Source: Deltaproteobacteria bacterium
GTDB lineage: Bacteria > Desulfobacterota > Desulfobulbia > Desulfobulbales > Desulfocapsaceae
DNA: 64,000 bases
Assembly: GCA_026388715.1 (NCBI GenBank)
Contig: JAPLJF010000035.1
Span: 124,001-188,000, forward strand
Direction: 5' to 3'
In this document: positions 1-64,000 of the stretch, in pieces
How positions within the stretch are numbered: the stretch's first letter is position 1
How the letters are laid out: each line of letters starts with the position of its first letter
Notes under the pieces: model-generated
Database searches by the model: none
What the model was told of the DNA's origin: nothing
What the model saw: only the letters and a program-made list of their open reading frames with translations
Made by a program: the position numbers and the translations under genes

Positions 1-1
1 G

Positions 2-1288
2 GCAGCACGTCGCGGTTGCGCCGTATGCCTCTACGACATGAAGCCACACCGATTCAGCCCAGCCCACAATTCCCCGCTTTTGGCCGAAATGGTCTGCAGC
101 AATTCCCTGCGTTCTAACGCCCAAAACTCGGCTGTCGGACTTCTCAAAGAAGAAATGCGCCGCCTTGGCTCACTCATCATGCGGGTGGCAACAGAGACAG
201 CCGTGCCCGCCGGCAAGGCCCTGGCCGTAAACCGGGAGCTTTTTTCCCAGGCCATCACTGAATGTCTCGAACAACATCCCTTAGTCGAAATTGTCCACCA
301 GGAGCAGACAGAAATCCCAGCTTCAACAGACGCCCCCATCATTCTGGCCACCGGGCCACTCACCTCCGAGGCCATGACCAATTCCCTGGTTCAACTGACC
401 GGGCGTGACCGTCTGGCCTTTTACGATGCCATAGCCCCTATTGTCCACAGCGAATCCCTGGATATGGATATTGTCTATCTGAAATCACGGTACGATGACG
501 GCCCAGGTGATTACCTGAACTGCCCAATGAACAAGGAGGAATATCTGGCATTCATCACCGCGTTGAAAGGCGCGGACACCGTTCCGCTGAAGGACTTTGA
601 GGAGGTAAAATACTTTGAAGGCTGCCTGCCCATCGAGGTCATGGTGGCACGCGGTGACAATACCCTGCGTTTTGGTCCGATGAAACCGGTTGGGCTTGAT
701 GACCCACGAACCGGCAGATGGCCCTATGCCGTGGTCCAGTTACGTAAAGAAAACAGACAAGGAAGCCTGTACAATCTTGTTGGTTTTCAGACCAAACTGA
801 CCTATCCGGAACAGAAACGTATCTTCCGCATGATTCCGGGAATGGCCCAGGCCGATTTCGCCCGTTTGGGATCTATTCATCGCAACACCTTTGTCTGCGC
901 ACCAGAACTTTTAGAGCCGACCCTGCAACTTAAATCAAGACCAGACCTGTTCCTGGCCGGACAGCTTTCCGGGGTGGAAGGCTATGTGGAATCAACAGCC
1001 ATGGGACTGCTGGCCGGCATCAACGCCAGCCGGTTGCTGACTGGAAAGCCTTTAGTTGTTCCGCCGCCAGAGACAGCTATGGGCGCCCTCATCACCCATC
1101 TAACCCAATCAGATCCAAAACATTTCCAACCCTCCAATGTCACTTTTGGTCTTTTCCCGGAATGGAACCAAGGGGATAAGAAAGATCACAAAACCGCAAA
1201 AATGCCTAAAGCTCTTCGTGGCGAGCTCAGGGCAAGCATCGCCCTGGAAGCCTTGACCAGATGGCAGAGTGAACACGAACTGCAATAA
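2..1288 (+). CDS. trmFO: tRNA m5U54 methyltransferase TrmFO (5' end outside window)
   Basis: Folate- and FAD-dependent enzyme that methylates U54 in the T loop of tRNA, using methylenetetrahydrofolate. The reading frame is open to the left edge: codons before the first ATG (position 38) encode [12 protein letters not shown], which runs straight into the family's [12 protein letters not shown] segment, so the true start and the N-terminal FAD-binding glycine motif lie outside the window. Family hallmarks are [10 protein letters not shown] with the first conserved Cys, [29 protein letters not shown] with the second catalytic-region Cys, and [10 protein letters not shown]. The C-terminal part contains [12 protein letters not shown] and [10 protein letters not shown], typical of the FAD-binding half. 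An intrinsic terminator follows the stop directly. Assignment is secure. Confidence 0.96.
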
Positions 1289-1326
1289 AAAAGGCCTGCC
1301 AGCAACACGCTGGCAGGCCTTTTTTT
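1287..1326 (+). terminator. Intrinsic terminator of trmFO
   Basis: Starts inside the stop codon. Arms AAGGCCTGCCAGC and GCTGGCAGGCCTT flank a 5-base loop (AACAC) and are followed by a T run. Perfect GC-rich stem. Confidence 0.92.
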
Positions 1327-1337
1327 GTTCACTCTTC

Positions 1338-1480
1338 TTAGGTGCCATTATGAAATAAGCAGTGCTTTTTTGCTTATTTCATAATGGCACCTAATACCGC
1401 TTCAAAGAAACAGCCAATCTTTACCGGCTGTTTCTTTGAGAAGCGTCTGGCAGATAACATACAAGGAGTGGTTACGAAAC
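1338..1480 (+). repeat. Dispersed structured repeat, family A copy 1
   Basis: Two consecutive hairpins lie between the convergent trmFO and c-haem sensor genes. Hairpin 1 is a perfect 24-bp stem (1338-1361 with 1371-1394) around a 9-base loop; its outer part reads TTAGGTGCCATTA. Hairpin 2 (1398-1415 with 1426-1445) has a CAGCC/GGCTG apex and a loop starting AATCT. A tail with GATAACATACAAGGAG and GGTTACGAA follows. The same architecture recurs at 34391 and 45505. Function unknown. Confidence 0.8.
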
Positions 1481-1528
1481 AACCTCTATTCCTCTAACCA
1501 TTAGAGGAACACGGTTCTGGCAGAAAAA

Positions 1529-2440
1529 CTATTCCTTTTTTTGATCATCCTGATTTTGATTAGGGCAAGTACGTTTCAACAATTTATTCACACTGATCCG
1601 CAACCGATCAATGGAATTGGACAAGGTACCAATTTCATCCTTGGTATCAGAGTGGGCGCTGTCACAGAGATTTTTCCCAATACTGATATTCTTAGCTATC
1701 TCAGAAAGACGAATAATCGGTCCTACTACCCCACGATCGAGAAAGATCCAGATACAGATAATGGTCACCAGCAGACAACCAATACCGATAAAAAAGATCT
1801 TCAAGGCCGACTGCTGGGCTGTGGCCAAGGCCTGAGTAATAGAGACATAGATCATGGAGGCACCGACCGTATCATGCAGCTTCCAGTTATAGCCATGATC
1901 TGTCCCATAAATATTCTGCTGATCTTTAGGAGCGGTGTCCGGAAGGCCATGACAGTCAAGACAGAAATCCTGATCGACCCTGACCGGTTTGGCCGCATAG
2001 AAAAACTTTTCCCCGCCCCGCTCAATAATCCCTTCCTTATCCTTGATGTTCGGATTGTTTGCAAAATATTTAATAATTTTCAGTTCTTCGACATCCGCCT
2101 TATTATCAGGCCAGAGCGGATCAATGGTTGCCTGTTTGAATTGATACCCCTTTTGAGTTTCTGCAAACAGATCATATTCCATACGTGTCACCACAAACCG
2201 TGACATCAGCTCAGGAATAAATTTATTCTTGTCAGTCACCAGCTCATCAACCCTCGGTCTCTGATATCTGCCAAAAAATTTTGCAGTTGCCTCAATATAA
2301 TTGAAAAGCATCTCCCCTTTACTTTTGGCATCAGCAAGGGCGTTCTGGCTACTGAGTATATAACTGGTATAGCCAATAGCAATCGTTGCCAATAAGCTCA
2401 ACACACTGATAATGATAATAAATTTTGCGCGAATCCCCAT
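1529..2440 (-). CDS. Membrane sensor with Tll0287-like (DUF3365) c-haem domain and HAMP
   Basis: Inner-membrane sensor-like protein of about 303 residues. An N-terminal membrane anchor (IIIISVLSLLATIAIGYTS) is followed by a periplasmic domain carrying one c-type haem motif, CLDCH, in the setting of the Tll0287-like/DUF3365 family. A second membrane segment (IFFIGIGCLLVTIICIWIF) and a HAMP-like linker (GPIIRLSEIAKNIS...DEIGTLSNS) end the protein. No kinase, cyclase or methyl-accepting output domain follows, so it must act through a partner or be a stand-alone redox or gas sensor; this is inference. The start was set at 2440 because GGAGGAAGAA precedes that ATG, whereas the longer frame to 2494 has no ribosome site. 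It is divergent from the porin-like gene next door. Confidence 0.8.
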   Translation of the reverse strand: MGIRAKFIIIISVLSLLATIAIGYTSYILSSQNALADAKSKGEMLFNYIEATAKFFGRYQRPRVDELVTDKNKFIPELMSRFVVTRMEYDLFAETQKGYQFKQATIDPLWPDNKADVEELKIIKYFANNPNIKDKEGIIERGGEKFFYAAKPVRVDQDFCLDCHGLPDTAPKDQQNIYGTDHGYNWKLHDTVGASMIYVSITQALATAQQSALKIFFIGIGCLLVTIICIWIFLDRGVVGPIIRLSEIAKNISIGKNLCDSAHSDTKDEIGTLSNSIDRLRISVNKLLKRTCPNQNQDDQKKE

Positions 2441-2648
2441 TTCTTCCTCCAATAAAGCATCATTAATAAGACTGCAATCACAACAGCCACTCATCTTTTG
2501 ACCTTACGGCCTTTTACAATGAGGAGCATAGCATGCCTTCAAACGAAAAGGAAATCGAAAAATAAAACAATCTATATGAAGATGACTCCATTTCTATAAA
2601 GAAAAATCTTTACTATCTGATTACACAAGATTTTATCGTTGATAATCC

Positions 2649-2675
2649 TTGACAAACCCATAACAACCCTATAAA
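2649..2675 (+). promoter_or_regulatory. Candidate sigma-70-type promoter of the DUF3373 gene
   Basis: TTGACA (2649-2654) and TATAAA (2670-2675) are 15 bases apart, roughly 110 bases before the start codon. The spacer is short, so confidence is moderate. Confidence 0.4.
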
Positions 2676-2786
2676 AATTATTAAGGAAGGAGTAGAGAAG
2701 AGTTTTTTCAACAATAAAGAGACACTATCCTGTAATCACAAGAGAAGAAGACGAGATAGGTTTCTTAACACATGTAGGAGGCGTAC

Positions 2787-4505
2787 ATGATCAAACGTTA
2801 CGGACTTGCAAGCTTAACCACACTGCTGTTGTCTTTCTATGGTCTGCCAGGCGATGCCATTGCTGGCAGACCTAACTCCAACCAGGAGCTCGCACAGGAA
2901 GTCGAGATGTTAAAAAACATTGTGACCGATCTCAACGCTCGCCTGGCAAATGCAGAAGAAATGTTACAAGCATCAATGAAAAAGGAAGATAAAAAGGGCG
3001 GTCAGGAAGTGCAAGATGCGCTCGACGACCTCGACAAACGGGTATCAAGTACGGAACAACATACCACTCTGGACAAACTGAATCTGGGTGTCGAGTTGGA
3101 GACGAAACTCAACTCCCTGCACATGGAAGCCAAGGGAATGCCTGTGGCAATGCAGAATGGTATTATGAGCCTGGCTAATGGCACCCCTTTCACCAAGGCG
3201 GCACTGGGCGCCTTTGGCCCCCTGCCGCCACCGGAAGATCAGAATATCGACAATAATACCATTTTTGACACTCGAATCCGTATCGAAATGAAGGCCAAGC
3301 CTACCAACTCCCTGTCCTTTGTCGGCAGACTTTCCGCCAATAAGGTCTTTGGCGATTCCAGCGGCGTCAAATGGTATAATGGCGGCCCCAATGCCGTTGC
3401 CATGGATGGAAATGTGCACTCCACCGGCAGCGACTCAGCCCTTCGTGTTGAACGTGCCTTTTTCACCTATTTTGACACTATTGGTGACATCCCTTATCAT
3501 TTTTCTGTTGGCCGCCGCCCTGCCCTTGATGGGGCTCCCGCAGATTTCAGCAAGGCCACCACCGTTGGTGGCTCTCCTATGGCCCACGCCATCAACTGGG
3601 AATTTGACGGGGCTTCTCTGGGATTTGATCTGGCTGAAAAAACTGGTATAGAAGGATCGGCCTTTAAACTTTGTTGGGGAAATGGATTTGAATCGGGAGC
3701 CGGTTCAGGAAACTCCTACTCCATGTCCTCTTCCTCGAATGTTGATGATATGCAGTTTGCGGGCTGGATTGCTAATCTCTACGAGAATGACAAAACAAAA
3801 ATCATCAACATGTACGCCCATGCCTTTGGTGTAACTGACAGCTTTACCGGACTTGTGGTCATGCCCTTTGCCATGTCTGGCACGGACATCAATGGCGATG
3901 GTCGCTATGACCAATTCAGTATGACTGCCAATACTGGCGGCTATATCAGTCGGACTGAGCCCACAGCCAACATAGGTGATCTTGATATCGTCACCCTGCT
4001 CGGCCAGTCTGAATATAAAGATGTAGGCTTCTTTATGGATCTGGCACTCAGCCATGCCCGCCCATCCGGCATTTCCATGAGCCCTATGATGCAATTTTTT
4101 GGAACGGACGCCCTGCTCAACAGCAACGGCGAACAATTTGACCGTACCGGCTACTCGGTCTGGGCCGGCATAAAAACTCCGATCGCCTTGACCAACGGTA
4201 CCATTGGCGTCGAATACAACTGGGGCTCCCAATACTGGTTAGGCTTTACTGGTGGCGAGGACAACATTGCGGGCAGCAAACTGGCCACCCGAGGAAGCGT
4301 GTATGAGCTCTTCTACAATCAGCCTCTTATTAACGACAAACTTGTACTCTCTCTGGGCGCCCAGTATTATGATTACGACTATTCAGGGAGCGGCAACCCC
4401 ATGGGAAATCCAGTCAAAATATCGGAATTAACGTCTCTTGACACCTTTCTGCCAGTGGTCGACACTATGTGGAACTATTATATCAATCTGGCTTATCGAT
4501 GGTAG
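2787..4505 (+). CDS. Outer-membrane porin-like protein (DUF3373 family)
   Basis: 572-residue exported protein. The N terminus is a signal peptide (TTLLLSFYGLPGDAIAG). A coiled coil follows (about residues 32-105, EVEMLKNIVTDLNARLANAE), and then a long beta-rich region that ends in WNYYINLAYRW, with the terminal aromatic residue typical of outer-membrane barrels. The motifs RIRIEMKAK, RVERAFFTYF and FSVGRRPALDGAP match what I know of DUF3373 proteins of sulfate- and metal-reducing bacteria. A strong ribosome site (AGGAGG) precedes the ATG. The gene sits among c-haem proteins, which would fit an envelope electron-transfer setting, but the sequence shows no haem motif. The substrate is unknown. 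Confidence 0.75.
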   Translation: MIKRYGLASLTTLLLSFYGLPGDAIAGRPNSNQELAQEVEMLKNIVTDLNARLANAEEMLQASMKKEDKKGGQEVQDALDDLDKRVSSTEQHTTLDKLNLGVELETKLNSLHMEAKGMPVAMQNGIMSLANGTPFTKAALGAFGPLPPPEDQNIDNNTIFDTRIRIEMKAKPTNSLSFVGRLSANKVFGDSSGVKWYNGGPNAVAMDGNVHSTGSDSALRVERAFFTYFDTIGDIPYHFSVGRRPALDGAPADFSKATTVGGSPMAHAINWEFDGASLGFDLAEKTGIEGSAFKLCWGNGFESGAGSGNSYSMSSSSNVDDMQFAGWIANLYENDKTKIINMYAHAFGVTDSFTGLVVMPFAMSGTDINGDGRYDQFSMTANTGGYISRTEPTANIGDLDIVTLLGQSEYKDVGFFMDLALSHARPSGISMSPMMQFFGTDALLNSNGEQFDRTGYSVWAGIKTPIALTNGTIGVEYNWGSQYWLGFTGGEDNIAGSKLATRGSVYELFYNQPLINDKLVLSLGAQYYDYDYSGSGNPMGNPVKISELTSLDTFLPVVDTMWNYYINLAYRW

Positions 4506-4533
4506 GCTAATAGTACAAGATACAAAGAACACC

Positions 4534-4579
4534 AAAGAGAAAGGCCTTTTTACCAGTTGGTAAAAAGGCCTTTCTCTTT
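4534..4579. terminator. Bidirectional intrinsic terminator
   Basis: Perfect 21-bp inverted repeat (AAAGAGAAAGGCCTTTTTAC type arms) with the 4-base loop AGTT between the convergent porin-like and cytochrome genes. A and T runs lie inside the arms, so it can work in both directions. Confidence 0.88.
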
Positions 4580-4620
4580 CACTCTGGACATCTCCATGTC
4601 CAAAACTAAAACTCTCCTGA

Positions 4621-5298
4621 CTACTCACAAGTCTTGGGTTTTTTTGCATCCAGTGCATACTGCTGAACAAACTTATGCATATCTTCCATCTGAGTAACAG
4701 TAAAACCATAGGTATCAAATTTAGGCATATCCTTTTTAAACTTCTTGAAATCATCAGCAAAATAACGATCCCATGCAGCCATAGTCCGATCAGCAGGACT
4801 GATGATTTTACCGTTATTTTGCTTATGACAGGTCAGACACTTACGAAAGACATACCGTCCCCTCGCGCTGTCCCCGGCGGCAGGATTGAAGACCCCTCCT
4901 GCACCCTCGCTCGTGGCTCCCTCTGCTGGCGTGGACATCTTTTTCGTCGTGGCCTCAATAGTTTGAGTAGCAGAACCTACGCCCCCTTTTCCCCCTGATT
5001 CTTCAACGAGATAACGATGAATATTTTCTAACTGACGTTCATTGATCCCCATTGCCGAAAAATCATGTTTCAGATCCCGTAGTTTTTTATATTTATCTGC
5101 AAAAAAAGATTCCCACTCTGCGGCGCTCTTTTCGTCCGGCGCCAGACTGCTCAAGCCTTTTTCCTTATGACAGGAGCTACAGGTCTGAATAGCATATTTA
5201 CCCCAGAGAGCATTCCCTCCTTTTTCATCAAAGGCCTGCGCATGATGAGCGCTTAACAGGAGCAGACCAGCCACAATACCAGTAGTCATTCGTCGCAT
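4621..5298 (-). CDS. Periplasmic dihaem cytochrome c
   Basis: Exported electron carrier of about 225 residues. It has a signal peptide (MTTGIVAGLLLLSAHHAQA) and two class-I-like c domains, with CSSCH near the N terminus and CLTCH in the second half, joined by a Gly/Ser/Thr-rich linker. Each half ends in a similar helix (INERQLENIHRYLVEE and FTVTQMEDMHKFVQQY), which suggests an internal duplication. The start at 5298 is favoured because AGAGGAATCACAA precedes that ATG; the longer frame to 5337 adds a charged tail before the signal peptide. The redox partner is unknown. The position next to a porin-like protein and a c-haem sensor suggests periplasmic electron transfer, as inference. Confidence 0.85.
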   Translation of the reverse strand: MRRMTTGIVAGLLLLSAHHAQAFDEKGGNALWGKYAIQTCSSCHKEKGLSSLAPDEKSAAEWESFFADKYKKLRDLKHDFSAMGINERQLENIHRYLVEESGGKGGVGSATQTIEATTKKMSTPAEGATSEGAGGVFNPAAGDSARGRYVFRKCLTCHKQNNGKIISPADRTMAAWDRYFADDFKKFKKDMPKFDTYGFTVTQMEDMHKFVQQYALDAKKPKTCE

Positions 5299-5480
5299 TT
5301 GTGATTCCTCTCTTTTTTCATTATTTTCTGTAACCAACTCAATACAAAACGAAAAAGCATTGAGAAGACAAAACGATACCCTTTTTATTTACTTTATCGC
5401 ATCACAAAAAAGAATACAATGTGTATTTAGACACTTTCTTCATGAAATCCTCATTGACTATCCATACCTGAAAGCACCAT

Positions 5481-7259
5481 TTATTCAACCAGTTCGACAA
5501 ATCCCCAATAAGGATAATCCAGACCATACCTTCCAACAAGGCCGGGAGTATGTTCTCGACTGGCCACCAACCACAGTTTATTCTGCCGTTGCTGTCGCAC
5601 TGCTGAATCTAAAGGATCCCATTCCGGGAAAAGGATCAAGGCATTATCGGCGCTGTACTCTATATCTCCGGAACCTTTAAACATTCCCATATGGGGCGTA
5701 TCTGTATAACCATCCTTGCTGCCACGCGACAGTTCCGAGATAATCAGAAAGGACACATGCAACTCATCCCGTATGGCCTCCAGTTGCCGCAACCAGGCGT
5801 CAATCCCTGTCCGTTGTTCGGTAAAATCTTTAAAAGGCAATTTATGGAGGCTGTCTATCACCACCACCGTGTATTCGCTACGGGTCTCATGACGAATAAA
5901 ATCAATATGACGACGCATAATTTCCGGGTTGAGTTTACGATCATTAACCACTCGAAAAAAAACAAGCATGTCTTGAAAATCATGACGTGCACGCTCAAGT
6001 TGTTGCTCAATCGCACCGGTCACAACACTATTCTTGATAGCGCCAATAGTCATACGGCTCAAACGACTCAAGGTTCGCTGATAGATTTTTTGCCTGCCGT
6101 TCTCAAAATCATAGTAGAGTACCGGCACTTTACGTCTCGCCATATCGGTTGCAATCTGGATGGCGAAACAGGATTTTCCGGCCTTGGGGGCTCCACCAAT
6201 GACATTAATTCCATGAACTCCATCCAGGGCCTGATCAAATTTAGAAAATCCAGAGCTGAGTGCCCCATAAGCAGAACCCGACTCCAGCGCCAATTGAGCA
6301 ACAAAAGAACCATACTCCCGCTTGGGACTGGCAAACGGGGAGAAGGCGCTGGACGCCTGAATCATGGACAAGACAGTAGTCTTAAAATCTTTTCCTTTGT
6401 CACTGGCCAATTGCCAGAGATTATAATTTCTGGCAAAACCGGCAGGCCACCTGAACAGACGAGCTTTATAGCCAATTCTGGCAGCAATAGCGCGCGCCGC
6501 AGCCTCTGCTTCGGCGGTATTCTCCATGACTATAAAAACTGTATGCACAAAGGCAAAAAGATCAGGATCAACCATTTCCAGACTGTGACAGTCAGGAACA
6601 GCGACACCGGGGAAACCAAGCTGTTTGAGGGCCAGCAGGTTTTCCTCTCCTTGACAGACAAAAAGCGCGCCGTTTTCACAACGCTGAATATCCTGGAGAT
6701 TAAAGATATGGTGCTGATCGGTAAAAAACTGCTCATCACCATGCCAGAAAAAATCTTCTTTCCGCTCGGGAAAGACACAACGAGCGGCATAACAATTGCC
6801 ATTCTCCTGAACATAAGGATAGACAAGATACCGACCATTATAGCCAATCTTCAGCTCAGCAAGAACATCCTGACCAATCCCGGCCTTCCGAAACCAGACC
6901 AGAATCTCTTCACTCATCCGGGCCTGATACAAATTAATTTCATTATTGATATTGACTAGGGGATAATCAATCTTGCGCAGAAAAAATTCACGATCAGGGT
7001 CATAACCGGGGGCATCGTCAAGGCTAATCCCCATCAACCGGGCAAACCAGAGCGAAAAGCCACCAGGCACACAACGATTCAGACAGCGGAAATATCCATA
7101 AAAAAAACTGGTCTTATTCAGATAAACGACCAAACGGCCAGCATACTCCCTACCCTGCTTTTTACAAAAAGGGCAGTCAGCACTCAGATGCGTTTTCTCT
7201 TCATGGATATTTTGCAGATGCTTGAGATAAAAGAAGGATACGGCCTCACTTTGCTCCAT
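5481..7259 (-). CDS. Twinkle/T7 gp4-like protein: zinc finger, degenerate toprim and DnaB-type helicase core
   Basis: 592 residues in three parts. A CPFC...CLNRCVPGGF zinc-ribbon-like segment (about 29-67) resembles the primase CHC2 finger. A toprim-like region follows (about 195-265) with VCQGEENLLALKQLGFPGVAVP. A RecA/DnaB-type ATPase core is last, with Walker A GGAPKAGKS (about 355) and Walker B TVVVIDSLH. In active toprim primases the second acidic motif is DxD followed by an AG; here it reads VMENTAEAEAAARAIA, so the metal-binding aspartates look replaced and primer synthesis may be lost. The domain order is that of phage/mitochondrial primase-helicases rather than chromosomal DnaG plus DnaB. 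No phage genes lie nearby. Function in vivo is unknown. Confidence 0.72.
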   Translation of the reverse strand: MEQSEAVSFFYLKHLQNIHEEKTHLSADCPFCKKQGREYAGRLVVYLNKTSFFYGYFRCLNRCVPGGFSLWFARLMGISLDDAPGYDPDREFFLRKIDYPLVNINNEINLYQARMSEEILVWFRKAGIGQDVLAELKIGYNGRYLVYPYVQENGNCYAARCVFPERKEDFFWHGDEQFFTDQHHIFNLQDIQRCENGALFVCQGEENLLALKQLGFPGVAVPDCHSLEMVDPDLFAFVHTVFIVMENTAEAEAAARAIAARIGYKARLFRWPAGFARNYNLWQLASDKGKDFKTTVLSMIQASSAFSPFASPKREYGSFVAQLALESGSAYGALSSGFSKFDQALDGVHGINVIGGAPKAGKSCFAIQIATDMARRKVPVLYYDFENGRQKIYQRTLSRLSRMTIGAIKNSVVTGAIEQQLERARHDFQDMLVFFRVVNDRKLNPEIMRRHIDFIRHETRSEYTVVVIDSLHKLPFKDFTEQRTGIDAWLRQLEAIRDELHVSFLIISELSRGSKDGYTDTPHMGMFKGSGDIEYSADNALILFPEWDPLDSAVRQQRQNKLWLVASREHTPGLVGRYGLDYPYWGFVELVE

Positions 7260-7350
7260 GCCAAGGCAGCTCCTGTAACGAAAGAATAAGAAATCAAAAA
7301 TAGCAATCAGCCATTGTCGAAAAATAATTATAACATTGGAAAATCATAAT

Positions 7351-7416
7351 CGGCATAAGGAGCCATAACGAAATGATCAATAACGTAATGATTATTTCGT
7401 AACGACTTCTAACATC
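7351..7416. repeat. Dispersed palindromic repeat, family B copy 1
   Basis: About 66 bases with CGGCATAAGGAGCCATAACG at one end and ATTTCGTAACGACTTCTAA at the other; TAACGAAAT and ATTTCGTAACG form the arms. It is about 70% identical by eye to 18556-18620. It lies between two minus-strand genes. Confidence 0.7.
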
Positions 7417-7428
7417 AAACTGCTCCGT

Positions 7429-10400
7429 TTAACCTTCACAGACTACTTTAGTCAGATCAGTTTCTCGCAAGGGCTGATCAAATTGGACATGTACTGCATA
7501 TTGGGTATAGGACGCCAAGTCTCCATTGGTAGAATCCTGCACATATATTGCCACCACAACACCTGCCACCCCTGATGTCAATGGGCTATCAGGCGGTCCA
7601 CCTATCAGGCTGACAAGAATTTTTCTCCCCAAAAGTAAACGAACATGTCTTTTTTGTGAAATATGGATTGTGAAAAAAATACCCCCAATTGAGACATCAC
7701 CCATATCTCCCTGCAAAGCAATACCTGTCCCCTTGCCCATATCGTCAAGAACGGCCATGACCAGCCTACCCGCACAATTCAATCGTTCCATCACCCGCCG
7801 ATCAATGGCCATAACTTTCAGTGAGTCATGCTCCACAAATTGCTGACAAAAATCATTCAGCTTTGCCTCCAAGTCAGGGAAAGTATTCTGCCATTTTCGT
7901 AATGCTTCCTGAGTCAGGACAGAAACATCAACCGTACCAACACTTGCCACATCAACAGTCCAGACCGAGGTCTTAAAAAAAGAATCTATGCCGAATACCT
8001 CACCTGACCCTACTATTTTCAGCAGGATATCATTCCCGTGCGAATCTCGAGAAAAAAGTTTAACCCGCCCCTTGTTGACAAAAAAAAGCCGTTGCTGCGG
8101 ATCACCTTGAACTACAATATTCTCATTTGCAGCATACTTCACATGCTCCATGGAGGAATAGAGAGCATTAAATTCTTCCGTGGTGAGAAAGTCATAGATC
8201 TCCACCCAGTTCGTGGCCTGTGCCTGATCCATAGCGGCATTTCTCTGCTCTTCCAATATCGCTGTTGCCTTAAGAATATCTTCCAGGGCCAAAGGGTCAA
8301 TCTCAGCCAAACGCTGACACAGGACTTCGGCCTGGTCAAACTGTTGAAGACTGGTCATGGTGGAGATCAGGTCAAGGAGAAGTGCCTTTGCGGCCGCCTT
8401 TTTGTTCTGGCCAAGCAACACATAGATCTCCTGTTCCTCAACCAGATTGGTTATCGGTACATACTCTTTTTCCGGCCTGTCTTGCATAGACTGGGCCTGC
8501 CTGACAGCGTTCTTTGTGGTCTTCTGGAGCTCGACAAACCTTTCTTTCTGTTGCCGGCGACTTACGTCGAGCAACTCCAGTCCTCTCTGTGCCGACTGCC
8601 AAACCTCCTTAGCCATATTTTTAGGAGGTACATCCCTTTTTCCAGAAAACAGTTGCAAAGCCTTCTGTGCCTGTAGAGACCCGCTTCGCCCCAAGGTCTC
8701 ACAGATACTGACAAGAAGCATCGTTTTGATATCTGCTGAGAAATACTTCTCATCCTTGAGCAGATCCACCAGCACCCCGACGACCTCTTCATCCACCACT
8801 GAGGCCAAAGCCTGTACCACTTGAAATTTTAATTTTTCACTGATCAGGGGCAACGCGTCAAGAAGATACTGCTTCTTCTTGTGCTTACTGAGCTTATAGA
8901 TACAGGACAAGGCCTCACTCTGAACTCGTAAATCATCATGAGGAAGATACCCTTGCACCGCACTGACATCTCGTTCATCCCCCGTTTCACCAAGCAGCCT
9001 GAGCAGATTACGCTTACCATACCAGGGCATAGGTTCCTGCAATCGATCAAGAAGAAGAGAGGGCAACTTTCCACCGACGCTGGCCAAAATCTTCAGGAGC
9101 CTGATCCGCTCCGACCTTTTGTTATTCATGAGCAAGGCATCGAGCAGAAACTGGATGCCCAGCGGGCCATACATGACAATTTTCTGACAATATTTCTCAT
9201 CAATCGGCTTTTTTTCAAAACACCGCTTGAGACAGGACTCAAGGACATTTCGCTGCACGGCCTTATCCTGAATCTGGCCCACCATATTCCTCATCTCTAC
9301 CGTTTTCCCTAATCCTCCAGAGCGAATGACATAAAAAAGAGAGAGGATCTTCTCAGCTATTTCCTCATTTCCTGCTGTTTGCGCATGGGTCATAATTTCC
9401 TGTAAAATTACAACAAACCGACAACAGGAATCATCCGCATTTTCAATTCTTTTGAGCCAGTAGAGAAATGTGGGGGTTAATTTTTCCAGCCACTCCCAAT
9501 AATCCAAGGAAACGAGTTTTTCTCCAATCAAACCAAGGCCCTGCCCTGAGCGAAGACACAACTCTTCATCGTCCAGTTTGAGTCCCCCCACCAGGGTCTG
9601 GATAATAGCCGCAGCAATACTCTCCTTTTTGTTGAGTATCAGCCTCTCAAAAGTGGCTGGGAGATGCAGCAACACTTCGTGATTTCTTAAGCCATCCAGA
9701 TTTCCTTGCGCCAGTGCCCCTAATCCCGCCTGCAACCTTTTGCTTTGCCGCTGTTTTTCTGTCATGCCCATGATTTCATGGGCATACAATTGCCGACCTT
9801 TTACCGTTTCCTGCAAGCGCTGGCAAGCCTCTTCCACCAGACGCCGCTGCTCGGCATCCTCCAGGCTGAGAGAATCTGCAAACCTCTCCTTTTCCTGCCT
9901 CAAAAAATCAACCAGAGTACTAAAACTATCCTTATTAATGGCAGCTATAAGACTTGCAAACAGCGCTACCCCAAAATCAGTCGCAAAGGTCTGACAAAAA
10001 AGTAAACTCAAGGACTGAGTGTCCAGATTGACAAGCAGCAAGATAGCTACCCTGTCGGCGATGATACGAAGTTCTTCATCCTTCAACACAGCACTGACAT
10101 TTTCAAGTAACTGATTAAAATCAGGAGAGGCACCATAAACCCCTTCCTGTTGCAAAGGCTGCAGGACAAAACAAACTGCGGCAGCAAGGAGCGTAACGCC
10201 CTTATCTCTTTTACTCAGGTCACGCTGGATCTTGTCATTCTGCTGCTGTCCGCCCTGACTTGGTAAAAGAAACGACGAGATATCGTCCCGGCGTATGCCA
10301 GTATTCATTATTTGTTGCAATAAATCGGTAAAGTTACGAACAACAACTTGATTCTGATTTACACTTTCCCCGTCATCTTCCAGGAAGATTGCATTCAAGC

Positions 10401-10803
10401 CAGCATTTTTCACAAACGCAGCTCCTCCGCCAGCCTTGTGAAGCTGTTCAGGGCTTGCGGTAAAAAAAGACAACACCTGCTTAAATCTCTTCCGGTCCAT
10501 TCCCGGAGTCAAGTTCATCACCTGCAAACCAGCCTTACCCAAGGCATCCACCAAGAGCAAGGCATCCAACTGCTCTCGTTCCTTTTTCTCAAAAATAGTA
10601 TCATTGAGAGTCGGCACGCCTTTATGAAGACCAAAACGAAGAGACTGATAAAGACGCAAAAAAATCTTTAAATCTGTATAAGCCTTCTCTACTGCATTGA
10701 TAACCTGGACACTCTGCTCAGGATAGAGACGAAGATTAGTGATAGCCTTATTAATACACTTTAAGACATCTAAAGCATGCTGTTGCTGTTCAATGCTTGC
10801 CAT
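7429..10803 (-). CDS. HEAT-repeat protein with cyclic-nucleotide-binding and PilZ-like domains
   Basis: Large cytoplasmic protein of about 1,124 residues. The first 350 residues are helical and unassigned. The centre (about 550-690) has HEAT-like repeats such as PWYGKRNLLRLLGETGDERD and DDLRVQSEALSCIYKL. A cNMP-binding beta-roll follows (about 880-985, NIVVQGDPQQRLFFVNKGRV, GSGEVFGIDSFF). A C-terminal PilZ-like domain (about 1012-1120) contains GDVSIGGIFF, which fits the D-x-S-x-x-G c-di-GMP motif. The combination suggests a scaffold that integrates cyclic-nucleotide signals; that is inference. The start at 10803 is chosen because AAGGTG lies 8 bases before its ATG; a TTG at 10830 would add nine residues. 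Confidence 0.72.
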   Translation of the reverse strand: MASIEQQQHALDVLKCINKAITNLRLYPEQSVQVINAVEKAYTDLKIFLRLYQSLRFGLHKGVPTLNDTIFEKKEREQLDALLLVDALGKAGLQVMNLTPGMDRKRFKQVLSFFTASPEQLHKAGGGAAFVKNAGLNAIFLEDDGESVNQNQVVVRNFTDLLQQIMNTGIRRDDISSFLLPSQGGQQQNDKIQRDLSKRDKGVTLLAAAVCFVLQPLQQEGVYGASPDFNQLLENVSAVLKDEELRIIADRVAILLLVNLDTQSLSLLFCQTFATDFGVALFASLIAAINKDSFSTLVDFLRQEKERFADSLSLEDAEQRRLVEEACQRLQETVKGRQLYAHEIMGMTEKQRQSKRLQAGLGALAQGNLDGLRNHEVLLHLPATFERLILNKKESIAAAIIQTLVGGLKLDDEELCLRSGQGLGLIGEKLVSLDYWEWLEKLTPTFLYWLKRIENADDSCCRFVVILQEIMTHAQTAGNEEIAEKILSLFYVIRSGGLGKTVEMRNMVGQIQDKAVQRNVLESCLKRCFEKKPIDEKYCQKIVMYGPLGIQFLLDALLMNNKRSERIRLLKILASVGGKLPSLLLDRLQEPMPWYGKRNLLRLLGETGDERDVSAVQGYLPHDDLRVQSEALSCIYKLSKHKKKQYLLDALPLISEKLKFQVVQALASVVDEEVVGVLVDLLKDEKYFSADIKTMLLVSICETLGRSGSLQAQKALQLFSGKRDVPPKNMAKEVWQSAQRGLELLDVSRRQQKERFVELQKTTKNAVRQAQSMQDRPEKEYVPITNLVEEQEIYVLLGQNKKAAAKALLLDLISTMTSLQQFDQAEVLCQRLAEIDPLALEDILKATAILEEQRNAAMDQAQATNWVEIYDFLTTEEFNALYSSMEHVKYAANENIVVQGDPQQRLFFVNKGRVKLFSRDSHGNDILLKIVGSGEVFGIDSFFKTSVWTVDVASVGTVDVSVLTQEALRKWQNTFPDLEAKLNDFCQQFVEHDSLKVMAIDRRVMERLNCAGRLVMAVLDDMGKGTGIALQGDMGDVSIGGIFFTIHISQKRHVRLLLGRKILVSLIGGPPDSPLTSGVAGVVVAIYVQDSTNGDLASYTQYAVHVQFDQPLRETDLTKVVCEG

Positions 10804-11060
10804 AAGAAGCACCTTGTCTGTTTTTTTCAAACACTCGTTGCTTATGCACTACTTCAGAAACATGCCATCCACAAACCATCAACATCTCAACCATCTATCC
10901 ACTCCAAAGAGGATTCGATTATCTTTAGTGGCCTACCATAAACCTGACGCAAAAGTCAAGGAATGCGGCATGTTATTTAGGAACAGTTCAGATACATACT
11001 TTTTCAAACTGTCTATTATGGCTCATTGCCATTCCTGCCTTGTTTTCTCTCTTGAAAAAA

Positions 11061-11663
11061 TCACATTGAGACAGCAATGAGATCATGCTCTTCAAGCATG
11101 ACCAGAAGTTCACACAACGGCAACCCCACCACGTTTGAATAAGAGCCCCTGACCTCTTTGACCAGAAAAGCCCCCTGCCCCTGAATCCCGTAAGAACCAG
11201 CCTTATCCAGAGGCTCACCGGTTGCCACATACGCCTGGGCTGTTCTTTCAGAAAAAGGGCTGAAAACAACACAGGTATGCACCGACTGAACAACTACAAT
11301 CCCCTCCTGGCAACAGGCAAGGCATATTCCGGTCTGCACCCAATGTTCTTTTCCGGAAAGTTGCATCAGCATAGACACGGCGTCCGCGCAATCTTTGGGC
11401 TTTCCCAGTACCGAACCAGCAAGATTCACCACCGTATCCGTTGCCACAATCCAGCTTCCGGGGTAAAGATCCATAACCGACTCGGCCTTCTCCACCGCCA
11501 TGCGTTTGACAAAATCTTGCGGCTTTTCTTCTAGCAACAACTCTTCGTCAATATCAGCCGGATGGACTCGATATTCCAGCCCAAGATCCTGAAAATAGCC
11601 CTGCCTTCGAGGTGAAGCTGACGCCAGGATCAAAGGTTTACGGGCATGATAGATTGGTCGCAT
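11061..11663 (-). CDS. maf: Maf-family nucleoside triphosphate pyrophosphatase
   Basis: 200 residues, the normal length for Maf/YhdE house-cleaning enzymes that hydrolyse dTTP, UTP or modified pyrimidine triphosphates to monophosphates. The N-terminal ILASASPRRQGYFQDLGL motif, the catalytic-region ATDTVV and the C-terminal GEPLDKAGSYGIQGQGAFLV are all present, the last being typical of the dTTP/UTP subgroup. AAAGAGGG sits just before the ATG. It lies in a minus-strand series downstream of fabL without clear coupling. Cytoplasmic. Confidence 0.93.
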   Translation of the reverse strand: MRPIYHARKPLILASASPRRQGYFQDLGLEYRVHPADIDEELLLEEKPQDFVKRMAVEKAESVMDLYPGSWIVATDTVVNLAGSVLGKPKDCADAVSMLMQLSGKEHWVQTGICLACCQEGIVVVQSVHTCVVFSPFSERTAQAYVATGEPLDKAGSYGIQGQGAFLVKEVRGSYSNVVGLPLCELLVMLEEHDLIAVSM

Positions 11664-11746
11664 TTCCCTCTTTCAATAACAAATTTCATAGTTCATCATT
11701 CACAGGTGTTGATCTCATAAAAAGTCATCAAGGATGATAAAATCGC

Positions 11747-11790
11747 CCCGCCCATTATCCCCTGATAGCCCGCCCATTATCCCCTGATAG
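11747..11790 (-). repeat. 22-bp perfect tandem duplication at the fabL stop codon
   Basis: CCCGCCCATTATCCCCTGAT plus AG occurs twice head to tail (11747-11768 and 11769-11790). The first-read copy on the minus strand contains the last fabL codons and its TAA; the second copy is non-coding. Confidence 0.9.
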
Positions 11791-12529
11791 CATAGCCACC
11801 ATCAACCGTAATCACCTGCCCCTGAATCATCGCGGCCAGATGTGAACAGAGGAATAATGCCGTATCCGCGACATCATCGGGAGTGGTAAGCCGCCCCAGC
11901 GGGGTACGCCGCAGGGCCGTCTCCAGAATCTCATCCCGATTGGGAAATTTCTTCAAGGCATCGGTATCCACTGCGCCGGCACTGATCGTGTTCACATTGA
12001 TCCCGACCGGCCCAAGCTCAACAGCCAGATGCCGGACCAGAGACTCAAGGGCAGCTTTAGAGGCACCTACGGTTGTATAATTCTCAATGGCCCGAGTCGC
12101 GCCCAGACTGGAAACTGCCAGAATCCGGCTGCCCCTGCCCATAAGAGGGTAGCCCTTCTGTACCAGAGTCAGCAAAGCCCTAGCATTGATGTCCATGGCC
12201 CAATCCCAATGACGCTCGGTAAGTTCCATGATCGGCTTCAAGACACCAGATGCTGCATTGGAAACCAGGATATCAAGCGTGCCAAATTCCTTGGTAATAA
12301 CCGCAAACATCTCTCCGACATCAGCCTCTTCAGCAACATTGGCCTTAACCAAAAGACAACGACCGCCATGTTTTTCTATGACATCCGCCGTCTCTTCGGC
12401 ATCGCGCTTATGTCGCACATAATTCACCACCAGATGTACACCATTTTCGGCCAGCCGGATGGCGATTGCCCGACCGATTCCACGTGATCCGCCTGTGACC
12501 AGAGCGACTTTTCCTTGTAAATCAAACAT
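11777..12529 (-). CDS. fabL: Enoyl-ACP reductase FabL-type (short-chain dehydrogenase)
   Basis: 250-residue short-chain dehydrogenase/reductase. It has the nucleotide-binding TGGSRGIG, the NAAS motif and a Y-x6-K-like active site (YTTVGASKAALESL). The segment VRHLAVELGPVGINVNTIS followed by GAVDTDALKKFPNRDEIL and MIQGQVITVDGG closely matches the Bacillus enoyl-ACP reductase III (FabL) signature and not FabG, where NAGITRD and YSASKAG would be expected. It would catalyse the last, NADPH-dependent reduction of fatty-acid elongation. The tandem duplication at the stop codon does not alter the protein. A related ketoreductase function cannot be fully excluded from sequence alone. Confidence 0.82.
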   Translation of the reverse strand: MFDLQGKVALVTGGSRGIGRAIAIRLAENGVHLVVNYVRHKRDAEETADVIEKHGGRCLLVKANVAEEADVGEMFAVITKEFGTLDILVSNAASGVLKPIMELTERHWDWAMDINARALLTLVQKGYPLMGRGSRILAVSSLGATRAIENYTTVGASKAALESLVRHLAVELGPVGINVNTISAGAVDTDALKKFPNRDEILETALRRTPLGRLTTPDDVADTALFLCSHLAAMIQGQVITVDGGYAIRG

Positions 12530-12608
12530 GATACGTCCCTGTTAGAAGTAGAATAAGTTTAAATAATAATCGTTAATCCGGATTTCCCCCAAACACTTGC
12601 AGCTATTA

Positions 12609-13544
12609 CTATTCCCGACGCAAAGCAAGAACAACTCGCCTCAAGGAGTTAAAGACGTATCGCAATGGCCTGAATCGAACCGGGTTCAATATTTCCGTTG
12701 CCATAAAACCTGAACCGGAAAAATCAGACGGTGTCAATAACGGAAATTCTATCCCGCAAAGTTGCGCGCCAGGGAGATCACGCTCTCTTGCGGCACACCA
12801 CAGTGGACTCCTCTCAGCTTCCAGCTCAAGGAGTGCAAGCATAGCCGTATCAAGTGCCACCGAACTTCTTGATCCCGCCAGACACCCCAGAGCAAGCAAA
12901 TCTCCATGCATGGGGCCATGCCTGTGCATAACCTCAATGCCATCAGCGAGAGTAATATTTTCTGGCAATAATCCCTGCAGCCCCAAGATAATCCGGGCAA
13001 ACTCAAGATGCGAATCCCCATAGCGCATATGGAACCAAGATTTACGCACCCCTGCCACTATACCAAAAATATTTTTCACTGCCATACTTACATACATCTG
13101 ATCATGGGCCTTAATCTTGGGCAAGTTGACCAAAAGATCACAATCAAGGGCCTCTGCGGCAACACCAACGGAAATTCCTGACGGTAAACGCCTGGGCACA
13201 ACAGATGCAAATTCAACAACCCGGACCTCCATCCCCCGCACCGCCCGAGCAATGCCCTGACGCGCCATAACACTTATGGCACTACCAAAAGCAGGCGAAT
13301 CACCAATCGAAACTCGACAACCGTGATCAAGAAACCACGCGGCCACCGTAGCAATAAACTCAGCATGGGTACAGGCAAGGGGCGGAGCGCTGGCGCTGAT
13401 CAGATTGGGTTTGAGCAAAACCCTGGCACCAGGCGAGAGATTGAATGCGCCAAGACGCGGAATGACCCGTGCAAGCGCAGAGTGAAGAGACCTACGCATA
13501 TACCCCTGACAATGATCAAGGCAAACAGAAACAGATGCGACCAT
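12609..13544 (-). CDS. DUF362 family protein
   Basis: About 311 residues with the DUF362 hallmarks: LLKPNLISASAP near the N terminus, VSIGDSPAFGSA, DLLVNLPKIKAHDQMYVSMAVKNIFGIV in the centre, and the ADGIEVMHRHGP motif. DUF362 proteins often carry ferredoxin-like clusters, but no CxxCxxC set is seen here, so this is the cluster-free form. The open frame extends to 13607 from a TTG, but that extension encodes only hydrophobic low-complexity sequence and overlaps a stem-loop; the ATG at 13544 puts the start just before the expected VASVSVCLDH strand. Function unknown. Confidence 0.78.
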   Translation of the reverse strand: MVASVSVCLDHCQGYMRRSLHSALARVIPRLGAFNLSPGARVLLKPNLISASAPPLACTHAEFIATVAAWFLDHGCRVSIGDSPAFGSAISVMARQGIARAVRGMEVRVVEFASVVPRRLPSGISVGVAAEALDCDLLVNLPKIKAHDQMYVSMAVKNIFGIVAGVRKSWFHMRYGDSHLEFARIILGLQGLLPENITLADGIEVMHRHGPMHGDLLALGCLAGSRSSVALDTAMLALLELEAERSPLWCAARERDLPGAQLCGIEFPLLTPSDFSGSGFMATEILNPVRFRPLRYVFNSLRRVVLALRRE

Positions 13545-13589
13545 AAAGAAAAAGAAAGAGACAGTGAGAAACAGGAACCCTGAAAATAG

Positions 13590-13624
13590 AAAAAGCCAGT
13601 CACGCAAGAGCGGACCGGCTTTTT
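13590..13624 (-). promoter_or_regulatory. Terminator-like stem-loop in the DUF362 leader
   Basis: Arms AAAAAGCC and GGCTTTTT with partly paired GTC/GAC inside. On the minus strand it looks like an intrinsic terminator upstream of DUF362. The CAAGAGCGGACCGGCTTTTT portion also resembles the end of repeat family C. It may be an attenuator or a repeat fragment. Confidence 0.4.
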
Positions 13625-14007
13625 CCAGGAGAGAAGAGAAGAGATGCCTTACCTAATGCACATCTTGTGCCATTCATAAAGCAAAATATCTTCTCATATA
13701 ATATCATTATGTTAGACACAGCAACCCATCCTGCCATCCTTGATAAGAGCGCAAAAAATAAAAAAAATTATACCTTTTACAACAAAAAATCTCAACAATT
13801 AGATATTAAAACATAATATCAAGCAATTAAATCAACAAGTATTTGAACTTGCACCTGGACAACCACATCCAATCACACTTCTCATCACTTCCTCCCCCCA
13901 AAAAAACTCTCTATTTTTTGTTGTTTTTTCCATCTTCTGTTATGCTTTGGCAGACTACACTCTTTTGAAATATAATATACTTTTTTCTCCCTTCACTCAG
14001 AACTTAC
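13625..14007. other. AT-rich divergent intergenic region
   Basis: About 380 bases between the divergent DUF362 and histidine kinase genes, with long A and T tracts. It must hold promoters for both directions, but I cannot pick a convincing -35/-10 pair. No ORF or RNA recognised. Confidence 0.5.
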
Positions 14008-16269
14008 ATGATACCAAACGCTGGCTCCACCAGATTTCTCTACAGCACCATTCGCAGCCTTTATTCATATGGCCCCCATATCCAACTGGCAGCCTTCATG
14101 GCAGCCCTTCTGGAAATGACCATTCTCTGGAAGGCATTCCCGAAGCCGCTTCTTCTTTCTGGATTATTCTGCCATTTCTGCCTCACATCTTGTTATATCT
14201 TTTTAGTTACCAAGGCCCGCAAGTCCAGCAAAGGATCATTATTAAAGGTCAGCAAAACCTATCGCCGCCTGCTTTTCATCTATCTGTGGCAAGCTCTCTG
14301 CTGGGGAGGCACTGTTTTATTTATCGAAAACGGCACCCCGCTGCTCTATGCCATACATGCCCTCTTCCTCTATAGCGCCTGCGCCCTCTTGACCGCCCTC
14401 CTCGCTACCATTCCAACAACGGCTTACTGCTTTCTCACCATCAGTCTTGCACCAACATTGTACACCATTTTTTTCAAAACCCCTGCCGACACGAGACCAC
14501 TTGCCTATTGCCTGCTGGTGCTCACAATTTTACTCGCCATCGGCATTTATTTCCGCTCAAAAGCGCTTCATGCCTCCATCCACAAACACCTCAACAATCA
14601 ACGCATAATCCATAGTCTCAGGACGCAGCTCAAAAAATGCAATACGAAGCCAGACTATTCTTTAGTTATCAACACCCTTAACGAATTCAGGAAGCAGTTA
14701 CAAAAATTCACAGAAAAAAGAACGGCCCTCACAGTGGACCGCAACGAGGCCATATGGAATGCGATTCTCACTGTCACCGACCAATCCCGTCTTCAGAATA
14801 GCTTCAGCGGTAAGCTCTCAAGCCTCTGCCAACCCCTGGAGACAGACCGAATATACATCGTCGAGGCGGATAAAAATGTCAGAGAGGCATCCCCTCATCC
14901 CAAAAACAAATACCAGGCGACTCTTGATCACAGCTGGATATTTAAAAATCCTAACTGTGTTGCCGCCCTGAAAGCTGGAAACATTATCCACAATCAATCA
15001 CCACAAGTGTCAGATCTTGAACAAAATTCCCTGAAAGATATAGGCATCCAGGCCTTTCTCGACATCCCGATTCTGTTAAAGAGTGAAATCTGGGGAATCA
15101 TCGGCATGGACAGACTGACATCAGCAACACCTTTTACCACTCAACAAGTCAACGGCCTGAAATTAATCGCCAATATTCTGGCCATGACCATTAGCAATCA
15201 ACAGGACCGTTTAGAAAGAGATCGCCTGGTAACAGCAATCGAGCAATCAAGTGATTGCACCCTTATTACCGACCCCGCAGGCCAGATTCTCTATGCCAAT
15301 CCAGCCTGTGAGACCGTCACCGGCTACTCACAACCAGAAATCATTGGCACCAACCTCAAGGATCTCTATTCCGAGGGCGTCGTGGATGACAACATCTGGC
15401 AACAAATCATAACAGCCATGAAAAATGGTGAAAAATGGCAAGGGCAATTCCCCAACTATCGCAAAGACCACACCCTCTACGAAGAAGAGATGCTCGTCTC
15501 ACCAGCGCACAATCACAAGGGAGAGATAAGTAATCAAGTAATCATTAAACGGAACATCACCGAAAAAAAACGTCTTGAATCAATTGTGGAGGCCGCAAAC
15601 CTCATGGACAATATCGGCTTTATTTTTTCCAGCATTCGCCATGAACTGGGCAATCCGATCAATTCGATCAAGGTCTCGCTCTCGGTTCTCGATTCAAACC
15701 TTGAGCTCTATGACAAAAACGATATCAAACGTTTTGTCAATCGTAGCCTTTCAGATATTGGCCGCGTTGAATATCTGCTCAAAACACTCAAAAATTTCAG
15801 CATATTTGAACGCCCAATCATCGAAAAAACAGACATGACGACACTGCTCAACAAATTCATCACCCTGATTACAACAGAGCTCCAACAAAAAAGAATTAAG
15901 CTTACCGCCAACATCCCTAAGGAACCCAAGTTCGGTCTGATAGACCCTCGCGCCTTCCAGCAGGTTCTACTCAATCTTATAGCCAATGCCGCCGACTCTC
16001 TGATCGAGACCTCACATAAAAAAATTTCTCTCTCCATGCTCACAGAAGAAAATGGCCAAATCAATATCATTATTAGCGACAACGGCTGTGGCATCAGTGA
16101 CGATGAACAGACCAATCTGTTCAAACCTTTTTTTACCACTAAACCACAAGGAACCGGCCTGGGGCTGGTTATTGTTAAAAAGATGCTTGCCAAGATGAAC
16201 TGTTCCATTTACATCAACAGCAAAAACAACATGGGGACCAAGGTTCTTATAATTATTCCCGGCCCATGA
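14008..16269 (+). CDS. Membrane sensor histidine kinase with GAF and PAS domains
   Basis: 753 residues. About five hydrophobic segments lie between residues 25 and 195 (for example LLFIYLWQALCWGGTVLFI and LAYCLLVLTILLAIGIYF). A GAF-like domain follows (about 240-400, with DIPILLKSEIWGIIGMDRL), then a PAS domain (about 410-520, LITDPAGQILYANPACETVT). The HisKA H-box is IRHELGNPINSIKV with His545 as the predicted phosphorylation site. The ATPase part has the N-box NLIANAADSL, DNGCGIS and GTGLGLVIVKK. It has no receiver of its own; the receiver protein 186 bases downstream is the likely partner. No clear ribosome site precedes the chosen ATG, so the start is approximate. Confidence 0.88.
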   Translation: MIPNAGSTRFLYSTIRSLYSYGPHIQLAAFMAALLEMTILWKAFPKPLLLSGLFCHFCLTSCYIFLVTKARKSSKGSLLKVSKTYRRLLFIYLWQALCWGGTVLFIENGTPLLYAIHALFLYSACALLTALLATIPTTAYCFLTISLAPTLYTIFFKTPADTRPLAYCLLVLTILLAIGIYFRSKALHASIHKHLNNQRIIHSLRTQLKKCNTKPDYSLVINTLNEFRKQLQKFTEKRTALTVDRNEAIWNAILTVTDQSRLQNSFSGKLSSLCQPLETDRIYIVEADKNVREASPHPKNKYQATLDHSWIFKNPNCVAALKAGNIIHNQSPQVSDLEQNSLKDIGIQAFLDIPILLKSEIWGIIGMDRLTSATPFTTQQVNGLKLIANILAMTISNQQDRLERDRLVTAIEQSSDCTLITDPAGQILYANPACETVTGYSQPEIIGTNLKDLYSEGVVDDNIWQQIITAMKNGEKWQGQFPNYRKDHTLYEEEMLVSPAHNHKGEISNQVIIKRNITEKKRLESIVEAANLMDNIGFIFSSIRHELGNPINSIKVSLSVLDSNLELYDKNDIKRFVNRSLSDIGRVEYLLKTLKNFSIFERPIIEKTDMTTLLNKFITLITTELQQKRIKLTANIPKEPKFGLIDPRAFQQVLLNLIANAADSLIETSHKKISLSMLTEENGQINIIISDNGCGISDDEQTNLFKPFFTTKPQGTGLGLVIVKKMLAKMNCSIYINSKNNMGTKVLIIIPGP

Positions 16270-16454
16270 CAGCTTTTAGTGGACAGAGGCCGACCACGCA
16301 TGGTAAAAAGAATAAATTAAGATTACATTCATTTTTTATTCACATCTCATCAGGTTAACAGCTCAACAGAGTTGAAAAAAGAGAAATTTCTTTTCTTTTG
16401 CACTTGATGACCAGTCACATTGATCACCCGGCAAAAGCCGGTATGGGAGCCGAC

Positions 16455-17642
16455 ATGAATACCGTTCTTATTGTTGACGATGATGAAAGCTTTTTGCTCA
16501 GCCTGATTGATGGATTTAAATCCTACGAAGATCAATTTGGCATCATCACCGCCCATAACGGCGAGGAGGCCGTCGCCATCCTCGATGAACAGGAAATCCA
16601 TCTAGTCCTCACAGACCTGAAGATGCCCAAGATGGACGGCTTTGCGCTGGTCGCCCATCTCAGTGCCCATCACCCTGATCTCCCCGTCATTGTCATGACC
16701 GCCTTTGGCACTCCAGACATGGAAGAGAACCTGAAAGAAATCGGTGCGTTCCAGTATATCGAAAAGCCTATCGATTTCAATCTACTGGTCACCAAGATCC
16801 TGAAAGGGCTTGAAGGCCGCTCCAAGGGATTTATCACCGGAGTCTCTCTGGGATCATTTCTCCAGTTACTGGAACTGGACAAAAAAACATGTACCCTCAC
16901 CGTTCGTTCCGGAAAGAATCAAGGAACAATATACTTCAAAAACGGAGATCTCATGGATGCCAGCACCAATGATCTCACTGGGATCGATGCCGTCTTTGAG
17001 ATCATCAGATGGAAAAACGTAGAAATTATACTGGCGAATTCCTGCGACATTACTGAACAAAAAATCTCCGAATCTCTCGGCTTTATCCTGCTTGAAGGCA
17101 GCAGAAGACAGGACGAACGAGATACATCAACCGTAAGTCCTGCCCTCCCAAATAGCCCTGACGCCTCTCTTGGCTCCATAGATTTAACCGGCATAGACTT
17201 GGGTATTGATGATTTTCTCCATGATGACAACGTCCCTCCAACTTCATCACCAGCCGAGGTCATGACGTCTTCCACCATTGCAGCCTCAATACATGCCTCC
17301 AATCCGCTCTTGAAACAATTTATTGCTACGTTAGGAGCAATGCCCGAGATCAGCAACTCCATTCTTGTCTCCAAAGATGGGAACGTAATCCATACCGCCA
17401 AAACAAATGATGACCAACTTATTAATTTTATAACCTATCTCTCTGTTGTCAGTGAGCAGCTTCAAGTGGCTATGGGGGCCGGAGAACGGCAGTATGTCCT
17501 ATTTGGCTTGAACAGTGGGAAGAAGCTTCTTGTCCTCTGCGGCAAAGAGGTCGTGGTCGGCCTGGAAATCAGCAATACTACAGCCCCCGGTCCAATAGCT
17601 GCCGGATTACGACCCGTTTTAAACAGAATCAGTCTGCAATAA
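16455..17642 (+). CDS. Response regulator with receiver, PATAN (DUF4388) and roadblock-like domains
   Basis: 395 residues. The receiver (1-120) has VLIVDDDE, LVLTDLKMPKMDG with the phospho-acceptor Asp, VMTAFG and the KPID lysine. Next is a PATAN/DUF4388 domain (about 130-225, ITGVSLGSFLQLLELDKKT, GTIYFKNGDLMDA). An acidic linker leads to a C-terminal roadblock/LC7-like domain (about 290-395, SILVSKDGNVIHTAKT). No DNA-binding domain is present, so output is probably by protein contact. The start at 16455 follows GGGAG by five bases and directly begins the receiver strand; the open frame to 16398 is less likely. It sits between the kinase and a second roadblock-like gene and is probably co-transcribed with them. 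Confidence 0.87.
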   Translation: MNTVLIVDDDESFLLSLIDGFKSYEDQFGIITAHNGEEAVAILDEQEIHLVLTDLKMPKMDGFALVAHLSAHHPDLPVIVMTAFGTPDMEENLKEIGAFQYIEKPIDFNLLVTKILKGLEGRSKGFITGVSLGSFLQLLELDKKTCTLTVRSGKNQGTIYFKNGDLMDASTNDLTGIDAVFEIIRWKNVEIILANSCDITEQKISESLGFILLEGSRRQDERDTSTVSPALPNSPDASLGSIDLTGIDLGIDDFLHDDNVPPTSSPAEVMTSSTIAASIHASNPLLKQFIATLGAMPEISNSILVSKDGNVIHTAKTNDDQLINFITYLSVVSEQLQVAMGAGERQYVLFGLNSGKKLLVLCGKEVVVGLEISNTTAPGPIAAGLRPVLNRISLQ

Positions 17643-17644
17643 TA

Positions 17645-17745
17645 AAGAGCTGTTACGGCTCAACTGTTGTTTTTTGAACTCTTTCGTTACGACGGCCCCC
17701 GCAGAAACTATTATTGGGGTATCAATGAAGAGCGACCGGCTTTTT
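17645..17745 (+). repeat. Dispersed structured repeat, family C copy 1
   Basis: Lies in the gap between the receiver and roadblock genes. It contains GAGCTGTTACGGCTCAACTG, CTTTCGTTACGACGGCCCC and ATGAAGAGCGACCGGCTT followed by Ts, in that order. The same three blocks occur in order at 28235-28375. CCCC and GGGG segments between the blocks can pair. Confidence 0.7.
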
Positions 17746-17867
17746 TTATGTTTCTCTTGCCATTTAAACGGCAAAGTTTTTTTTCAGCTACTTACGACCA
17801 AAAGAGTATTTTTCAAAAAAAATACCCATAAAAGAACTGGGACACTGACCATCAAAGGAAATGCGCC

Positions 17868-18515
17868 ATGGATTCACTCCTCAAAGAAATCAATATGCTT
17901 CCCGGAGTTTTTGGCTGTTTTGTTTACACCGGCAATCAAGAGTTAGCGGCCGCAAAGCTTCCACCAATCTTCAAGGACAATACCATAAAAACCATGGGCA
18001 ATCTCCTCACCCGTACTATCAAAATGGGAGCCTTGGCCAACCTGGACATAGAGACAATTGAATTCAAATTCGATGTGTCACTGATCATTATCAAGCCCTT
18101 GGAACAAGGAGCCATTTTGGTGATGGTCTGTGAACCTATCGTTAATAAATCTCTCATCAACATGACCACTGCAATGTTGATAAACGACATCCAGGCCGCA
18201 ATCAACAGAGGCCCTGTGCAAGCCCAGAAGAGCCAAGCTCAGGTTGCAACTGCACCCCGGCAAGAACAGCCAAAAAAACAGGAAGCCGAGATAGACGCGG
18301 CACTAGCCCCTATACTGGAAAGCATCAAAGACGCTCTGGCTTATGCCATTGGTCCAATTGCCGGACAGGTCATGCTCGCCACCATTGAAACCTGGGCACA
18401 GCAAGGCCCGACATCCAAGCAACGACTGCCAGACCTTACCGCTCTGCTCTGCAAGGAAATCAACGACAAGGAACTGGAAAAGGAATTTAGGACCCAGATT
18501 AAGCCCTTCTCCTGA
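17868..18515 (+). CDS. Roadblock/LC7-like protein
   Basis: 215 residues. The N-terminal half (about 1-115) looks like a roadblock/LC7 (MglB-like) fold: INMLPGVFGCFVYTGNQELA, TIEFKFDVSLIIIKPLEQGA, ILVMVCEPIVNKSLINMTT. A Gln/Lys/Ala-rich linker follows (about 115-145). The C-terminal helical part (IDAALAPILESIKDALAYAI, then GPIAGQVMLATIETW) resembles a helical domain I have seen attached to such proteins, but I cannot name it with certainty. AAAGGAAATGCGCC precedes the ATG. Roadblock proteins commonly regulate small Ras-like GTPases, but no GTPase gene is in the window. It is the third gene of the kinase-receiver set. Confidence 0.68.
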   Translation: MDSLLKEINMLPGVFGCFVYTGNQELAAAKLPPIFKDNTIKTMGNLLTRTIKMGALANLDIETIEFKFDVSLIIIKPLEQGAILVMVCEPIVNKSLINMTTAMLINDIQAAINRGPVQAQKSQAQVATAPRQEQPKKQEAEIDAALAPILESIKDALAYAIGPIAGQVMLATIETWAQQGPTSKQRLPDLTALLCKEINDKELEKEFRTQIKPFS

Positions 18516-18555
18516 GCCCTTGGAATAAAAAACCGTTCCATTTATATGACAAGGT

Positions 18556-18620
18556 CGGGATAAGGATCCGTAACGAAATCGTTAAGAATGTAACAGTTAT
18601 TTCGTAACGACTCCTAATCC
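18556..18620. repeat. Dispersed palindromic repeat, family B copy 2
   Basis: Begins CGGGATAAGGATCCGTAACG and ends with TTTCGTAACGACTCCTAATC, with TAACGAAAT/ATTTCGTAACG as arms. Homologous to 7351-7416. It sits between convergent genes, where it could also act as a weak bidirectional terminator. Confidence 0.7.
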
Positions 18621-18645
18621 GAACACCAATATCTACTGCAGGCAA

Positions 18646-20367
18646 CTACTCTTCAACTGAGAGTTGATTGCTGACTTTACTGAGGCTTACGACCACACTC
18701 TTCTGCAAACGATACAAACGTGTCTCCCGCTCCGGTAAAAATATGATCACCGCCTGCTCTCCATCCTGCCTCAAGCCAAGCTCCCTCAGACACTGCCCTG
18801 AAAAACGTAAAAAGAAACCTTTTTTAAAAAACTGATTTCTGTTGCCATGGTCAAAGAGACCAGTAAGCTCTGTTGGTGTCTGTTCATAAAGAGCATTCTT
18901 GACCGCTTGCGGCTGTTCTTCTGGGAGTGCAACCTGCAAAAACAATGGCAGAAAACGATGTCCACAACGCAGCCAGTCGTAACGCAAGATTTCCTGGAGC
19001 AACGGCCCATCATCCCTCCCCTCAATCAACTGACTGAGCAATTGCCCCATAAAATCCTGGGTAGCCGCCAATCCAAAGAAATTTACCTGCAGGCAGATAT
19101 GTAGCAGTTCCTGAAAAAAAGAGAACACATCCTCTTCCTTCCGCCGCAGGTAATCCCAGAACGAAGGGAAATAACGGTTATTGACAAATTTTTCCACACA
19201 CTCGCAAAACCAGTAAAGTTCCTGCAAGGTGGCATGATCCAGCCATTGATTGACCAATACCGCATAAGGCGGCTGACGGCAGTTCCTGTATGAAAAGATC
19301 TCCGCATCCCTGCTGATCGCAGTCCCTGGAAGGAGCTTCAACAACCCCATTTGCAGATAATGCGCGCCTGTGGCAAAAAGCTCCGCAAATGAGCGGCCAA
19401 AATCCTCTCTGGTCTCATAGGGAAGGCCAAGAATCAGATCCGCATGGAGATGAATGGAGTCAAGCGCCACAAGTCTTTTGATATTCCGCAGGGAACTTGT
19501 CACATCCATCGTCCGCCCAACGGCCTGCAGGGTTTGATGATGAGTGGACTGAACCCCGATCTCAAACTGAAAACGGCCCACCGGCACGGTTTCAAGAAAG
19601 TCAAACATCTCTTCGGTAAAACGATCCGGGGTTATCTCAAAATGAAACAGGGTCTCGGTTTCTACCCCCAAGAGAAACTTCCAGATGGAAAGAGCCCGTT
19701 CCGGTCTGTCATTGAAGGTTCGGTCCACAAAACGCAGCGTCGCCGGCTGATGACCCAATATCTGGGTAAGCTCTTGCTCAACCTGGATAAGCTCCTTGTG
19801 ATAGACCCCTTTTTCCGCCGAAGAGAGGCAGTAGGTGCAGGAAAAAGGACACCCTCTGGAACTCTCATAATAGACATTCCTGTTTTGCAGATGCGACCTG
19901 AAATCCTCTTCACGATAAGGTGACAACAGGACACGATCCCGCATCTGCAGAAATGATCCTCCATATAAAGGCTGAAGCGTCCTTCTTTCCAGATCTCGAT
20001 AAAAAGCATCACTGACGGCCTCTATATCACCACTGACCACTGTACACGGGAAAGGAGAAAGATTGCGGCCAACAATCACGGCCTGGGGTCCGCCCACCAC
20101 CACCCTGCAATCTGGCAGACACCCCCTCAGATCCCGGATCAACTGTTCCACCCGATCAGAGTTCCATACAGCTACCGAAAAAAAGATATAATCCGGACGG
20201 CCCTGGCTGAGACGCAACAGCGTTTCATAGTAGGAATCATTGATAGTGAGCTGACACAACTCGGTTTTCACATCCAGACAATTCTTTTCCAGCTCGTTGC
20301 GGACATGGAACAAAGCCAGACAGGAATGGGTAAAACGGGCATTGAGGGCCACGATTTTGATATGCAT
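18646..20367 (-). CDS. B12-binding-domain radical SAM protein (DUF4080 type)
   Basis: 573 residues. The N-terminal 150 residues form a B12-binding-like Rossmann domain (IKIVALNARFTHSCLALFHV, DYIFFSVAVWNSDRV, VVVGGPQAV). The radical SAM core has the 4Fe-4S motif CPFSCTYC in ESSRGCPFSCTYCLSS, then RFVDRTFNDRPERAL and FEIGVQSTHHQTLQAVGRTM. The C-terminal part is the long helical domain of DUF4080-type members. Such proteins are thought to carry out cobalamin- and SAM-dependent radical chemistry, often methylation, but this one's substrate cannot be told from sequence. The gene is convergent with the roadblock gene. The ATG at 20367 starts the Rossmann strand directly. Confidence 0.85.
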   Translation of the reverse strand: MHIKIVALNARFTHSCLALFHVRNELEKNCLDVKTELCQLTINDSYYETLLRLSQGRPDYIFFSVAVWNSDRVEQLIRDLRGCLPDCRVVVGGPQAVIVGRNLSPFPCTVVSGDIEAVSDAFYRDLERRTLQPLYGGSFLQMRDRVLLSPYREEDFRSHLQNRNVYYESSRGCPFSCTYCLSSAEKGVYHKELIQVEQELTQILGHQPATLRFVDRTFNDRPERALSIWKFLLGVETETLFHFEITPDRFTEEMFDFLETVPVGRFQFEIGVQSTHHQTLQAVGRTMDVTSSLRNIKRLVALDSIHLHADLILGLPYETREDFGRSFAELFATGAHYLQMGLLKLLPGTAISRDAEIFSYRNCRQPPYAVLVNQWLDHATLQELYWFCECVEKFVNNRYFPSFWDYLRRKEEDVFSFFQELLHICLQVNFFGLAATQDFMGQLLSQLIEGRDDGPLLQEILRYDWLRCGHRFLPLFLQVALPEEQPQAVKNALYEQTPTELTGLFDHGNRNQFFKKGFFLRFSGQCLRELGLRQDGEQAVIIFLPERETRLYRLQKSVVVSLSKVSNQLSVEE

Positions 20368-20481
20368 TATAATCTTTCTTAATAATTGAAGGTTATCTCT
20401 ACGATATGGTAATATAAATAATTACAAATCATCTTTATTAGAGGGTAAAACAGTACCATAATAAACACTCTGGAGAAAGTC

Positions 20482-22812
20482 TTGCTCTCATCATCCACCA
20501 CTTCTCCGCTCTCCCTGTCTCTCTTTCTGCTCGCGTCCCTGCCGCTTTTCCTCTTGTTCCTGGCAGATCCCGCAGCAGCAAGCGTCCCATCGTATGAACT
20601 TGCCATTTCCTTTCAGCCTGAGAAACAGACAATGAGCGGCACCGCCCATATCTCCCTGCCGGCTGGCCAGGAGCTCGTCCTGTATCTGGATGAAATATCA
20701 ATTACCGCTATCATGATCAACAAGAAGGGGCAGGAGACAATGCCCGTACGCGTCCCAAACGAGAACCACCTCCATTTCCCGGTCACCAATGAAGCACTGG
20801 AAATTTTCATCTCCTATACCAAGCAGATCCCAGATAACGCCCCTGACAACATGATCAGTGATCAAGGTATCGTTCTCACCAGCATGTGGCACCCAGTCCC
20901 GGACCGGGACATGCTGTTCAAACTCACGGCCATGATTCCCAAAGGATTCAAGGCCATTGCCGAATCAGACACCCTTGCCTCTGCTTCATCCAATACTCAG
21001 CACTCCTTTTCCTTTTCACAGCCTGTACAGTCCATTCATTTTGCCGCCGGCCCCTACGTTATAAAAACAGTCAAGATTCGAGAAGATCTCCTGATCTCCA
21101 CCTGGTTTTTCAAAGAAGATGCCTCCTTGAGCAACGGATATCTGAACGCGGCCGCCCGCTATATCAAGCGCTATGAACAGGAAATCGGCGCCTTTCCTTA
21201 CAGTCACTATGCCATTGTCGCCAACCGCCTGCCCAGTGGGTTCGGGATGCCCACCTTTACCCTGCTGGGTCAGCAGGTGCTTCGTTTGCCGTTTATCAAG
21301 GGCACCTCACTGGGGCACGAAATTCTGCATTCCTGGTTTGGCAACAGCATCAATGTTCGTCCTAATTCAGGGAACTGGTGTGAGGGCTTGACCAGCTATC
21401 TTGCAGACTACGCCTATGCCGAGGACAAAGGGCAGGGTGCAGCCCACCGCAAGGAATCCATCATCAACTATCTGAGCTATGTCTCCCCGCAGAACGCGAT
21501 CCCCCTTGACGATTTCCAATCCGCAGGCCACAATCAGACCATGGCCAAGGCCATACGGGCCGTGGGCTACAACAGGGGGGCCATGCTCTTTCATGAATTG
21601 AGAGGGGTGGTGGGTCCAGAACCATTTTCGGTGGGACTGCGTCAACTCTACCAGAAACACCGCGGTCAGGAGGTCTCATGGAAGGAGATCAAGGCAAGTT
21701 TTGAACAGGCTTCAAGCCAGGACCTCCATGAATTTTTTCAGGAAAGACTGACTCGTCCGGATATCCCTGATCTTTCCATTTCTAATATCCAGACCGGCAA
21801 CCGTAACGCCCAGAGTTTACTCACCTTTACCGTAGAGCAACACAGCAAAAAACCATTTACCCTGGCCCTGCCCATAGTGGTCAAGACCCCACAGGGTGAA
21901 TATCGGTTTTTACGTACCCTCTCCCAGCCACAAACAACTATTGAACTGCCAGTGGACGGTCCGCCTACGGAACTTATCATCGATCCCGCTCACGATCTGC
22001 TGCGGGTGTTGACCCCTAAAGAAATGCCGCCTGTCTGGTCCCGTTTTCTCGGGGCTCCTGACAAGACCATCGTTCTTGAATCTGAAAGCGCCGCCAAGAT
22101 CTTTGCGCCCCTGCTGCAAACCCTTGCTGACGACTCCTGGAAGATCATGAAGGGGAATCAGGTACGCAACCAGGATCTGGGCACAGGAACCTTCCTGTTT
22201 CTGGGCATCAATGGCCCAGCCAGCCGCTCACTCTTTGCCACACCGGATCATCCGCAACAGGGATTCACCCTCGATGTACGCGCCAACCCCCTAAACCCCA
22301 GCCAGGTTGCCGTCCTCATGAGCAGCAGCAGCGCCGCCGAAACAACAGCTGTCCTGACGAAACTCTCCCACTACGGAAAATATTCCTGGCTCCATTTTCA
22401 ACAAGGGCAGATCAAAGAAAAGACCATCCGCGAAAGTGAGTCCGGCATCCATTTTATCCTGGAACAATTACCATCAGGCGGGTCGGTTCCCATGCTCAAC
22501 TCTTTTGACGCCATCATCGACCAATTGAACCAGCGCCGGGTCATCTATGTCGGAGAAAACCACACCTCAATGGCAGATCACCTGCTCCAGTTCAGGATCA
22601 TCCAGGCCCTGCACCAAAGAATCCAGATCTGGCCATTGGCATGGAGATGTTTCCCCGGACAAGTCAATCTGCCCTTGATGCCTACATCAATGATGACACG
22701 ATCAGCGAGCTGGATTTCCTCCGCCACTCGCGCTATTTTGAGGTATGGCGTTATGACTGGCGCTTTTTCCGGACTATCTTCAACTATGCCCGCAGACACA
22801 AGATTCCCGTGA
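20482..22812 (+). CDS. M1-family metallopeptidase, N-terminal part of a frameshifted M1-ChaN-PDZ fusion
   Basis: TTG start with GGAG eight bases upstream, then a signal peptide (LFLLASLPLFLLFLADPAAA). The gluzincin catalytic motif is HEILHSW (His279, Glu280, His283) with the third zinc ligand Glu301 in WCEGLTSY; the spacing is one residue shorter than the usual M1 pattern. The substrate-binding loop reads PSGFGMPTFT in place of GAMEN. After about residue 670 the frame enters a ChaN-like haem-binding domain (RRVIYVGENHTSMADHLLQF), but near 22615-22625 the frame is lost: the expected continuation NPDLAIGMEMFPR is encoded in the -1 frame. Residues after about 712 in this frame are therefore spurious. 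Likely periplasmic or membrane-attached. Confidence 0.8.
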   Translation: MLSSSTTSPLSLSLFLLASLPLFLLFLADPAAASVPSYELAISFQPEKQTMSGTAHISLPAGQELVLYLDEISITAIMINKKGQETMPVRVPNENHLHFPVTNEALEIFISYTKQIPDNAPDNMISDQGIVLTSMWHPVPDRDMLFKLTAMIPKGFKAIAESDTLASASSNTQHSFSFSQPVQSIHFAAGPYVIKTVKIREDLLISTWFFKEDASLSNGYLNAAARYIKRYEQEIGAFPYSHYAIVANRLPSGFGMPTFTLLGQQVLRLPFIKGTSLGHEILHSWFGNSINVRPNSGNWCEGLTSYLADYAYAEDKGQGAAHRKESIINYLSYVSPQNAIPLDDFQSAGHNQTMAKAIRAVGYNRGAMLFHELRGVVGPEPFSVGLRQLYQKHRGQEVSWKEIKASFEQASSQDLHEFFQERLTRPDIPDLSISNIQTGNRNAQSLLTFTVEQHSKKPFTLALPIVVKTPQGEYRFLRTLSQPQTTIELPVDGPPTELIIDPAHDLLRVLTPKEMPPVWSRFLGAPDKTIVLESESAAKIFAPLLQTLADDSWKIMKGNQVRNQDLGTGTFLFLGINGPASRSLFATPDHPQQGFTLDVRANPLNPSQVAVLMSSSSAAETTAVLTKLSHYGKYSWLHFQQGQIKEKTIRESESGIHFILEQLPSGGSVPMLNSFDAIIDQLNQRRVIYVGENHTSMADHLLQFRIIQALHQRIQIWPLAWRCFPGQVNLPLMPTSMMTRSASWISSATRAILRYGVMTGAFSGLSSTMPADTRFP

Positions 22813-23570
22813 TCGGACTCAATCTGGAAAGAGAAATTGTCAGCAAGATCTTCGCCGACGGCCATACTGACAGTTTGGGTGCTGAACAAAAAAAGGCCCT
22901 GCCCGAGGACCGTAACCTCGACCTCCCGGGATACACCGAGAGATTGGGTGAGGCGCATGAATTTCATACCCAGAACCAACAGGCAGAGAAGGGGATGTTG
23001 ACCGGTTTCATCCAGTCCCAGGCCATATGGGACGAGACCATGGCCGAAACAGCAGCAAAGTTTTTAACAGATCACCCTGCCACCCGGATGGTGATTCTGG
23101 CAGGTTCCCAACACACCCGCAAGGATTCGGGGATTCCACCACGGGTGGCAAGCAGGCTGAAGGTAAGCCAGGCATCGGTACTTAATCTCAGCGCTGAGGA
23201 TACACCGGCAGACATTTCCCAGACTACGGATTTCTTCTTTCTGGCCCCCCCTGTTACCCTTGAACCGGTCGGCAAGATGGGTCTGGTGCTTGCTGAGGTT
23301 AAAAAAGGTGAGAAAAAAGGATTGAAGATCAAAGATATCAGCCCTCTAGGCAAGGCCGGTCAAGCAGGAGTACAAAAGGATGATATACTAATTGCCATAA
23401 ATAACTCTGCCATCAGTTCAATGGAGGATATGCACCTGATTCTCATGGATAAGAAGGCAGGAGACCATGTCAAATTGCGTATCCTGCGCCAAAACGAACG
23501 ACAGCAAAAAGAAGAGAAAGAGGTGGACCTGGAACTCTCCAACCTGGAGATGACCAAACCGGCTCCTTGA
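22641..23570 (+). CDS. ChaN-like (Tiki superfamily) plus PDZ, C-terminal part of the frameshifted fusion
   Basis: Continues the ChaN-like domain from the preceding frame: GMEMFPRTSQSALDAYI, VIGLNLEREIVSKI, then MVILAGSQHTRKDSGIPPRV, all typical of the ChaN/DUF399 haem-binding family. A C-terminal PDZ domain (about residues 215-300 of this segment) reads KGLKIKDISPLGKAGQAGVQ and DDILIAINN. The first in-frame ATG lies inside a domain core strand and has no ribosome site, so this is not an independent gene but the second half of a roughly 1,030-residue fusion. A one-base deletion around CACCAAAGAA explains the shift. Either the gene is damaged or the assembly has an error. Confidence 0.75.
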   Translation: MEMFPRTSQSALDAYINDDTISELDFLRHSRYFEVWRYDWRFFRTIFNYARRHKIPVIGLNLEREIVSKIFADGHTDSLGAEQKKALPEDRNLDLPGYTERLGEAHEFHTQNQQAEKGMLTGFIQSQAIWDETMAETAAKFLTDHPATRMVILAGSQHTRKDSGIPPRVASRLKVSQASVLNLSAEDTPADISQTTDFFFLAPPVTLEPVGKMGLVLAEVKKGEKKGLKIKDISPLGKAGQAGVQKDDILIAINNSAISSMEDMHLILMDKKAGDHVKLRILRQNERQQKEEKEVDLELSNLEMTKPAP

Positions 23571-23662
23571 TCACCCCTAAAAAACCCCTGTGGTTCTTTC
23601 ACTAACGGTTTGAGCCCCTTTCTATGACTAAAATTCTGCTTACAAAACACATATCCTGCATC

Positions 23663-23854
23663 TTAAGGCCGATCCTGTTTCTGACAATCACCCCACCAAC
23701 AGCAACGAGTCTGAGTACAGGCAACAATACCAGTTTCATAACAGGGCGAATTTCCTTCCTTGACCTGGATTGCCCTGATCAAATCAGCCTTGAGCATTCT
23801 GGCGCCATTGATTCCTCTTTCCTTTGCTATTTTTTTGATTTCTTTGACAGTCAT
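23663..23854 (-). CDS. SAP/Rho-N-like small cysteine-rich protein
   Basis: 63 residues. The N-terminal 35 residues (TVKEIKKIAKERGINGARML, then KADLIRAIQ) form a helix-extended-loop-helix of SAP or Rho N-terminal type, which usually binds nucleic acid. The rest (SPCYETGIVACTQTRCCWWG, DCQK) carries five Cys and may bind metal. I recognise this layout as a recurring small protein of Desulfobacterota. A near-ideal ribosome site (AAGGAGG) precedes the ATG, which strongly supports expression despite the short length. Cellular role unknown. Confidence 0.8.
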   Translation of the reverse strand: MTVKEIKKIAKERGINGARMLKADLIRAIQVKEGNSPCYETGIVACTQTRCCWWGDCQKQDRP

Positions 23855-24025
23855 GCCGATATCCTCCTTGCTAACATATTGTGAATATTCCTCTATTGCC
23901 CCAATCTTGCACCCATTACAAAATCAGCAGGGTATCTGCCATAATTATTCAACAGACAGCTGCAAAAGTCAAATATTCAAGCAGAATCCATCCTTGCTCA
24001 GACCCATTAACATCTTGTATATTCA

Positions 24026-24469
24026 TCATTCTTTTATCCTGGCAACAATACCAGGGCATTCCTTGCCGACCTGCTGCGAACACGTTTTAAAATGGTCCCA
24101 GAAGGGATAGGTACGACATCCAGATGGTCGCACCGCATAGATGGAACATTTTTTTTCTATGCCCTGAAAAAAGATACATTCCAGGCCATGCTGAGTGACA
24201 CGTTCCTTACAAGAGAACCTGTTGTCAACACGCTGAAGATATTTCTCCATGAAATCAATACAGTTCATCCGCAAGACCTCAGAAATCCGGCTCATCTCTT
24301 GTTGACTCACCCAGACATTACCCGATTCCCCGCAACAACAAGAACCCGAACAGGTATCACAAGCACTGGGATTAAATGCAAAATCAAAACCATCCATCTG
24401 GACGATATCCACTTTTCTCTTACCCTTTATTAAATTTCGCTCTCTTCCATGAGACGGCTTCTTCATCAT
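24026..24469 (-). CDS. YkgJ-family cysteine cluster protein
   Basis: About 147 residues. The family pattern is clear: CDTCSGSCCCGESG near the N terminus, WVSQQEMSRISEVL, CIFFQGIEKKCSIYAVRPSG and CRTYPFWDHF with further Cys. These cysteines are thought to bind zinc or an iron-sulfur cluster; the biochemical role is not established. The start is uncertain: the ATG at 24469 has no ribosome site, and a GTG near 24412 preceded by AAGGG, or the following ATG before DGFDFAF, are alternatives. It lies beside the SAP-like gene on the same strand. Confidence 0.8.
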   Translation of the reverse strand: MMKKPSHGRERNLIKGKRKVDIVQMDGFDFAFNPSACDTCSGSCCCGESGNVWVSQQEMSRISEVLRMNCIDFMEKYLQRVDNRFSCKERVTQHGLECIFFQGIEKKCSIYAVRPSGCRTYPFWDHFKTCSQQVGKECPGIVARIKE

Positions 24470-24576
24470 GAAAAGCACATGCAGAATTTACCATATTCAG
24501 TTATATTCAAAAAATCTTGCACATTACAACTTCGGCTATTTTATTTCATAGCCCATAATCAGGAGACAACAGACAA

Positions 24577-25281
24577 ATGGTTACTACCAAGAAACAAAAG
24601 CAAGCAACCACTCTCACAGGATTATTCCTTTTCCTCCATCTCCTTCTTATCCCGCCGACCTTTCTGATCTGTGCCACAGCGGCGACAGCAACGGCGACTG
24701 ATCGCTACACTGTTGTCAGCGATTCGGAAGTACCTCTCAGAGATGGCCAGGGAGCCAAACACAAGATCCTGACTCACTTGCAAAATGAAGAAACCGTAAC
24801 CGCTCTCGAAGACGCTGGGGTCTGGATCAAGATTCGTACGGCAACAGGCAGCGAAGGATGGATGCCTAAACAATATCTGAGTAGCACTCCATCCATTGAC
24901 GACGCCTTTACCTTACCAACCAAGAACGATCAAACAAGCGAACAACCTGCCCCCCCTGCAAAGCCCATCCCTTCAGGCGAGCAAAATATTCATGCTCCCC
25001 AGCCTGAAGCACAGGTCCCACAAAAAAAAACAGAGCCCCTCCAATCTAAAATCACCAATTCCCTGCCGACTGAACAAACACTCAACGAACCGGGTACAGA
25101 AGCAAACGAATCAGCAGAGGAATTGAGAAACAAGTTGGCAGCAGTAACACTGGAGAACAAGGAGCTCCGAGAGAATGAGCGGATCAAGTGGTTTCTGGCA
25201 GGAGGGGGGGTGCTTGTCTGCGGCTGGCTCATCGGACTCATAACTTGCAGATCACGAAAACGGAAGCTATCACTACTGTAA
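24577..25281 (+). CDS. SH3-domain membrane protein (TIGR04211/YgiM type)
   Basis: 234 residues. A signal sequence (LFLFLHLLLIPPTFLICATA) leads to a bacterial SH3 domain (about 40-105, YTVVSDSEVPLRDGQGAKHK, WIKIRTATGSEGWMPKQYL). A Pro/Gln-rich low-complexity linker follows, then a short coiled coil (EELRNKLAAVTLENKELREN) and one C-terminal membrane helix (WFLAGGGVLVCGWLIGLITC) with a positively charged tail. This is the order seen in the TIGR04211/YgiM SH3 proteins. It is probably anchored in the inner membrane with SH3 in the periplasm, where it may contact peptidoglycan; that is inference. Confidence 0.83.
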   Translation: MVTTKKQKQATTLTGLFLFLHLLLIPPTFLICATAATATATDRYTVVSDSEVPLRDGQGAKHKILTHLQNEETVTALEDAGVWIKIRTATGSEGWMPKQYLSSTPSIDDAFTLPTKNDQTSEQPAPPAKPIPSGEQNIHAPQPEAQVPQKKTEPLQSKITNSLPTEQTLNEPGTEANESAEELRNKLAAVTLENKELRENERIKWFLAGGGVLVCGWLIGLITCRSRKRKLSLL

Positions 25282-25381
25282 GCCGTTGCAATTTTATTAA
25301 TCAATCAAGACAGGAAGACAAAAGCAGTGGGTGGTGCAGACCCATCGACGAGCGGGGGTGACGCTTGGTTCAGAACGAGAC

Positions 25382-26191
25382 TTATACCGCGTCAATCGCC
25401 TCAGCTATCTGAATTGCCTGTTTGCTCGACGCCACATCGTGAACACGGACAATAGACACCCCTTGCATCACCGCAAGGGCTGAGACAACGGCAGTTGCAA
25501 GATCCCGCTCCCCCTCCTGCCTGCCGGTGATATTGCCGAGAAATCGCTTCCGAGAATGACCAAGCAGAACAGGTTGCCCCAGAGCAGAAAAAGCAGACAG
25601 TTTTTTGAGAATGAGCAGATTATGGCTAAGTGTCTTGCCGAAACCAATCCCGGGATCAAGGATAATACGGCGGCAATCGACCCCTTGCGCCCGCAGCCAG
25701 GAAAGCCGTTCTCTGAAAAAATCAAGGATCTCACCCACCACATCCTGATAATAGGGTTCAACCTGCATATCTCCAGGTGTCTTTTGCATGTGCATAATGA
25801 CGACCGGAACTGTGCTGGTGCGTACCAGATCAATCATAGCCGGATCATGACGCAATGCCGAGACATCATTGATCATGTCGGCACCGGCCATAAGGGCCTG
25901 ACGCGCGACCTCGGCCTTGCAGGTATCAATGGAGATGGGTAAGGAGTACTTCTTACGAATCGCCACAATGGCAGGAACGACCCGACGCAGCTCTTCTTCT
26001 TCGGAAACGGGCAGCGCAAAGGGACGGGTGGACTCGCCGCCCACATCCAGAAGATCAGCGCCAGCCGCAACCAAGGCATCAGCCTGAGCCACAATGCCAT
26101 CCAAAGTACAATACCGACCACCGTCAGAAAAAGAATCCGGGGTCACATTGATGATCCCCATAATCCGCACGCCAGTCCGCACTTCAGTCAA
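25382..26191 (-). CDS. folP: Dihydropteroate synthase
   Basis: Joins para-aminobenzoate to the pterin diphosphate in folate synthesis; target of sulfonamides. 269 residues with the family motifs IMGIINVTPDSFSDGG, DLLDVGGESTRP, PISIDTCKAEVARQAL, MINDVSAL, VIMHMQKTPGDMQ, IILDPGIGFGKTLSHNL and GHSRKRFLG. It starts six bases after ftsH at a TTG with AAGGA about ten bases upstream, so it is almost certainly in an operon with ftsH, an arrangement common in bacteria. Confidence 0.96.
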   Translation of the reverse strand: MTEVRTGVRIMGIINVTPDSFSDGGRYCTLDGIVAQADALVAAGADLLDVGGESTRPFALPVSEEEELRRVVPAIVAIRKKYSLPISIDTCKAEVARQALMAGADMINDVSALRHDPAMIDLVRTSTVPVVIMHMQKTPGDMQVEPYYQDVVGEILDFFRERLSWLRAQGVDCRRIILDPGIGFGKTLSHNLLILKKLSAFSALGQPVLLGHSRKRFLGNITGRQEGERDLATAVVSALAVMQGVSIVRVHDVASSKQAIQIAEAIDAV

Positions 26192-26197
26192 GGGAAA

Positions 26198-28150
26198 TTA
26201 TTCCTTACCCTCTACCAGACTAGAAGTTTTCACCCTGTCTGCTTCTTCCCCGGCATGTTCACTCCCGGCCGTCTTCTCAGTGGCGGGTTTTATTTCTTGC
26301 CCTTTTATTGTCGGCTTTACCGGCTCCACAACCACCGGTTCATATTGTCCCGGACGTAGTTCAGCAAGAATCCTTTCAATATCATCAAGCACAATGGTCT
26401 CTTTCTCCAGTAACTCTTCTGCCATCCGAGTAAGGACATCACGATGTTCAGTTAAAATAGACGTCGTTTGGACCGTAGCCTCCACAATAAAATTCTTTAC
26501 TGCATCATCAATCTTGCGGGCAGTATCCTCACTAAAATCACGATGTTGAGCAATTTCCCGGCCAAGAAAGATCTGTTCTTCCTTTTTTCCATAGGTGAGA
26601 GGTCCCAGTTCATCGCTCATCCCCCACTCACAGACCATCCTCCGAGCCATATCGGTGGCCCGCTGCAGATCATTGCCGGCACCGGTGGTGATCTCATTAA
26701 AAATGATCTTTTCAGCAATCCGTCCGCCAAAAAGGATGCAAAGCGAATGTTCAAGAAAACTCTTGGAATGGGTAAATCTTTCTTCGGTCGGCAACTGCAT
26801 GGTCAGCCCAAGAGCCCGACCCCGGGGAATAATCGTTACTTTATGAATAGGATCGGTATCAGGCAGCAATCTGGCAACCAGAGCATGACCAGCCTCATGG
26901 TAGGCCGTAACCTCTTTTTCCTTATCGGTAATGACCATGGAACGCCGTTCCGCACCCATCATAATTTTATCTTTAGCCCGATCCAACATATCCTTGTCAA
27001 TCTTTGTGGCGCCTTCCCGAGCCGCCATAAGGGCAGCTTCATTGATAAGATTTTCCAGATCAGCACCAGAAAAACCAGGGGTTCCCCGAGCAATGACGGC
27101 CATATCCACATTTTCATCCATGCTCTTTGTCTTATTGCCGTAAATCTCAAGAATCTTCTGTCTGCCCTTCACATCGGGAACCGGCACAATCACCTGGCGG
27201 TCAAAACGGCCAGGACGTAACAGGGCAGGATCAAGAACATCAGGTCTATTGGTGGCGGCAACGATAATCACACCTTCGTTTTTATCAAAACCGTCCATCT
27301 CCACCAGCAGTTGATTCAAGGTCTGTTCCCGTTCATCATGCCCACCACCCAGGCCAGCGCCACGATGTCGGCCCACCGCATCGATTTCATCGATAAAGAT
27401 GATACAGGGGGCATTTTTCTTCCCTTGTTCAAACAGATCCCGTACCCGTGAAGCACCAACTCCAACAAACATCTCCACGAAATCAGAGCCGGAGATGGTG
27501 AAGAAAGGAACATCCGCCTCACCGGCAATGGCTTTGGCCAACAGGGTCTTTCCAGTGCCAGGCGCCCCAGCCAGCAACACTCCTTTCGGAATGCGGCCAC
27601 CAAGTTTGGTGAACTTCTGGGGATCTCGCAAAAAATCGATAATCTCCTCCAACTCTTCTTTGGCCTCATCAATACCGGCGACATCGGCAAAGGTTACTTT
27701 GCTCTCACCTTTTTCCATAAGCTTGGCCTTATTTTTCCCAAACGACAGAGCTCCCCCTTTACCACCCATCTGCATCTGGCGCATAAAGAAAACCCAGACA
27801 CCAATCAACAGTAGCATGGGAAACCAGGAGACAAAGATTGTCATCCACCAGGAATCTTTCTGCACTTCCTTAACCGATATGTCCACACCATTTTTTCGCA
27901 ATAGAGAGATCAACTCATTATCATTGGCTGGATAGATGGTCTTGAAAGGTTTCCCGTCCTGAAGCACTCCTGACAGGGTATCCCCATCTATCCCGACCTT
28001 TTTTATGGCCTTACTCTCCACCTGAGCCATGAACTCGCTGTAGGTCAGGGAGTTCGTGTTGGTCTGAGGCTTGTTAAAGAGATTAAAAAGCAGGATCATG
28101 GTCAGACCAATCACCAGCCACATAGATAAATTTTTATAGAAAGTATTCAA
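26198..28150 (-). CDS. ftsH: ATP-dependent zinc metalloprotease FtsH
   Basis: 650-residue membrane protease that degrades misfolded membrane proteins and regulators. Two N-terminal membrane helices ([16 protein letters not shown] and [19 protein letters not shown]) flank a periplasmic domain. The AAA module has Walker A GAPGTGKT, Walker [13 protein letters not shown], the pore motif [13 protein letters not shown] and the [22 protein letters not shown]. The zinc site is HEAGH. The C-terminal tail after about residue 600 is long and charged. Heads an operon with folP. Full length and intact. Confidence 0.98.
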
Positions 28151-28236
28151 CGAAACCTCCGGTGGCTTCTCATTTTTTTCTCATTTAACATCCCCATCCT
28201 GGAAATGACAGGGACTATTACCAATTTCAGGAACTG

Positions 28237-28385
28237 TCACGAAGCAACTTGTCTCTTTATAACCCTTTTGTTACGACGGCCATGGATAAGATAGCATTGT
28301 GTCGCTCGCTAAGTGGACGCCCCGAAGGAAATGCCCTTGGGGTGCGGATGAAGAGCGACCGGCTTCTTATGCCGTTTTCGCCATT
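28237..28385 (+). repeat. Dispersed structured repeat, family C copy 2
   Basis: Fills much of the ftsH-carB gap. Blocks in order are CTGTCACGAAGCAACTTGTC, CTTTTGTTACGACGGCC and ATGAAGAGCGACCGGCTT, as at 17645. This copy has about 45 extra bases in which GTCGCTC pairs with GAGCGAC and CCCCGAAGG pairs with CCTTGGGG. Confidence 0.7.
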
Positions 28386-28558
28386 CAGATGTCCATATTA
28401 TTTACAAGGACTTAAAGTTACATCGTATCATAGTAAGACTAAACAAGACATTGTCGAGACAGAATCGTTCTTTTTCGACAGACCCATTTTCACATTATAG
28501 TTCTTCATCCCCCAAGAGCACTTCCTTCGGGGCATGTCCACCTTGGAACGAGCGACAC
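28299..28558. repeat. Imperfect long inverted repeat in the ftsH-carB gap
   Basis: The segment 28299-28342 (GTGTCGCTCG ... CCCTTGGGG) reappears in reverse complement at 28510-28558 with a few substitutions and two short insertions. The arms enclose about 167 bases. The second arm lies just before the carB 3' end. Confidence 0.75.
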
Positions 28559-28583
28559 TGGGGCAGCCATGTCCTGTATTTTT

Positions 28584-31500
28584 TCAAGTAAAATATTGAA
28601 TAGGCTGAACGCCCAAGGCACTTACCCGCAGGGCCTGTATCGCCATGACCACCGACACCGCTCCGCTGATCGTTGTCGTATAGGGAATATGCAACTCAAG
28701 GGCGGCCCGACGAATCAGATAGGAATCCTCGGTAGTTCGTCTTCCCATGGAGGTGTTCACCACCCAGGCCACCTGTCTGTCCCGCAGTTTATCGAGGATA
28801 TGGGGCCGCCCCTCAGCAATTTTATTGACCTGATCACAGACAACACCATGCTGCTGAAGATAGCCTGCTGTGCCCCTGGTGGCAAGAAGTGAAAAATCCA
28901 TCTCCACCAGATGTCTTGCCGCTTCAAGGATTCCTTCCTTGTCTCCATCACGCACACTGATAAAGACCGTACCCGATGCCGGCAGGGTTACACCTGCTGC
29001 AAGTTGCGCCTTGGCAAGGGCCAAACCCAGATTGTCATCAACACCCATCACCTCACCGGTAGATTTCATCTCGGGCCCGAGCAGGGTATCAACGTTTTTA
29101 AATCGGTCAAAAGGAAAGACAGCCTCCTTGACCGCCCAATGTTTGATCATAACCTCGGTGGTCAGGCCAAGCTGTTCAAGGGTCAGACCCATCATCACCT
29201 TGGTGGCCAGCTTTGCCAGGGGCACACCGGTTGCCTTGCTGACAAAGGGGACTGTCCGGGAGGCACGGGGGTTCACCTCCAGGATATACAATTCCTCATC
29301 CTTGACTGCGTATTGCACATTCATCAGACCAATCACGCCAAGCTCTGCGGCCATGGCCCGAGTGGCCTCTTTGATCTCGTCAATGAGCCGCGCCGACAGG
29401 GTATGCGGCGGCAAAACACAGGAAGAATCGCCGGAATGAATACCGGCCTCCTCAATATGTTCCATAATCCCGCCGATAATGGTCTTTTGACCATCACAGA
29501 TGGCATCAACATCCACCTCAATGGCATCCTCCAGAAACTTGTCGATCAAAACAGGGTGCTTGTTGCCTGCCATGCCCGGCTTGGCCATGAATTCACGAAT
29601 GCCCTGATCGCTGTACACAATCCGCATATCACGCCCCCCCAAGACATAGGAGGGCCGGACCACCACGGGATAGCCAATGTGCGCCGCAACACCGAGGGCC
29701 TCTTCCAGGGTATAAACCGTATCGTTATTGGGCTGACGCAGATGCAGCTTCTGAAGAAACTGTTGAAAACGTTTGCGGTCTTCCGCCCGATCGATGGAAT
29801 CCGGTGGAGTTCCAATGATCGGCACCCCCGCCTCTTCCAGGGCCACGGCCAGGTTCAACGGAGTCTGGCCGCCAAACTGGACAATAACCCCATCCGGCCT
29901 TTCCAGATCAATGATGTTCAGCACATCTTCCAGGGTCAGGGGCTCAAAATAAAGTTTGTCCGAGGTATCATAATCGGTGGACACGGTCTCGGGATTGGAA
30001 TTGACCATGATGGACTCCACATCGATCTCAGCCAGGGCAAAGGCCGCATGGACACAACAGTAATCGAACTCTATCCCCTGACCAATCCTGTTCGGCCCGC
30101 CGCCAAGGATCATGACTTTTTTCCGATCCGATCTGCTGGCCTCATTCTCCTGTTCATAGGTGGAATAGTAATACGGGGTATAAGATTCAAACTCGGCGGC
30201 ACAGGTATCAACCAGTTTATACACCGGCAGAATCCCCTGTTGTTTACGTAGCGCGCGAACCTCCTGGCTGGACATGCCCGTGAGGAAAGCAAGCTGTTGA
30301 TCAGAGAACCCGTACTGTTTGCATTTTTTCAGAAAATCACGATCCAGCCCACGCCCACCTTGTTGCCGGATTTCCTGCTCCAAAGCCACAATCTGCTCAA
30401 GATTACGCAGGAACCAGGGGTCAATCTGGCTCATCTTAAAGATCTGCTCAACCGCTATTCCCCGCTTGAGTGCCTCATAGAGATAACAGATCCGCTTGGA
30501 ACTTGGGATCCGCAGGCCCGATTCTATCTCGAACAGTTCCAGGTGATCAAGCTGTTCCTTGCCATCAGCCCCAAAACCAGCACGGCCGGTCTCCAGCGAA
30601 CGCATGGCCTTTTGAAAGGCTTCTTTGAAGGTACGGCCAATGGCCATGGTCTCGCCCACGGATTTCATGGCCGTGCTCAGTACATCCTCCGCCTCCGGGA
30701 ATTTCTCAAAGGTAAAACGGGGAATCTTGACCACACAATAATCAATGGTCGGCTCAAAGGCGGCATAGGTCTCGCGGGTAATATCATTTTTGAGCTCATC
30801 GAGGGTAAAGCCCACAGCCAGTTTGGCGGCAATCTTGGCAATGGGAAAACCGGTGGCCTTGGAGGCCAGGGCTGAACTCCTGGAGACCCGGGGATTCATC
30901 TCGATGATCATCAGCTCGCCGTCCTGCGGATTGACCGCAAACTGGACGTTGGAGCCGCCGGTTTCAACCCCGATCTCTCTGATGATGGCAATGGCCGCGT
31001 CCCGCATCTCCTGATATTGACGATCGGTAAGGGTCTGGGCTGGGGCCACGGTGATGGAATCGCCGGTATGCACCCCCATGGGATCCATATTTTCAATGGA
31101 ACAGATGATAACCACGTTGTCCTTGCAATCGCGCATCACCTCAAGCTCAAACTCCTTCCAGCCAAGCAGACTGCGCTCAATCATGACCTCGGTAGTCATG
31201 GACAGATCAAGACCGGACGCAGACAGAGCCTCCAGTTCCTGGCGGTTATAGGCGACGCCGCCACCGGTTCCGCCAAGGGTGAAACTGGGGCGGACAATGA
31301 CCGGAAATCCTATGGCATCACCGGCTGCCATGGCATCCTCCAGGGTATGGACAATGACTGACTCAGGCACCTTGAGACCAATAGCCTGCATAGCCGCCCG
31401 GAACTCTTCACGTCCCTCCGCCTTTTTAATGACATCAACCTTGGCGGCAAGCATCTCCACCTTATACTTATCAAGGACACCACTCTCGGCCAGCTTGATG

Positions 31501-31796
31501 GCAACATTGAGCGCCGTCTGCCCGCCAAGGGTAGGCAGGAGGGCGTCAGGCCGTTCCTTTTCAATAACCTTGGTCACCATCTCCAGTGTAATGGGTTCGA
31601 TATAGGTCCGGTCGGCAAGTTCCGGATCGGTCATAATGGTGGCAGGATTGGAGTTAATGAGAACGACCTCATACCCCTCTTCCTTCAGCGCCTTGACCGC
31701 CTGAGCGCCCGAATAATCAAACTCACAGGCCTGACTGATAATAATGGGACCAGAGCCAATGATCAGGATCTTATGGATATCGGTTCGTTTTGGCAT
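28584..31796 (-). CDS. carB: Carbamoyl-phosphate synthase large subunit
   Basis: 1,070 residues, the usual length. Makes carbamoyl phosphate from ammonia, bicarbonate and two ATP for pyrimidine and arginine synthesis. The N-terminal half starts [20 protein letters not shown]; the second, homologous half starts [20 protein letters not shown]. Both ATP-grasp modules carry the expected [13 protein letters not shown] and [13 protein letters not shown] loops and [17 protein letters not shown] / [17 protein letters not shown]. The C-terminal allosteric MGS-like domain ends the protein. It lies about 100 bases downstream of carA. No sign of damage. Confidence 0.98.
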
Positions 31797-31900
31797 GGGA
31801 TACTCAAGAAAGTTTTAAGTTTTCAATGGTAAGTTTTCAATGTATAATCAGATAGTTAATTCTATTCAACTTCGTGCGGGTTCACCGTTCCACAACGCCA

Positions 31901-33028
31901 TCAGTTTGCCTTCCGCATCATCGCGACAAACTGATCAAAAAGATACAATGAATCGTGAGGCCCAGGGGCATGTTCGGGATGATACTGAACGGAAAATGCA
32001 GGAAAGTGCCGATGACGCATCCCTTCAAGGCTGCCGTCGTTCAGATTGATATGGGTCACTTCAATGACCTCTTTGTCCAGACTGTCAGGATCCACAGAAA
32101 AACCATGATTCTGTGAAGTGATCTCCACATGCCCGGTGGCCAGATCCTTAACCGGTTGATTGCCGCCGCGATGGCCAAATTTCACTTTGTAAGTAGAACC
32201 GCCGTAGGCAAGTCCCATAATCTGATGGCCAAGACATATCCCGAAAACAGGTATTTTCCCAAGAAGGGCTCGCACCATCTCCACCACCCCCTGAATACCG
32301 GCAGGGTCCCCTGGCCCGTTTGACAGAAAAACACCATCCGGTTTCATGGCCAGAATGGTCTCGGCATCGGTGGAGGCTGGCACCACCTGTACCTGACACC
32401 CTTTCTCGGTCATGATACGGAGCTGATTAAATTTAATCCCGCAGTCAAGGGCAACAACCTTCAGGGGATTGTTCATTCCGGCCTGAGCAGTGGAAAAATT
32501 GGTGCCGGGAACAGGCCGGTTATCCGCCCAACCATAGGGCTGATCACAGGTCACCTTTTGGACCATATCCTGACCAAGCAGACCAACCCAGGCCTTGGCC
32601 CGTTGCACCAGAGACTCCTTGTCCAGATCCTCGGTGGAGACAATGGCCTTCAAGGCCCCTACCATCCGGATATGGCGCACCAAGGCACGGGTATCAAACC
32701 CTTCTACCCCCAGAACACCAAAGCGGCTCAAAAAATGGGCCAAGGTCTCTTCGGAACGAAAATTAGAGGGTACCGCATTATACTCCTTGACCAGAAAGGC
32801 CTTGGGATGCACCGCAAGCGACTCCATATCGTCGCTATTGACTCCATAATTGCCAATAAGGGGATAGGTCATGGTCACAATCTGACCAGTATAGGAAGGA
32901 TCAGTCAAGATTTCCTGATATCCACTCATGGAGGTGTTAAAGACCATCTCACCTACGGCCTCACCTCTTCCGGTAAAGGACTCACCTTCAAAAATGGTAC
33001 CATCTTCCAAGGCTATCAATGCTTTCAT
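31901..33028 (-). CDS. carA: Carbamoyl-phosphate synthase small subunit
   Basis: 375 residues. Glutaminase subunit that delivers ammonia to CarB. N-terminal domain MKALIALEDGTIFEGESFTG, VFNTSMSGYQEILTDPSY and GNYGVNSDDMES. The class-I amidotransferase domain has the nucleophile Cys in VFGICLGHQIMGLAYGG and the catalytic His in SVQYHPEHAPGPHD. Followed by carB in the same direction. The 104-base gap between them contains a 13-base direct repeat (AAGTTTTCAATG) but no clear terminator, so the two are probably co-transcribed. Confidence 0.98.
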   Translation of the reverse strand: MKALIALEDGTIFEGESFTGRGEAVGEMVFNTSMSGYQEILTDPSYTGQIVTMTYPLIGNYGVNSDDMESLAVHPKAFLVKEYNAVPSNFRSEETLAHFLSRFGVLGVEGFDTRALVRHIRMVGALKAIVSTEDLDKESLVQRAKAWVGLLGQDMVQKVTCDQPYGWADNRPVPGTNFSTAQAGMNNPLKVVALDCGIKFNQLRIMTEKGCQVQVVPASTDAETILAMKPDGVFLSNGPGDPAGIQGVVEMVRALLGKIPVFGICLGHQIMGLAYGGSTYKVKFGHRGGNQPVKDLATGHVEITSQNHGFSVDPDSLDKEVIEVTHINLNDGSLEGMRHRHFPAFSVQYHPEHAPGPHDSLYLFDQFVAMMRKAN

Positions 33029-33356
33029 ATAGTTTCCTATCCTTCTCCATCTCTAATAGAGGAGAGAATTATATTTATTCTGGAAGGCCCATGACCCCAT
33101 AAAAACCCGCAAGATCTCGTGTCTTCCAAAAAGCGCAAATTAAAAAGACAAAACCATAATATTTAACCCGGAATAGGACATCAAGTCAATCAGAATCGGG
33201 AACGAGAGCTGAAAAGGGGAGCGGAAAAACAGACACAATACCGCCCCATCAAGCCTGTTTTATGATTGACAAGTTGCAACCGCCTGATTATTCATTTTCA
33301 ATTCTTATAGTTAAGGGTTATTACGGGATAAGCAGCATTTTCACACAGGAGAAACC
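33029..33356. other. Divergent intergenic region between carA and the peptidyl-prolyl isomerase gene
   Basis: About 330 bases that must drive both genes. A TTGACA at 33266 is present but its -10 partner is poor. No attenuator, PyrR-type leader or RNA gene recognised. Confidence 0.4.
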
Positions 33357-34391
33357 ATGCCTAAAATCAGATTTTCTTTATTCTATACCCTTACTCTTTT
33401 ATTCCTTCTATCTGGAGAAACACTCATGGCAGAGACACAACTGAAAGATGGCCTGTACGCCAAATTTATCACCGCCAAGGGCAATATTATCTGTGCCCTG
33501 GAATTTGAGAAGACCCCCCTCACTGTGGCTAACTTTGTCGGCCTGGCCGAGGGCACCAAAGAACTCGGCGGTGGCGCCGGCAAAGGAGGCGCCAGATTTT
33601 ATGATAATCTGACCTTCCATCGGGTTATCCCCGACTTCATGGTTCAGGGCGGCTGCCCTCTGGGTACTGGCACCGGCGGCCCCGGCTACACCTTCCCTGA
33701 CGAGTTTGACCCCACTCTCAAACACAGCGGCCCGGGTATCCTCTCCATGGCCAATGCCGGACCTGACACCAATGGTAGCCAGTTTTTCATCACCCATGTT
33801 GCCACCCCTTGGTTGGACGGCAAACACACAGTTTTTGGCCATGTGGTTGAAGGCCAGGACGTTGTCAATAAAATAAAAGGTAATGACAAACTGACGTCAG
33901 TGGAGATCATTCGCGTGGGCGCCAAGGCCCAGGCCTTTAAAAGTGACCAGGCAGCCTTTGACAAACTGCTGGCCAGCATGGACAAACGGGCTAAAGAAAA
34001 AGAGCTGTCAGCCGTAGAATCACAAGTCAAACAGATCAAGCAACGGTGGCCTGATGCCATCACCACCCCCTCCGGCCTCCAGTATGTCATCGTCCAGAAA
34101 GGCGATGGCACCGCCACCCCATCCTCTGGCACCATGGTCAAGGCCCACTATACAGGAAAGCTTCTGGACGGCACCAAATTTGACAGCTCCTATGACCGCG
34201 GCGAGCCCATCAGCTTTCCCGTTGGGCAGGGCCGGGTGATTAAAGGATGGGATGAGGCCTTTCTGACTATGACAAAGGGCGAGAAACGGGTTCTCATCAT
34301 CCCGGCAAAACTTGGCTATGGCCCGTCAGCACGCGGCCCTATCCCTCCCAACTCCACCATGGTCTTTGACGTAGAACTTGTTGATTTTTAG
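33357..34391 (+). CDS. Exported cyclophilin-FKBP fusion peptidyl-prolyl isomerase
   Basis: 344 residues with an N-terminal signal sequence ([20 protein letters not shown]). A cyclophilin domain (about 35-185) has [29 protein letters not shown] and [15 protein letters not shown] helical linker with charged residues follows. An FKBP domain ends the protein (about 250-344: [57 protein letters not shown]). Two unrelated prolyl isomerase folds in one chain suggest a periplasmic folding factor. AGGAGAAACC precedes the ATG. Repeat family A copy 2 begins at the last base of the stop codon. Confidence 0.94.
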
Positions 34392-34535
34392 ATGCCGTTA
34401 CAAAAAGAGCAAGGCTCTTATTGCTCTTTTTGTTTACGGCACCTTATGCCGCCTCCAAGAAACAGCAATCTTTTCAGCTGGTTCTTGGGGTGGCGTCTTG
34501 CATATAACACATAAATAACAGACAAGGAGCCGTTC
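34391..34535 (+). repeat. Dispersed structured repeat, family A copy 2
   Basis: Begins at the stop codon of the isomerase gene. Hairpin 1 pairs GATGCCGTTACAAAAAGAGC with GCTCTTTTTGTTTACGGCAC. Hairpin 2 pairs GCCGCCTCCAAGAAACAGC with GCTGGTTCTTGGGGTGGC around a loop starting AATCT. The tail has TCTTGCATATAACAC and GACAAGGAGCCGTT. Confidence 0.8.
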
Positions 34536-34546
34536 CTACCAATTCA

Positions 34547-34591
34547 AACGCCAAAAGGCTCTACTGTTTTCAGATAGAGCCTTTTGGCGTT
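34547..34591. terminator. Bidirectional hairpin terminator between isomerase and trpS
   Basis: Perfect 17-bp arms AACGCCAAAAGGCTCTA and TAGAGCCTTTTGGCGTT with an 11-base loop between convergent genes. It lacks a long T run outside the stem, so strength is uncertain. Confidence 0.65.
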
Positions 34592-34633
34592 CAACTGACA
34601 AATGATCTTTTCTTTTCCGTCTGCCTGTCTTTT

Positions 34634-35599
34634 TCAGTACTTCAACCCCACACGCTCACGCACCAGTTCCAGAGTCACCATAGCCTTCGCCCGTGCCTTA
34701 TCGGCTCCCATTTTCAGAATCTCTCGCAGCATGGCAGGATCAGCAAGATATTCAGCCTTTTTCCTCCGTGCCTCGGCAAAATAGTCACTGATAAGATCCA
34801 GCAGTTCCAATTTGATATACCCATAGGCCGCGCCCCCACCCACATAGAGATCACGCACCTCCTGCAAGCGTTCTGGCGTGGCAAAGAGTTTCAACATGGC
34901 AAAGAGGTTACATTTGTCAGGATCCTTGGGGACCTCCACCGGCGTGGCATCCGTCTCAATGGCCATGACCCTTTTCTTCAGGGCTTTTCCTTCCAGAAAG
35001 ATCGGAATGGTGTTCCCATAGGACTTGGACATCTTCCGCCCGTCCAGGCCGGGAACAATGGCCATTGCCTTATTGATGGCCGGTTCCGGCACGACAAAGG
35101 TCTCGCCAAAGGTTTTGTTAAATTTCTGGGCCAGGTCACGGGCCACCTCCAGGTGCTGTTTCTGATCCTGCCCGACAGGAACCTGATCTGCCTGATAGAG
35201 CAGGATATCAGCGGCCATGAGCACAGGATAGGAAAAAAGCCCATGACTGGGCTCAATACCATTGGCCACTTTATCCTTATAGGAATGACAGCGTTCAATA
35301 AGGCCCATGGGCGCGATAGTGGACAGGATCCAGGTCAGTTCACACACCTCCGGCACATCCGACTGCACCCAGAAGGTACATCGTTCAGGATCAAGCCCCA
35401 AGGCCAGAAAATCAGCGGCGGCTTCAAGGGTGCCGGTGGCCAGACGATTACGGTCATGAACCGAGGTCATGGCATGCAGATCAACGATAAAGACATACAG
35501 ATCCGAGCTCTCCATCTGCGAAATCATGGTCTGCATCATGCCAAAGTAGTTGCCGATATGAAGCTGACCGGACGGTTGAATTCCAGATAAAATTTTCAT
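34634..35599 (-). CDS. trpS: Tryptophanyl-tRNA synthetase
   Basis: 321 residues, class I synthetase that charges tRNA-Trp. The HIGH-like motif is SGIQPSGQLHIGNYFG and the KMSKS motif is GLDGRKMSKSYGNTI. Other markers are VDLHAMTSV, YPVLMAADILLYQADQVPVG and QDQKQHLEVARDLAQKFN. The short C-terminal domain and RERVGLKY end are normal. No ribosome site is obvious before the ATG. It stands alone between convergent and same-strand genes. Confidence 0.97.
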   Translation of the reverse strand: MKILSGIQPSGQLHIGNYFGMMQTMISQMESSDLYVFIVDLHAMTSVHDRNRLATGTLEAAADFLALGLDPERCTFWVQSDVPEVCELTWILSTIAPMGLIERCHSYKDKVANGIEPSHGLFSYPVLMAADILLYQADQVPVGQDQKQHLEVARDLAQKFNKTFGETFVVPEPAINKAMAIVPGLDGRKMSKSYGNTIPIFLEGKALKKRVMAIETDATPVEVPKDPDKCNLFAMLKLFATPERLQEVRDLYVGGGAAYGYIKLELLDLISDYFAEARRKKAEYLADPAMLREILKMGADKARAKAMVTLELVRERVGLKY

Positions 35600-35690
35600 G
35601 ATAATAAATAATTACAAAGAGATATGAAGTCAGAAAATGCGGACGGCACCTTTAAGAACATTGAAACAAAGCACCATACCGTAAAAACAA

Positions 35691-35735
35691 AAAAAAAGGG
35701 AGTGAGAAAAACCTCTTTCCTCACTCCCTTTTTTC
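35691..35735 (-). terminator. Intrinsic terminator downstream of dnaK
   Basis: Arms AAAAAAGGGAGTGAG and CTCACTCCCTTTTTT with a 13-base loop. A and T tracts on both sides would permit use in either direction; on the minus strand it ends the grpE-dnaK unit. Confidence 0.85.
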
Positions 35736-35779
35736 AGCCTTGCTTCCAAGTTGATTGGCTTGGGCTACAGCCCTCGCCC

Positions 35780-37696
35780 TTATTTCTTGTCGTCTTTGAC
35801 CTCTTCAAAGTCGGCATCGACCACATCGTCATCTTTTGCCGCACCGCCAGTCGCACCGCCTGCTGCATGGCCCGTATCGGTCCCGTGCTGAGAGGCCTGG
35901 GCATACATGAGCTCAGCCAGCTTGTGCGAAGCAGTAGTCAGCGCCTCAACCGCACTCTTCAGGATATCAATATCATCCCCGGCAGCAGCCGCTTTTACCT
36001 TCTCAATCTCTTTTTCAACATTGCCCTTGGTCTCGGCATCAACCTTGTCACCAAGTTCCTTGAGACTCTTCTGGGTCGCGTGGATCATGGCATCGGCATT
36101 ATTCCGGGTATCAACCAGCTCCCGCCGCTTATGATCCTCCTCGGCATGCAGCTCGGCATCCCGGGTCATCTTCTCAATATCATCCTTGGAAAGTCCCGAA
36201 GAGGCAGTAATACGGATGGACTGTTCCTTGCCGGTCCCCAGGTCTTTGGCCGAGACATGGAGGATACCATTGGCATCAAGGTCAAAGGAGACCTCAATCT
36301 GCGGAACACCACGAGGGGCCATGGGGATATCCGACAGCTCAAAACGCCCGATGGTCTTATTATCCTGGGCCATTTCCCGCTCACCCTGCAAGACATGGAT
36401 GGATACTGCCGGCTGATTATCAGCGGCCGTTGAGAAGATCTGACTCTTCTTGGTGGGGATGGTGGTATTCTTCTCGATCAGTTTGGTGGACACCCCACCC
36501 AGGGTCTCGATGCCAAGGGAGAGAGGAGTCACATCAAGAAGAAGCACATCCTTGACATCACCACCCAGAACACCGCCCTGAATAGCCGCGCCGATGGCCA
36601 CGACCTCATCAGGATTCACGCCCTTATGCGGTTCCTGGCCGAAGATCTCCTTGACCTTGGCCTGAACCTTGGGCATGCGGGTCATACCACCCACCAGGAT
36701 GATCTCGTTTATATCCTTGGCAGTCAGTCCGGCATCTTTCAACGCCGTGCGGCAGGGGGCAACAGTACGCTCAATCAGGTCATCGACCAGGCTCTCAAGT
36801 TTTGCCCGGCTCAGCTTGATATTCAGATGCTTGGGACCTGAGGCATCAGCCGTGATAAAGGGGAGATTGATATCGGTCTCCATCGTGGTGGAGAGCTCCA
36901 TCTTGGCCTTTTCGGCCTCTTCCTTCAAACGCTGGAGGGCCATTTTATCCTTGCGCAAATCAATGCCCTGACTCCGGTTAAACTCATCGGCCAGCCAGTT
37001 GACAATCCGCATATCAAAGTCTTCACCGCCAAGAAAGGTATCACCATTAGTGGATTTTACCTCAAAGACACCTTCGCCGATCTCAAGGACGGAGATATCA
37101 AAAGTGCCGCCGCCAAGATCAAAGACCGCAATCTTCTCCTCGCCTTTTTTGTCAAGGCCATAAGCCAGGGCAGCTGCTGTCGGCTCGTTGATGATCCGCA
37201 ACACATTCAGTCCTGCGATCTTGCCGGCATCCTTGGTGGCTTGACGCTGGGCATCGTTGAAATAGGCCGGAACCGTGACCACGGCGTCCGTGACCTCTTC
37301 TCCCAGATATTCCTCAGCGGTCTTCTTCATCTTGCCCAGGATCATGGCTGAGATCTCGGCCGGGGTATAGCTCTTGCCGTCCACTTCAATGTTGGCCGCA
37401 CCACCTTTTCCTGACACAATCTTAAACGGGCTGATTTCAACAGACTTCTTCACTTCAGCATCATTAAAATTACGGCCGATCAAGCGTTTGACCGCATACA
37501 GGGTTCGCTCGGGATTGGTGACGGCCTGACGCTTGGCGACCTGCCCGACAATACGTTCGTTATTATCGCTGAAGGCCACAATCGAAGGGGTTGTCCGGTT
37601 ACCCTCGACATTAGCAATTACCTTGGGATCGCCACCTTCCATAATTGCCACGCATGAATTGGTCGTTCCCAGATCTATTCCAATTATCTTTCCCAT
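35780..37696 (-). CDS. dnaK: Chaperone protein DnaK (Hsp70)
   Basis: 638 residues. ATP-driven chaperone. N-terminal [19 protein letters not shown], the phosphate loop [39 protein letters not shown] and the conserved linker region [19 protein letters not shown] are present. The substrate-binding domain and lid follow, and the Gly/Ala-rich end terminates in [17 protein letters not shown], the usual DnaK tail. GGAGAGATACTATC precedes the ATG. grpE lies upstream on the same strand; dnaJ does not follow within the window. Confidence 0.98.
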
Positions 37697-37824
37697 GATA
37701 GTATCTCTCCTTGTCTCAAGATATAAAAAGAGGTCATTTTGTCCTCTTTGTTCAAATAACCTTTGTTGTCAATTTCATCAATTGCCTTTGATTCCAGCAC
37801 CAAGCCATCATCTTTCAGGCAGAA

Positions 37825-37855
37825 TTTATAATGTGCATTATCCTGTTTTTGTCAA
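37825..37855 (-). promoter_or_regulatory. Candidate dnaK promoter
   Basis: On the minus strand TTGACA (37855-37850) is followed by TATAAA (37830-37825) with a 19-base spacer, in the 195-base grpE-dnaK gap. A small hairpin (AAAGAGG/CCTCTTT) lies downstream of it at 37726-37749. No CIRCE element seen. Confidence 0.4.
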
Positions 37856-37891
37856 GAGAAGCGCGCATCCTTTCCCAGTTCAAAGCATAAA

Positions 37892-38479
37892 TCAAGACGC
37901 GGCCTTGCCTGATGAGACAATCACCTTGGCAACACGCAGCAGACGATCTTTATAATAATACCCTTTTTCAAACTCACTCAACACATGACTGGCCGGGACA
38001 ACATCACTGGCCTCCATGGCCAAGGCCTCCTGGACATTTGGATCAAAGGGCTTACCAACACTGTCAACAGACCTTACCTCGAACTTCTCCAGTGTCGCCA
38101 ACAGGCTTTTCAGGGTAAGCTGTACCCCTTCCAACAGGGCAGCCAGATTCTGCTCCGCAGCGACTCCTGTCACCACACCCTGGGCCAACGCTCGTTCCAG
38201 ATTATCAACAACGGGCAAAAACTCTCGCAACACAAACTCACCAGCATACTTCATGGCCGCATTGCGATCCCGCTCCATCCGTTTTTTATAGTTGTCAAAG
38301 TCAGCGGCGGCCCGCAATATCTTATCGCGGAATCCAGCTATTTCTTCCTGGGCCGCAATCAGCTTGTCCTCAGCCGACCCCGCATCCTCGGCGGCCCCCT
38401 CTTCTGATTCTTTAGCTGCGTGTTCCATTTTTTCCAGAACCTCTTCCTTCCCTTGCTCTTTACCCACCGGTTCCTCCAC
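37892..38479 (-). CDS. grpE: Nucleotide exchange factor GrpE
   Basis: About 195 residues. Releases ADP from DnaK. After an acidic N-terminal tail and long coiled coil come the GrpE signatures: DFDNYKKRMERDRNAAMKYA, LPVVDNLERAL, GKPFDPNVQEAL and a C-terminal beta domain ending YYYKDRLLRVAKVIVS. The start is not certain. A GTG at 38479 gives a normal-length acidic tail; the frame also continues to a TTG at 38515, whose extra residues (VWLCLSCYL) look non-coding, and an ATG at 38428 is a shorter choice. Promoter-like sequence lies about 90 bases upstream. Confidence 0.93.
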   Translation of the reverse strand: MEEPVGKEQGKEEVLEKMEHAAKESEEGAAEDAGSAEDKLIAAQEEIAGFRDKILRAAADFDNYKKRMERDRNAAMKYAGEFVLREFLPVVDNLERALAQGVVTGVAAEQNLAALLEGVQLTLKSLLATLEKFEVRSVDSVGKPFDPNVQEALAMEASDVVPASHVLSEFEKGYYYKDRLLRVAKVIVSSGKAAS

Positions 38480-38568
38480 TTTCTCGAGATAACAAGACAG
38501 ACACAACCACACCAAAGCATCCAGTGCTTCATGAACGCCTGCTTTTATTGATTTACAACACGTAATGA

Positions 38569-38597
38569 ATAATAAGTAGCCCCATTTTCATTGTCAA
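38569..38597 (-). promoter_or_regulatory. Probable sigma-70-type promoter of grpE
   Basis: On the minus strand, TTGACA (38597-38592) and TATTAT (38574-38569) are separated by 17 bases. A good match to the housekeeping consensus. No heat-shock sigma-32 or CIRCE pattern overlaps it. Confidence 0.6.
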
Positions 38598-38813
38598 GAC
38601 AGGAAAGAGACGAACATCTTCTGTTGCCATTTCTGGTTCTTCTTTACACAAAATTCACTTCCACCTCCGGCGAACGGTCAAGCCGTCCCTCTGAAACGCA
38701 CTACACTTCCATATTGCGGTTCCCTTGAAATTTGCGAAAAAAGACAATATAGTGTCGTCACATGTCAAAAATATCTTTCCAACAATAAGGCTACATTTTA
38801 GCGGAGCAGCAAC

Positions 38814-39875
38814 ATGGATTTTGAACCTAAATGGATAGCCTGGGAGATCACCCGGCGATGCAACCTGAAATGCGTCCACTGCCGCTCTTCTTCCACCCTT
38901 GAGGCGGATGATCATCCAGACTTCCCTTTCACCGAGGCCACCCGTATCCTCGACGATATCGTTTCGTATGCCAACCCGGTTGTTGTGCTCTCCGGCGGCG
39001 AACCGCTGTTGCGCAAAGATGTATTTGAGATCGCCAGATATGGCACTGACAAAGGCCTGCGCATGTGTCTCGCCACCAATGGCACCCTGGTAACCCAGGA
39101 TATCTGCACTAAAATCAAAGACGCCGGAATCAAGATGGTATCCCTCAGTCTGGACGGGGCCAAGGCTGAGACCCACGACAATTTCAGGAATCAGGCTGGC
39201 GCCTTTGCCGGAACCATGAATGCCATCCGCCTCTTTAATGAAAACAAGATTCCCTTTCTGATCAACTCCTCCTTTACCGCCCGCAACAGGGAAGAGATCC
39301 CGGAAATCTATAAACTGGTCAAATCCCTTGGCGCCTCAGCCTGGTATATGTTCATGATCGTGCCCACCGGACGCGGCGAAGATATCATGGACGAACTGAT
39401 CCCGGAAAAGGTATATGATGAGATCCTGGAATGGCATTACCAGGTGGAAAAAGAAGAGAATGAACTCCTGATGCGACCAACCTGCGCCCCCCACTACTAC
39501 CGGATCGTCAGACAGAAGGCCAAAGAAGAGGGCAGCGTCTTCAAGCGGCGCAATCTGAAATTTTCGACAGGCGGCTCCAAAGGCTGCCTGGCCGGCCAGC
39601 TCATCTGCCTGATTGACGTGGACGAGAACATCCTGCCCTGCAGCTATTTTCCCAAGTCTGCCGGCAATCTGAAAGAACTCTCCTTCAAGAAGATCTGGGA
39701 GGATTCCTCCCTCTTCCATGAACTGCGTGACTTCAAGGGCTACAAAGACAACTGCGGACGCTGTGAATATGTGAACGTCTGTGGCGGCTGCCGGGCACGG
39801 GCCTATGCCATGACCGGCGACTATCTGGCCCAGGAACCTTTTTGCAGTTATGTGCCTGGAACAAGGCTTCCATAG
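38814..39875 (+). CDS. ahbD: Haem b synthase-type radical SAM/SPASM protein (AhbD-like)
   Basis: 353 residues. The N-terminal motif [20 protein letters not shown] holds the radical SAM cluster Cys (CNLKCVHC). The C-terminal SPASM-type region has [20 protein letters not shown] and [20 protein letters not shown] with auxiliary-cluster Cys. The stretch [20 protein letters not shown], then [12 protein letters not shown], matches AhbD of sulfate reducers, which converts iron-coproporphyrin III to haem by oxidative decarboxylation of two propionates; NirJ/AhbC are close relatives and cannot be fully excluded. GGAGCAGCAAC precedes the ATG. hemE follows after a 144-base gap. Confidence 0.85.
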
Positions 39876-39914
39876 TGTAACTCTTCACCATATTCATACC
39901 GAAACGAACAAATT

Positions 39915-39988
39915 CCTCGCGCAGAGGCGCAGTGACGCTGAGAAGGACAATAAAGGACTTGCTCAGCACCTCCGCGTCTCAGCGCGAA
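39915..39988. repeat. Imperfect palindrome in the ahbD-hemE gap
   Basis: CTCGCGCAGAGGCGCAGTGA followed by CGCTGAG pairs imperfectly with the reverse complement of CTCAGCACCTCCGCGTCTCA GCGCG. It resembles the CGCAGAGRCGC-type repeats common in environmental bacterial genomes; function unknown. Confidence 0.55.
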
Positions 39989-40019
39989 AAATATTCACCC
40001 TTCACCTTTTAACTCAATT

Positions 40020-41039
40020 ATGAACGATACATTCCTCAAGGCCTGCCGCGGTGAAAAGACCAGCTACACCCCCATCTGGATCATGCGCCAGGCGGGTCGC
40101 TACCTCCCTGAATATCAGAAGGTACGCGGCAACGTCACCTTTCTTGAACTGTGCAAGACGCCAGAACTGTGCGTGGAGGTAAGCCTGCAACCTGTTGATA
40201 TCCTGGGTGTGGACGCGGCAATCCTCTTCTCAGACATTCTCATCCCCATGGAGGCCATGGGCACGCCCCTTACCTTCTCTGAAGGCCATGGCCCCATCTT
40301 CCCGGAACCCATCCGCGACCAGGCCGCCATTGACCGACTCATTGTGCCGGACCCGGATATCCACACCGGTTTTGTCATGGAGACCATCCGTCTCCTGCGC
40401 AAGGAGCTGAAGGTGCCCCTGATTGGCTTTTCCGGCGCGCCCTTCACCCTGGCCACCTATCTGATCGAAGGCGGATCCTCCAAGGTCTTCTGGGAGACCA
40501 AGAAGATGATGTTCACAGAACCCCAGCTCTTCCATAACCTGATGGAAAAAATCACCGCCTGCACCAGCCTCTACCTCCAGGCCCAGGCCAGGGCCGGTGC
40601 TCAGGCCCTGCAGATATTTGATTCCTGGGCTGGAGTCCTGGCCCCCTGCGATTTTGAAGAATTTGCCCTGCCCTATGTGCAACGGATTATCAGCGACCTG
40701 CAGGATACCGGTCTTCCCATCATCTATTTCGCCAATAACGGGGCGACCCTGCTTGAGCTCTCAGTTCAGTCCGGCGCCGATGTCCTCGGACTGGACTGGC
40801 GGATCAACATCGGCGATGCCATCAAACAGGTGGGGGACAAGGCAGTCCAGGGCAACCTTGATCCCTTTGCCCTGATGCTGCCCAAAGACAAACTGCGCCA
40901 GCGCATCCAGAACCTGTTGAATGGAGCCAAGGATGCCCATGGTCACATCTTCAATCTGGGACATGGCATCCACCAGTTTACCCCGCCGGATCAGGCCAGA
41001 ATGGCTATCGATGCCGTCCATGAACTGAGCGCCAGATAA
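40020..41039 (+). CDS. hemE: Uroporphyrinogen decarboxylase
   Basis: 339 residues. Removes four carboxyl groups from uroporphyrinogen III to give coproporphyrinogen III. Signature N terminus PIWIMRQAGRYLPEYQKVRG, catalytic-site FSDILIPMEAMG, GFSGAPFTLATYLIEGGSS, GAQALQIFDSWAGVL and NLGHGIHQFTPP are all present, so this is true HemE and not a methyltransferase relative. It follows ahbD in the same direction. The pairing is notable because the classic Ahb route starts from sirohaem and does not need HemE. No clear ribosome site before the ATG. Confidence 0.96.
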   Translation: MNDTFLKACRGEKTSYTPIWIMRQAGRYLPEYQKVRGNVTFLELCKTPELCVEVSLQPVDILGVDAAILFSDILIPMEAMGTPLTFSEGHGPIFPEPIRDQAAIDRLIVPDPDIHTGFVMETIRLLRKELKVPLIGFSGAPFTLATYLIEGGSSKVFWETKKMMFTEPQLFHNLMEKITACTSLYLQAQARAGAQALQIFDSWAGVLAPCDFEEFALPYVQRIISDLQDTGLPIIYFANNGATLLELSVQSGADVLGLDWRINIGDAIKQVGDKAVQGNLDPFALMLPKDKLRQRIQNLLNGAKDAHGHIFNLGHGIHQFTPPDQARMAIDAVHELSAR

Positions 41040-41064
41040 GAAAGGATATCTCAAGAACAACGAT

Positions 41065-41682
41065 ATGAGCGAACCGATTCCCTCTATAGCCCAATGCCTG
41101 GCCCTGATGGATCGGTATGCCATGTTCGACAATATCCGGGCCCACTCCCTGACCGTGGCCAGCGTAGCTGAAGCGTTATTGACTGGTATGGCTGAAACAA
41201 GGATATCCGGCACGAACGTGCCGGACACTGATCTGGTAGTGGCTGGGGCCCTGCTCCACGACATTGCCAAGACACTCTGCCTGGGAAACAAATGTGACCA
41301 TGCCAGAACAGGGCGCGATATCTGCATGGAACTTGGCTATCCAGCCATTGGCGAGATCGTCAGAGAACATGTGACACTCAAAGATTTCTCAATCGACCGT
41401 TACACCCAAGGGATCTTTTTTGCAAAAGAGATTGTCTACTATGCCGACAAACGGGTCCGCCATGACAGCATTGTCTCTTTGCATGAACGGATGGCCTATA
41501 TCATTGAGCGTTATGGCAACCAGGATCAGCTGCGCCATCAGCAGATTGAAGAGAATTTTCAACGCTGCCGGATCCTGGAGCAGCATCTCTTTTCCCATAT
41601 AAGCTTTACCGCAACTGAACTGGCAGGCAAGGTTGCAACAGAGAGAAAACCTCACGACTTAAACCTGGCGACAAGAGAATGA
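41065..41682 (+). CDS. HD-domain metal-dependent phosphohydrolase
   Basis: 205 residues. The HD metal-binding pattern is present: His in RAHSLTVASVAEALL, the HD pair in GALLHDIAKTLCLG, HARTGRDICMELG and the later REHVTLKD. This is the small HDIG-type hydrolase fold, usually acting on nucleotides or phosphorylated metabolites; no substrate can be read from sequence. It starts 25 bases after hemE and is probably co-transcribed with it. Convergent with the paaK remnant. Confidence 0.82.
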   Translation: MSEPIPSIAQCLALMDRYAMFDNIRAHSLTVASVAEALLTGMAETRISGTNVPDTDLVVAGALLHDIAKTLCLGNKCDHARTGRDICMELGYPAIGEIVREHVTLKDFSIDRYTQGIFFAKEIVYYADKRVRHDSIVSLHERMAYIIERYGNQDQLRHQQIEENFQRCRILEQHLFSHISFTATELAGKVATERKPHDLNLATRE

Positions 41683-41713
41683 ATAGGGTCTTCGCTATTC
41701 CAATTGTCCAGCA

Positions 41714-41766
41714 CTAAGCCTTCCCGGCATTGTTCATGGTAATTCCTCCTGCCGAAATTTTACCAT
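41714..41766 (-). other. Two tiny overlapping ORFs with a strong ribosome site
   Basis: Just after paaK on the minus strand, a 10-codon ORF (MVKFRQEELP, 41766-41734) overlaps by ATGA a 7-codon ORF (MNNAGKA, 41737-41714). The second is preceded by GGCAGGAGG at good spacing. They could be a gene remnant or a real leader-like peptide. CATGGTAA and TTACCATG also form a small inverted repeat here. Confidence 0.3.
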
Positions 41767-41772
41767 GAGTTC

Positions 41773-43089
41773 TTAAATCTTTCTTTTATCAATGACCCGC
41801 TGACCTTTTCCTTCAAAGCGTTCCAAGGTCTTCTCCTCCACCAGTTTCACCGCCACACTGATACCAAGTTCTGAGGCCAGCCGGGACTTGATGGTGTCAA
41901 TGAGAACACCCTGTTTCTTCATCTCATCGAAGAAATAGGATTCCTTGACCTCGACCATAACCGTGGCCTTGTCCTGATGATTCTCGCACTCAACCACAAT
42001 ACGATAATGGGGCGCGGTGCCATCAATATCAAAGAGCACCGACTCAATCTGGGTGGGGAAGACATTGACCCCTTTGATGATCAAAATATCATCTGTCCGG
42101 CCAAAAATCCGGTGCATCCTTGTGAATGTGCGGCCACAGGGGCAGGGTTCCGGCAACAGACGGGTCAGACCGCGGGTCCGGTAGCGGATGACCGGATAGG
42201 CCTCCTTGGTCAGGGTGGTGATCACCAGCTCTCCCTGCTCGCCTGGTGGCAGAACCTCACCGGTATCGGGATCGATAATCTCGGGCAGAAAATGATCTTC
42301 AAAGATGTGCATGCCGCAATCTGTTTCCAGACACTGCATGGCAACTCCCGGCCCCATAACCTCAGAGAGACCATAGATATCAACGGCCTTGATATTCAGC
42401 TTGCGCTCCACCTCATCACGCATGTTTTCATTCCAGGGCTCGGTGCCAAAGATCCCTACCCGCAGGGAAAGGCTCTTCGGTCTTCGGGTCAACACCCAGC
42501 TCTGCCATGGCATCAGCGAGATTCAGGGCATAGGAAGGGGTGGCCAGGAGAACGCTGGAACCGAAATCCTGCATGATGGTGATCTGCTGTTTGGTATTGC
42601 CGCCGGGCGGCGGATGGCCATGGTCCCCAATCGCTCCACCCCGTAATGGGCGCCAAGACCACCGGTAAACAGACCATAACCGTAGGCATTATGGATCATG
42701 TCCCGTGACGTGGCCCCGGCGCAGGTCAGAGCCCTGGCCATGACCCCGGCCCAGGTCTCGATATCCTTTTTGGTGTAGGCAACCACAGTCGGCTTGCCGG
42801 TGGTACCGGATGAGGCATGCACCCGCACCATCTGATCCATGGGCACCGTGAAGAACCCAAAGGGATAGCTATCCCGCAGGTCATCCTTGACCGTAAAAGG
42901 CAACCTCTGCAGATCAGTCAAAGTCTGGATATCCGCAGGCTTGACCCCGGCGGCATCCATCTTGGCCCAATAGGGGGCAACCATATTATAGACCCGGGCC
43001 ACCAGGTGTTTCAGTCGGGTCAGTTGGATGGACTCAAGCCCGGCCCGAGGCAGGGTCTCGATTTCTTCTTCCCAATAAAGAGTTGTCAT
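41773..43089 (-). pseudogene. paaK: Phenylacetate-CoA ligase, interrupted by two compensating frameshifts
   Basis: The intact parts are clearly an AMP-forming aryl-CoA ligase of the PaaK family: N-terminal [20 protein letters not shown], the ATP site [19 protein letters not shown], then [39 protein letters not shown] and the C-terminal [20 protein letters not shown]. The frame is lost near 42610 (one base missing in the CCGCCGCCC run), continues in another frame as [20 protein letters not shown], and returns near 42485 through one extra base. Between these points the original frame has a TGA at 42523-42525. It is the last gene of the iorA-iorB-paaK unit and begins two bases after iorB. Sequencing error is as plausible as decay. 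Confidence 0.85.
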
Positions 43090-43091
43090 TA

Positions 43092-43676
43092 TTATCCCTG
43101 ACTGACCTTTCTGCCGACGGCAAAGGCCTGCAGATTCACATCCAGAAACCGTGCCGGCACCCGGGCGCTGATAATCCCCTCATACACTGAAGCGTCCATG
43201 GGCAGAAAGGTGGAAGCAGCGCCGACCATCACCACATTGGCAGTTCGCACCTCGCCCACCTCCCGCGCCAGATCAAAGGCATCGACCAGCACCACCTTGA
43301 TCCCCAAGGAAGTGATATGATCCAGCACATCCGCCGGATAGCTGGTCTGACCGGTGGCCACAGCAGGCGGCAGGATCTTCTGGGTATTGACGATCACCGT
43401 GCTGTCTTTGTGCAGATACGGCAGATAGCGAACCGCCTCCATCATCTCAAAGGCCACCTGAATATCGGCCCGCCCCGGCTCAATAAGGGGGGAATAGACC
43501 TTGTCACCATAACGCAGTTGGTCTGTTACCAAACCGCCACGCTGGGCCATGCCATGGACTTCACTTTTTTTGGCATCATAGCCTGCCGCCAACAGGGCAT
43601 AGGCCATGATCTCACTGGCCAGCAGAATGCCCTGGCCGCCGACTCCCGAAAACAGGATGTTTCCTTGCGCTCCCAT
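43092..43676 (-). CDS. iorB: Indolepyruvate:ferredoxin oxidoreductase beta subunit
   Basis: 194 residues. The gamma-type domain of 2-oxoacid:ferredoxin oxidoreductases: [40 protein letters not shown] and a C-terminal [11 protein letters not shown]. With IorA it oxidises aryl pyruvates to aryl-acetyl-CoA, reducing ferredoxin. Starts two bases after iorA and ends two bases before paaK, so the three are tightly coupled. Cytoplasmic. Confidence 0.95.
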
Positions 43677-43678
43677 CC

Positions 43679-45487
43679 CTATGCCTCCCGCCGGACTATG
43701 GCGTCAAATTTACAGAGCGCCTGACACTGACCGCAACCGTTACACTGCACTTCACTTATCAAGGCAAAGCCTTTCTGCTTCTCCTTGTACCCGAGCGCCT
43801 TTACTTTCTGGGGACTCAAGGGGTTCCAACTGATGGCCGGACAGCCAAGCCGGACACAGGCCATGCAGCCGGTACAACTGGCAAGCCGGGTACTGTATGG
43901 GATATGTTTCGCCTTTTTCATCTCGGGCAGGAGCACACAAGGCGCCCTGGCAATAACCACCGAGGCCTCATCACGCTCCAGCGCCTTTTCCAGCACCTTG
44001 CGGCAGCCATTGATATCATGGGGATTCACCACATCCACATGCCTGACCCCGACAGCCCGGCACAGGGCCTCAAGATCAATGGCATTGGCCGCCTCGCCCT
44101 TAATATTACACCCGGACGCAGGATTATTCTGCTGACCAGTCATAGCAGTTATACGGTTATCGAAGATGATCAGCAGCGAACTGGAACCATTGTACACAGT
44201 ATTGATCAGGCCGGACAGACCGCTATGGATAAAGGTGGAATCGCCGATGACCGAAACGATCTTCCCCTTGGCTTCCGTCCCAAGGGCCTTGGCCATGCCG
44301 TGAGCAATCCCCACCGATGCCCCCATACAAACGCAGGAATCCATGGCTGACAGAGGCGGCAAAAAGCCCAGAGTGTAGCAGCCGATATCCCCGGAGACAA
44401 ACAGTTTCATCCTCGACAGGTTGTAAAAGATGCCGCGATGCGGACATCCGGCACACATATTGGGCGAACGCATGGGCAGCGCCACCGGTGCAAAAAGCTC
44501 AGTAACCGAGGCGGGATCAACAGACTTGCGAACAATGGTGGTGTTCAGTTCCCCCTGATTGGGGATCAGGTCCTTGCCATGACACAGGATCCCCATGGCC
44601 TTGATATGCAGTTCCAAGAACGGATCGAGTTCTTCGACAATAACCAACTGATCAACGGATGCGGCAAAATCACGGATCTTCTGTTCGGGCAGGGGCCAGC
44701 ACATGCCAAGCTTGAGGACAGCGGCCTCGGGAAAGGCCTCTTTCACATAGAGGTAGGAGACACTGGAGGTAATAAAGCCACGCCGGGTATCACCCGCTTC
44801 CACCCGGTTATAGGGCGCGGTCTCGGCCATCTCCCGCAGACGGCGCATCCGCTCTTCCACGACCACCCGGCGCGAGCGGGCATTGCCAGGCAGCATGACA
44901 AACTTGGCAGGCATCTTTTCAATCCCAGGGCTTACCGAAGAACTCAGCTTCTTCCCCTTTTTGACTACACACTTGACATGGGCAATCCGGGTCGTGGTGC
45001 GAAAAAGAACAGGGGTATCAAACTCTTCACTGATGGCAAAGGCCAGTTTGAGCAACTCTTTGGCCTCCGCCGGATCAGAGGGCTCCAGCATGGGCACCTT
45101 GGCAGCAAAGGCATAATTACGGCTGTCCTGCTCATTCTGGGAGGAATGCATCTCCGGGTCATCGGCAACAATCACCACCAATCCCCCCCGCACTCCGGTA
45201 TAGGAGGCAGTAAAAAGAGGATCAGCCGCCACATTCAGGCCCACATGTTTCATGGTGGCAAGGGCCCTGACGCCTGCAAACGAGGCACCGACAGCCACCT
45301 CAAAACCCACTTTTTCATTGGGCGCCCACTCGGTATACACTCCCTCATAGCACGACAGGTTTTCCAGAATCTCTGTGGAAGGAGTACCAGGATACCCGGA
45401 CGCGACCTTGACCCCGGCCTCGTAAGCGCCCAAAGCAATGGCCTCATTGCCGGACATCCACACAGAGTCATCCCCAAAGTCTATCAC
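43679..45487 (-). CDS. iorA: Indolepyruvate:ferredoxin oxidoreductase alpha subunit
   Basis: 602 residues. The pyrimidine-type domain starts WMSGNEAIALGAYEAGVKVA and contains GYPGTPSTEI. The thiamine-diphosphate domain has CAGCPHRGIFY, SGDIGCYTLGFLPPL and GDSTFIHSGLSGLINTVYN followed by DNRITAMTGQQNNP. Two 4Fe-4S ferredoxin sites end the protein: CTGCMACVRLGCPAI and CNGCGQCQALCKFDAI. GTG start with AGGAG eight bases upstream. Gives aromatic amino-acid fermentation or, reversed, aryl pyruvate synthesis; direction in this organism is not evident. Confidence 0.97.
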   Translation of the reverse strand: MIDFGDDSVWMSGNEAIALGAYEAGVKVASGYPGTPSTEILENLSCYEGVYTEWAPNEKVGFEVAVGASFAGVRALATMKHVGLNVAADPLFTASYTGVRGGLVVIVADDPEMHSSQNEQDSRNYAFAAKVPMLEPSDPAEAKELLKLAFAISEEFDTPVLFRTTTRIAHVKCVVKKGKKLSSSVSPGIEKMPAKFVMLPGNARSRRVVVEERMRRLREMAETAPYNRVEAGDTRRGFITSSVSYLYVKEAFPEAAVLKLGMCWPLPEQKIRDFAASVDQLVIVEELDPFLELHIKAMGILCHGKDLIPNQGELNTTIVRKSVDPASVTELFAPVALPMRSPNMCAGCPHRGIFYNLSRMKLFVSGDIGCYTLGFLPPLSAMDSCVCMGASVGIAHGMAKALGTEAKGKIVSVIGDSTFIHSGLSGLINTVYNGSSSLLIIFDNRITAMTGQQNNPASGCNIKGEAANAIDLEALCRAVGVRHVDVVNPHDINGCRKVLEKALERDEASVVIARAPCVLLPEMKKAKHIPYSTRLASCTGCMACVRLGCPAISWNPLSPQKVKALGYKEKQKGFALISEVQCNGCGQCQALCKFDAIVRREA

Positions 45488-45504
45488 GTTAACTCCTGAA
45501 TTTT

Positions 45505-45655
45505 TAGGTGCCGTTACTAATCAAGCAAGGTCTTTTTCTTGCTTGATTAGTTTACGGCACCTTATGCCGCACCAAAAAAACAGCCAATCTGTTCCGACTG
45601 TTTTTTGGGTGCGGCGTCTTGCGGATAACATGCAAAACAACAGACAAGGTACCGT
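45505..45655 (+). repeat. Dispersed structured repeat, family A copy 3
   Basis: Upstream of iorA, next to its ribosome site. Hairpin 1 pairs AGGTGCCGTTACTAATCAAG with CTTGATTAGTTTACGGCACC (variable inner stem, conserved outer stem). Hairpin 2 pairs GCCGCACCAAAAAAACAG with CTGTTTTTTGGGTGCGGC around AATCTGTTCC-like loop. The tail has GCGGATAACATGC and GACAAGGTACCGTTAACGA. Confidence 0.8.
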
Positions 45656-45728
45656 TAACGACTTTGAATTATAGTAATTATTGAACAACACCTTAAAATG
45701 TTACATCTGTAGATAATCACTTCAAAGT

Positions 45729-47441
45729 TTACTTCTCCGGCGCCTTGAACTGCAAAGGATACACCAGCAGCATTGACTCATCGGCGGTCAGCACATCGCC
45801 AAAATTCCCTTGGGCAACAACACCGACATACAACTGTTCGACGCCATCTTTGAGTGGCAGATGATGGGAACGGGCGTCATAATCAACCACATATCCGCCA
45901 ATCTTTCTGGTACGCCAGAGCTCCTGAAGCCCGACGCCATTCCACTTCATCCCAATCATGGTCCCGGACTCAAAAATCTGGCTACTGCGAACCAGACTGG
46001 TCCAGGTAGGGGTATTGGCGTTGATGATGATATCATCAACGCCATCCCCATCAACATCAGTAACCAGGATCCGTGAGGGAATATATGTCTTTTCAAAAAG
46101 GATATCCGTCGTCCCCCCATCAGCCATTTTGGTGACCCCCCTGCTGGGGCCAGTCTGTTGCGTCATTTGTATTGCCGACATCCCACCGATAAACCGTTTA
46201 GTGGCGCCATAGCGCTCTTCGCTCTTCCACAGCACCTTGCCGCTTTGTTTCATCACCAGCAACTTGTTCCATTTATCAATAACTACAACCTCCCACTCAC
46301 CATCACCATCAAGATCCGCGAAAGCGAAATCAAAGATATTCACCCCGGCAGGCACCGGCAGACGCTCCCCGCCAACAAGCTGCGAACCTTCCTGGGACAG
46401 GATATAGATAGGGCCGCTAATGGCCACTCCCTCTGGTCCCGCCTTCTGACCAGCCAGCACCACCCCGAGTCCAGGCACCTTGACCGGACGGATATAATAG
46501 CGGGCATCATCAAAAAGGGTAGCAAACTCCTTGCCGTTCCATTCCACACCCATGGAGCCGGGCATGGTGGAATCAGCGGCGCTGATATAGATCTCGGCCT
46601 TGCCATTGCCGTTGAGATCGGCGACATTCACGGCATGAATCTTGTAGCGGGCAAGGGGTTTGATCTGGGCAAACTCCACAAGACGCCCTGCATTTAATTT
46701 ATAGACAATGACCTTTTCCCGATCCGCCATAACCACTTCCAATAAACCATCACCATCGACATCACCAATAGACATCCCTTCCAGAGATAACGGCACATTG
46801 CGGGTCTTGAAAAATTGACTGGAGCCTTCACTCCACAGCAGAGAGGAGTTTCCGAGACCGGCGGAGGCCCTGAAGGTGCGATCCGGATGGGCTGTTTGCA
46901 GGGCCCCTAACTCCGCATCGGCAACCGCCGCCTGTGGAGCCGCCCCACCCCCTGGCCGCTTTTTTCCGAAGGTTTTCTCCAGCACTGACCAGGCCAGGTT
47001 ATCAATGGCGGTCATCACATCCCCTTCCTTGACAGCTGTCGCGTAAAAGGTTTCACTGCTCTTTGTCGCCGTCGAATAAACGCGGGCATCAAAACTCATT
47101 CCACCGCCCAGCGAGGTGACACTCCCATACAGGAGATAATCCGCCCCCATCTTTCCAGCCAGAGCCTCCACCTGATTTGGATCTACCTTGCCCCCTGCCC
47201 CCAAAGCGGCATTCACTATTTTTTTATCAACCGCAACAACCCCGGCCTCCGCCGACAAACGACTGGCCAACATCTCACCCAGGCCATCACGAAGATAAGA
47301 CATATCCTTGGAGGCATTCACCGTAAAAGGAAGAAAGGCAACTGCCGAATGCTTTTCCGCAGCATGAGCCGGAATAAAAGAAAGGAGGAAAGAAAACAGG
47401 ATGCACAGACAAGAAACACGACACGGTGAATAGTTTTCCAT
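45729..47441 (-). CDS. Exported FG-GAP/VCBS-repeat protein
   Basis: 570 residues with a signal peptide (LCILFSFLLSFIPAHA). Residues about 30-155 resemble the periplasmic TolB/CsgG-like N-terminal domain (AVAFLPFTVNASKDMSYLRD, KMGADYLLYGSVTSLGGGMS). The rest has Ca-binding-loop FG-GAP motifs: IGDVDGDGLLEVVMAD, VADLNGNGKAEIYISA, FADLDGDGEWEVVVID and VTDVDGDGVDDIIINA, which should build a beta-propeller. Such proteins act in the envelope as scaffolds or binding proteins; no catalytic residues are seen. The gene stands alone, upstream neighbours being more than 450 bases away. Confidence 0.78.
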   Translation of the reverse strand: MENYSPCRVSCLCILFSFLLSFIPAHAAEKHSAVAFLPFTVNASKDMSYLRDGLGEMLASRLSAEAGVVAVDKKIVNAALGAGGKVDPNQVEALAGKMGADYLLYGSVTSLGGGMSFDARVYSTATKSSETFYATAVKEGDVMTAIDNLAWSVLEKTFGKKRPGGGAAPQAAVADAELGALQTAHPDRTFRASAGLGNSSLLWSEGSSQFFKTRNVPLSLEGMSIGDVDGDGLLEVVMADREKVIVYKLNAGRLVEFAQIKPLARYKIHAVNVADLNGNGKAEIYISAADSTMPGSMGVEWNGKEFATLFDDARYYIRPVKVPGLGVVLAGQKAGPEGVAISGPIYILSQEGSQLVGGERLPVPAGVNIFDFAFADLDGDGEWEVVVIDKWNKLLVMKQSGKVLWKSEERYGATKRFIGGMSAIQMTQQTGPSRGVTKMADGGTTDILFEKTYIPSRILVTDVDGDGVDDIIINANTPTWTSLVRSSQIFESGTMIGMKWNGVGLQELWRTRKIGGYVVDYDARSHHLPLKDGVEQLYVGVVAQGNFGDVLTADESMLLVYPLQFKAPEK

Positions 47442-47921
47442 AATTTATCCCATGCAAGAGAGGATGAACAGGGTATGCAGATAACTAAAGCTGCGGTGAA
47501 TGACAATACAAGCAGTACCTTTTTCCAGAAAAGGCTCTGCTAATCCTGATACTATAAGAAGCCATTCTGAACAACTGACATCTTTCTGAACATTACTTCA
47601 TAAACGCCGCTGTTCCGCCAGGGCAATCCCTGGAGCAAGTGGCACTATGCCAGACAAGCGAGACGAAAACGAAACTCCGTCCATGGCCGTCAACTGCACA
47701 GGAAGAGGGCCGCATATCTGAGCTTGCCCAGAGAAAATAAGGTACCCCGAAACGGGGAAAGCTGACAACTATTTTTAACAAAGGGCCTGTAAAGAATTAC
47801 AGAGACAAAATTGCGCTCAGATTTAGATCAAATTTAAGCGAAGTGATCGTCAATAGGGCGCTTGCTCTCTGAATAAATCGCAGATGCAGAGATACCTTCT
47901 CGTGTTTTCTGAGTCCTCAAA
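47442..47921. other. Intergenic region without recognised feature
   Basis: About 480 bases between two minus-strand genes. It holds a short GTACCCCGAAACGGGG hairpin and small ORFs without ribosome sites. I see no RNA gene or repeat copy, although a leader for the FG-GAP gene must lie here. Confidence 0.4.
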
Positions 47922-49901
47922 TCAGGTCGTCAAAAAACCGGCCTCAATGTCCTCAATCTCCGCCTGCGCCTCTTCCCACTGACCGTACCAACGCTCCAGA
48001 TGGCTTTTACATTGGTCGTATTCTGTACTGGTCCTGGCCCAGGCCTGCTCATCGTAATAGAGCTCCGGATCGGCCATCAGTACCTCTAATTCCTCCTTGC
48101 GGCCTTCTAGGGCAGCGATCTGTTTTTCCGCTTCTTCCGCCTTTTTCTTCCAGGGAGCAAGTTTACGGCTCCGCTCCTTCCGCTCCAGTGCCTCCTGCTG
48201 CCGCCTCTCCTTTTTGGATTCCCGTGAATGTTCAACCCCGCCGCCATCGGCAAGTACCTGGGCCTGAGGCACCGAGATCTTCTTTTCTGCATCTTCCAGA
48301 TCTACCTTGTGCAGATATTCAGTTATATTCCCTTCATATAGGACGACCTGACCATCTTTGACCAACAGCACCTTATTGACAAAGCTATCAAGGAAATAGC
48401 GGTTATGTGAGACCACCACGATACAGCCGTCATACTGGGCCATGGCCTCCTGCAGCACCTCCTGGGAGCTCATATCCAGATGGTTAGTCGGCTCATCCAG
48501 GAGCATCAAATTGGCGGGCTTGGCAATCATCCTGGCCAGGGCCAGCCGGCTTTTTTCGCCGCCGGACAGCACTGCCACCTTCTTGTCCACCTCTTCACCC
48601 CTGAACAGAAAGGCTCCCAGCAGAGAGCGCATCCTGGTGATGGTCAGATCGGCGCCGGAAAGCGCCATGGTCTCCAGGGCGGACAGAGTGGGCGATAACT
48701 CCTGAGCCTGATGCTGGCCAAAATAGGAGAGCTGCACATTATGGCCCAGCTTGATCTCACCCGCGTCATAGTCCAGTTGACCGCCGATGATCTTGACCAG
48801 GGTTGACTTGCCGGCGCCATTGACCCCCACCACCGCCACCTTATCGCCACGCTGCAGTTGCAAATTCACATCGTGAAAGATCTGCCGCCCCTGATAGCTT
48901 TTGCTCAATCCCTCAACCTGCAACACATCACGACCGGATGGGGGGGCGGGCGGAAAGGTGAAGCGAATCTGCTGTTCATCGTCGGACAACTCGATCATAT
49001 CAATCTTGTCAAGCTGCTTCACCCGGCTCTGCACCTGTTTGGCCTTGGTGGATTTGGCCCGGAAACGCTCGACAAAACGCATGGTCTGCTTGATCTTGGC
49101 CTGCTGATTATCATAGGCCCCCTTTTCGATAATCCGGCGCTCCGCCTTTTCCTTGACATAATAGGAGTAATTCCCCTTATAGACCGACAGCCTGCCCATA
49201 CTCAGCTCCCAGGTTGTCTTGGTGATCTTGTCGAGAAAGGTCCGGTCATGGGAGATCACCACCATGGCCCCCTGACAGGAACGAAAGAACTCCTCCACCC
49301 AGGTCAGTGACTCCAGATCCAGATGATTGGTCGGCTCATCCAGGAGCAGCAGAGAGGGCGAAACCAGCAGCATCTTGGCCAGCATCAGGCGCATGACCCA
49401 GCCGCCGGAAAAGCTGGTCACCGGCGCGTCCATATCCGTCTGCTTGAAGCCCAGCCCCAGCAGCACCTTTTCCACCCTGGCCCGGATGGTATAGATATCA
49501 TGCCCTTCCAGCTGATGCTGCAGCTCCCCCTGCCGCTCCACCATGGCCGCAAAGAGCTCGGATTCCTGATCCGTCACCGCCAGCTGGTCATGCAAAAAAT
49601 CCGCCTCCTTCTGCAAGGTCAGGATCTCATCAAAGGCGCTCTCCGCCTCCTGGTACAAGGTGTTCTCCGAAACCAGGGCACTGCTTTCCTGGGGCAGGTA
49701 GCCCACGGTAAAATGTTTGGACTTGGTGATCACCCCGTCATCACAGGCGGCGACCCCGGCCATGATCTTGAGCAGGGTTGACTTGCCGGCCCCGTTGACC
49801 CCGATGAGACCAATGCGGTCACCGGCATGGGCCCGTTGGGAGAGATCCTTGAACAGATGTTTCTCGCCAAAGCGGACATCCAGATGATTAATTGACAGCA
49901 T
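47922..49901 (-). CDS. ABC-F family ATPase
   Basis: 659 residues with two ABC domains and no membrane segments. Walker A sites are GVNGAGKSTLLKI and GVNGAGKSTLVKI; signature motifs are FSGGWVMRLMLAKM and LSGGEKSRLALARM; Walker B-type LLLLDEPTNHLDLESL and LMLLDEPTNHLDMSS. An inter-domain linker with Lys/Arg and a charged C-terminal coiled coil (about 560-659, KKKAEEAEKQIAALEGRKEE) follow, as in Uup/YheS/YdiF-type members. ABC-F proteins act on ribosomes or in translation quality control; resistance roles cannot be told from sequence. Its start overlaps the end of the upstream radical SAM gene by 14 bases, implying coupling. Confidence 0.93.
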   Translation of the reverse strand: MLSINHLDVRFGEKHLFKDLSQRAHAGDRIGLIGVNGAGKSTLLKIMAGVAACDDGVITKSKHFTVGYLPQESSALVSENTLYQEAESAFDEILTLQKEADFLHDQLAVTDQESELFAAMVERQGELQHQLEGHDIYTIRARVEKVLLGLGFKQTDMDAPVTSFSGGWVMRLMLAKMLLVSPSLLLLDEPTNHLDLESLTWVEEFFRSCQGAMVVISHDRTFLDKITKTTWELSMGRLSVYKGNYSYYVKEKAERRIIEKGAYDNQQAKIKQTMRFVERFRAKSTKAKQVQSRVKQLDKIDMIELSDDEQQIRFTFPPAPPSGRDVLQVEGLSKSYQGRQIFHDVNLQLQRGDKVAVVGVNGAGKSTLVKIIGGQLDYDAGEIKLGHNVQLSYFGQHQAQELSPTLSALETMALSGADLTITRMRSLLGAFLFRGEEVDKKVAVLSGGEKSRLALARMIAKPANLMLLDEPTNHLDMSSQEVLQEAMAQYDGCIVVVSHNRYFLDSFVNKVLLVKDGQVVLYEGNITEYLHKVDLEDAEKKISVPQAQVLADGGGVEHSRESKKERRQQEALERKERSRKLAPWKKKAEEAEKQIAALEGRKEELEVLMADPELYYDEQAWARTSTEYDQCKSHLERWYGQWEEAQAEIEDIEAGFLTT

Positions 49902-50997
49902 AAACCAAAGTTCCTCGTTTCATTTTCGTATCCGTTATAATTTCTAATCGGTCGGCCAATCCCAACCGCTCAAATCGTTGCATATTCAATCGTTTCATTC
50001 CGATAACCGCAGAGAGATCACGCGGGGAGATCCGCACTGTCACCCGTTTGCCAACCGGGCATGAGGCCAGCAAGGGCCGAATCCTCTTCAGCCAGATCCT
50101 GCTCGCCACCAGTTCACCAAAGGCAGGATGATACGGCCCGGCCAGCAGCTCGCGTTCCAGAGACAATGAGGGTTGCAGACCAATGCGCACCACCCGGATG
50201 GCCGCCGCCGTAAGCATTTCTTTGGCACGAGAGGTCAGGGCAATGGCCCGGTTCATGGACAGAGGCCGATACTCACCGCGCCGGTACATTGCAGCAAGCC
50301 CTGCATGTTCAACAACCAGGACCGGATAGAGACGGACAAAGGCGGGCGCCAGGGCAACCACCTCCCGCACCGTCCGCAGGAAGGAACCCGTCGTCTCCAG
50401 AGGCAGGCCCGGCATCAGTTGGATCCCCACCTCCAGCCCCGCCTCGTGCAGCAGGGCCACGGCCCGCCGGGAATGATCCGCATCATGGCCGCGCCAGGAT
50501 GCCTGCAGCACTCGATCATCGAGGGACTGCACACCGAGTTCCACAATGCGCACACCCCGGGACAGAAGAAAGGAACACACCTCCCGGTCCACACAATCAG
50601 GCCGGGTAGAAACCCTGACACATCCCACCTGACCTGATTGCAGAAAGGGCTGGACCGCCGCCAGCAGCTCCTCCTGACGGGCTCTGGACAGACAGGTAAA
50701 TGAGCCTCCGAAGAACGCCACCTGCACCTGCGGGACGGGCAACACTCGGTGTCTCGCTTCCAGCTCGCTATCCTCGGCATCCATGCCCTGCGGCCGCGCT
50801 TTCGCCAGTCGCTCTTCATCCATCTCCTGTGTCGGACGTCGGCGAGGCCGTGACAGCCATTCCCGAATGGTGGCAGCCACCTGCATGGCCACTTCTACCC
50901 GGCCTTCCTTCTCACCCGTGATCGAATGCTGATTGCAAAAAAGACACTGCTGCGGACAGCCCTGGTGCGGAATAAAAAAGGGAATAACTAAAGGCAT
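49888..50997 (-). CDS. Elp3-like radical SAM protein
   Basis: About 369 residues. The cluster motif is CPQQCLFC in FIPHQGCPQQCLFCNQHSIT, followed by VAFFGGSFTCLSRARQEELL, VRVSTRPDCVDREVCSFLL and VELGVQSLDDRVLQASWRGH, the classic radical SAM barrel of the Elp3/oxygen-independent coproporphyrinogen-like group. It lacks the acetyltransferase domain of Elp3, ending in a short beta-rich tail. The reaction is unknown. The start is taken at the ATG of 50997; a TTG at 51018 has no better ribosome site. It overlaps the ABC-F gene. Confidence 0.83.
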   Translation of the reverse strand: MPLVIPFFIPHQGCPQQCLFCNQHSITGEKEGRVEVAMQVAATIREWLSRPRRRPTQEMDEERLAKARPQGMDAEDSELEARHRVLPVPQVQVAFFGGSFTCLSRARQEELLAAVQPFLQSGQVGCVRVSTRPDCVDREVCSFLLSRGVRIVELGVQSLDDRVLQASWRGHDADHSRRAVALLHEAGLEVGIQLMPGLPLETTGSFLRTVREVVALAPAFVRLYPVLVVEHAGLAAMYRRGEYRPLSMNRAIALTSRAKEMLTAAAIRVVRIGLQPSLSLERELLAGPYHPAFGELVASRIWLKRIRPLLASCPVGKRVTVRISPRDLSAVIGMKRLNMQRFERLGLADRLEIITDTKMKRGTLVYAVN

Positions 50998-51027
50998 ATT
51001 TAAATAAATAGAGGACAAAAAGAAAAA

Positions 51028-52707
51028 CTACTGCCTGCAACCAGCAAAAATGTCACGTTCCTTATTATACATCACCGTCTTGACCCCCATCAGTCCCAAA
51101 ACGGAAGGAAACAGATTGTCATGGGACAGCTTCTCATCCACTTTTTTTTGCAGACAGCTCTTGTCAATGTGATTCCCTTTAAGAAAAGAATCTGCAAACC
51201 AGACGATGAAAGGGATATGCTTCTGTTCATCCGGAGCAATTATATAGGGAAGCCCATGGAGATAAATATTCTTTTCACCAAGTGATTCACCATAATCCGA
51301 GAGATAGAGCATGGCGACATTGAACTGATCGCTGTTTTTCTTCAGGAGATCAATCACCTGGGCCAGAAAATAATCCGTATAGAGAATCGTGTTGTCATAA
51401 GCATTCACCAGTTCCTCGGCCCGACACTCCTGAAGCTGATTCGTTGTACACTCCGGGACAAAAGTCTTGAAGCCTGGCGGCGACCGGCGATAATATTCCG
51501 GCCCGTAACTCCCTTTCTGGTGCAGGACAATAAAGGTATCATTGCCTGTTTGATTGATGTATTTCTGCAGGCCTTGCAACAGGATCATGTCCTGACATTC
51601 ACCCGAGGCACAAAAATCCGCCACCTGCAGACCTGCCATATCCTCAGTTTCCACCCGTTGGCACACCCCTCTGCATCCCGAGTTGTTTTCTCGCCACAAA
51701 ACCTGAACACCCGCGTGCGAAAGCACATCAAGGAGTCCCTCATGACGATCAGCTTTGGAATCACTGAAGGACTCCCGACCGAAATGGGAGAACATGCAGG
51801 GCACAGAGGTACTGCTCACTGTCCCGCAAGAATAGGTATTGGTAAAGTTGAGAATATCCTCTTTCTCCAGGAACGGGTTGGTTTTCCGGTCATATCCATT
51901 GAGCGAAAAATTGCGGGCCCGTGCCGCCTCACCGACAACCAGAATCACCAGGTTTTTTTTGCCTCTCTCCTGCCACGTTTTTGCCATTCTCGCATCTTCA
52001 CCAATGGGCCTGACCACAACCTTGCCACCAGTCACCGTCCTCTTTATGTACGAAGCCACCTCATAGATAGAGCCCACCGGATTAATCAGATGGCGCACAT
52101 AATTATAATTGTTCCCCAATGAGATATAATCCTTATAAAAGAGCACCAGAACGACCACCACGACCACCATGCTTGTGAGCACGGCGCCCGATACCATAAA
52201 CAGCTCTCTCACAAAAGGCTTGTACCGGATCTCGGAGCGCAGAACCAGAAAAGACGGAATCACGCCAAGTACCACCAGATAATAGAGCATCTTGACATTC
52301 AATAATTCAAAGGCATCTCCCATATCTATTGCCAGGACATTTGTGACCATCGATCGATCAATCATGATGCCATAGGTTTTCATGAAATAGGCAGCAAAGG
52401 TGGCAACAAACAAAATGAGAATCACAGAAGGTTTGAGAATATATTTAAAACTGACCAGGGAAAGACAGAGATTGAAAAAGGCCGCAAGCAGGAGAAAGAT
52501 GGAAACAAGAAAAAATCGATTTTGTTGAGAATCAGCGGCAATCTTCAGGATCTCTGACCAGAAGGCATTATTATAGAATGTGACCAGAAGCAGAGAGATC
52601 AGCAGGGTCAGCTGAATGCTGTGCATCTTTGGATGCAGAACAAACGCCATGACCCTCTTGAAAAAAGAAGGCTTACCATGTTTATTGATTTCCACACCCT
52701 GTTTCAT
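51028..52707 (-). CDS. EptA-like lipid A phosphoethanolamine transferase with altered metal-site residues
   Basis: 559 residues. Five N-terminal membrane helices (for example LTLLISLLLVTFYNNAFW and VLTSMVVVVVVLVLFY) precede a periplasmic sulfatase-fold domain. Motifs are VILVVGEAARARNFSLNGYD (metal Glu) and NTYSCGTVSSTSVPCMFSHF with the nucleophilic Thr. The usual SDHGESLGE is SDYGESLGE here, and the NHGP/SHGP substrate-site motif is GSYGPEYYRRSP. Both changes are His to Tyr, and the first normally holds zinc. The protein otherwise looks full length with the usual Cys pairs, so it may be an unusual subtype or have altered activity. Likely acts on lipid A or core sugars in the inner membrane. 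Confidence 0.85.
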   Translation of the reverse strand: MKQGVEINKHGKPSFFKRVMAFVLHPKMHSIQLTLLISLLLVTFYNNAFWSEILKIAADSQQNRFFLVSIFLLLAAFFNLCLSLVSFKYILKPSVILILFVATFAAYFMKTYGIMIDRSMVTNVLAIDMGDAFELLNVKMLYYLVVLGVIPSFLVLRSEIRYKPFVRELFMVSGAVLTSMVVVVVVLVLFYKDYISLGNNYNYVRHLINPVGSIYEVASYIKRTVTGGKVVVRPIGEDARMAKTWQERGKKNLVILVVGEAARARNFSLNGYDRKTNPFLEKEDILNFTNTYSCGTVSSTSVPCMFSHFGRESFSDSKADRHEGLLDVLSHAGVQVLWRENNSGCRGVCQRVETEDMAGLQVADFCASGECQDMILLQGLQKYINQTGNDTFIVLHQKGSYGPEYYRRSPPGFKTFVPECTTNQLQECRAEELVNAYDNTILYTDYFLAQVIDLLKKNSDQFNVAMLYLSDYGESLGEKNIYLHGLPYIIAPDEQKHIPFIVWFADSFLKGNHIDKSCLQKKVDEKLSHDNLFPSVLGLMGVKTVMYNKERDIFAGCRQ

Positions 52708-52747
52708 GCTACCATGCTACCTTTACGGGAAAAATGAACAAAAACAA

Positions 52748-53182
52748 TCACAGAGAATCAAACAGCACAAGAGCCCAGACCATCACCGCCAGAACAAGAC
52801 TGACAAAGACGGCGGCAGATCCCAGATCTTTTGCCGCCCCGGCCAAAGGATGATGCTCCATGCCAATACGGTCAACCACGGCTTCAATGGCTGAGTTCAA
52901 CAGTTCAACCACCAACACGACCAGACAGACACTGACCAGCAAGGCTCGCTCCACGCCATTCTTCCCCAGCAGCAGGGCGAGGGGCAGCAGGATTACCATC
53001 AGCAGGGCCTCCTGGCGGAATGCCGCCTCCGTCCGCCAGGCGGCCTTCAGGCCGCACAACGAATAGCCGGTGGCATTGACAACACGGCGCAGGCCGGTCT
53101 TTTTGACTCCATCCATGATCTTCTCCGTTATTGTATCAAGTTCAGCATTCATTCTCACTTTACACTTTGGAATCCTTGTCAT
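52748..53182 (-). CDS. dgkA: Diacylglycerol kinase (DgkA)
   Basis: Up to 144 residues with three membrane helices. Phosphorylates diacylglycerol to phosphatidate, recycling lipid by-products such as those left by lipid-head-group transfer. Signature residues are present: RTEAAFRQEALLMVILLPLA, VVELLNSAIEAVVDRIGMEH and GAAKDLGSAAVFVSLVLAV. It lies directly upstream of the EptA-like gene in the same direction; such pairing makes sense because EptA-type enzymes release diacylglycerol. The start could also be the ATG at 53152. Confidence 0.95.
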   Translation of the reverse strand: MTRIPKCKVRMNAELDTITEKIMDGVKKTGLRRVVNATGYSLCGLKAAWRTEAAFRQEALLMVILLPLALLLGKNGVERALLVSVCLVVLVVELLNSAIEAVVDRIGMEHHPLAGAAKDLGSAAVFVSLVLAVMVWALVLFDSL

Positions 53183-53245
53183 TTTTCCCGCAGGGAGATT
53201 AATCGTTTATCCCGACAAATGAATATTTAAAATTAATTCAAAACA

Positions 53246-53986
53246 TTACGCCATCTTTGCAATCATTTGATCATTATTGACAAGGGCAACAGCTGCGGCC
53301 CGCTGCTCGGCTTCTTTCTTGGAACTGGCAGCCCCTGTCCCAAGGACAATCTCCCGAAAGATAACCGATACCGTAAACACCTTCTGATGGGACGGCCCTT
53401 CCTCCATATCCAGTCGATACGATGGGGCCTCGTTAAACTGTTCCTGCAAGACTTCCTGCAACCGGCTTTTGGCGTCCGCGATCAACAACTCCTCTCTCTT
53501 GGTCTCAAAGGCCGGGACAAAGAAACGAAGGACAAAGTCTTGCACCGTCTCGTATCCGCCATCTTCAAAAATCGCCCCGACAACTGCCTCATAGGCGCAG
53601 GCCAGAATGGACGATTTGTTTCTCCCGTTAGAGGCGTCCTCACCCTTGCCCAAACATAAAAATTTACCAAGCTCCACATCCCTGGCCATGGTAGCCAGAT
53701 GGGTTTCATTAACAAGCGCGGACCGCAATTTGGTCAACTCCCCTTCGCGCATCGCCGGAAAGCGCTGGTATAAGGTATGACTGACAACCAGATCAAGAAC
53801 CGCATCTCCCAGAAACTCCAGAGTTTCATTATTGTGACCGGGAAAAGAATGTTCAAAGGCAAAGGAGGCGTGGATTAAAGCCTTCTGCAACAGACGCAGA
53901 TCAGTAAAGCGATATCCCAGTATCTGCTCAAGGAAAGAGAGTTCTTCCTTATTCTTCCGCGCCAGTGAATCGAGATCCATACCCAT
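53246..53986 (-). CDS. rnc: Ribonuclease III
   Basis: About 246 residues. Double-strand RNA endonuclease for rRNA and mRNA processing. The catalytic signature NNETLEFLGDAVLDLVVS and YEAVVGAIFEDGG carry the metal-binding acidic residues. The C-terminal dsRNA-binding domain ends with ASSKKEAEQRAAAVALVNN. The start was set at 53986, where AAGGGG precedes the ATG. The longer frame to 54052 would overlap the tRNA-Cys promoter and adds a non-family tail. It heads a minus-strand series rnc-dgkA-eptA-like. Confidence 0.96.
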   Translation of the reverse strand: MGMDLDSLARKNKEELSFLEQILGYRFTDLRLLQKALIHASFAFEHSFPGHNNETLEFLGDAVLDLVVSHTLYQRFPAMREGELTKLRSALVNETHLATMARDVELGKFLCLGKGEDASNGRNKSSILACAYEAVVGAIFEDGGYETVQDFVLRFFVPAFETKREELLIADAKSRLQEVLQEQFNEAPSYRLDMEEGPSHQKVFTVSVIFREIVLGTGAASSKKEAEQRAAAVALVNNDQMIAKMA

Positions 53987-53993
53987 TTTCCCC

Positions 53994-54021
53994 TTGTCAA
54001 AAAAACAAACTGTGGTATAAA
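53994..54021 (+). promoter_or_regulatory. Probable promoter of tRNA-Cys
   Basis: TTGTCA (53994-53999) and TATAAA (54016-54021) are 16 bases apart and about 35 bases before the tRNA. It overlaps the upstream region of the divergent rnc gene. Confidence 0.5.
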
Positions 54022-54055
54022 GTGGCTCGCATACTTTTTCAAGTCTGCTCAAAAA

Positions 54056-54131
54056 GGCGGCGTAGCCAAGCGGCTAAGGCACTGGTCTGCAAAACCATGA
54101 TTCAGCGGTTCAAATCCGCTCGCCGCCTCCA
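54056..54131 (+). tRNA. tRNA-Cys (GCA)
   Basis: 76 bases including encoded CCA. Acceptor arms GGCGGCG and CGCCGCC pair fully; the D stem is GCC/GGC, the T stem AGCGG/CCGCT with TTCAAAT loop, and the anticodon loop CTGCAAA places GCA at 34-36. The first anticodon-stem pair is C/T, a mismatch. Confidence 0.95.
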
Positions 54132-54138
54132 GTAAATT

Positions 54139-54177
54139 CAAAGGGTCACAAGCTATTCAACTTGTGACCCTTTTTTT
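54139..54177 (+). terminator. Intrinsic terminator of tRNA-Cys
   Basis: Arms AAAGGGTCACAAG and CTTGTGACCCTTT with an 8-base loop, followed by seven Ts. It starts eight bases after the tRNA 3' end. Confidence 0.9.
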
Positions 54178-54275
54178 ATCAACTTTCGTAACGCTTTAAA
54201 TACCTGATATTCGCTCCAAGGTCAAGTCACATCCTGCAAGAGATGTAATCAAGTAACTCCAGATATCAACTCCTT

Positions 54276-56786
54276 TCAAGCGTCCTCATCTTCCACCGGC
54301 ACTCCCCAGATCTCTCTGGCATATTGCTTGATGGTCCGATCAGTGGAAAATTTCCCCATGCGGGCCACATTCAACACAGCCTTCCGGTTCCATGCCACGG
54401 GGTCAAGGAAAGCCGTATTCACCTGATCCTGACAGGCAAGATACGACTCAAGGTCGAGAAGGAGGAGATAGGGATCATACTGATCAAGCAGACTGTCAAC
54501 AAGGGGAAGGAACAATTCCTTATCACCCCGACTGAAAGAACCGTTCCGCAGACTGTCAATGGTCTGACCGATCTCCTTATTACCTCGGCAAATAGCCATG
54601 GGCGTGCGACTGACATTCAACTTCTCATACTCGGCCTCTTCTGCCGTCATCCCGAAGATAAAGATATTTTCCCGTCCCACCTCTTCCAGGATCTCAATAT
54701 TGGCCCCGTCCAGGGTGCCTATGGTGAGTGCGCCATTAAGCGAAAACTTCATATTGCCGGTGCCCGAAGCCTCGGTGCCGGCGGTGGAGATCTGCTCGGA
54801 CAAATCGGCGGCAGGCATTATCACCTCGGCCTGGGACACATTATAATTGGGAAGAAAAACAACCCGCAGACGCGCCCCCACCCGTGGATCATTATTCACG
54901 ACCTCGGCAATGGAATTGATCAGCTTGATAACCAGTTTGGCCTTCCAGTAACTGGGGGCGGCCTTGCCGGCAAAGATGACTGTTCTGGCAGCAAGATCCA
55001 GATCAGGCCTCCTGAGGATCTTGTGATACAGGGTGATAACATGGAGGCAATTCAACAGTTGCCGTTTATATTCATGAATGCGCTTCACCTGGATATCGAA
55101 CATGGAATCCAGGCTCACCTCAACGCCACATTTTTTTTGGATCAGGGCCGCTAAGCGCTCTTTATTGGCACGCTTGATCGCCTGCCATTCTGTCTGAAAT
55201 CCCCTATCATCAGCCCATGTTTCCAGCCCCCGCAACTGATCGAGATCCGTGATCCATCCCGAACCGATCTTGCTGGTGATCAGCGCAGCAAGTCGGGGAT
55301 TGGCCTTCAACAGCCAGCGCCGCGGGGTAATGCCGTTCGTCTTTGAATTAAACTTACCTGGAAAGAACTGATGGAAAAATTTAAAGGTCTTCTCCTTCAA
55401 CAAGCGGGTATGCAACTCTGCCACCCCGTTTACCGAATGACTGCCGACAATGGCCAGATGGGCCATACACACCTTTTTTACATCCCCCTCCTCAATAATG
55501 GACATGGCACGCAGCCTGCCGATATCGCCAGGATAGGCCAGGGCAACCAGCTCCAGAAAACGCTTATTGATCTCATAAATGATCTCCATATGCCTGGGCA
55601 GCACCTTGGCAAGCAGCTCCACATGCCATTTTTCCAGGGCCTCGGGCATAAGGGTATGATTGGTGTAGGCAAAGGTCTTGGTGCAGACATCCCAGGCCTT
55701 TTCCCATATCAGACCCTCAACATCAAGCAGGAGACGCATCAGTTCAGGAATGGCAATGGATGGATGCGTATCATTCAACTGCACGGCGATAATATCACTG
55801 AATAGAGTAAAGTCTGAATACTTCTTTTGATAGCGACGCATAATATCCTGCAAGGTGGCCGCCACAAAGAAATATTGCTGTTTCAACCGCAATTCCTGGC
55901 CTGCCAGATTATGATCCGGCGGATACAATACCTTGGAGATGGTCTCAGAACTCACCTTGTGCTGGACCGCGCCGATATAATCACCCTGGCCGAAAAAACT
56001 CAAATCCAGATCACGGGAGGCGCGGGCCGCCCACAATCGCATGTTGATCACATGATCATTCTGATACCCAGGCACCAGAATATCACAGGGCAGGGCCATG
56101 ACATCTTCCGTCTCCAGCCATTGGGCCCGATAGTTTCCGCCCGCATCCAGATAGCTGCTGACCCGACCATAAAAATGGATGGGAAAAGCGGGCATGTTCC
56201 GCTGAAAGACCCAAGGTGTTCCATAACGCATCCAGTTATCAGGACTTTCCACCTGATAGCCATCGATCAACTGCTGGTAAAAAAGACCGTATTCATACAA
56301 AATACCATAGCCGTAAGCCGGGATTTTTAAGGTGGCAATGGAATCCATGAAACAGGCGGCCAGTCGTCCCAACCCGCCATTGCCAAGGGCCGCGTCCTCC
56401 TCTTCCTCCCGGAGCAGATCCATATCAAAACCAAGCTCTTCAACTGCCTGCTGCACCTCATCATAAATCCCCAGATTAATCATGCTATTGCCAAGGGAAC
56501 GACCAATCAAAAATTCAAGAGAGAGATAATAAACCCGTTTTTTCCCTTTGGCGTAAGAGGCCTTCTGGGTCTTGATCCATTTTTCCACCATGATATCGCG
56601 CAAGGTATAGGCAACTGCCCTATAGATATCACTCTCACCTGCCCGCTGAGGGTCGCGCCCCTGAAAGCTCATCACATGATGCAGGATATTTTTCCTGATA
56701 TCTTCAGCGGTTGTGGGGGAAAAAAGACTCTCACAATCACTGTCAGACAGGTGATGTTCTCTTTTTTCATTCTCTGATTCTTTCAT
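54276..56786 (-). CDS. glgP: Glycogen/alpha-glucan phosphorylase
   Basis: About 836 residues. Releases glucose-1-phosphate from alpha-1,4-glucans using pyridoxal phosphate. N-terminal VYYLSLEFLIGRSLGNSMIN, GNGGLGRLAACFMDSIATL and the C-terminal cofactor Lys segment EASGTGNMKFSLNGALTIGT are all present; the KRIHEYKRQLLN motif and GVNPRRWL-like ITPRRWLLKANP are conserved. The start at 56786 has AAGGGA eight bases upstream, while the frame to 56834 adds a tail without ribosome site. Divergent from the TPR gene. Indicates storage-glucan turnover. Confidence 0.96.
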   Translation of the reverse strand: MKESENEKREHHLSDSDCESLFSPTTAEDIRKNILHHVMSFQGRDPQRAGESDIYRAVAYTLRDIMVEKWIKTQKASYAKGKKRVYYLSLEFLIGRSLGNSMINLGIYDEVQQAVEELGFDMDLLREEEEDAALGNGGLGRLAACFMDSIATLKIPAYGYGILYEYGLFYQQLIDGYQVESPDNWMRYGTPWVFQRNMPAFPIHFYGRVSSYLDAGGNYRAQWLETEDVMALPCDILVPGYQNDHVINMRLWAARASRDLDLSFFGQGDYIGAVQHKVSSETISKVLYPPDHNLAGQELRLKQQYFFVAATLQDIMRRYQKKYSDFTLFSDIIAVQLNDTHPSIAIPELMRLLLDVEGLIWEKAWDVCTKTFAYTNHTLMPEALEKWHVELLAKVLPRHMEIIYEINKRFLELVALAYPGDIGRLRAMSIIEEGDVKKVCMAHLAIVGSHSVNGVAELHTRLLKEKTFKFFHQFFPGKFNSKTNGITPRRWLLKANPRLAALITSKIGSGWITDLDQLRGLETWADDRGFQTEWQAIKRANKERLAALIQKKCGVEVSLDSMFDIQVKRIHEYKRQLLNCLHVITLYHKILRRPDLDLAARTVIFAGKAAPSYWKAKLVIKLINSIAEVVNNDPRVGARLRVVFLPNYNVSQAEVIMPAADLSEQISTAGTEASGTGNMKFSLNGALTIGTLDGANIEILEEVGRENIFIFGMTAEEAEYEKLNVSRTPMAICRGNKEIGQTIDSLRNGSFSRGDKELFLPLVDSLLDQYDPYLLLLDLESYLACQDQVNTAFLDPVAWNRKAVLNVARMGKFSTDRTIKQYAREIWGVPVEDEDA

Positions 56787-57231
56787 AAAAAAATGTCCCT
56801 TCTCGATAGAATGTACATGATCAGGATAAGTCATCGTTCAAAAAAACCGCAATTTTGAGGGCACCTTCAAAAATCAGGGCTTTCGTTAAAGCTCAAGGCG
56901 TGCAAAAAATTTTAATGCAGGCATCTCTTTAATATTCCGATAATAAATCCTTAAAGACAAAACAGAGATCGTCGAACAATCAAACCATCCCACTGAACAA
57001 GAGACTCCTCCTTGCGTTACAATAGAGAGTCGCTTATACTTTATTTTTCGCTCAGTTCAAATATCTCTTGAGTTTGGTGGTCGTGTACGGTTTTTTGTAA
57101 CAGTCTTCAGCCTCTCAACCTGAGCAGGTACTATTATTCATCAATTGTACAACAATGCCCCATCACAACACAAACAAAAAGCCCCTTTTTCTTTTTGCAC
57201 GAAGACACTCAATCATTTTCGGAGGACGACC
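56787..57231. other. Divergent intergenic region between glgP and the TPR gene
   Basis: About 445 bases. A few A/T-rich promoter-like stretches (for example CTTATACTTTATTTTT near 57030) but nothing convincing. No RNA gene, repeat or ORF with ribosome site seen. Confidence 0.4.
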
Positions 57232-57867
57232 ATGACAACTACCGGAAAAATGGTAAAAAAAGAGACCATGCTGATAGCCATCGTCATCAGCTTACTGCTG
57301 GGATTTCTGACCGGAATCATTTTTACTACTTACAAGCTCAGCCCATCAAAAACTACCGCCAGCCAGCCTGATCATGACCATGAACAACAAGGCGTCACCA
57401 TGAATAATGAACAAAGCAAGAATATTGCGGCACTCGAGGCAGAGGTGGAAAAGAATCATGCCAATGGTGAGGCATGGAATAAGCTGGGCAATCTTTACTA
57501 CGACACCAATCAGTTTAAAAAAGCCATTGCTGCCTACACCCACACGCTTGACCTTGTCCCCGCAAATGCCGACATCCTCACCGACCTTGGCGTCATGTAC
57601 CGGCTCGACAAGCAACCCGAAAAGGCCATAGAGTCCTTTGATAAAGCCATCCAGACCAACCCCCGGCACGAACCCGCACGTCTGAATAAGGGAGTCGTTC
57701 TGCTCTATGATCTGGGCCGGATTCCCGACGCCCTGCAGACCTGGCAGGAACTGCTGGGCGTCAATCCCAATGCGATGACCGCCAACGGCCAGTCGGTACG
57801 TGATCTGGTGGCGGAAGTGACAAAAGAGGTTGAAAAATCAGGAAAACAGGAACCCAAGACCAAATAA
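57232..57867 (+). CDS. Membrane-anchored TPR protein
   Basis: About 211 residues. One N-terminal membrane helix (MLIAIVISLLLGFLTGIIFT) is followed by a short linker and three TPR units: GEAWNKLGNLYYDTNQFKKA, NADILTDLGVMYRLDKQPEK and HEPARLNKGVVLLYDLGRIP. It should face the periplasm and serve as a protein-binding scaffold. The start at 57232 is preceded by GGAGGACGACC, which fixes it; the upstream frame from 57145 is not used. It sits 23 bases before the serine acetyltransferase gene, so co-transcription is likely though no functional link is known. Confidence 0.85.
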   Translation: MTTTGKMVKKETMLIAIVISLLLGFLTGIIFTTYKLSPSKTTASQPDHDHEQQGVTMNNEQSKNIAALEAEVEKNHANGEAWNKLGNLYYDTNQFKKAIAAYTHTLDLVPANADILTDLGVMYRLDKQPEKAIESFDKAIQTNPRHEPARLNKGVVLLYDLGRIPDALQTWQELLGVNPNAMTANGQSVRDLVAEVTKEVEKSGKQEPKTK

Positions 57868-57890
57868 GCCACGATTTACAGTGATCGCCC

Positions 57891-58898
57891 ATGTCAATCC
57901 CCAAAGACAAACAGAGCGCCATCCCCACCTGTGATTCCTGCGACCAGGATCATGGCGGCAACATCTGTCTGCATAACCAGATCCCGGCGGTGGTCAAACA
58001 ACTTGTCGCCCTGTGGCAAACAAAAACAGGCCAGAGCGGCAACTGTTTTGACCACATCGGCCCGGTGCCCATCCCCTCACACCAGGCCATCATCGACATC
58101 ATCTATCAGGCAAGACAACTCCTCTTTCCAGGATACTTTACCCAGACCAAACTGCACGCCTCCAATCTGGAATATTACATCGGCCAGGAGGCCACCGAGC
58201 TCTACGAACGACTGACCGAGCAGATCACCATGGCCATCCGTCATGACTGCCGTCGGACCAATCTCGCCTGCACCAACTGCGAGGAACGCGGCCACCTTCT
58301 GGCCCTGAGCTTCATCAAGACCCTGCCGCAGATCACCGAGACCCTGGCCGCCGACATCCGGGAAACACTTGCCGGTGATCCGGCCACCAACAGTGCCGAT
58401 GAGGTGATCTTCAGTTATCCCGGCCTGCTGGCCACCTCCATCTTCCGCATGGCCCACGAGCTGTTTCTGCTGAAGGTGCCGATCATCCCACGGATCATGA
58501 CCGAGCACGCCCACAGCCTGACCGGAATTGACATCCATCCCGGCGCCACCATCGGTCCCGGCCTCTTTATCGATCACGGCACCGGCGTGGTGATCGGCGA
58601 GACCACGATCATCGGTGCTGATGTCCGGCTGTACCAAGGAGTCACCCTGGGGGCCCTGTCCCTGCCCAGAGATGCCGGGGTCAGAATGCAGCAGGTGAAG
58701 AGGCACCCCACCATTGAGGATGAGGTCATCATTTATGCCAACGCCATTATCCTGGGCGGGGAAACGGTGATCGGCAGGCGGTCGATCATCGGCGGCAACA
58801 TCTGGCTCACCGAAAGTGTGCCGCCGGACACCCGGGTGATGCTCAAGCGGCCGGAACTGATTTTTTCGGGGAAAAAAGAGAAAACAGGCAGAAAATAA
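57891..58898 (+). CDS. cysE: Serine O-acetyltransferase
   Basis: 335 residues. Acetylates serine for cysteine synthesis. A long N-terminal helical region (about 1-205, including a Cys-rich segment [17 protein letters not shown] and CTNCEE not seen in short CysE forms) precedes the left-handed beta-helix catalytic domain: [40 protein letters not shown] and [18 protein letters not shown]. Catalytic His residues of the HPGA/DHGTG segments are present. This long form matches the EpsC-type enzymes of several anaerobes. cysK follows 11 bases later. Confidence 0.93.
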
Positions 58899-58909
58899 AG
58901 GAATATTTC

Positions 58910-59833
58910 ATGACCAGCATGCCGCTCACCGCCACCATCGGCAACACCCCCCTGCTCACCCTGACCCGCATCAGCAAGGGATGCCGGGCCACCATCCTGG
59001 CCAAACAGGAATCGAGAAACCCCATGGGCAGCGTCAAGGACCGCATCGCCCTCGCCATGATCGAGGCCGGAATCCGCGACGGACAGATCAAGGCCGATAC
59101 CACCATTATCGAGCCCACCAGCGGCAATACCGGATTAGGATTGGCCTTTATCTGTGCAGCCAGGGGACTGCGCCTGATCCTGACCATGCCCGAGAGCATG
59201 TCCATGGAACGACGGATCCTGCTCAAACACCTGGGGGCCGAACTCGTTCTTACCCCGGCGGCAACAGGAATGAGCGGTGCCATTGCCACGGCCAGAGAAC
59301 TGGCCCAAGCGGACAAAAACTCCTTCATGCCCAATCAGTTTACCAATCCGGCCAATCCAGCCATCCACCGGGCGACAACAGCAGAAGAGATCTGGACGGC
59401 CAGCGAGGGCAAGATCGATATCTTTGTGGCAGGAGTAGGCACCGGCGGCACGATTACCGGCGTGGGCGAGGTGTTAAAGAGCAGAAATCCACAGATTAAG
59501 ATCGTGGCCGTGGAACCGGCGGACTCACCGGTGCTCTCAGGAGGGGCGGCAGGTCCTCACAAGATCCAGGGGATCGGCGCCGGTTTTGTCCCCGAGATCC
59601 TCAACACCGCCATCCTCGATGCCATCATCACCGTCTCCAATCAGAACGCAATGGAGACGGCCAGACGCCTGGCCGTCGAAGAAGGCATCCTCTGCGGCAT
59701 CTCGTCCGGGGCCGCCGTCTGGGCCGCCCTGCACCTGGGGGCCAAAGATGAAAACAAAGGCAAGACCATTGTCACCATCCTCCCCGACACCGGAGAGCGC
59801 TACCTGAGCACCGAACTCATGACCAAGCCATAA
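58910..59833 (+). CDS. cysK: Cysteine synthase A (O-acetylserine sulfhydrylase)
   Basis: 307 residues. Forms cysteine from O-acetylserine and sulfide with pyridoxal phosphate. The cofactor Lys is in [47 protein letters not shown] and [14 protein letters not shown] are the family motifs. It begins 11 bases after the serine acetyltransferase gene, giving a complete two-step cysteine pathway in one operon; the two enzymes usually form a complex, and the acetyltransferase C terminus here lacks an obvious terminal Ile. Confidence 0.96.
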
Positions 59834-59905
59834 AAAGAGTGTGAGGCAAGTAAATATTGGAGAGAGTCTTTCAACGGCCAGCGTCTGAATTTACTGGATG
59901 AAACG

Positions 59906-60994
59906 CTACAACGCTGCAGGATTTTTGCACCATTCGAGTATCTTGCAGAAGGGAACAATCCGGACATCGGGCTTGGTGAGAGCGTAGTTTATAAATTCTT
60001 CAATCACCTCTCTCATCTCCTGTGATGATATATTGGGCGGGCTGATGTCTACGCCCATTGCTTTTGCCGTATAAAACGTAGTATGCGCCCCAAATAACAT
60101 CGGCGCCCTATTTCCTTTGAGTCTCTGGTCTAATGTATATTTCAGCGTACATAAATACTCTGTCTTCGTCAGGCCAAGGCCACCCTCAGAATAGCCCGCA
60201 ACCAAATTCCAGTCCAGTCCTGTAATTTTTCCTGTTTTATCGTCAAAATCGGGAACTTTTTTCTTAATTTGTGCGCGTAATTCAGGAGGCACTATAACCG
60301 CATAAGCCGGCATTTCCCAAAGTCCGGGGTGTCCTTTTATCGTTTTGTCATCCGGGCTCCCCCTGTCCAATCTATACGGCCAGGTAAAATTTGTTCCCTC
60401 TGCTTGCTCATCAAAACCGCTCTCAACAGAACAATCATACGAAAACCCTAATTTTTCCAACACATTAAACATTGAGTCATTATATAAAAGGAAAGGAGCC
60501 CTGAAACCTGCAATTTTGTCTGATGGAATATTGAGCGCTGCCAATTCCTTCCTGCAGTCAGCTATTTCTGATTTCCACACCTTTTGTTGAGTAGAAGCAG
60601 AGGTGGTATGCGTTTCGGTGTGGTTTCCGATTTCATGACCATCGTTGTATGCATCCACATAGGTGTTGGCCAACTCTGTCCCCGGGATTACTTTCTCGAC
60701 GTTATTCGTGTTGTTAAAAAATGATACCCGCACTGGTGTCCCGTCAAATGTTCGGGGATTATGCCTACCTGCAGGATTTTCTCTCTTTTTCAGATAATTG
60801 AGGATCCAGACCATCCCGTCAGCGTAATAATTATCATCAAATCCGATGCTGACAAATTGCGGCGTTTGCTCTGGGACCAGATTTCTAGGGATTTTTGGGG
60901 ATGCTGATACCTCGCCGAGCGCCTGAGAAGAACCACTGAATACTATCAAGAAAAATAAAACGATGTGCAGCATGTCCAGAAGTGCGGCTTTCAT
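59906..60994 (-). CDS. Exported polysaccharide deacetylase-like protein
   Basis: About 362 residues. Signal peptide ALLDMLHIVLFFLIVFSGSS. NodB-type motifs are SIGFDDNYYADG (metal Asp pair) and GHEIGNHTETHT with the His-x3-His set; later KIAGFRAPFLLYNDSMF. The predicted reaction is removal of an N- or O-acetyl group from a cell-envelope glycan. The ATG at 60994 shares a base with the stop of the VanZ-like gene (TAATG), so the two are translationally coupled. The open frame upstream of that ATG belongs to the VanZ gene in another frame. Confidence 0.85.
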   Translation of the reverse strand: MKAALLDMLHIVLFFLIVFSGSSQALGEVSASPKIPRNLVPEQTPQFVSIGFDDNYYADGMVWILNYLKKRENPAGRHNPRTFDGTPVRVSFFNNTNNVEKVIPGTELANTYVDAYNDGHEIGNHTETHTTSASTQQKVWKSEIADCRKELAALNIPSDKIAGFRAPFLLYNDSMFNVLEKLGFSYDCSVESGFDEQAEGTNFTWPYRLDRGSPDDKTIKGHPGLWEMPAYAVIVPPELRAQIKKKVPDFDDKTGKITGLDWNLVAGYSEGGLGLTKTEYLCTLKYTLDQRLKGNRAPMLFGAHTTFYTAKAMGVDISPPNISSQEMREVIEEFINYALTKPDVRIVPFCKILEWCKNPAAL

Positions 60995-61545
60995 TATGAT
61001 TTTCGCCAACGCCTCAAAAGCCAGAGTGTGAGAATTGCCGCCGCGCCACCACAAGTATCTATAAAAATATCCGAGATCAGCGGCGTTCTATCCGGGACAA
61101 AAGATTGATGGAATTCGTCAAGCGCCGCAGAGAGAAAAACAATTAATATTGCCAGTCCCGCTTCGTTCCATTTCCACGAGCTTTGAACGCTCTGCCGGGG
61201 TTGTGCCTCTGCCGGTTGGCGCCGGGTATTGCCAAGAGCACGCCAGAGAAGCAGGGCAAGCACGGCATATTCGCTCAGATGTCCGCATTTGCGAAAGACG
61301 TAATGAATTGCATCGATCCGGGTTCGCACCAGATGGGGAAAGAGCCAGTGGAGTATCGGCTCAAGCAGGTGCGACGTGTGTTTATAAGAACTCGAATCGG
61401 ATGAGGCCAAGAAGATCAACGCCATCCACAACAGGACCGGAAGCCAATATTTAACAAATACTTTGGAATTGCACACGCGGGAATCGATGGATGAGAATAA
61501 CAGGAAATGAGTTTTGAAAATTGGCCCCCAAATTGGCCTTCCCAA
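60994..61545 (-). CDS. VanZ-family membrane protein
   Basis: Up to 183 residues. VanZ-like pattern: YWLPVLLWMALIFLASSDSS, RKCGHLSEYAVLALLLWRAL, SAALDEFHQSFVPDRTPLIS and DIFIDTCGGAAAILTLWLLR, with the conserved His, Glu and Asp residues. Four membrane helices. VanZ homologues are linked to glycopeptide tolerance in some hosts, but most have no known role. The frame begins with a TTG at 61545; a GTG near 61476 may be the real start. Coupled to the deacetylase. Confidence 0.82.
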   Translation of the reverse strand: MGRPIWGPIFKTHFLLFSSIDSRVCNSKVFVKYWLPVLLWMALIFLASSDSSSYKHTSHLLEPILHWLFPHLVRTRIDAIHYVFRKCGHLSEYAVLALLLWRALGNTRRQPAEAQPRQSVQSSWKWNEAGLAILIVFLSAALDEFHQSFVPDRTPLISDIFIDTCGGAAAILTLWLLRRWRKS

Positions 61546-61659
61546 TATTGAGCGACTCTAACCAGAGTTTATCTATACCTGGCTCATGCCAACGCATCAA
61601 CATTTTTCCCCAAAAATGCTGGAACGGTCGACAGGAGATATCTTGACTACTGTAAATCA

Positions 61660-63105
61660 GAGATACAGTAGACTTCTGAGTTGTTCCGTCAATAATTTAA
61701 ACAAATCCCAACAAAGGAGAATTTGTTCTCTTTAATGTTTGTATGTATTTAATCTCATCATAGGGTGTCCTGTTCTTCCAACAGCAGTACATGATTCTGA
61801 TCCACTTAAAAGCAAGAGCTCGAATGGCTGTATGATGGGATTTGCCTCGTTTTCTTAGCATTTCATAATATGCTTGAGCCCATATTGATGACCTGCGTGA
61901 GGAATTTGCAAACTCATGAAAAGTTTGTAGTAAAAATTTCGGACATGCAAGGCGGCGTATGACCGTTTTTGATTGACCGCTTGCCTTTGTCACAGGCGCT
62001 ATGCCTGAATATTGTTGCATGCTGTCTGCGGAATCATAGCGTTTACGATCAGTACCCCAAGCACAAAGGAGACGCGGACCCAAAGCCTCGCCTGAGCCAG
62101 GGAAAGTGTCAAAGATACTTTTATCTTCATGGTTGTTATAGAGTTCCCTGAGCGCCATATCAAATTCATCAATTGCACTATTAAGCTCACTAAGCTGACC
62201 AATGAGCATCTTTACAATAATGAGACAACTCTTTATAACAGCTTGATCAGAGGTAAGTGGTATTGTTGAACGAATAAGTTCCTGACGTTCCTTGATTCGC
62301 GTTGCTGACCGCGAATTATGTGCAGAGTAAAAAAGTTGAATTGTTTTATTTTCTGCTCGTTGCACATCACTTAGTTGTGGCCATTTACTGAGAAAATCCA
62401 AGGCCATTGTTTTATAAAGTGTTCACCCAGCAAGCTTTATAGCCTGTGGGAAATACATCTTAAGGGTGGAACGGAGTCGATTCGTTAGCCTTGTTCGCTC
62501 ACCCACTACTTGACGACGTCCCTGGGCAAGAAAAGATATTGTCCGGGTTTATTCGTCATCAGGTTCCCAAGGACGTAATCTTTCATAATGAACAGCCACA
62601 AGTTCTCTCAGGTAATCGGCATCAGATGGATCTCCCTTTGCACCACTACCCGTAAACGCCTCGCGAAAACGAGCAAGATTTTTAGGGTTCACAGGAAAGA
62701 GGGTTAAAAAATCATACCCAAGCAGGTGAAAGATCAGCGCGCCCCTTGATTGTTCTCAAGGCACAGGGCAATTTGTCCATCAGGAAACTGTTGGCGCAAG
62801 GAAAGCAGCCATTCATTTAACGCTTCAGGGGTATGGGTTATTACTTGATGAACCAGCTTGCCTCCATCACCAGAAGAGATGCTTACATTATGTTTTTTAT
62901 CAGCCCAGTCAACCCCAACAAATGCTGCGAAATGAAGTGCTTTGTTCTTCATAGTAGCCACCAAATGAGATATTTTGATTACAGGTTTCAAGAAACGCAT
63001 CGCTGGTTTATCGAGGTCCTTATAGCAAGATCAATTTACATGATCGGCTTCTGAGTATTCGTTTAAACCAGCTACTCTCACCCGCCCGAAAGTCTACTGT
63101 AAAAC
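61660..63105 (-). mobile_element. Degenerate IS110-family element, IS1111-like
   Basis: A 12-bp perfect inverted repeat, TACAGTAGACTT (61664-61675) and AAGTCTACTGTA (63090-63101), encloses the transposase remnant. Subterminal short inverted repeats of this kind mark the IS1111 group. The span of about 1.45 kb fits a full element. Exact ends are not fixed. Confidence 0.72.
61697..63000 (-). pseudogene. IS110-family transposase, inactivated
   Basis: The N-terminal DEDD-type catalytic segment is at 63000-62740 (AAFVGVDWADKKHNVSI, ALCLENNQG) and the C-terminal Transposase_20-type part at 62407-61697 (FPGSGEALGPRLLCAWGTDR, ...YSGIAPVTKASGQSKTVIRR). Between them the frame is lost by a duplicated CG at about 62735, giving ENNQGAR then stop; the continuing frame reads LIFHLLGYDFLTLFPVNPKN and GSGAKGDPSDADYLRELVAV. 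Two more nonsense codons follow: TAA in WEPDDE*TRTISF and TGA in IKLAG*TLYKTMALDF. The rest is still recognisable, so decay is moderate. It cannot make an active enzyme. Confidence 0.9.
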
Positions 63106-63164
63106 GTTCAACGTTTAGTAAGCTCTAAAGTGGACCCCTGAGTCAAGACAAAAATCCACTGAGT

Positions 63165-64000
63165 TTAAGCTGTACATTCGACTTCAATCGCAGCTGGACG
63201 GCGCTGCCCCGGTTTAGCCATTGCTATTACTTCTGATTTCGACTCTGCAGTTGAGGGAACCCCTGTGGAGCATAGCGGAACAGGGGTTCCCTCAACTGCA
63301 CGTGGGTACTTATCCACGATCATCGCACCGCCACCCATCCCGGTTCGATACACGACATCGGGCGTCTTTTACCCCAACGACTGATGCGGTCGCTCACCGT
63401 TATAGAAAGTGAAGTACTCGGTCAGTCCAGCCATCAATTCACCCATCGAGGCATAGCCCTTCAGATACACGTCCTCATGTTTAACATTACGCCAGAGCCG
63501 CTCGACGAAAATGTTGTCGAATGCTCGTCCCCGTCCATCCATGCTGATAGCAATACCTTCCCGTTTCAGCACGCCGGTGAAGACAACGCTTGTGAACTGT
63601 GAACCTTGATCGCTGTTGAAAATTTCCGGCTTGCCGTGCCTGCGCAAGGCTTCCTCCAGGCAATCGACACAGAACGCTACTTCCATGCTGTTGCTGATCC
63701 GACAGCTGAGTACTCGGCGCGAATACCAGTCAATAATCGCCACCAGATAGGCAAAGGTGATATCCGTGCTCCAGACCTGGTCCGGTCTGACCACGAAAAC
63801 ACCGCGCAATAGATCAGGATAAATCTTGTGATCAGGGTGTGCACGGCTGGTGTTGGGGCCTGGCGCCATGCCAGCCAACCCCATTTTCCGCATCAAACCT
63901 TGTACTCGTTTGCGATTAACGGTGTGGCCTGCAATCTTGAGAAAGACCACCATTTTGCGGCTGCCATAGAAAGGGTGCCGCGTGTATTCTCTGTCAATCA
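63165..64000 (-). pseudogene. IS3-family OrfB transposase, nonsense-mutated and open at the window edge
   Basis: rve/DDE integrase. The frame is open to the right edge (IDREYTRHPFYGSRK precedes the first ATG). DDE residues are in WSTDITF, FNSDQGSQFTS and DNIFVERLWRNVKHEDVYL. Between TDITF and AYLVAIIDWY about eight residues that IS3 members usually have are missing in frame. At 63369-63371 the codon expected to be Tyr is TAA: the frame then continues in phase as KTPDVVYRTGMGGGAMIVDK and on to ECTA with a proper stop at 63165, matching the normal C-terminal tail. So the gene is truncated by a premature stop. A perfect 20-bp palindrome lies in the tail. Confidence 0.87.
63246..63300. repeat. 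Perfect 20-bp inverted repeat in the transposase tail
   Basis: TGCAGTTGAGGGAACCCCTG (63246-63265) and its exact reverse complement (63281-63300) flank a 15-base loop. It falls within the read-through coding tail of the IS3 transposase. Confidence 0.85.

Follow-up and report, generated by a model that had tools for sequence, protein, structure and literature searches.

Double-hairpin repeats beginning with TTAG supply stop codons to unrelated genes in a genus of Desulfobulbales

Single-strand (HUH) transposition inserts DNA without target-site duplication, and PATEs and IS200-IS605-type MITEs, which have two subterminal hairpins, likewise leave no duplicated target. GTAG REPs often give the flanking open reading frames their TAG stop codon (Di Nocera et al. 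2013, PMC3733652), so the principle of a stop-supplying repeat is already known. ERIC/IRU sequences are structured intergenic repeats of about 127 bp, presumed to be mobile, which at the 3′ end of a gene can alter mRNA stability (reviews PMC2229807, PMC10969869). A literature search found no specific report of a stop-codon repeat in the bacteria studied here. We describe a repeat from these bacteria, family A, which is probably a non-autonomous mobile element of the REP/PATE type retained at gene ends as a stop codon and structured 3′ UTR.

Three copies of family A, all on the plus strand, are present at 1338-1464, 34388-34514 and 45504-45635 of the window (the whole stretch of DNA that was analysed, 64,000 nucleotides), each made up of two hairpins, joined by a short linker, and a tail:

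1338..1464 (+), family A copy 1, short-stem subtype A1; CM R1 132.9 bits, fold z −13.1; convergent genes 38-1288 (+) and 1529-2494 (−) on either side
1338..1394 (+), hairpin 1 of copy 1, 25 bp, perfect
1398..1445 (+), hairpin 2 of copy 1, from folding
33357..34391 (+), gene upstream of copy 2, cyclophilin plus FKBP-type peptidyl-prolyl isomerase (Pfam PF00160, PF00254)
34388..34514 (+), family A copy 2, long-stem subtype A2; CM R1 125.9 bits, fold z −9.1
34389..34391 (+), TAG, the stop codon of the FKBP gene and bases 2-4 of the element
34390..34444 (+), hairpin 1 of copy 2, from folding
34446..34496 (+), hairpin 2 of copy 2, from folding
45504..45635 (+), family A copy 3, subtype A2; CM R1 128.3 bits, fold z −10.0
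45506..45562 (+), hairpin 1 of copy 3, from folding
45564..45617 (+), hairpin 2 of copy 3, from folding

The first-pass annotation had described three dispersed double-hairpin copies, and these proved to be real: their fold z-scores lie between −9 and −13, none of 200 shuffles folded as well, and about 45 copies occur in the host genome (2.97 Mb, 36 contigs; BLAST E down to 1e-77), some of them in head-to-tail arrays in which 2-3 units repeat roughly every 124-149 nt. Several of its details needed revision. The outer stem, taken to be constant, covaries family-wide, and copy 2 itself has GATGCC facing GGCACC. The supposedly common linker (TATGCCGC) holds for copies 2 and 3 but not for copy 1, which has AATACCGC, and the tail with GATAACA and GACAAGG is only partly common, copy 2 reading TATAACA and the later tail being variable. 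A location at gene ends is exact for copy 2, whose TAG closes the cyclophilin/FKBP gene, whereas copy 1 starts 51 nt past a TrmFO/GidA-like gene and copy 3 has minus-strand genes on both sides, to which it is antisense, lying 17 nt upstream of where one of them, 43679-45487 (−), begins. At the site orthologous to copy 3 in genome G004 (locus L329) the element is absent. That annotation had overlooked the TTAG start by which the element provides stop codons, the related family C with its insertion lacking target duplication, and the likeness to REP elements.

The family A unit spans about 120-130 nt and reads TTAG, hairpin 1, TTATGCCGC, hairpin 2 and tail, with TTAG at the 5′ end of nearly all copies. 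In the consensus, the 5′ arm of hairpin 1 is T-TAG-GTGCCGT-T-A, followed by a variable inner stem and a T-rich apex, and the 3′ arm has an unpaired T-T facing T12, then ACGGCACC-TTA and the linker TGCCGC; hairpin 2 has a 10-nt loop (AATCTTTTCC), followed by GTGGCGTCTGGCAGATAACA. Subtype A1 possesses a short, nearly constant inner stem (GAAATAAGCAGTGC) and subtype A2 a longer, hypervariable one (NNNNNNNAGCAAGGTCTTTTTCTTGCTNNNNNNN). An internal mismatch is kept in hairpin 1, T12 and T50 being invariant and T49 at least 90% conserved, and variants with a perfect palindrome coexist with imperfect ones (L242 versus L243). The right end is ragged, and the filled sites contain an additional 30-75 nt. 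The DNA beside several copies (L219, L232, L040, L008) is filled with low-complexity sequence, for example AATTACGAATTAAAAATGACGAATGACG and CTTCAACCTTCAACC.

Compensatory changes in the stems, noted at first on the window copies, were borne out on a much larger set. Across 37 family A paralogues, 97.5% of cells pair and two-sided changes affect 18 of 34 pairs, with 73 two-sided cells against 13.8 ± 3.0 in shuffles and a covariation score of 0.258 against 0.119. Likewise, 46 long-type hairpin-1 sequences from the genus show two-sided changes in 17 of 23 pairs with 97.4% of cells paired, and their 186 two-sided cells compare with 57 ± 6.4 after shuffling and at most 34 with the partner slid, no shuffle attaining the observed values. 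Outer-stem pairs found in the family include GGTGTC/GACACC, GATGCC/GGCATC, GAGGCC/GGCCTC and GAGCCC/GGGCTC. The same was seen at orthologous positions: 3′ of the FKBP gene, the element occupies the same stop codon in 11 of the 16 genus orthologues examined. The inner stems there differ by species (among them CAAAAAGAGC, GCTACAGCGAGC, CAAAGTAAGC and AAAGCCATGAGC), the outer stems change along with them, and the era and ychF sites repeat this pattern of differing letters and kept pairing.

The first-pass annotation took these changes as an argument for selection on structure, a claim that stood as far as a structured, covarying element is concerned but not as proof of selection. One-sided changes occur in only 24 cells of the hairpin-1 set against 186 for two-sided ones, which suggests that both arms change in concert. 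Template switching, in which one arm serves as the template for the other, would produce such a pattern as well; it is therefore a live rival to selection, and the covariation by itself cannot decide between the two. Blind palindrome correction, however, should erase a conserved internal mismatch, and the survival of the mismatch in hairpin 1 argues against such correction.

In a DNA search over 38 relatives, each of the 17 genus members (order Desulfobulbales) gave a match, one (G011) counting only through L113, a locus resembling the sibling family C described below. No match was found in the 8 other genera of the family, and elsewhere in the order 1 of 13 genomes matched, at a locus (L112) that is itself family C. 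The covariance model gave weak matches beyond the genus, in other families of the order (E 1e-6 to 1e-9); the single extra-generic locus that was inspected, L112, belongs to C rather than A. Named records with matches are metagenome assemblies labelled Desulfobulbaceae, Desulfocapsaceae, Desulfocapsa sp. and Desulfoarculaceae, and presence within the genus is patchy from species to species. The initial impression that the element matches no named family held: at the Rfam gathering threshold only a tRNA was found in the window, permissive thresholds gave generic hairpin families far below gathering, and the viral contigs, plasmids and phage records searched contained no match, so we regard family A as a new family.

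In the host genome, the TAG of the element is the in-frame stop codon of a same-strand gene in 25 of 41 leading units, at a distance of exactly −2; L011, where TAG is changed to CAG, is the one unit with a same-strand gene end at another short distance. At other fetched loci, which overlap the genomes of the genus set and are thus not independent of the host-genome count, TAG is in frame in 42 cases and in another frame in 2. A T precedes TAG in 135 of 136 unique family A copies, and of the 41 predicted window genes the FKBP gene is the one that ends in T-TAG (0/40 for the others). Gene ends with the element are mostly NTT (76/94), a T being found there in only 5 of 41 window genes. In element-free relatives these proteins mostly end at an identical residue, followed by a TAA or TGA stop, as seen in the native ends of FKBP (TTC-TAA), era (TTC-TGA) and ychF (GTC-TAA) and in those of two sister species (GTA-TAA, ATC-TGA, AAT-TGA and TTT-TAA). 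Element-free orthologues at L131, L137 and L203 end in T-TAG and may be element losses; gain and loss are therefore not always distinguishable. Subtype A2 is found at stop codons in 17 of 20 cases and A1 in 8 of 20 (p = 0.008).

Three loci at which the element is gone (L222, L229 and L239) have genes ending in frame within the tail (TCTGGCAGATAA), and these together with L313 and L210, which also lack it, have a common right boundary at or near TCTGGCA/TTGCA; such derivatives could be deletions or could reflect a tail module that is older and separate. Just 3′ of genes (L131, L137, L139, L046, L031), including FKBP gene ends without family A, and also inside family A tails, short hairpins like GTCGGGTTGAAATCCGAC were observed that recall GTAG REPs.

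A stable structure, covariation and conserved loops such as the AATCT apex of hairpin 2 could suggest a classical regulatory RNA, an intrinsic terminator or a riboswitch-like element that serves particular genes. We consider this highly improbable, as the genes ahead of the copies are unrelated (FKBP, era, ychF, a hydrogenase subunit, a response regulator), some copies lie antisense and some in arrays, and Rfam offered no family at threshold. Terminator scans were unconvincing, with no U-run after either full stem and with terminator-like matches that lay within hairpin 1 or on the opposite strand.

Family C possesses the TTAG start and layout of family A (TTAGGAGCCGTTACGAAATAAC...GTTACGGCTCC-TTATGCCGTT...AACGGCT), and two copies lie in the window:

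7309..7412 (−), family C element (TTAGAAGTCGTTACGAAATAATC...)
18515..18618 (−), family C element (TTAGGAGTCGTTACGAAATAAC...), hairpin-TTAT-hairpin layout

It is commoner than family A, its scored copies in the host genome numbering at least 40 and its first-look candidates 149, and it was found too in another family of the order (G036). Despite the similar design, only 5 of 33 family C copies are at stop codons, a smaller share than the 25 of 41 in family A (p = 1e-4). Another repeat, at 17642-17745 and 28231-28368 (GTTACGACGGCC ... ATGAAGAGCGACCGGCTT; 75-76% identical), recurs in part in L034.

Pairs of empty and filled family C sites (L254/L335, AGATT^CAGTC; L258/L308, GCAGGT^AAAAGGG; L264/L337) revealed no target-site duplication, which points to HUH-type single-strand transposition; we infer the same route for family A, whose right junctions are ragged. 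A DDE-type MITE of the IS630/mariner kind with a TA target is suggested by the TTA flanking both family C ends (TTAGGAGCCGTT...AACGGCTTA), as if terminal inverted repeats were bordered by TA. This origin is improbable, since the family C insertions at L254/L335 and L258/L308 lack either a TA at the empty site or a duplicated TA, and 27 DDE_3 transposase loci from across the genus show no matching ends. As for single-strand transposases, the host genome holds only a Y1 fragment, no family A element was found within 89 kb around 30 Y1 genes from across the genus, and the GTCGG...CCGAC REP motif looked for near Y1 genes was likewise absent.

The fate of the copies was followed in the sister species G004 and G008, by hand tallies from alignments of these two species. 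Stop-codon sites hold the element in 22 of 37 cases, against 7 of 24 for off-stop family A sites and 7 of 19 for family C sites away from stops, so that persistence at stops exceeds that of off-stop family A (p = 0.035) and of off-stop A and C together (14/43, p = 0.024); in these counts L037 in G004, where part of hairpin 2 is lost, was scored as present, the partial L020 in G004 as absent, and the ambiguous L023 in G008 was excluded. The better persistence at stops and the bias of subtype A2 fit selective retention, the difference being modest and the samples small. At the orthologous sites L214 and L328 in G008, a different hairpin of similar design was observed (TAGTGCCTTACAGATTATTTTC...GCACTTATCCCG and TAGTACCTTAGGAATTCATTTC...GGTACTTATCC), which suggests yet another related family.

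The same data bear on whether family A is a selfish or neutral repeat without host function, with a T-N-TAA/TGA-like target that would make gene ends hot spots and with stems that would stay paired because transposition needs it or because template switching copies the arms. The preference for NTT at element gene ends, the vast excess of two-sided over one-sided changes, the perfect palindromes next to imperfect ones and the patchy presence between species all favor such a repeat, but family C, with the same start and layout, is rarely at stops, stop-codon copies persist better (p = 0.02-0.035), and the T12/T50/T49 mismatch survives. On balance we regard a selfish or neutral repeat as possible but unlikely.

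For the preferred reading, a mobile element retained at gene ends, we propose the following course. A single-strand (HUH/Y1) transposase would carry family A as a passenger and insert it after a T without duplicating the target. Where the element lands at a last codon, its own TTAG would make the gene end NNT-TAG, and such insertions are proposed to be harmless because TTAG supplies a new stop. Translation would then stop where hairpin 1 begins to rise from its foot, giving the mRNA a structured 3′ UTR or intercistronic spacer. Stop-codon copies would be lost less often and would diverge yet stay paired, probably being kept as folded 3′-UTR elements that protect against 3′ exonucleases or separate genes in an operon. 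Counting against this course are the absence of a linked Y1 transposase, the fact that clean insertions were seen for family C while family A has a ragged right end, the T-TAG ends of some element-free orthologues, and a persistence difference that is modest and comes from two species. Both the transposase class and the function at the RNA level, be it mRNA protection or gene insulation, are thus put forward from sequence comparison. A genus-wide domestication, in which housekeeping genes such as FKBP, era and ychF took over a mobile hairpin as their stop codon and 3′ UTR, the stems turning over fast with selection on the fold only and ribosomal termination being coupled to folding, is a bolder idea that we offer tentatively and think rather doubtful.

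These sites amount to a natural experiment, in which the same stop position can be compared across many species with differing hairpin letters and kept pairing, and with plain gene ends, family C serving as a same-layout contrast that is not concentrated at stops. With them one can test directly if REP-like mobile repeats travel as neutral passengers or are retained as mRNA 3′ ends, and how paired arms change together. For annotation this means that many genes of the genus owe both their stop codon and their 3′ UTR to a transposable element.

Among known systems, ERIC/IRU resemble family A in being structured, presumed mobile and located between co-directional genes; ERIC, however, has TA termini and one long stem, and systematic stop supply is unreported in PMC2229807 and PMC10969869. 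PATEs are similar in length (about 100-130 nt), in having two hairpins and no open reading frame, and in the lack of target duplication (for family C only), but hairpin 1 of family A begins at the very end of the element, and neither a parent IS nor a resident Y1 transposon with identical ends was found. The GTAG REPs and their RAYTs (PMC3733652; Nunvar et al. 2010, PMC2817692) are likewise dispersed palindromes mostly 3′ of genes, with an unpaired tetranucleotide at one end and with doublets and clusters, and family A shares the REP trait of lying 3′ of genes and supplying the TAG stop (25/41 in frame). In place of the GTAG/CGTC tag it carries TTAG at its 5′ end; whereas a REP is a single palindrome of 20-40 nt, it has two unlike hairpins that keep a constant order over about 120-130 nt, with a stem of about 24 bp, hypervariable in sequence yet paired; in contrast to the head-head and tail-tail dimers of REPs, its arrays run head-to-tail in one orientation; and whereas REPs flank their RAYT gene, the loci of 30 Y1 genes carry no family A copy. 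Since the tag, the single palindrome and the linked RAYT all differ, we do not file family A as a REP, although it works like one.

Follow-up and report, generated by a model that had tools for sequence, protein, structure and literature searches.

Palindromic elements inserted in frame are known chiefly from Rickettsia (the Rickettsia palindromic elements, RPEs), and the short repeats ERIC, Correia and BOX are MITEs. The RPEs are about 150 bp long, and the accessible portion of a 2024 review treats in-frame palindromic insertion beyond Rickettsia as only "conceivable" (PMC10969869). A 2013 survey, in the sections available, reports REPs inside genes in several other bacterial species and describes the GTAG/CGTC-tagged REPs as hairpin repeats of 20-40 bp that occur as dimers or clusters, some of them within repair and synthesis ORFs (PMC3733652); its text contains no word beginning Desulf, Geobacter, Pelobacter or delta-proteobacteria. 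According to the available part of their description, PARCELs are tandem coding repeats of 25 residues that show dyad symmetry at the DNA level and are linked to mobile DNA (PMC2996958).

The window considered here is the whole 64-kb stretch of DNA that was analyzed. An earlier note had described two copies of a repeat, family C, at 17645 and 28237, the first within a signaling operon and the second between ftsH and carB. Both the positions and the settings proved right: in each copy CGTTACGACGG (TGTTACGACGG in the second) is followed by GAAGAGCGACCGGCTT, with the order kept and the spacing differing. Family C is in fact two nested repeats, an outer element A and an inner element B, with B entering genes in frame, and the two segments 17643-17800 and 28225-28414 both belong to this dispersed family, each as a decayed copy. 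Comparison of copies and genomes demonstrated dispersal, a fixed site, compensatory changes in the hairpins, an in-frame location in core genes, and gain and loss between species. We put the probability that family C consists of two palindromic, non-autonomous elements, one nested in the other, A being intergenic and B occurring at a fixed site in A and elsewhere, at about 0.82. Most copies of A and B are old and decayed, and movement is deduced here from sequence comparison.

Like the RPEs as presented in the accessible portion of the review, B is palindromic and occurs in frame in many unrelated genes as well as between genes (PMC10969869). Unlike the RPEs covered there, B is 54 bp long, forms exact tandem arrays and docks at one site in another repeat; it also comes from another bacterial group (the named record of a relative is a deltaproteobacterial MAG). 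Intragenic palindromic repeats are already known, and what appears to be distinctive here is the nested docking site together with the 18-codon tandem unit. Literature searches with the B peptides and DNA and by topic, in which topic matches were judged by title or abstract opening, found no description of A or B.

The copies in the window are collected in Table 1. The composite at 17643 lies directly 3' of the stop codon of a response-regulator gene (16398-17642), while the composite at 28225 carries an additional CCCC..GGGG hairpin within the B loop and its right end is, by reading, GGACTTA (28408-28414). Both rank among the most decayed of the family, and the A profile scored 12.1 and 16.6 bits on their left arms (best of 20 Markov-shuffled windows, 7.5 bits). 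The minus-strand A copies at 7307 and 18512 are better ones. For the B fragment at 47626, the 14.1 bits compare with a best score of 11.8 bits in 20 shuffled windows.

Table 1. Copies and relatives of elements A and B in the 64-kb window.
Feature	Position	Strand	Evidence and remarks
A+B composite, decayed	17643-17800	+	A-profile match 17643-17692; B 3'-end match 17725-17737; right end imprecise
A+B composite, ftsH-carB gap	28225-28414	+	A-profile matches 28225-28276 and 28360-28406; B match 28277-28310
Partial inverted B beside the 28225 composite	28541-28576	-	B profile 24.6 bits; missing from G008
A without B, near-complete	7307-7413	-	A profile 88.2 bits; syntenic place in G008 empty
A without B, near-complete, at the end of gene 17868-18515	18512-18618	-	A profile 65.3 bits
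A2-type relative with A's left hairpin arm and another right part	1336-1510	+	A profile 1336-1401
A2-type left hairpin, element continuing to about 34540	34386-34452	+	A profile 24.7 bits
A2-type left hairpin (element 45502-45660)	45502-45570	+	A profile 19.7 bits
B fragment between ORFs 45729-47441 and 47922-49901	47626-47652	-	B profile 14.1 bits

Whether the two copies first described were the only ones had been raised as a check, and pattern and consensus searches of the window's own genome yielded many more. Exact GAGCGACCGGCTT alone occurs three times in this 2.97-Mb genome (reversed-pattern control, 0). In one respect the earlier description failed: the segment 13603-13624, taken as a third family member, gave no hit with either the A or the B profile at E<=1. 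These bases form the 3' arm of a compact terminator-like hairpin, AAAAAGCCaGTC..GACcGGCTTTTT (z -6.6), and only a few of them are shared with the family. A terminator role for the 17643 copy was considered and rejected, as the downstream T-run is lost in G004 and altered in G009.

Element A, as judged from aligned copies, is an intergenic palindromic element of about 105 bp, TTAGGAGCCGTTACGAAAT...ATTTCGTTACGGCTCCTTATGCCGGTCACGGCATTTCAATGTTACAGTTATTTTTGAACAACGGCTTA, with one long and one small hairpin (z -7.5 when folded as DNA). The own genome holds at least 44 A matches, at least 35 of them spanning at least 90 of 110 positions, and these counts are lower bounds obtained with 40 of 150 candidates scored. 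Of 58 related genomes, 33 have a match to the A/B consensus, among them every one of the 17 in the genus; beyond the genus, a second genus of the family contributes two genomes, and other families within the order gave weaker matches. Alignment A1 comprised the 28 of 30 loci that passed a length filter. In the A hairpin 92% of the cells are paired and 13 are double-changed, a number reached in none of 500 shuffles, and sliding the partner abolished the signal; the test, like those for the B hairpins, ignores relatedness. Almost all of the A copies (27 of 28) are free of a covering long ORF, and the flanking genes are oriented ++ in nine cases, -- in five, +- in six, -+ in five, -? in one and ?- in one, the remaining copy being the covered one. 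An RNA rather than a DNA hairpin was rejected for A: when the pair table was read informally, departures to G-U were about as common as those to A-C, and no transcribed strand was favored. A2-type elements have the left hairpin arm of A and a different right part, AAGAAACAGCCAATC....

In being short, intergenic and palindromic with imperfect terminal inverted repeats, A resembles the MITEs ERIC, Correia and BOX as characterized in the accessible portion of the review (PMC10969869), but it differs from them in serving as the site for a second element. The terminal repeats, TTAGGAGCCGTT / AACGGCTTA, speak for a rival explanation in which A is a MITE derived from a DDE transposon (e.g., IS630-like) and B is a part of A that spread secondarily. 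A TTA/TCA duplication fits this rival at one A site, 18512-18618 as compared with G009, the remaining sites being too diverged. However, within one copy the A termini combine a constant 5' TTA with a variable 3' trinucleotide, which runs against the prediction of a simple duplication, and no full-length relative of A was met with in a transposase search that covered Y1_Tnp. We consider a DDE origin possible, at somewhat less than even odds.

Element B is 54 bp long, reads GCAGGCCATGGATGGCCYAGTGTCGCTCGCTCCAKGGATGGATRAAGAGCGACC and contains two hairpins, GGCCAT/ATGGCC and GTCGCTC/GAGCGAC (fold z -3.3). Hairpin 1 showed 15 double changes compared to a maximum of 11 in 2000 shuffles, and hairpin 2 showed 13 among 101 distinct copies compared to a maximum of 8 in 5000 shuffles, with the variants GTCACTC/GAGTGAC, GCCGCTC/GAGCGGC and GTCGCGC/GCGCGAC. 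In a smaller set of 54 copies the compensatory signal of hairpin 2 alone was below significance. Allowing at most three mismatches, 132 B matches were found in 15 of the 17 congeners (control, 0 in all 17); the two congeners lacking a match are 55% and 63% complete, and several of the compared genomes are incomplete. B is frequently found without A, often in head-to-tail arrays whose units are exactly 54 bp apart. One congener, G015, has 35 matches, several of them as arrays of two or three, and is possibly the species with the greatest B activity. Four contigs of G005 (C164, C282, C295 and C381) start or stop in or near B; draft assemblies therefore probably break at B arrays, and B is probably undercounted.

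Within A, B has a single site, CGTTAC-B-GGCTCC, in the 3' arm of the main hairpin. All 25 of the distinct B copies that adjoin an A arm are on the same strand and none is on the opposite strand, while 78 copies in the fetched loci stand without A; the loci were fetched by similarity, so that 25 and 78 are not genome-wide proportions. Given this site, the A/B junctions are CGTTACGACGG on the left and GAGCGACCGGC on the right. The loop of some B copies holds a further CCCC..GGGG hairpin, which is the segment that the earlier note had proposed to pair. Such pairing is possible, less decayed copies showing CCCCGAAGG..CCTTGGGG, and the extra hairpin explains why the spacing of the blocks differs. 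In congeners, A2-type relatives have B at the corresponding site (L119, L124 and L126). For 7 of 14 composite B copies the nearest neighbor was also a composite (2.8 expected; 14 of 500 shuffles as high). Composite copies are thus closer to one another than chance would have it, so shared descent and repeated insertion are probably both at work, and the composites may descend in part from one ancestral A+B.

B was also seen in two more repeated contexts, ...GACGAAGGATGC..AAC-B and ...GTGACGAAGAAGAC-B-GGCC (L189, L203, L125 and L197; L190, L191 and L202). These are perhaps additional host elements for B.

Sites empty in relatives, another check suggested at the outset, were readily found. Of 15 congener loci, 4 have the 17643 composite, and it is in these that the flanking gene is most similar; the composite is shared with G008, G009 and G004 only, and its blocks are missing from the other 11. 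The 28225 composite occurs in the window genome only and is missing from the three nearest congeners; G009, G008 and G004 keep an intact short gap, G001 has its own A+B elsewhere in the ftsH-carB gap, and the contig of G005 stops at that gap. About 170 bp corresponding to the A2 element at 1336 are missing from G008, and the A copy at 18512 is common to G008 while the sites in G009 and G012 are empty. These empty sites in close relatives indicate gain at different times. Behind the response-regulator gene, several of the composite-free congeners show a short hairpin, GGAACC...GGTTC (L142-L156).

States of one gene before and after the arrival of B can be compared in murG, which was obtained from 14 congeners. 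Five of them carry B units at one common position (two in G002; two in G012, one of which is 9 bp shorter; one each in G006, G016 and G000) and nine carry none. The insertions are exact multiples of 3 and, as compared with G008, the target duplication is at most 1-2 bp. The site lies between two glycosyltransferase domains, and PDB MurG chains align there in two separate stretches. In an AlphaFold model of MurG from G002, which contains two B units, residues 181-220 have a mean pLDDT of 26-29 and are predicted as coil from 187; this falls in a low-confidence stretch (136-225) of a model with an overall mean pLDDT of 66, and the model is weakly consistent with such an insertion. With murG at zero, one or two units, the 17 related genomes would make tolerance, spread and peptide function in essential enzymes directly testable.

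Because target duplication is nearly absent (none or at most 1-2 bp in murG), a Y1 (RAYT) enzyme is attractive, and A and B might then be a GTAG-REP-like REP/BIME mobilized by a RAYT (Y1 tyrosine) transposase. Hairpin repeats with tandem and inverted copies fit that explanation, as does the presence of Y1_Tnp genes in all 17 genomes of the genus, and in the available sections of the survey the CGTC-REPs, like A and B, are without a transposase neighbor (PMC3733652). Yet B, at 54 bp, differs from the REPs described in those sections in having two hairpins, a fixed site in A and a consensus, GCAGGCC...GCGACC, without GTAG/CGTC, neither of its ends being so tagged. In a REPtron the RAYT gene is flanked by repeats, whereas here neither A nor B occurred within about 1.5 kb of Y1_Tnp at any of 30 loci (88.9 kb; the genus yielded 75 Y1_Tnp matches, of which these 30 were covered), and all that the own genome contains of a Y1_Tnp gene is a fragment. 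On balance, mobilization by a RAYT seems unlikely.

murG is one of many genes that contain B. When the B copies were limited to the 56 flanked on either side by 200 bases or more, 35 had a reading frame open for 40 codons or more in both directions; 14 of these 35 are read in frame +1 and another 14 in frame -0. When 30 B-bearing ORFs were compared with Pfam, 22 matched, representing 18 families, while L181, L033, L039, L199, L205, L185, L197 and L113 had no match. The families, named from the Pfam match and sequence reading, are MurG, MurI, MurE, MutS, MutL, PurF, an HrpA-like helicase, a PotA-like ABC protein, a PP-loop ATPase, an Sfp-type transferase, glycogen synthase, DegV/Dak2, an M20 peptidase, GT2, a TPR protein, DUF7826, HDOD-GGDEF and a phage terminase. 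Core genes with B in frame thus include murG, murE, murI, mutS, mutL, hrpA, purF and glgA, and the B stretch falls within a single domain match in MutS_I, TOBE_2, DEAD, ATP_bind_3, Peptidase_M20 and Dak2.

Coding sequence contains B in either orientation and in three or more frames; two of the five open frames are used by 15 of the 18 families (p 2e-4, equal use being assumed and the sites not being a random sample). The HDOD-GGDEF ORF (L126) was scored in frame +2 with its B in an A2-like leader, and without it the proportion is 15 of 17. The two favored frames encode QAMDGPVSLAPGMDEERP and GRSSSIPGASDTGPSMAC, which contain no aromatic residues, compared to one to three in the other open frames; this suggests selection against insertions in the other frames. 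A codon-wobble excess in B was considered and discarded: counted by position modulo 3, substitutions numbered 67, 114 and 100, the wobble class having the fewest, and hypervariable loop bases confound the comparison. B thus appears to be a selfish repeat that lengthens working proteins in steps of 18 residues.

Head-to-tail 54-bp arrays that encode 18 residues per unit could also be expected if B were a PARCEL-like tandem protein repeat that arose by in-gene slippage, with the intergenic copies as fallout. This rival is largely refuted by the single B copies in many unrelated single-copy core genes, by the one exact site in A and by the use of both orientations and at least three frames, and we hold it to be very improbable. 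PARCELs, in the available part of their description, occupy ORFs without assigned function and membrane proteins, whereas the 18-residue B is found in conserved core enzymes (PMC2996958). Hardly tenable is a family of leader riboswitches or other cis-regulatory RNAs, which has in its favor a stem conserved with compensatory changes and one copy in a signaling operon, but against it the lack of any Rfam match at the gathering score (chance matches only, E up to 10), A copies in every relative gene orientation, sites that vary between species with random occupancy among congeners, and B in coding sequence in both orientations. No Rfam family matches either of the two copies first described, which also answers whether they belong to a described riboswitch or terminator; the preference of the earlier note for a dispersed element over a riboswitch is supported by this, by the further copies and by the empty sites.

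The nested pair of palindromic elements, A and B, is thus the reading we prefer, and a route by which it could have arisen can be sketched. A trans-acting enzyme would recognize the hairpins and place B after a C, duplicating little or nothing of the target. Within genes, insertions would survive mainly where the frame gives a polar, aromatic-free peptide, while A would act as a harmless harbor in which a landing B survives. Only tentatively, and as a whole at less than even odds, do we propose that B is an 18-codon selfish element whose commonest frames are tuned to polar, aromatic-free peptides, that it is moved by an undescribed enzyme without detectable target duplication, that it passes through phages and that A is its dedicated landing site. 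If so, free-living bacteria would have in B an equivalent of the Rickettsia elements, and the harbor A would let it persist without harming genes.

With regard to carriage on other replicons, the 161-nt A+B consensus had no match in plasmids, two B units had no match in plasmids or phages, and the gapped A+B pattern had none among viral contigs. In one viral contig, IMGVR_UViG_3300040971_000305 (L239:2632-2667), a terminase-like gene contains B in frame close to its start, and phages may therefore carry B.
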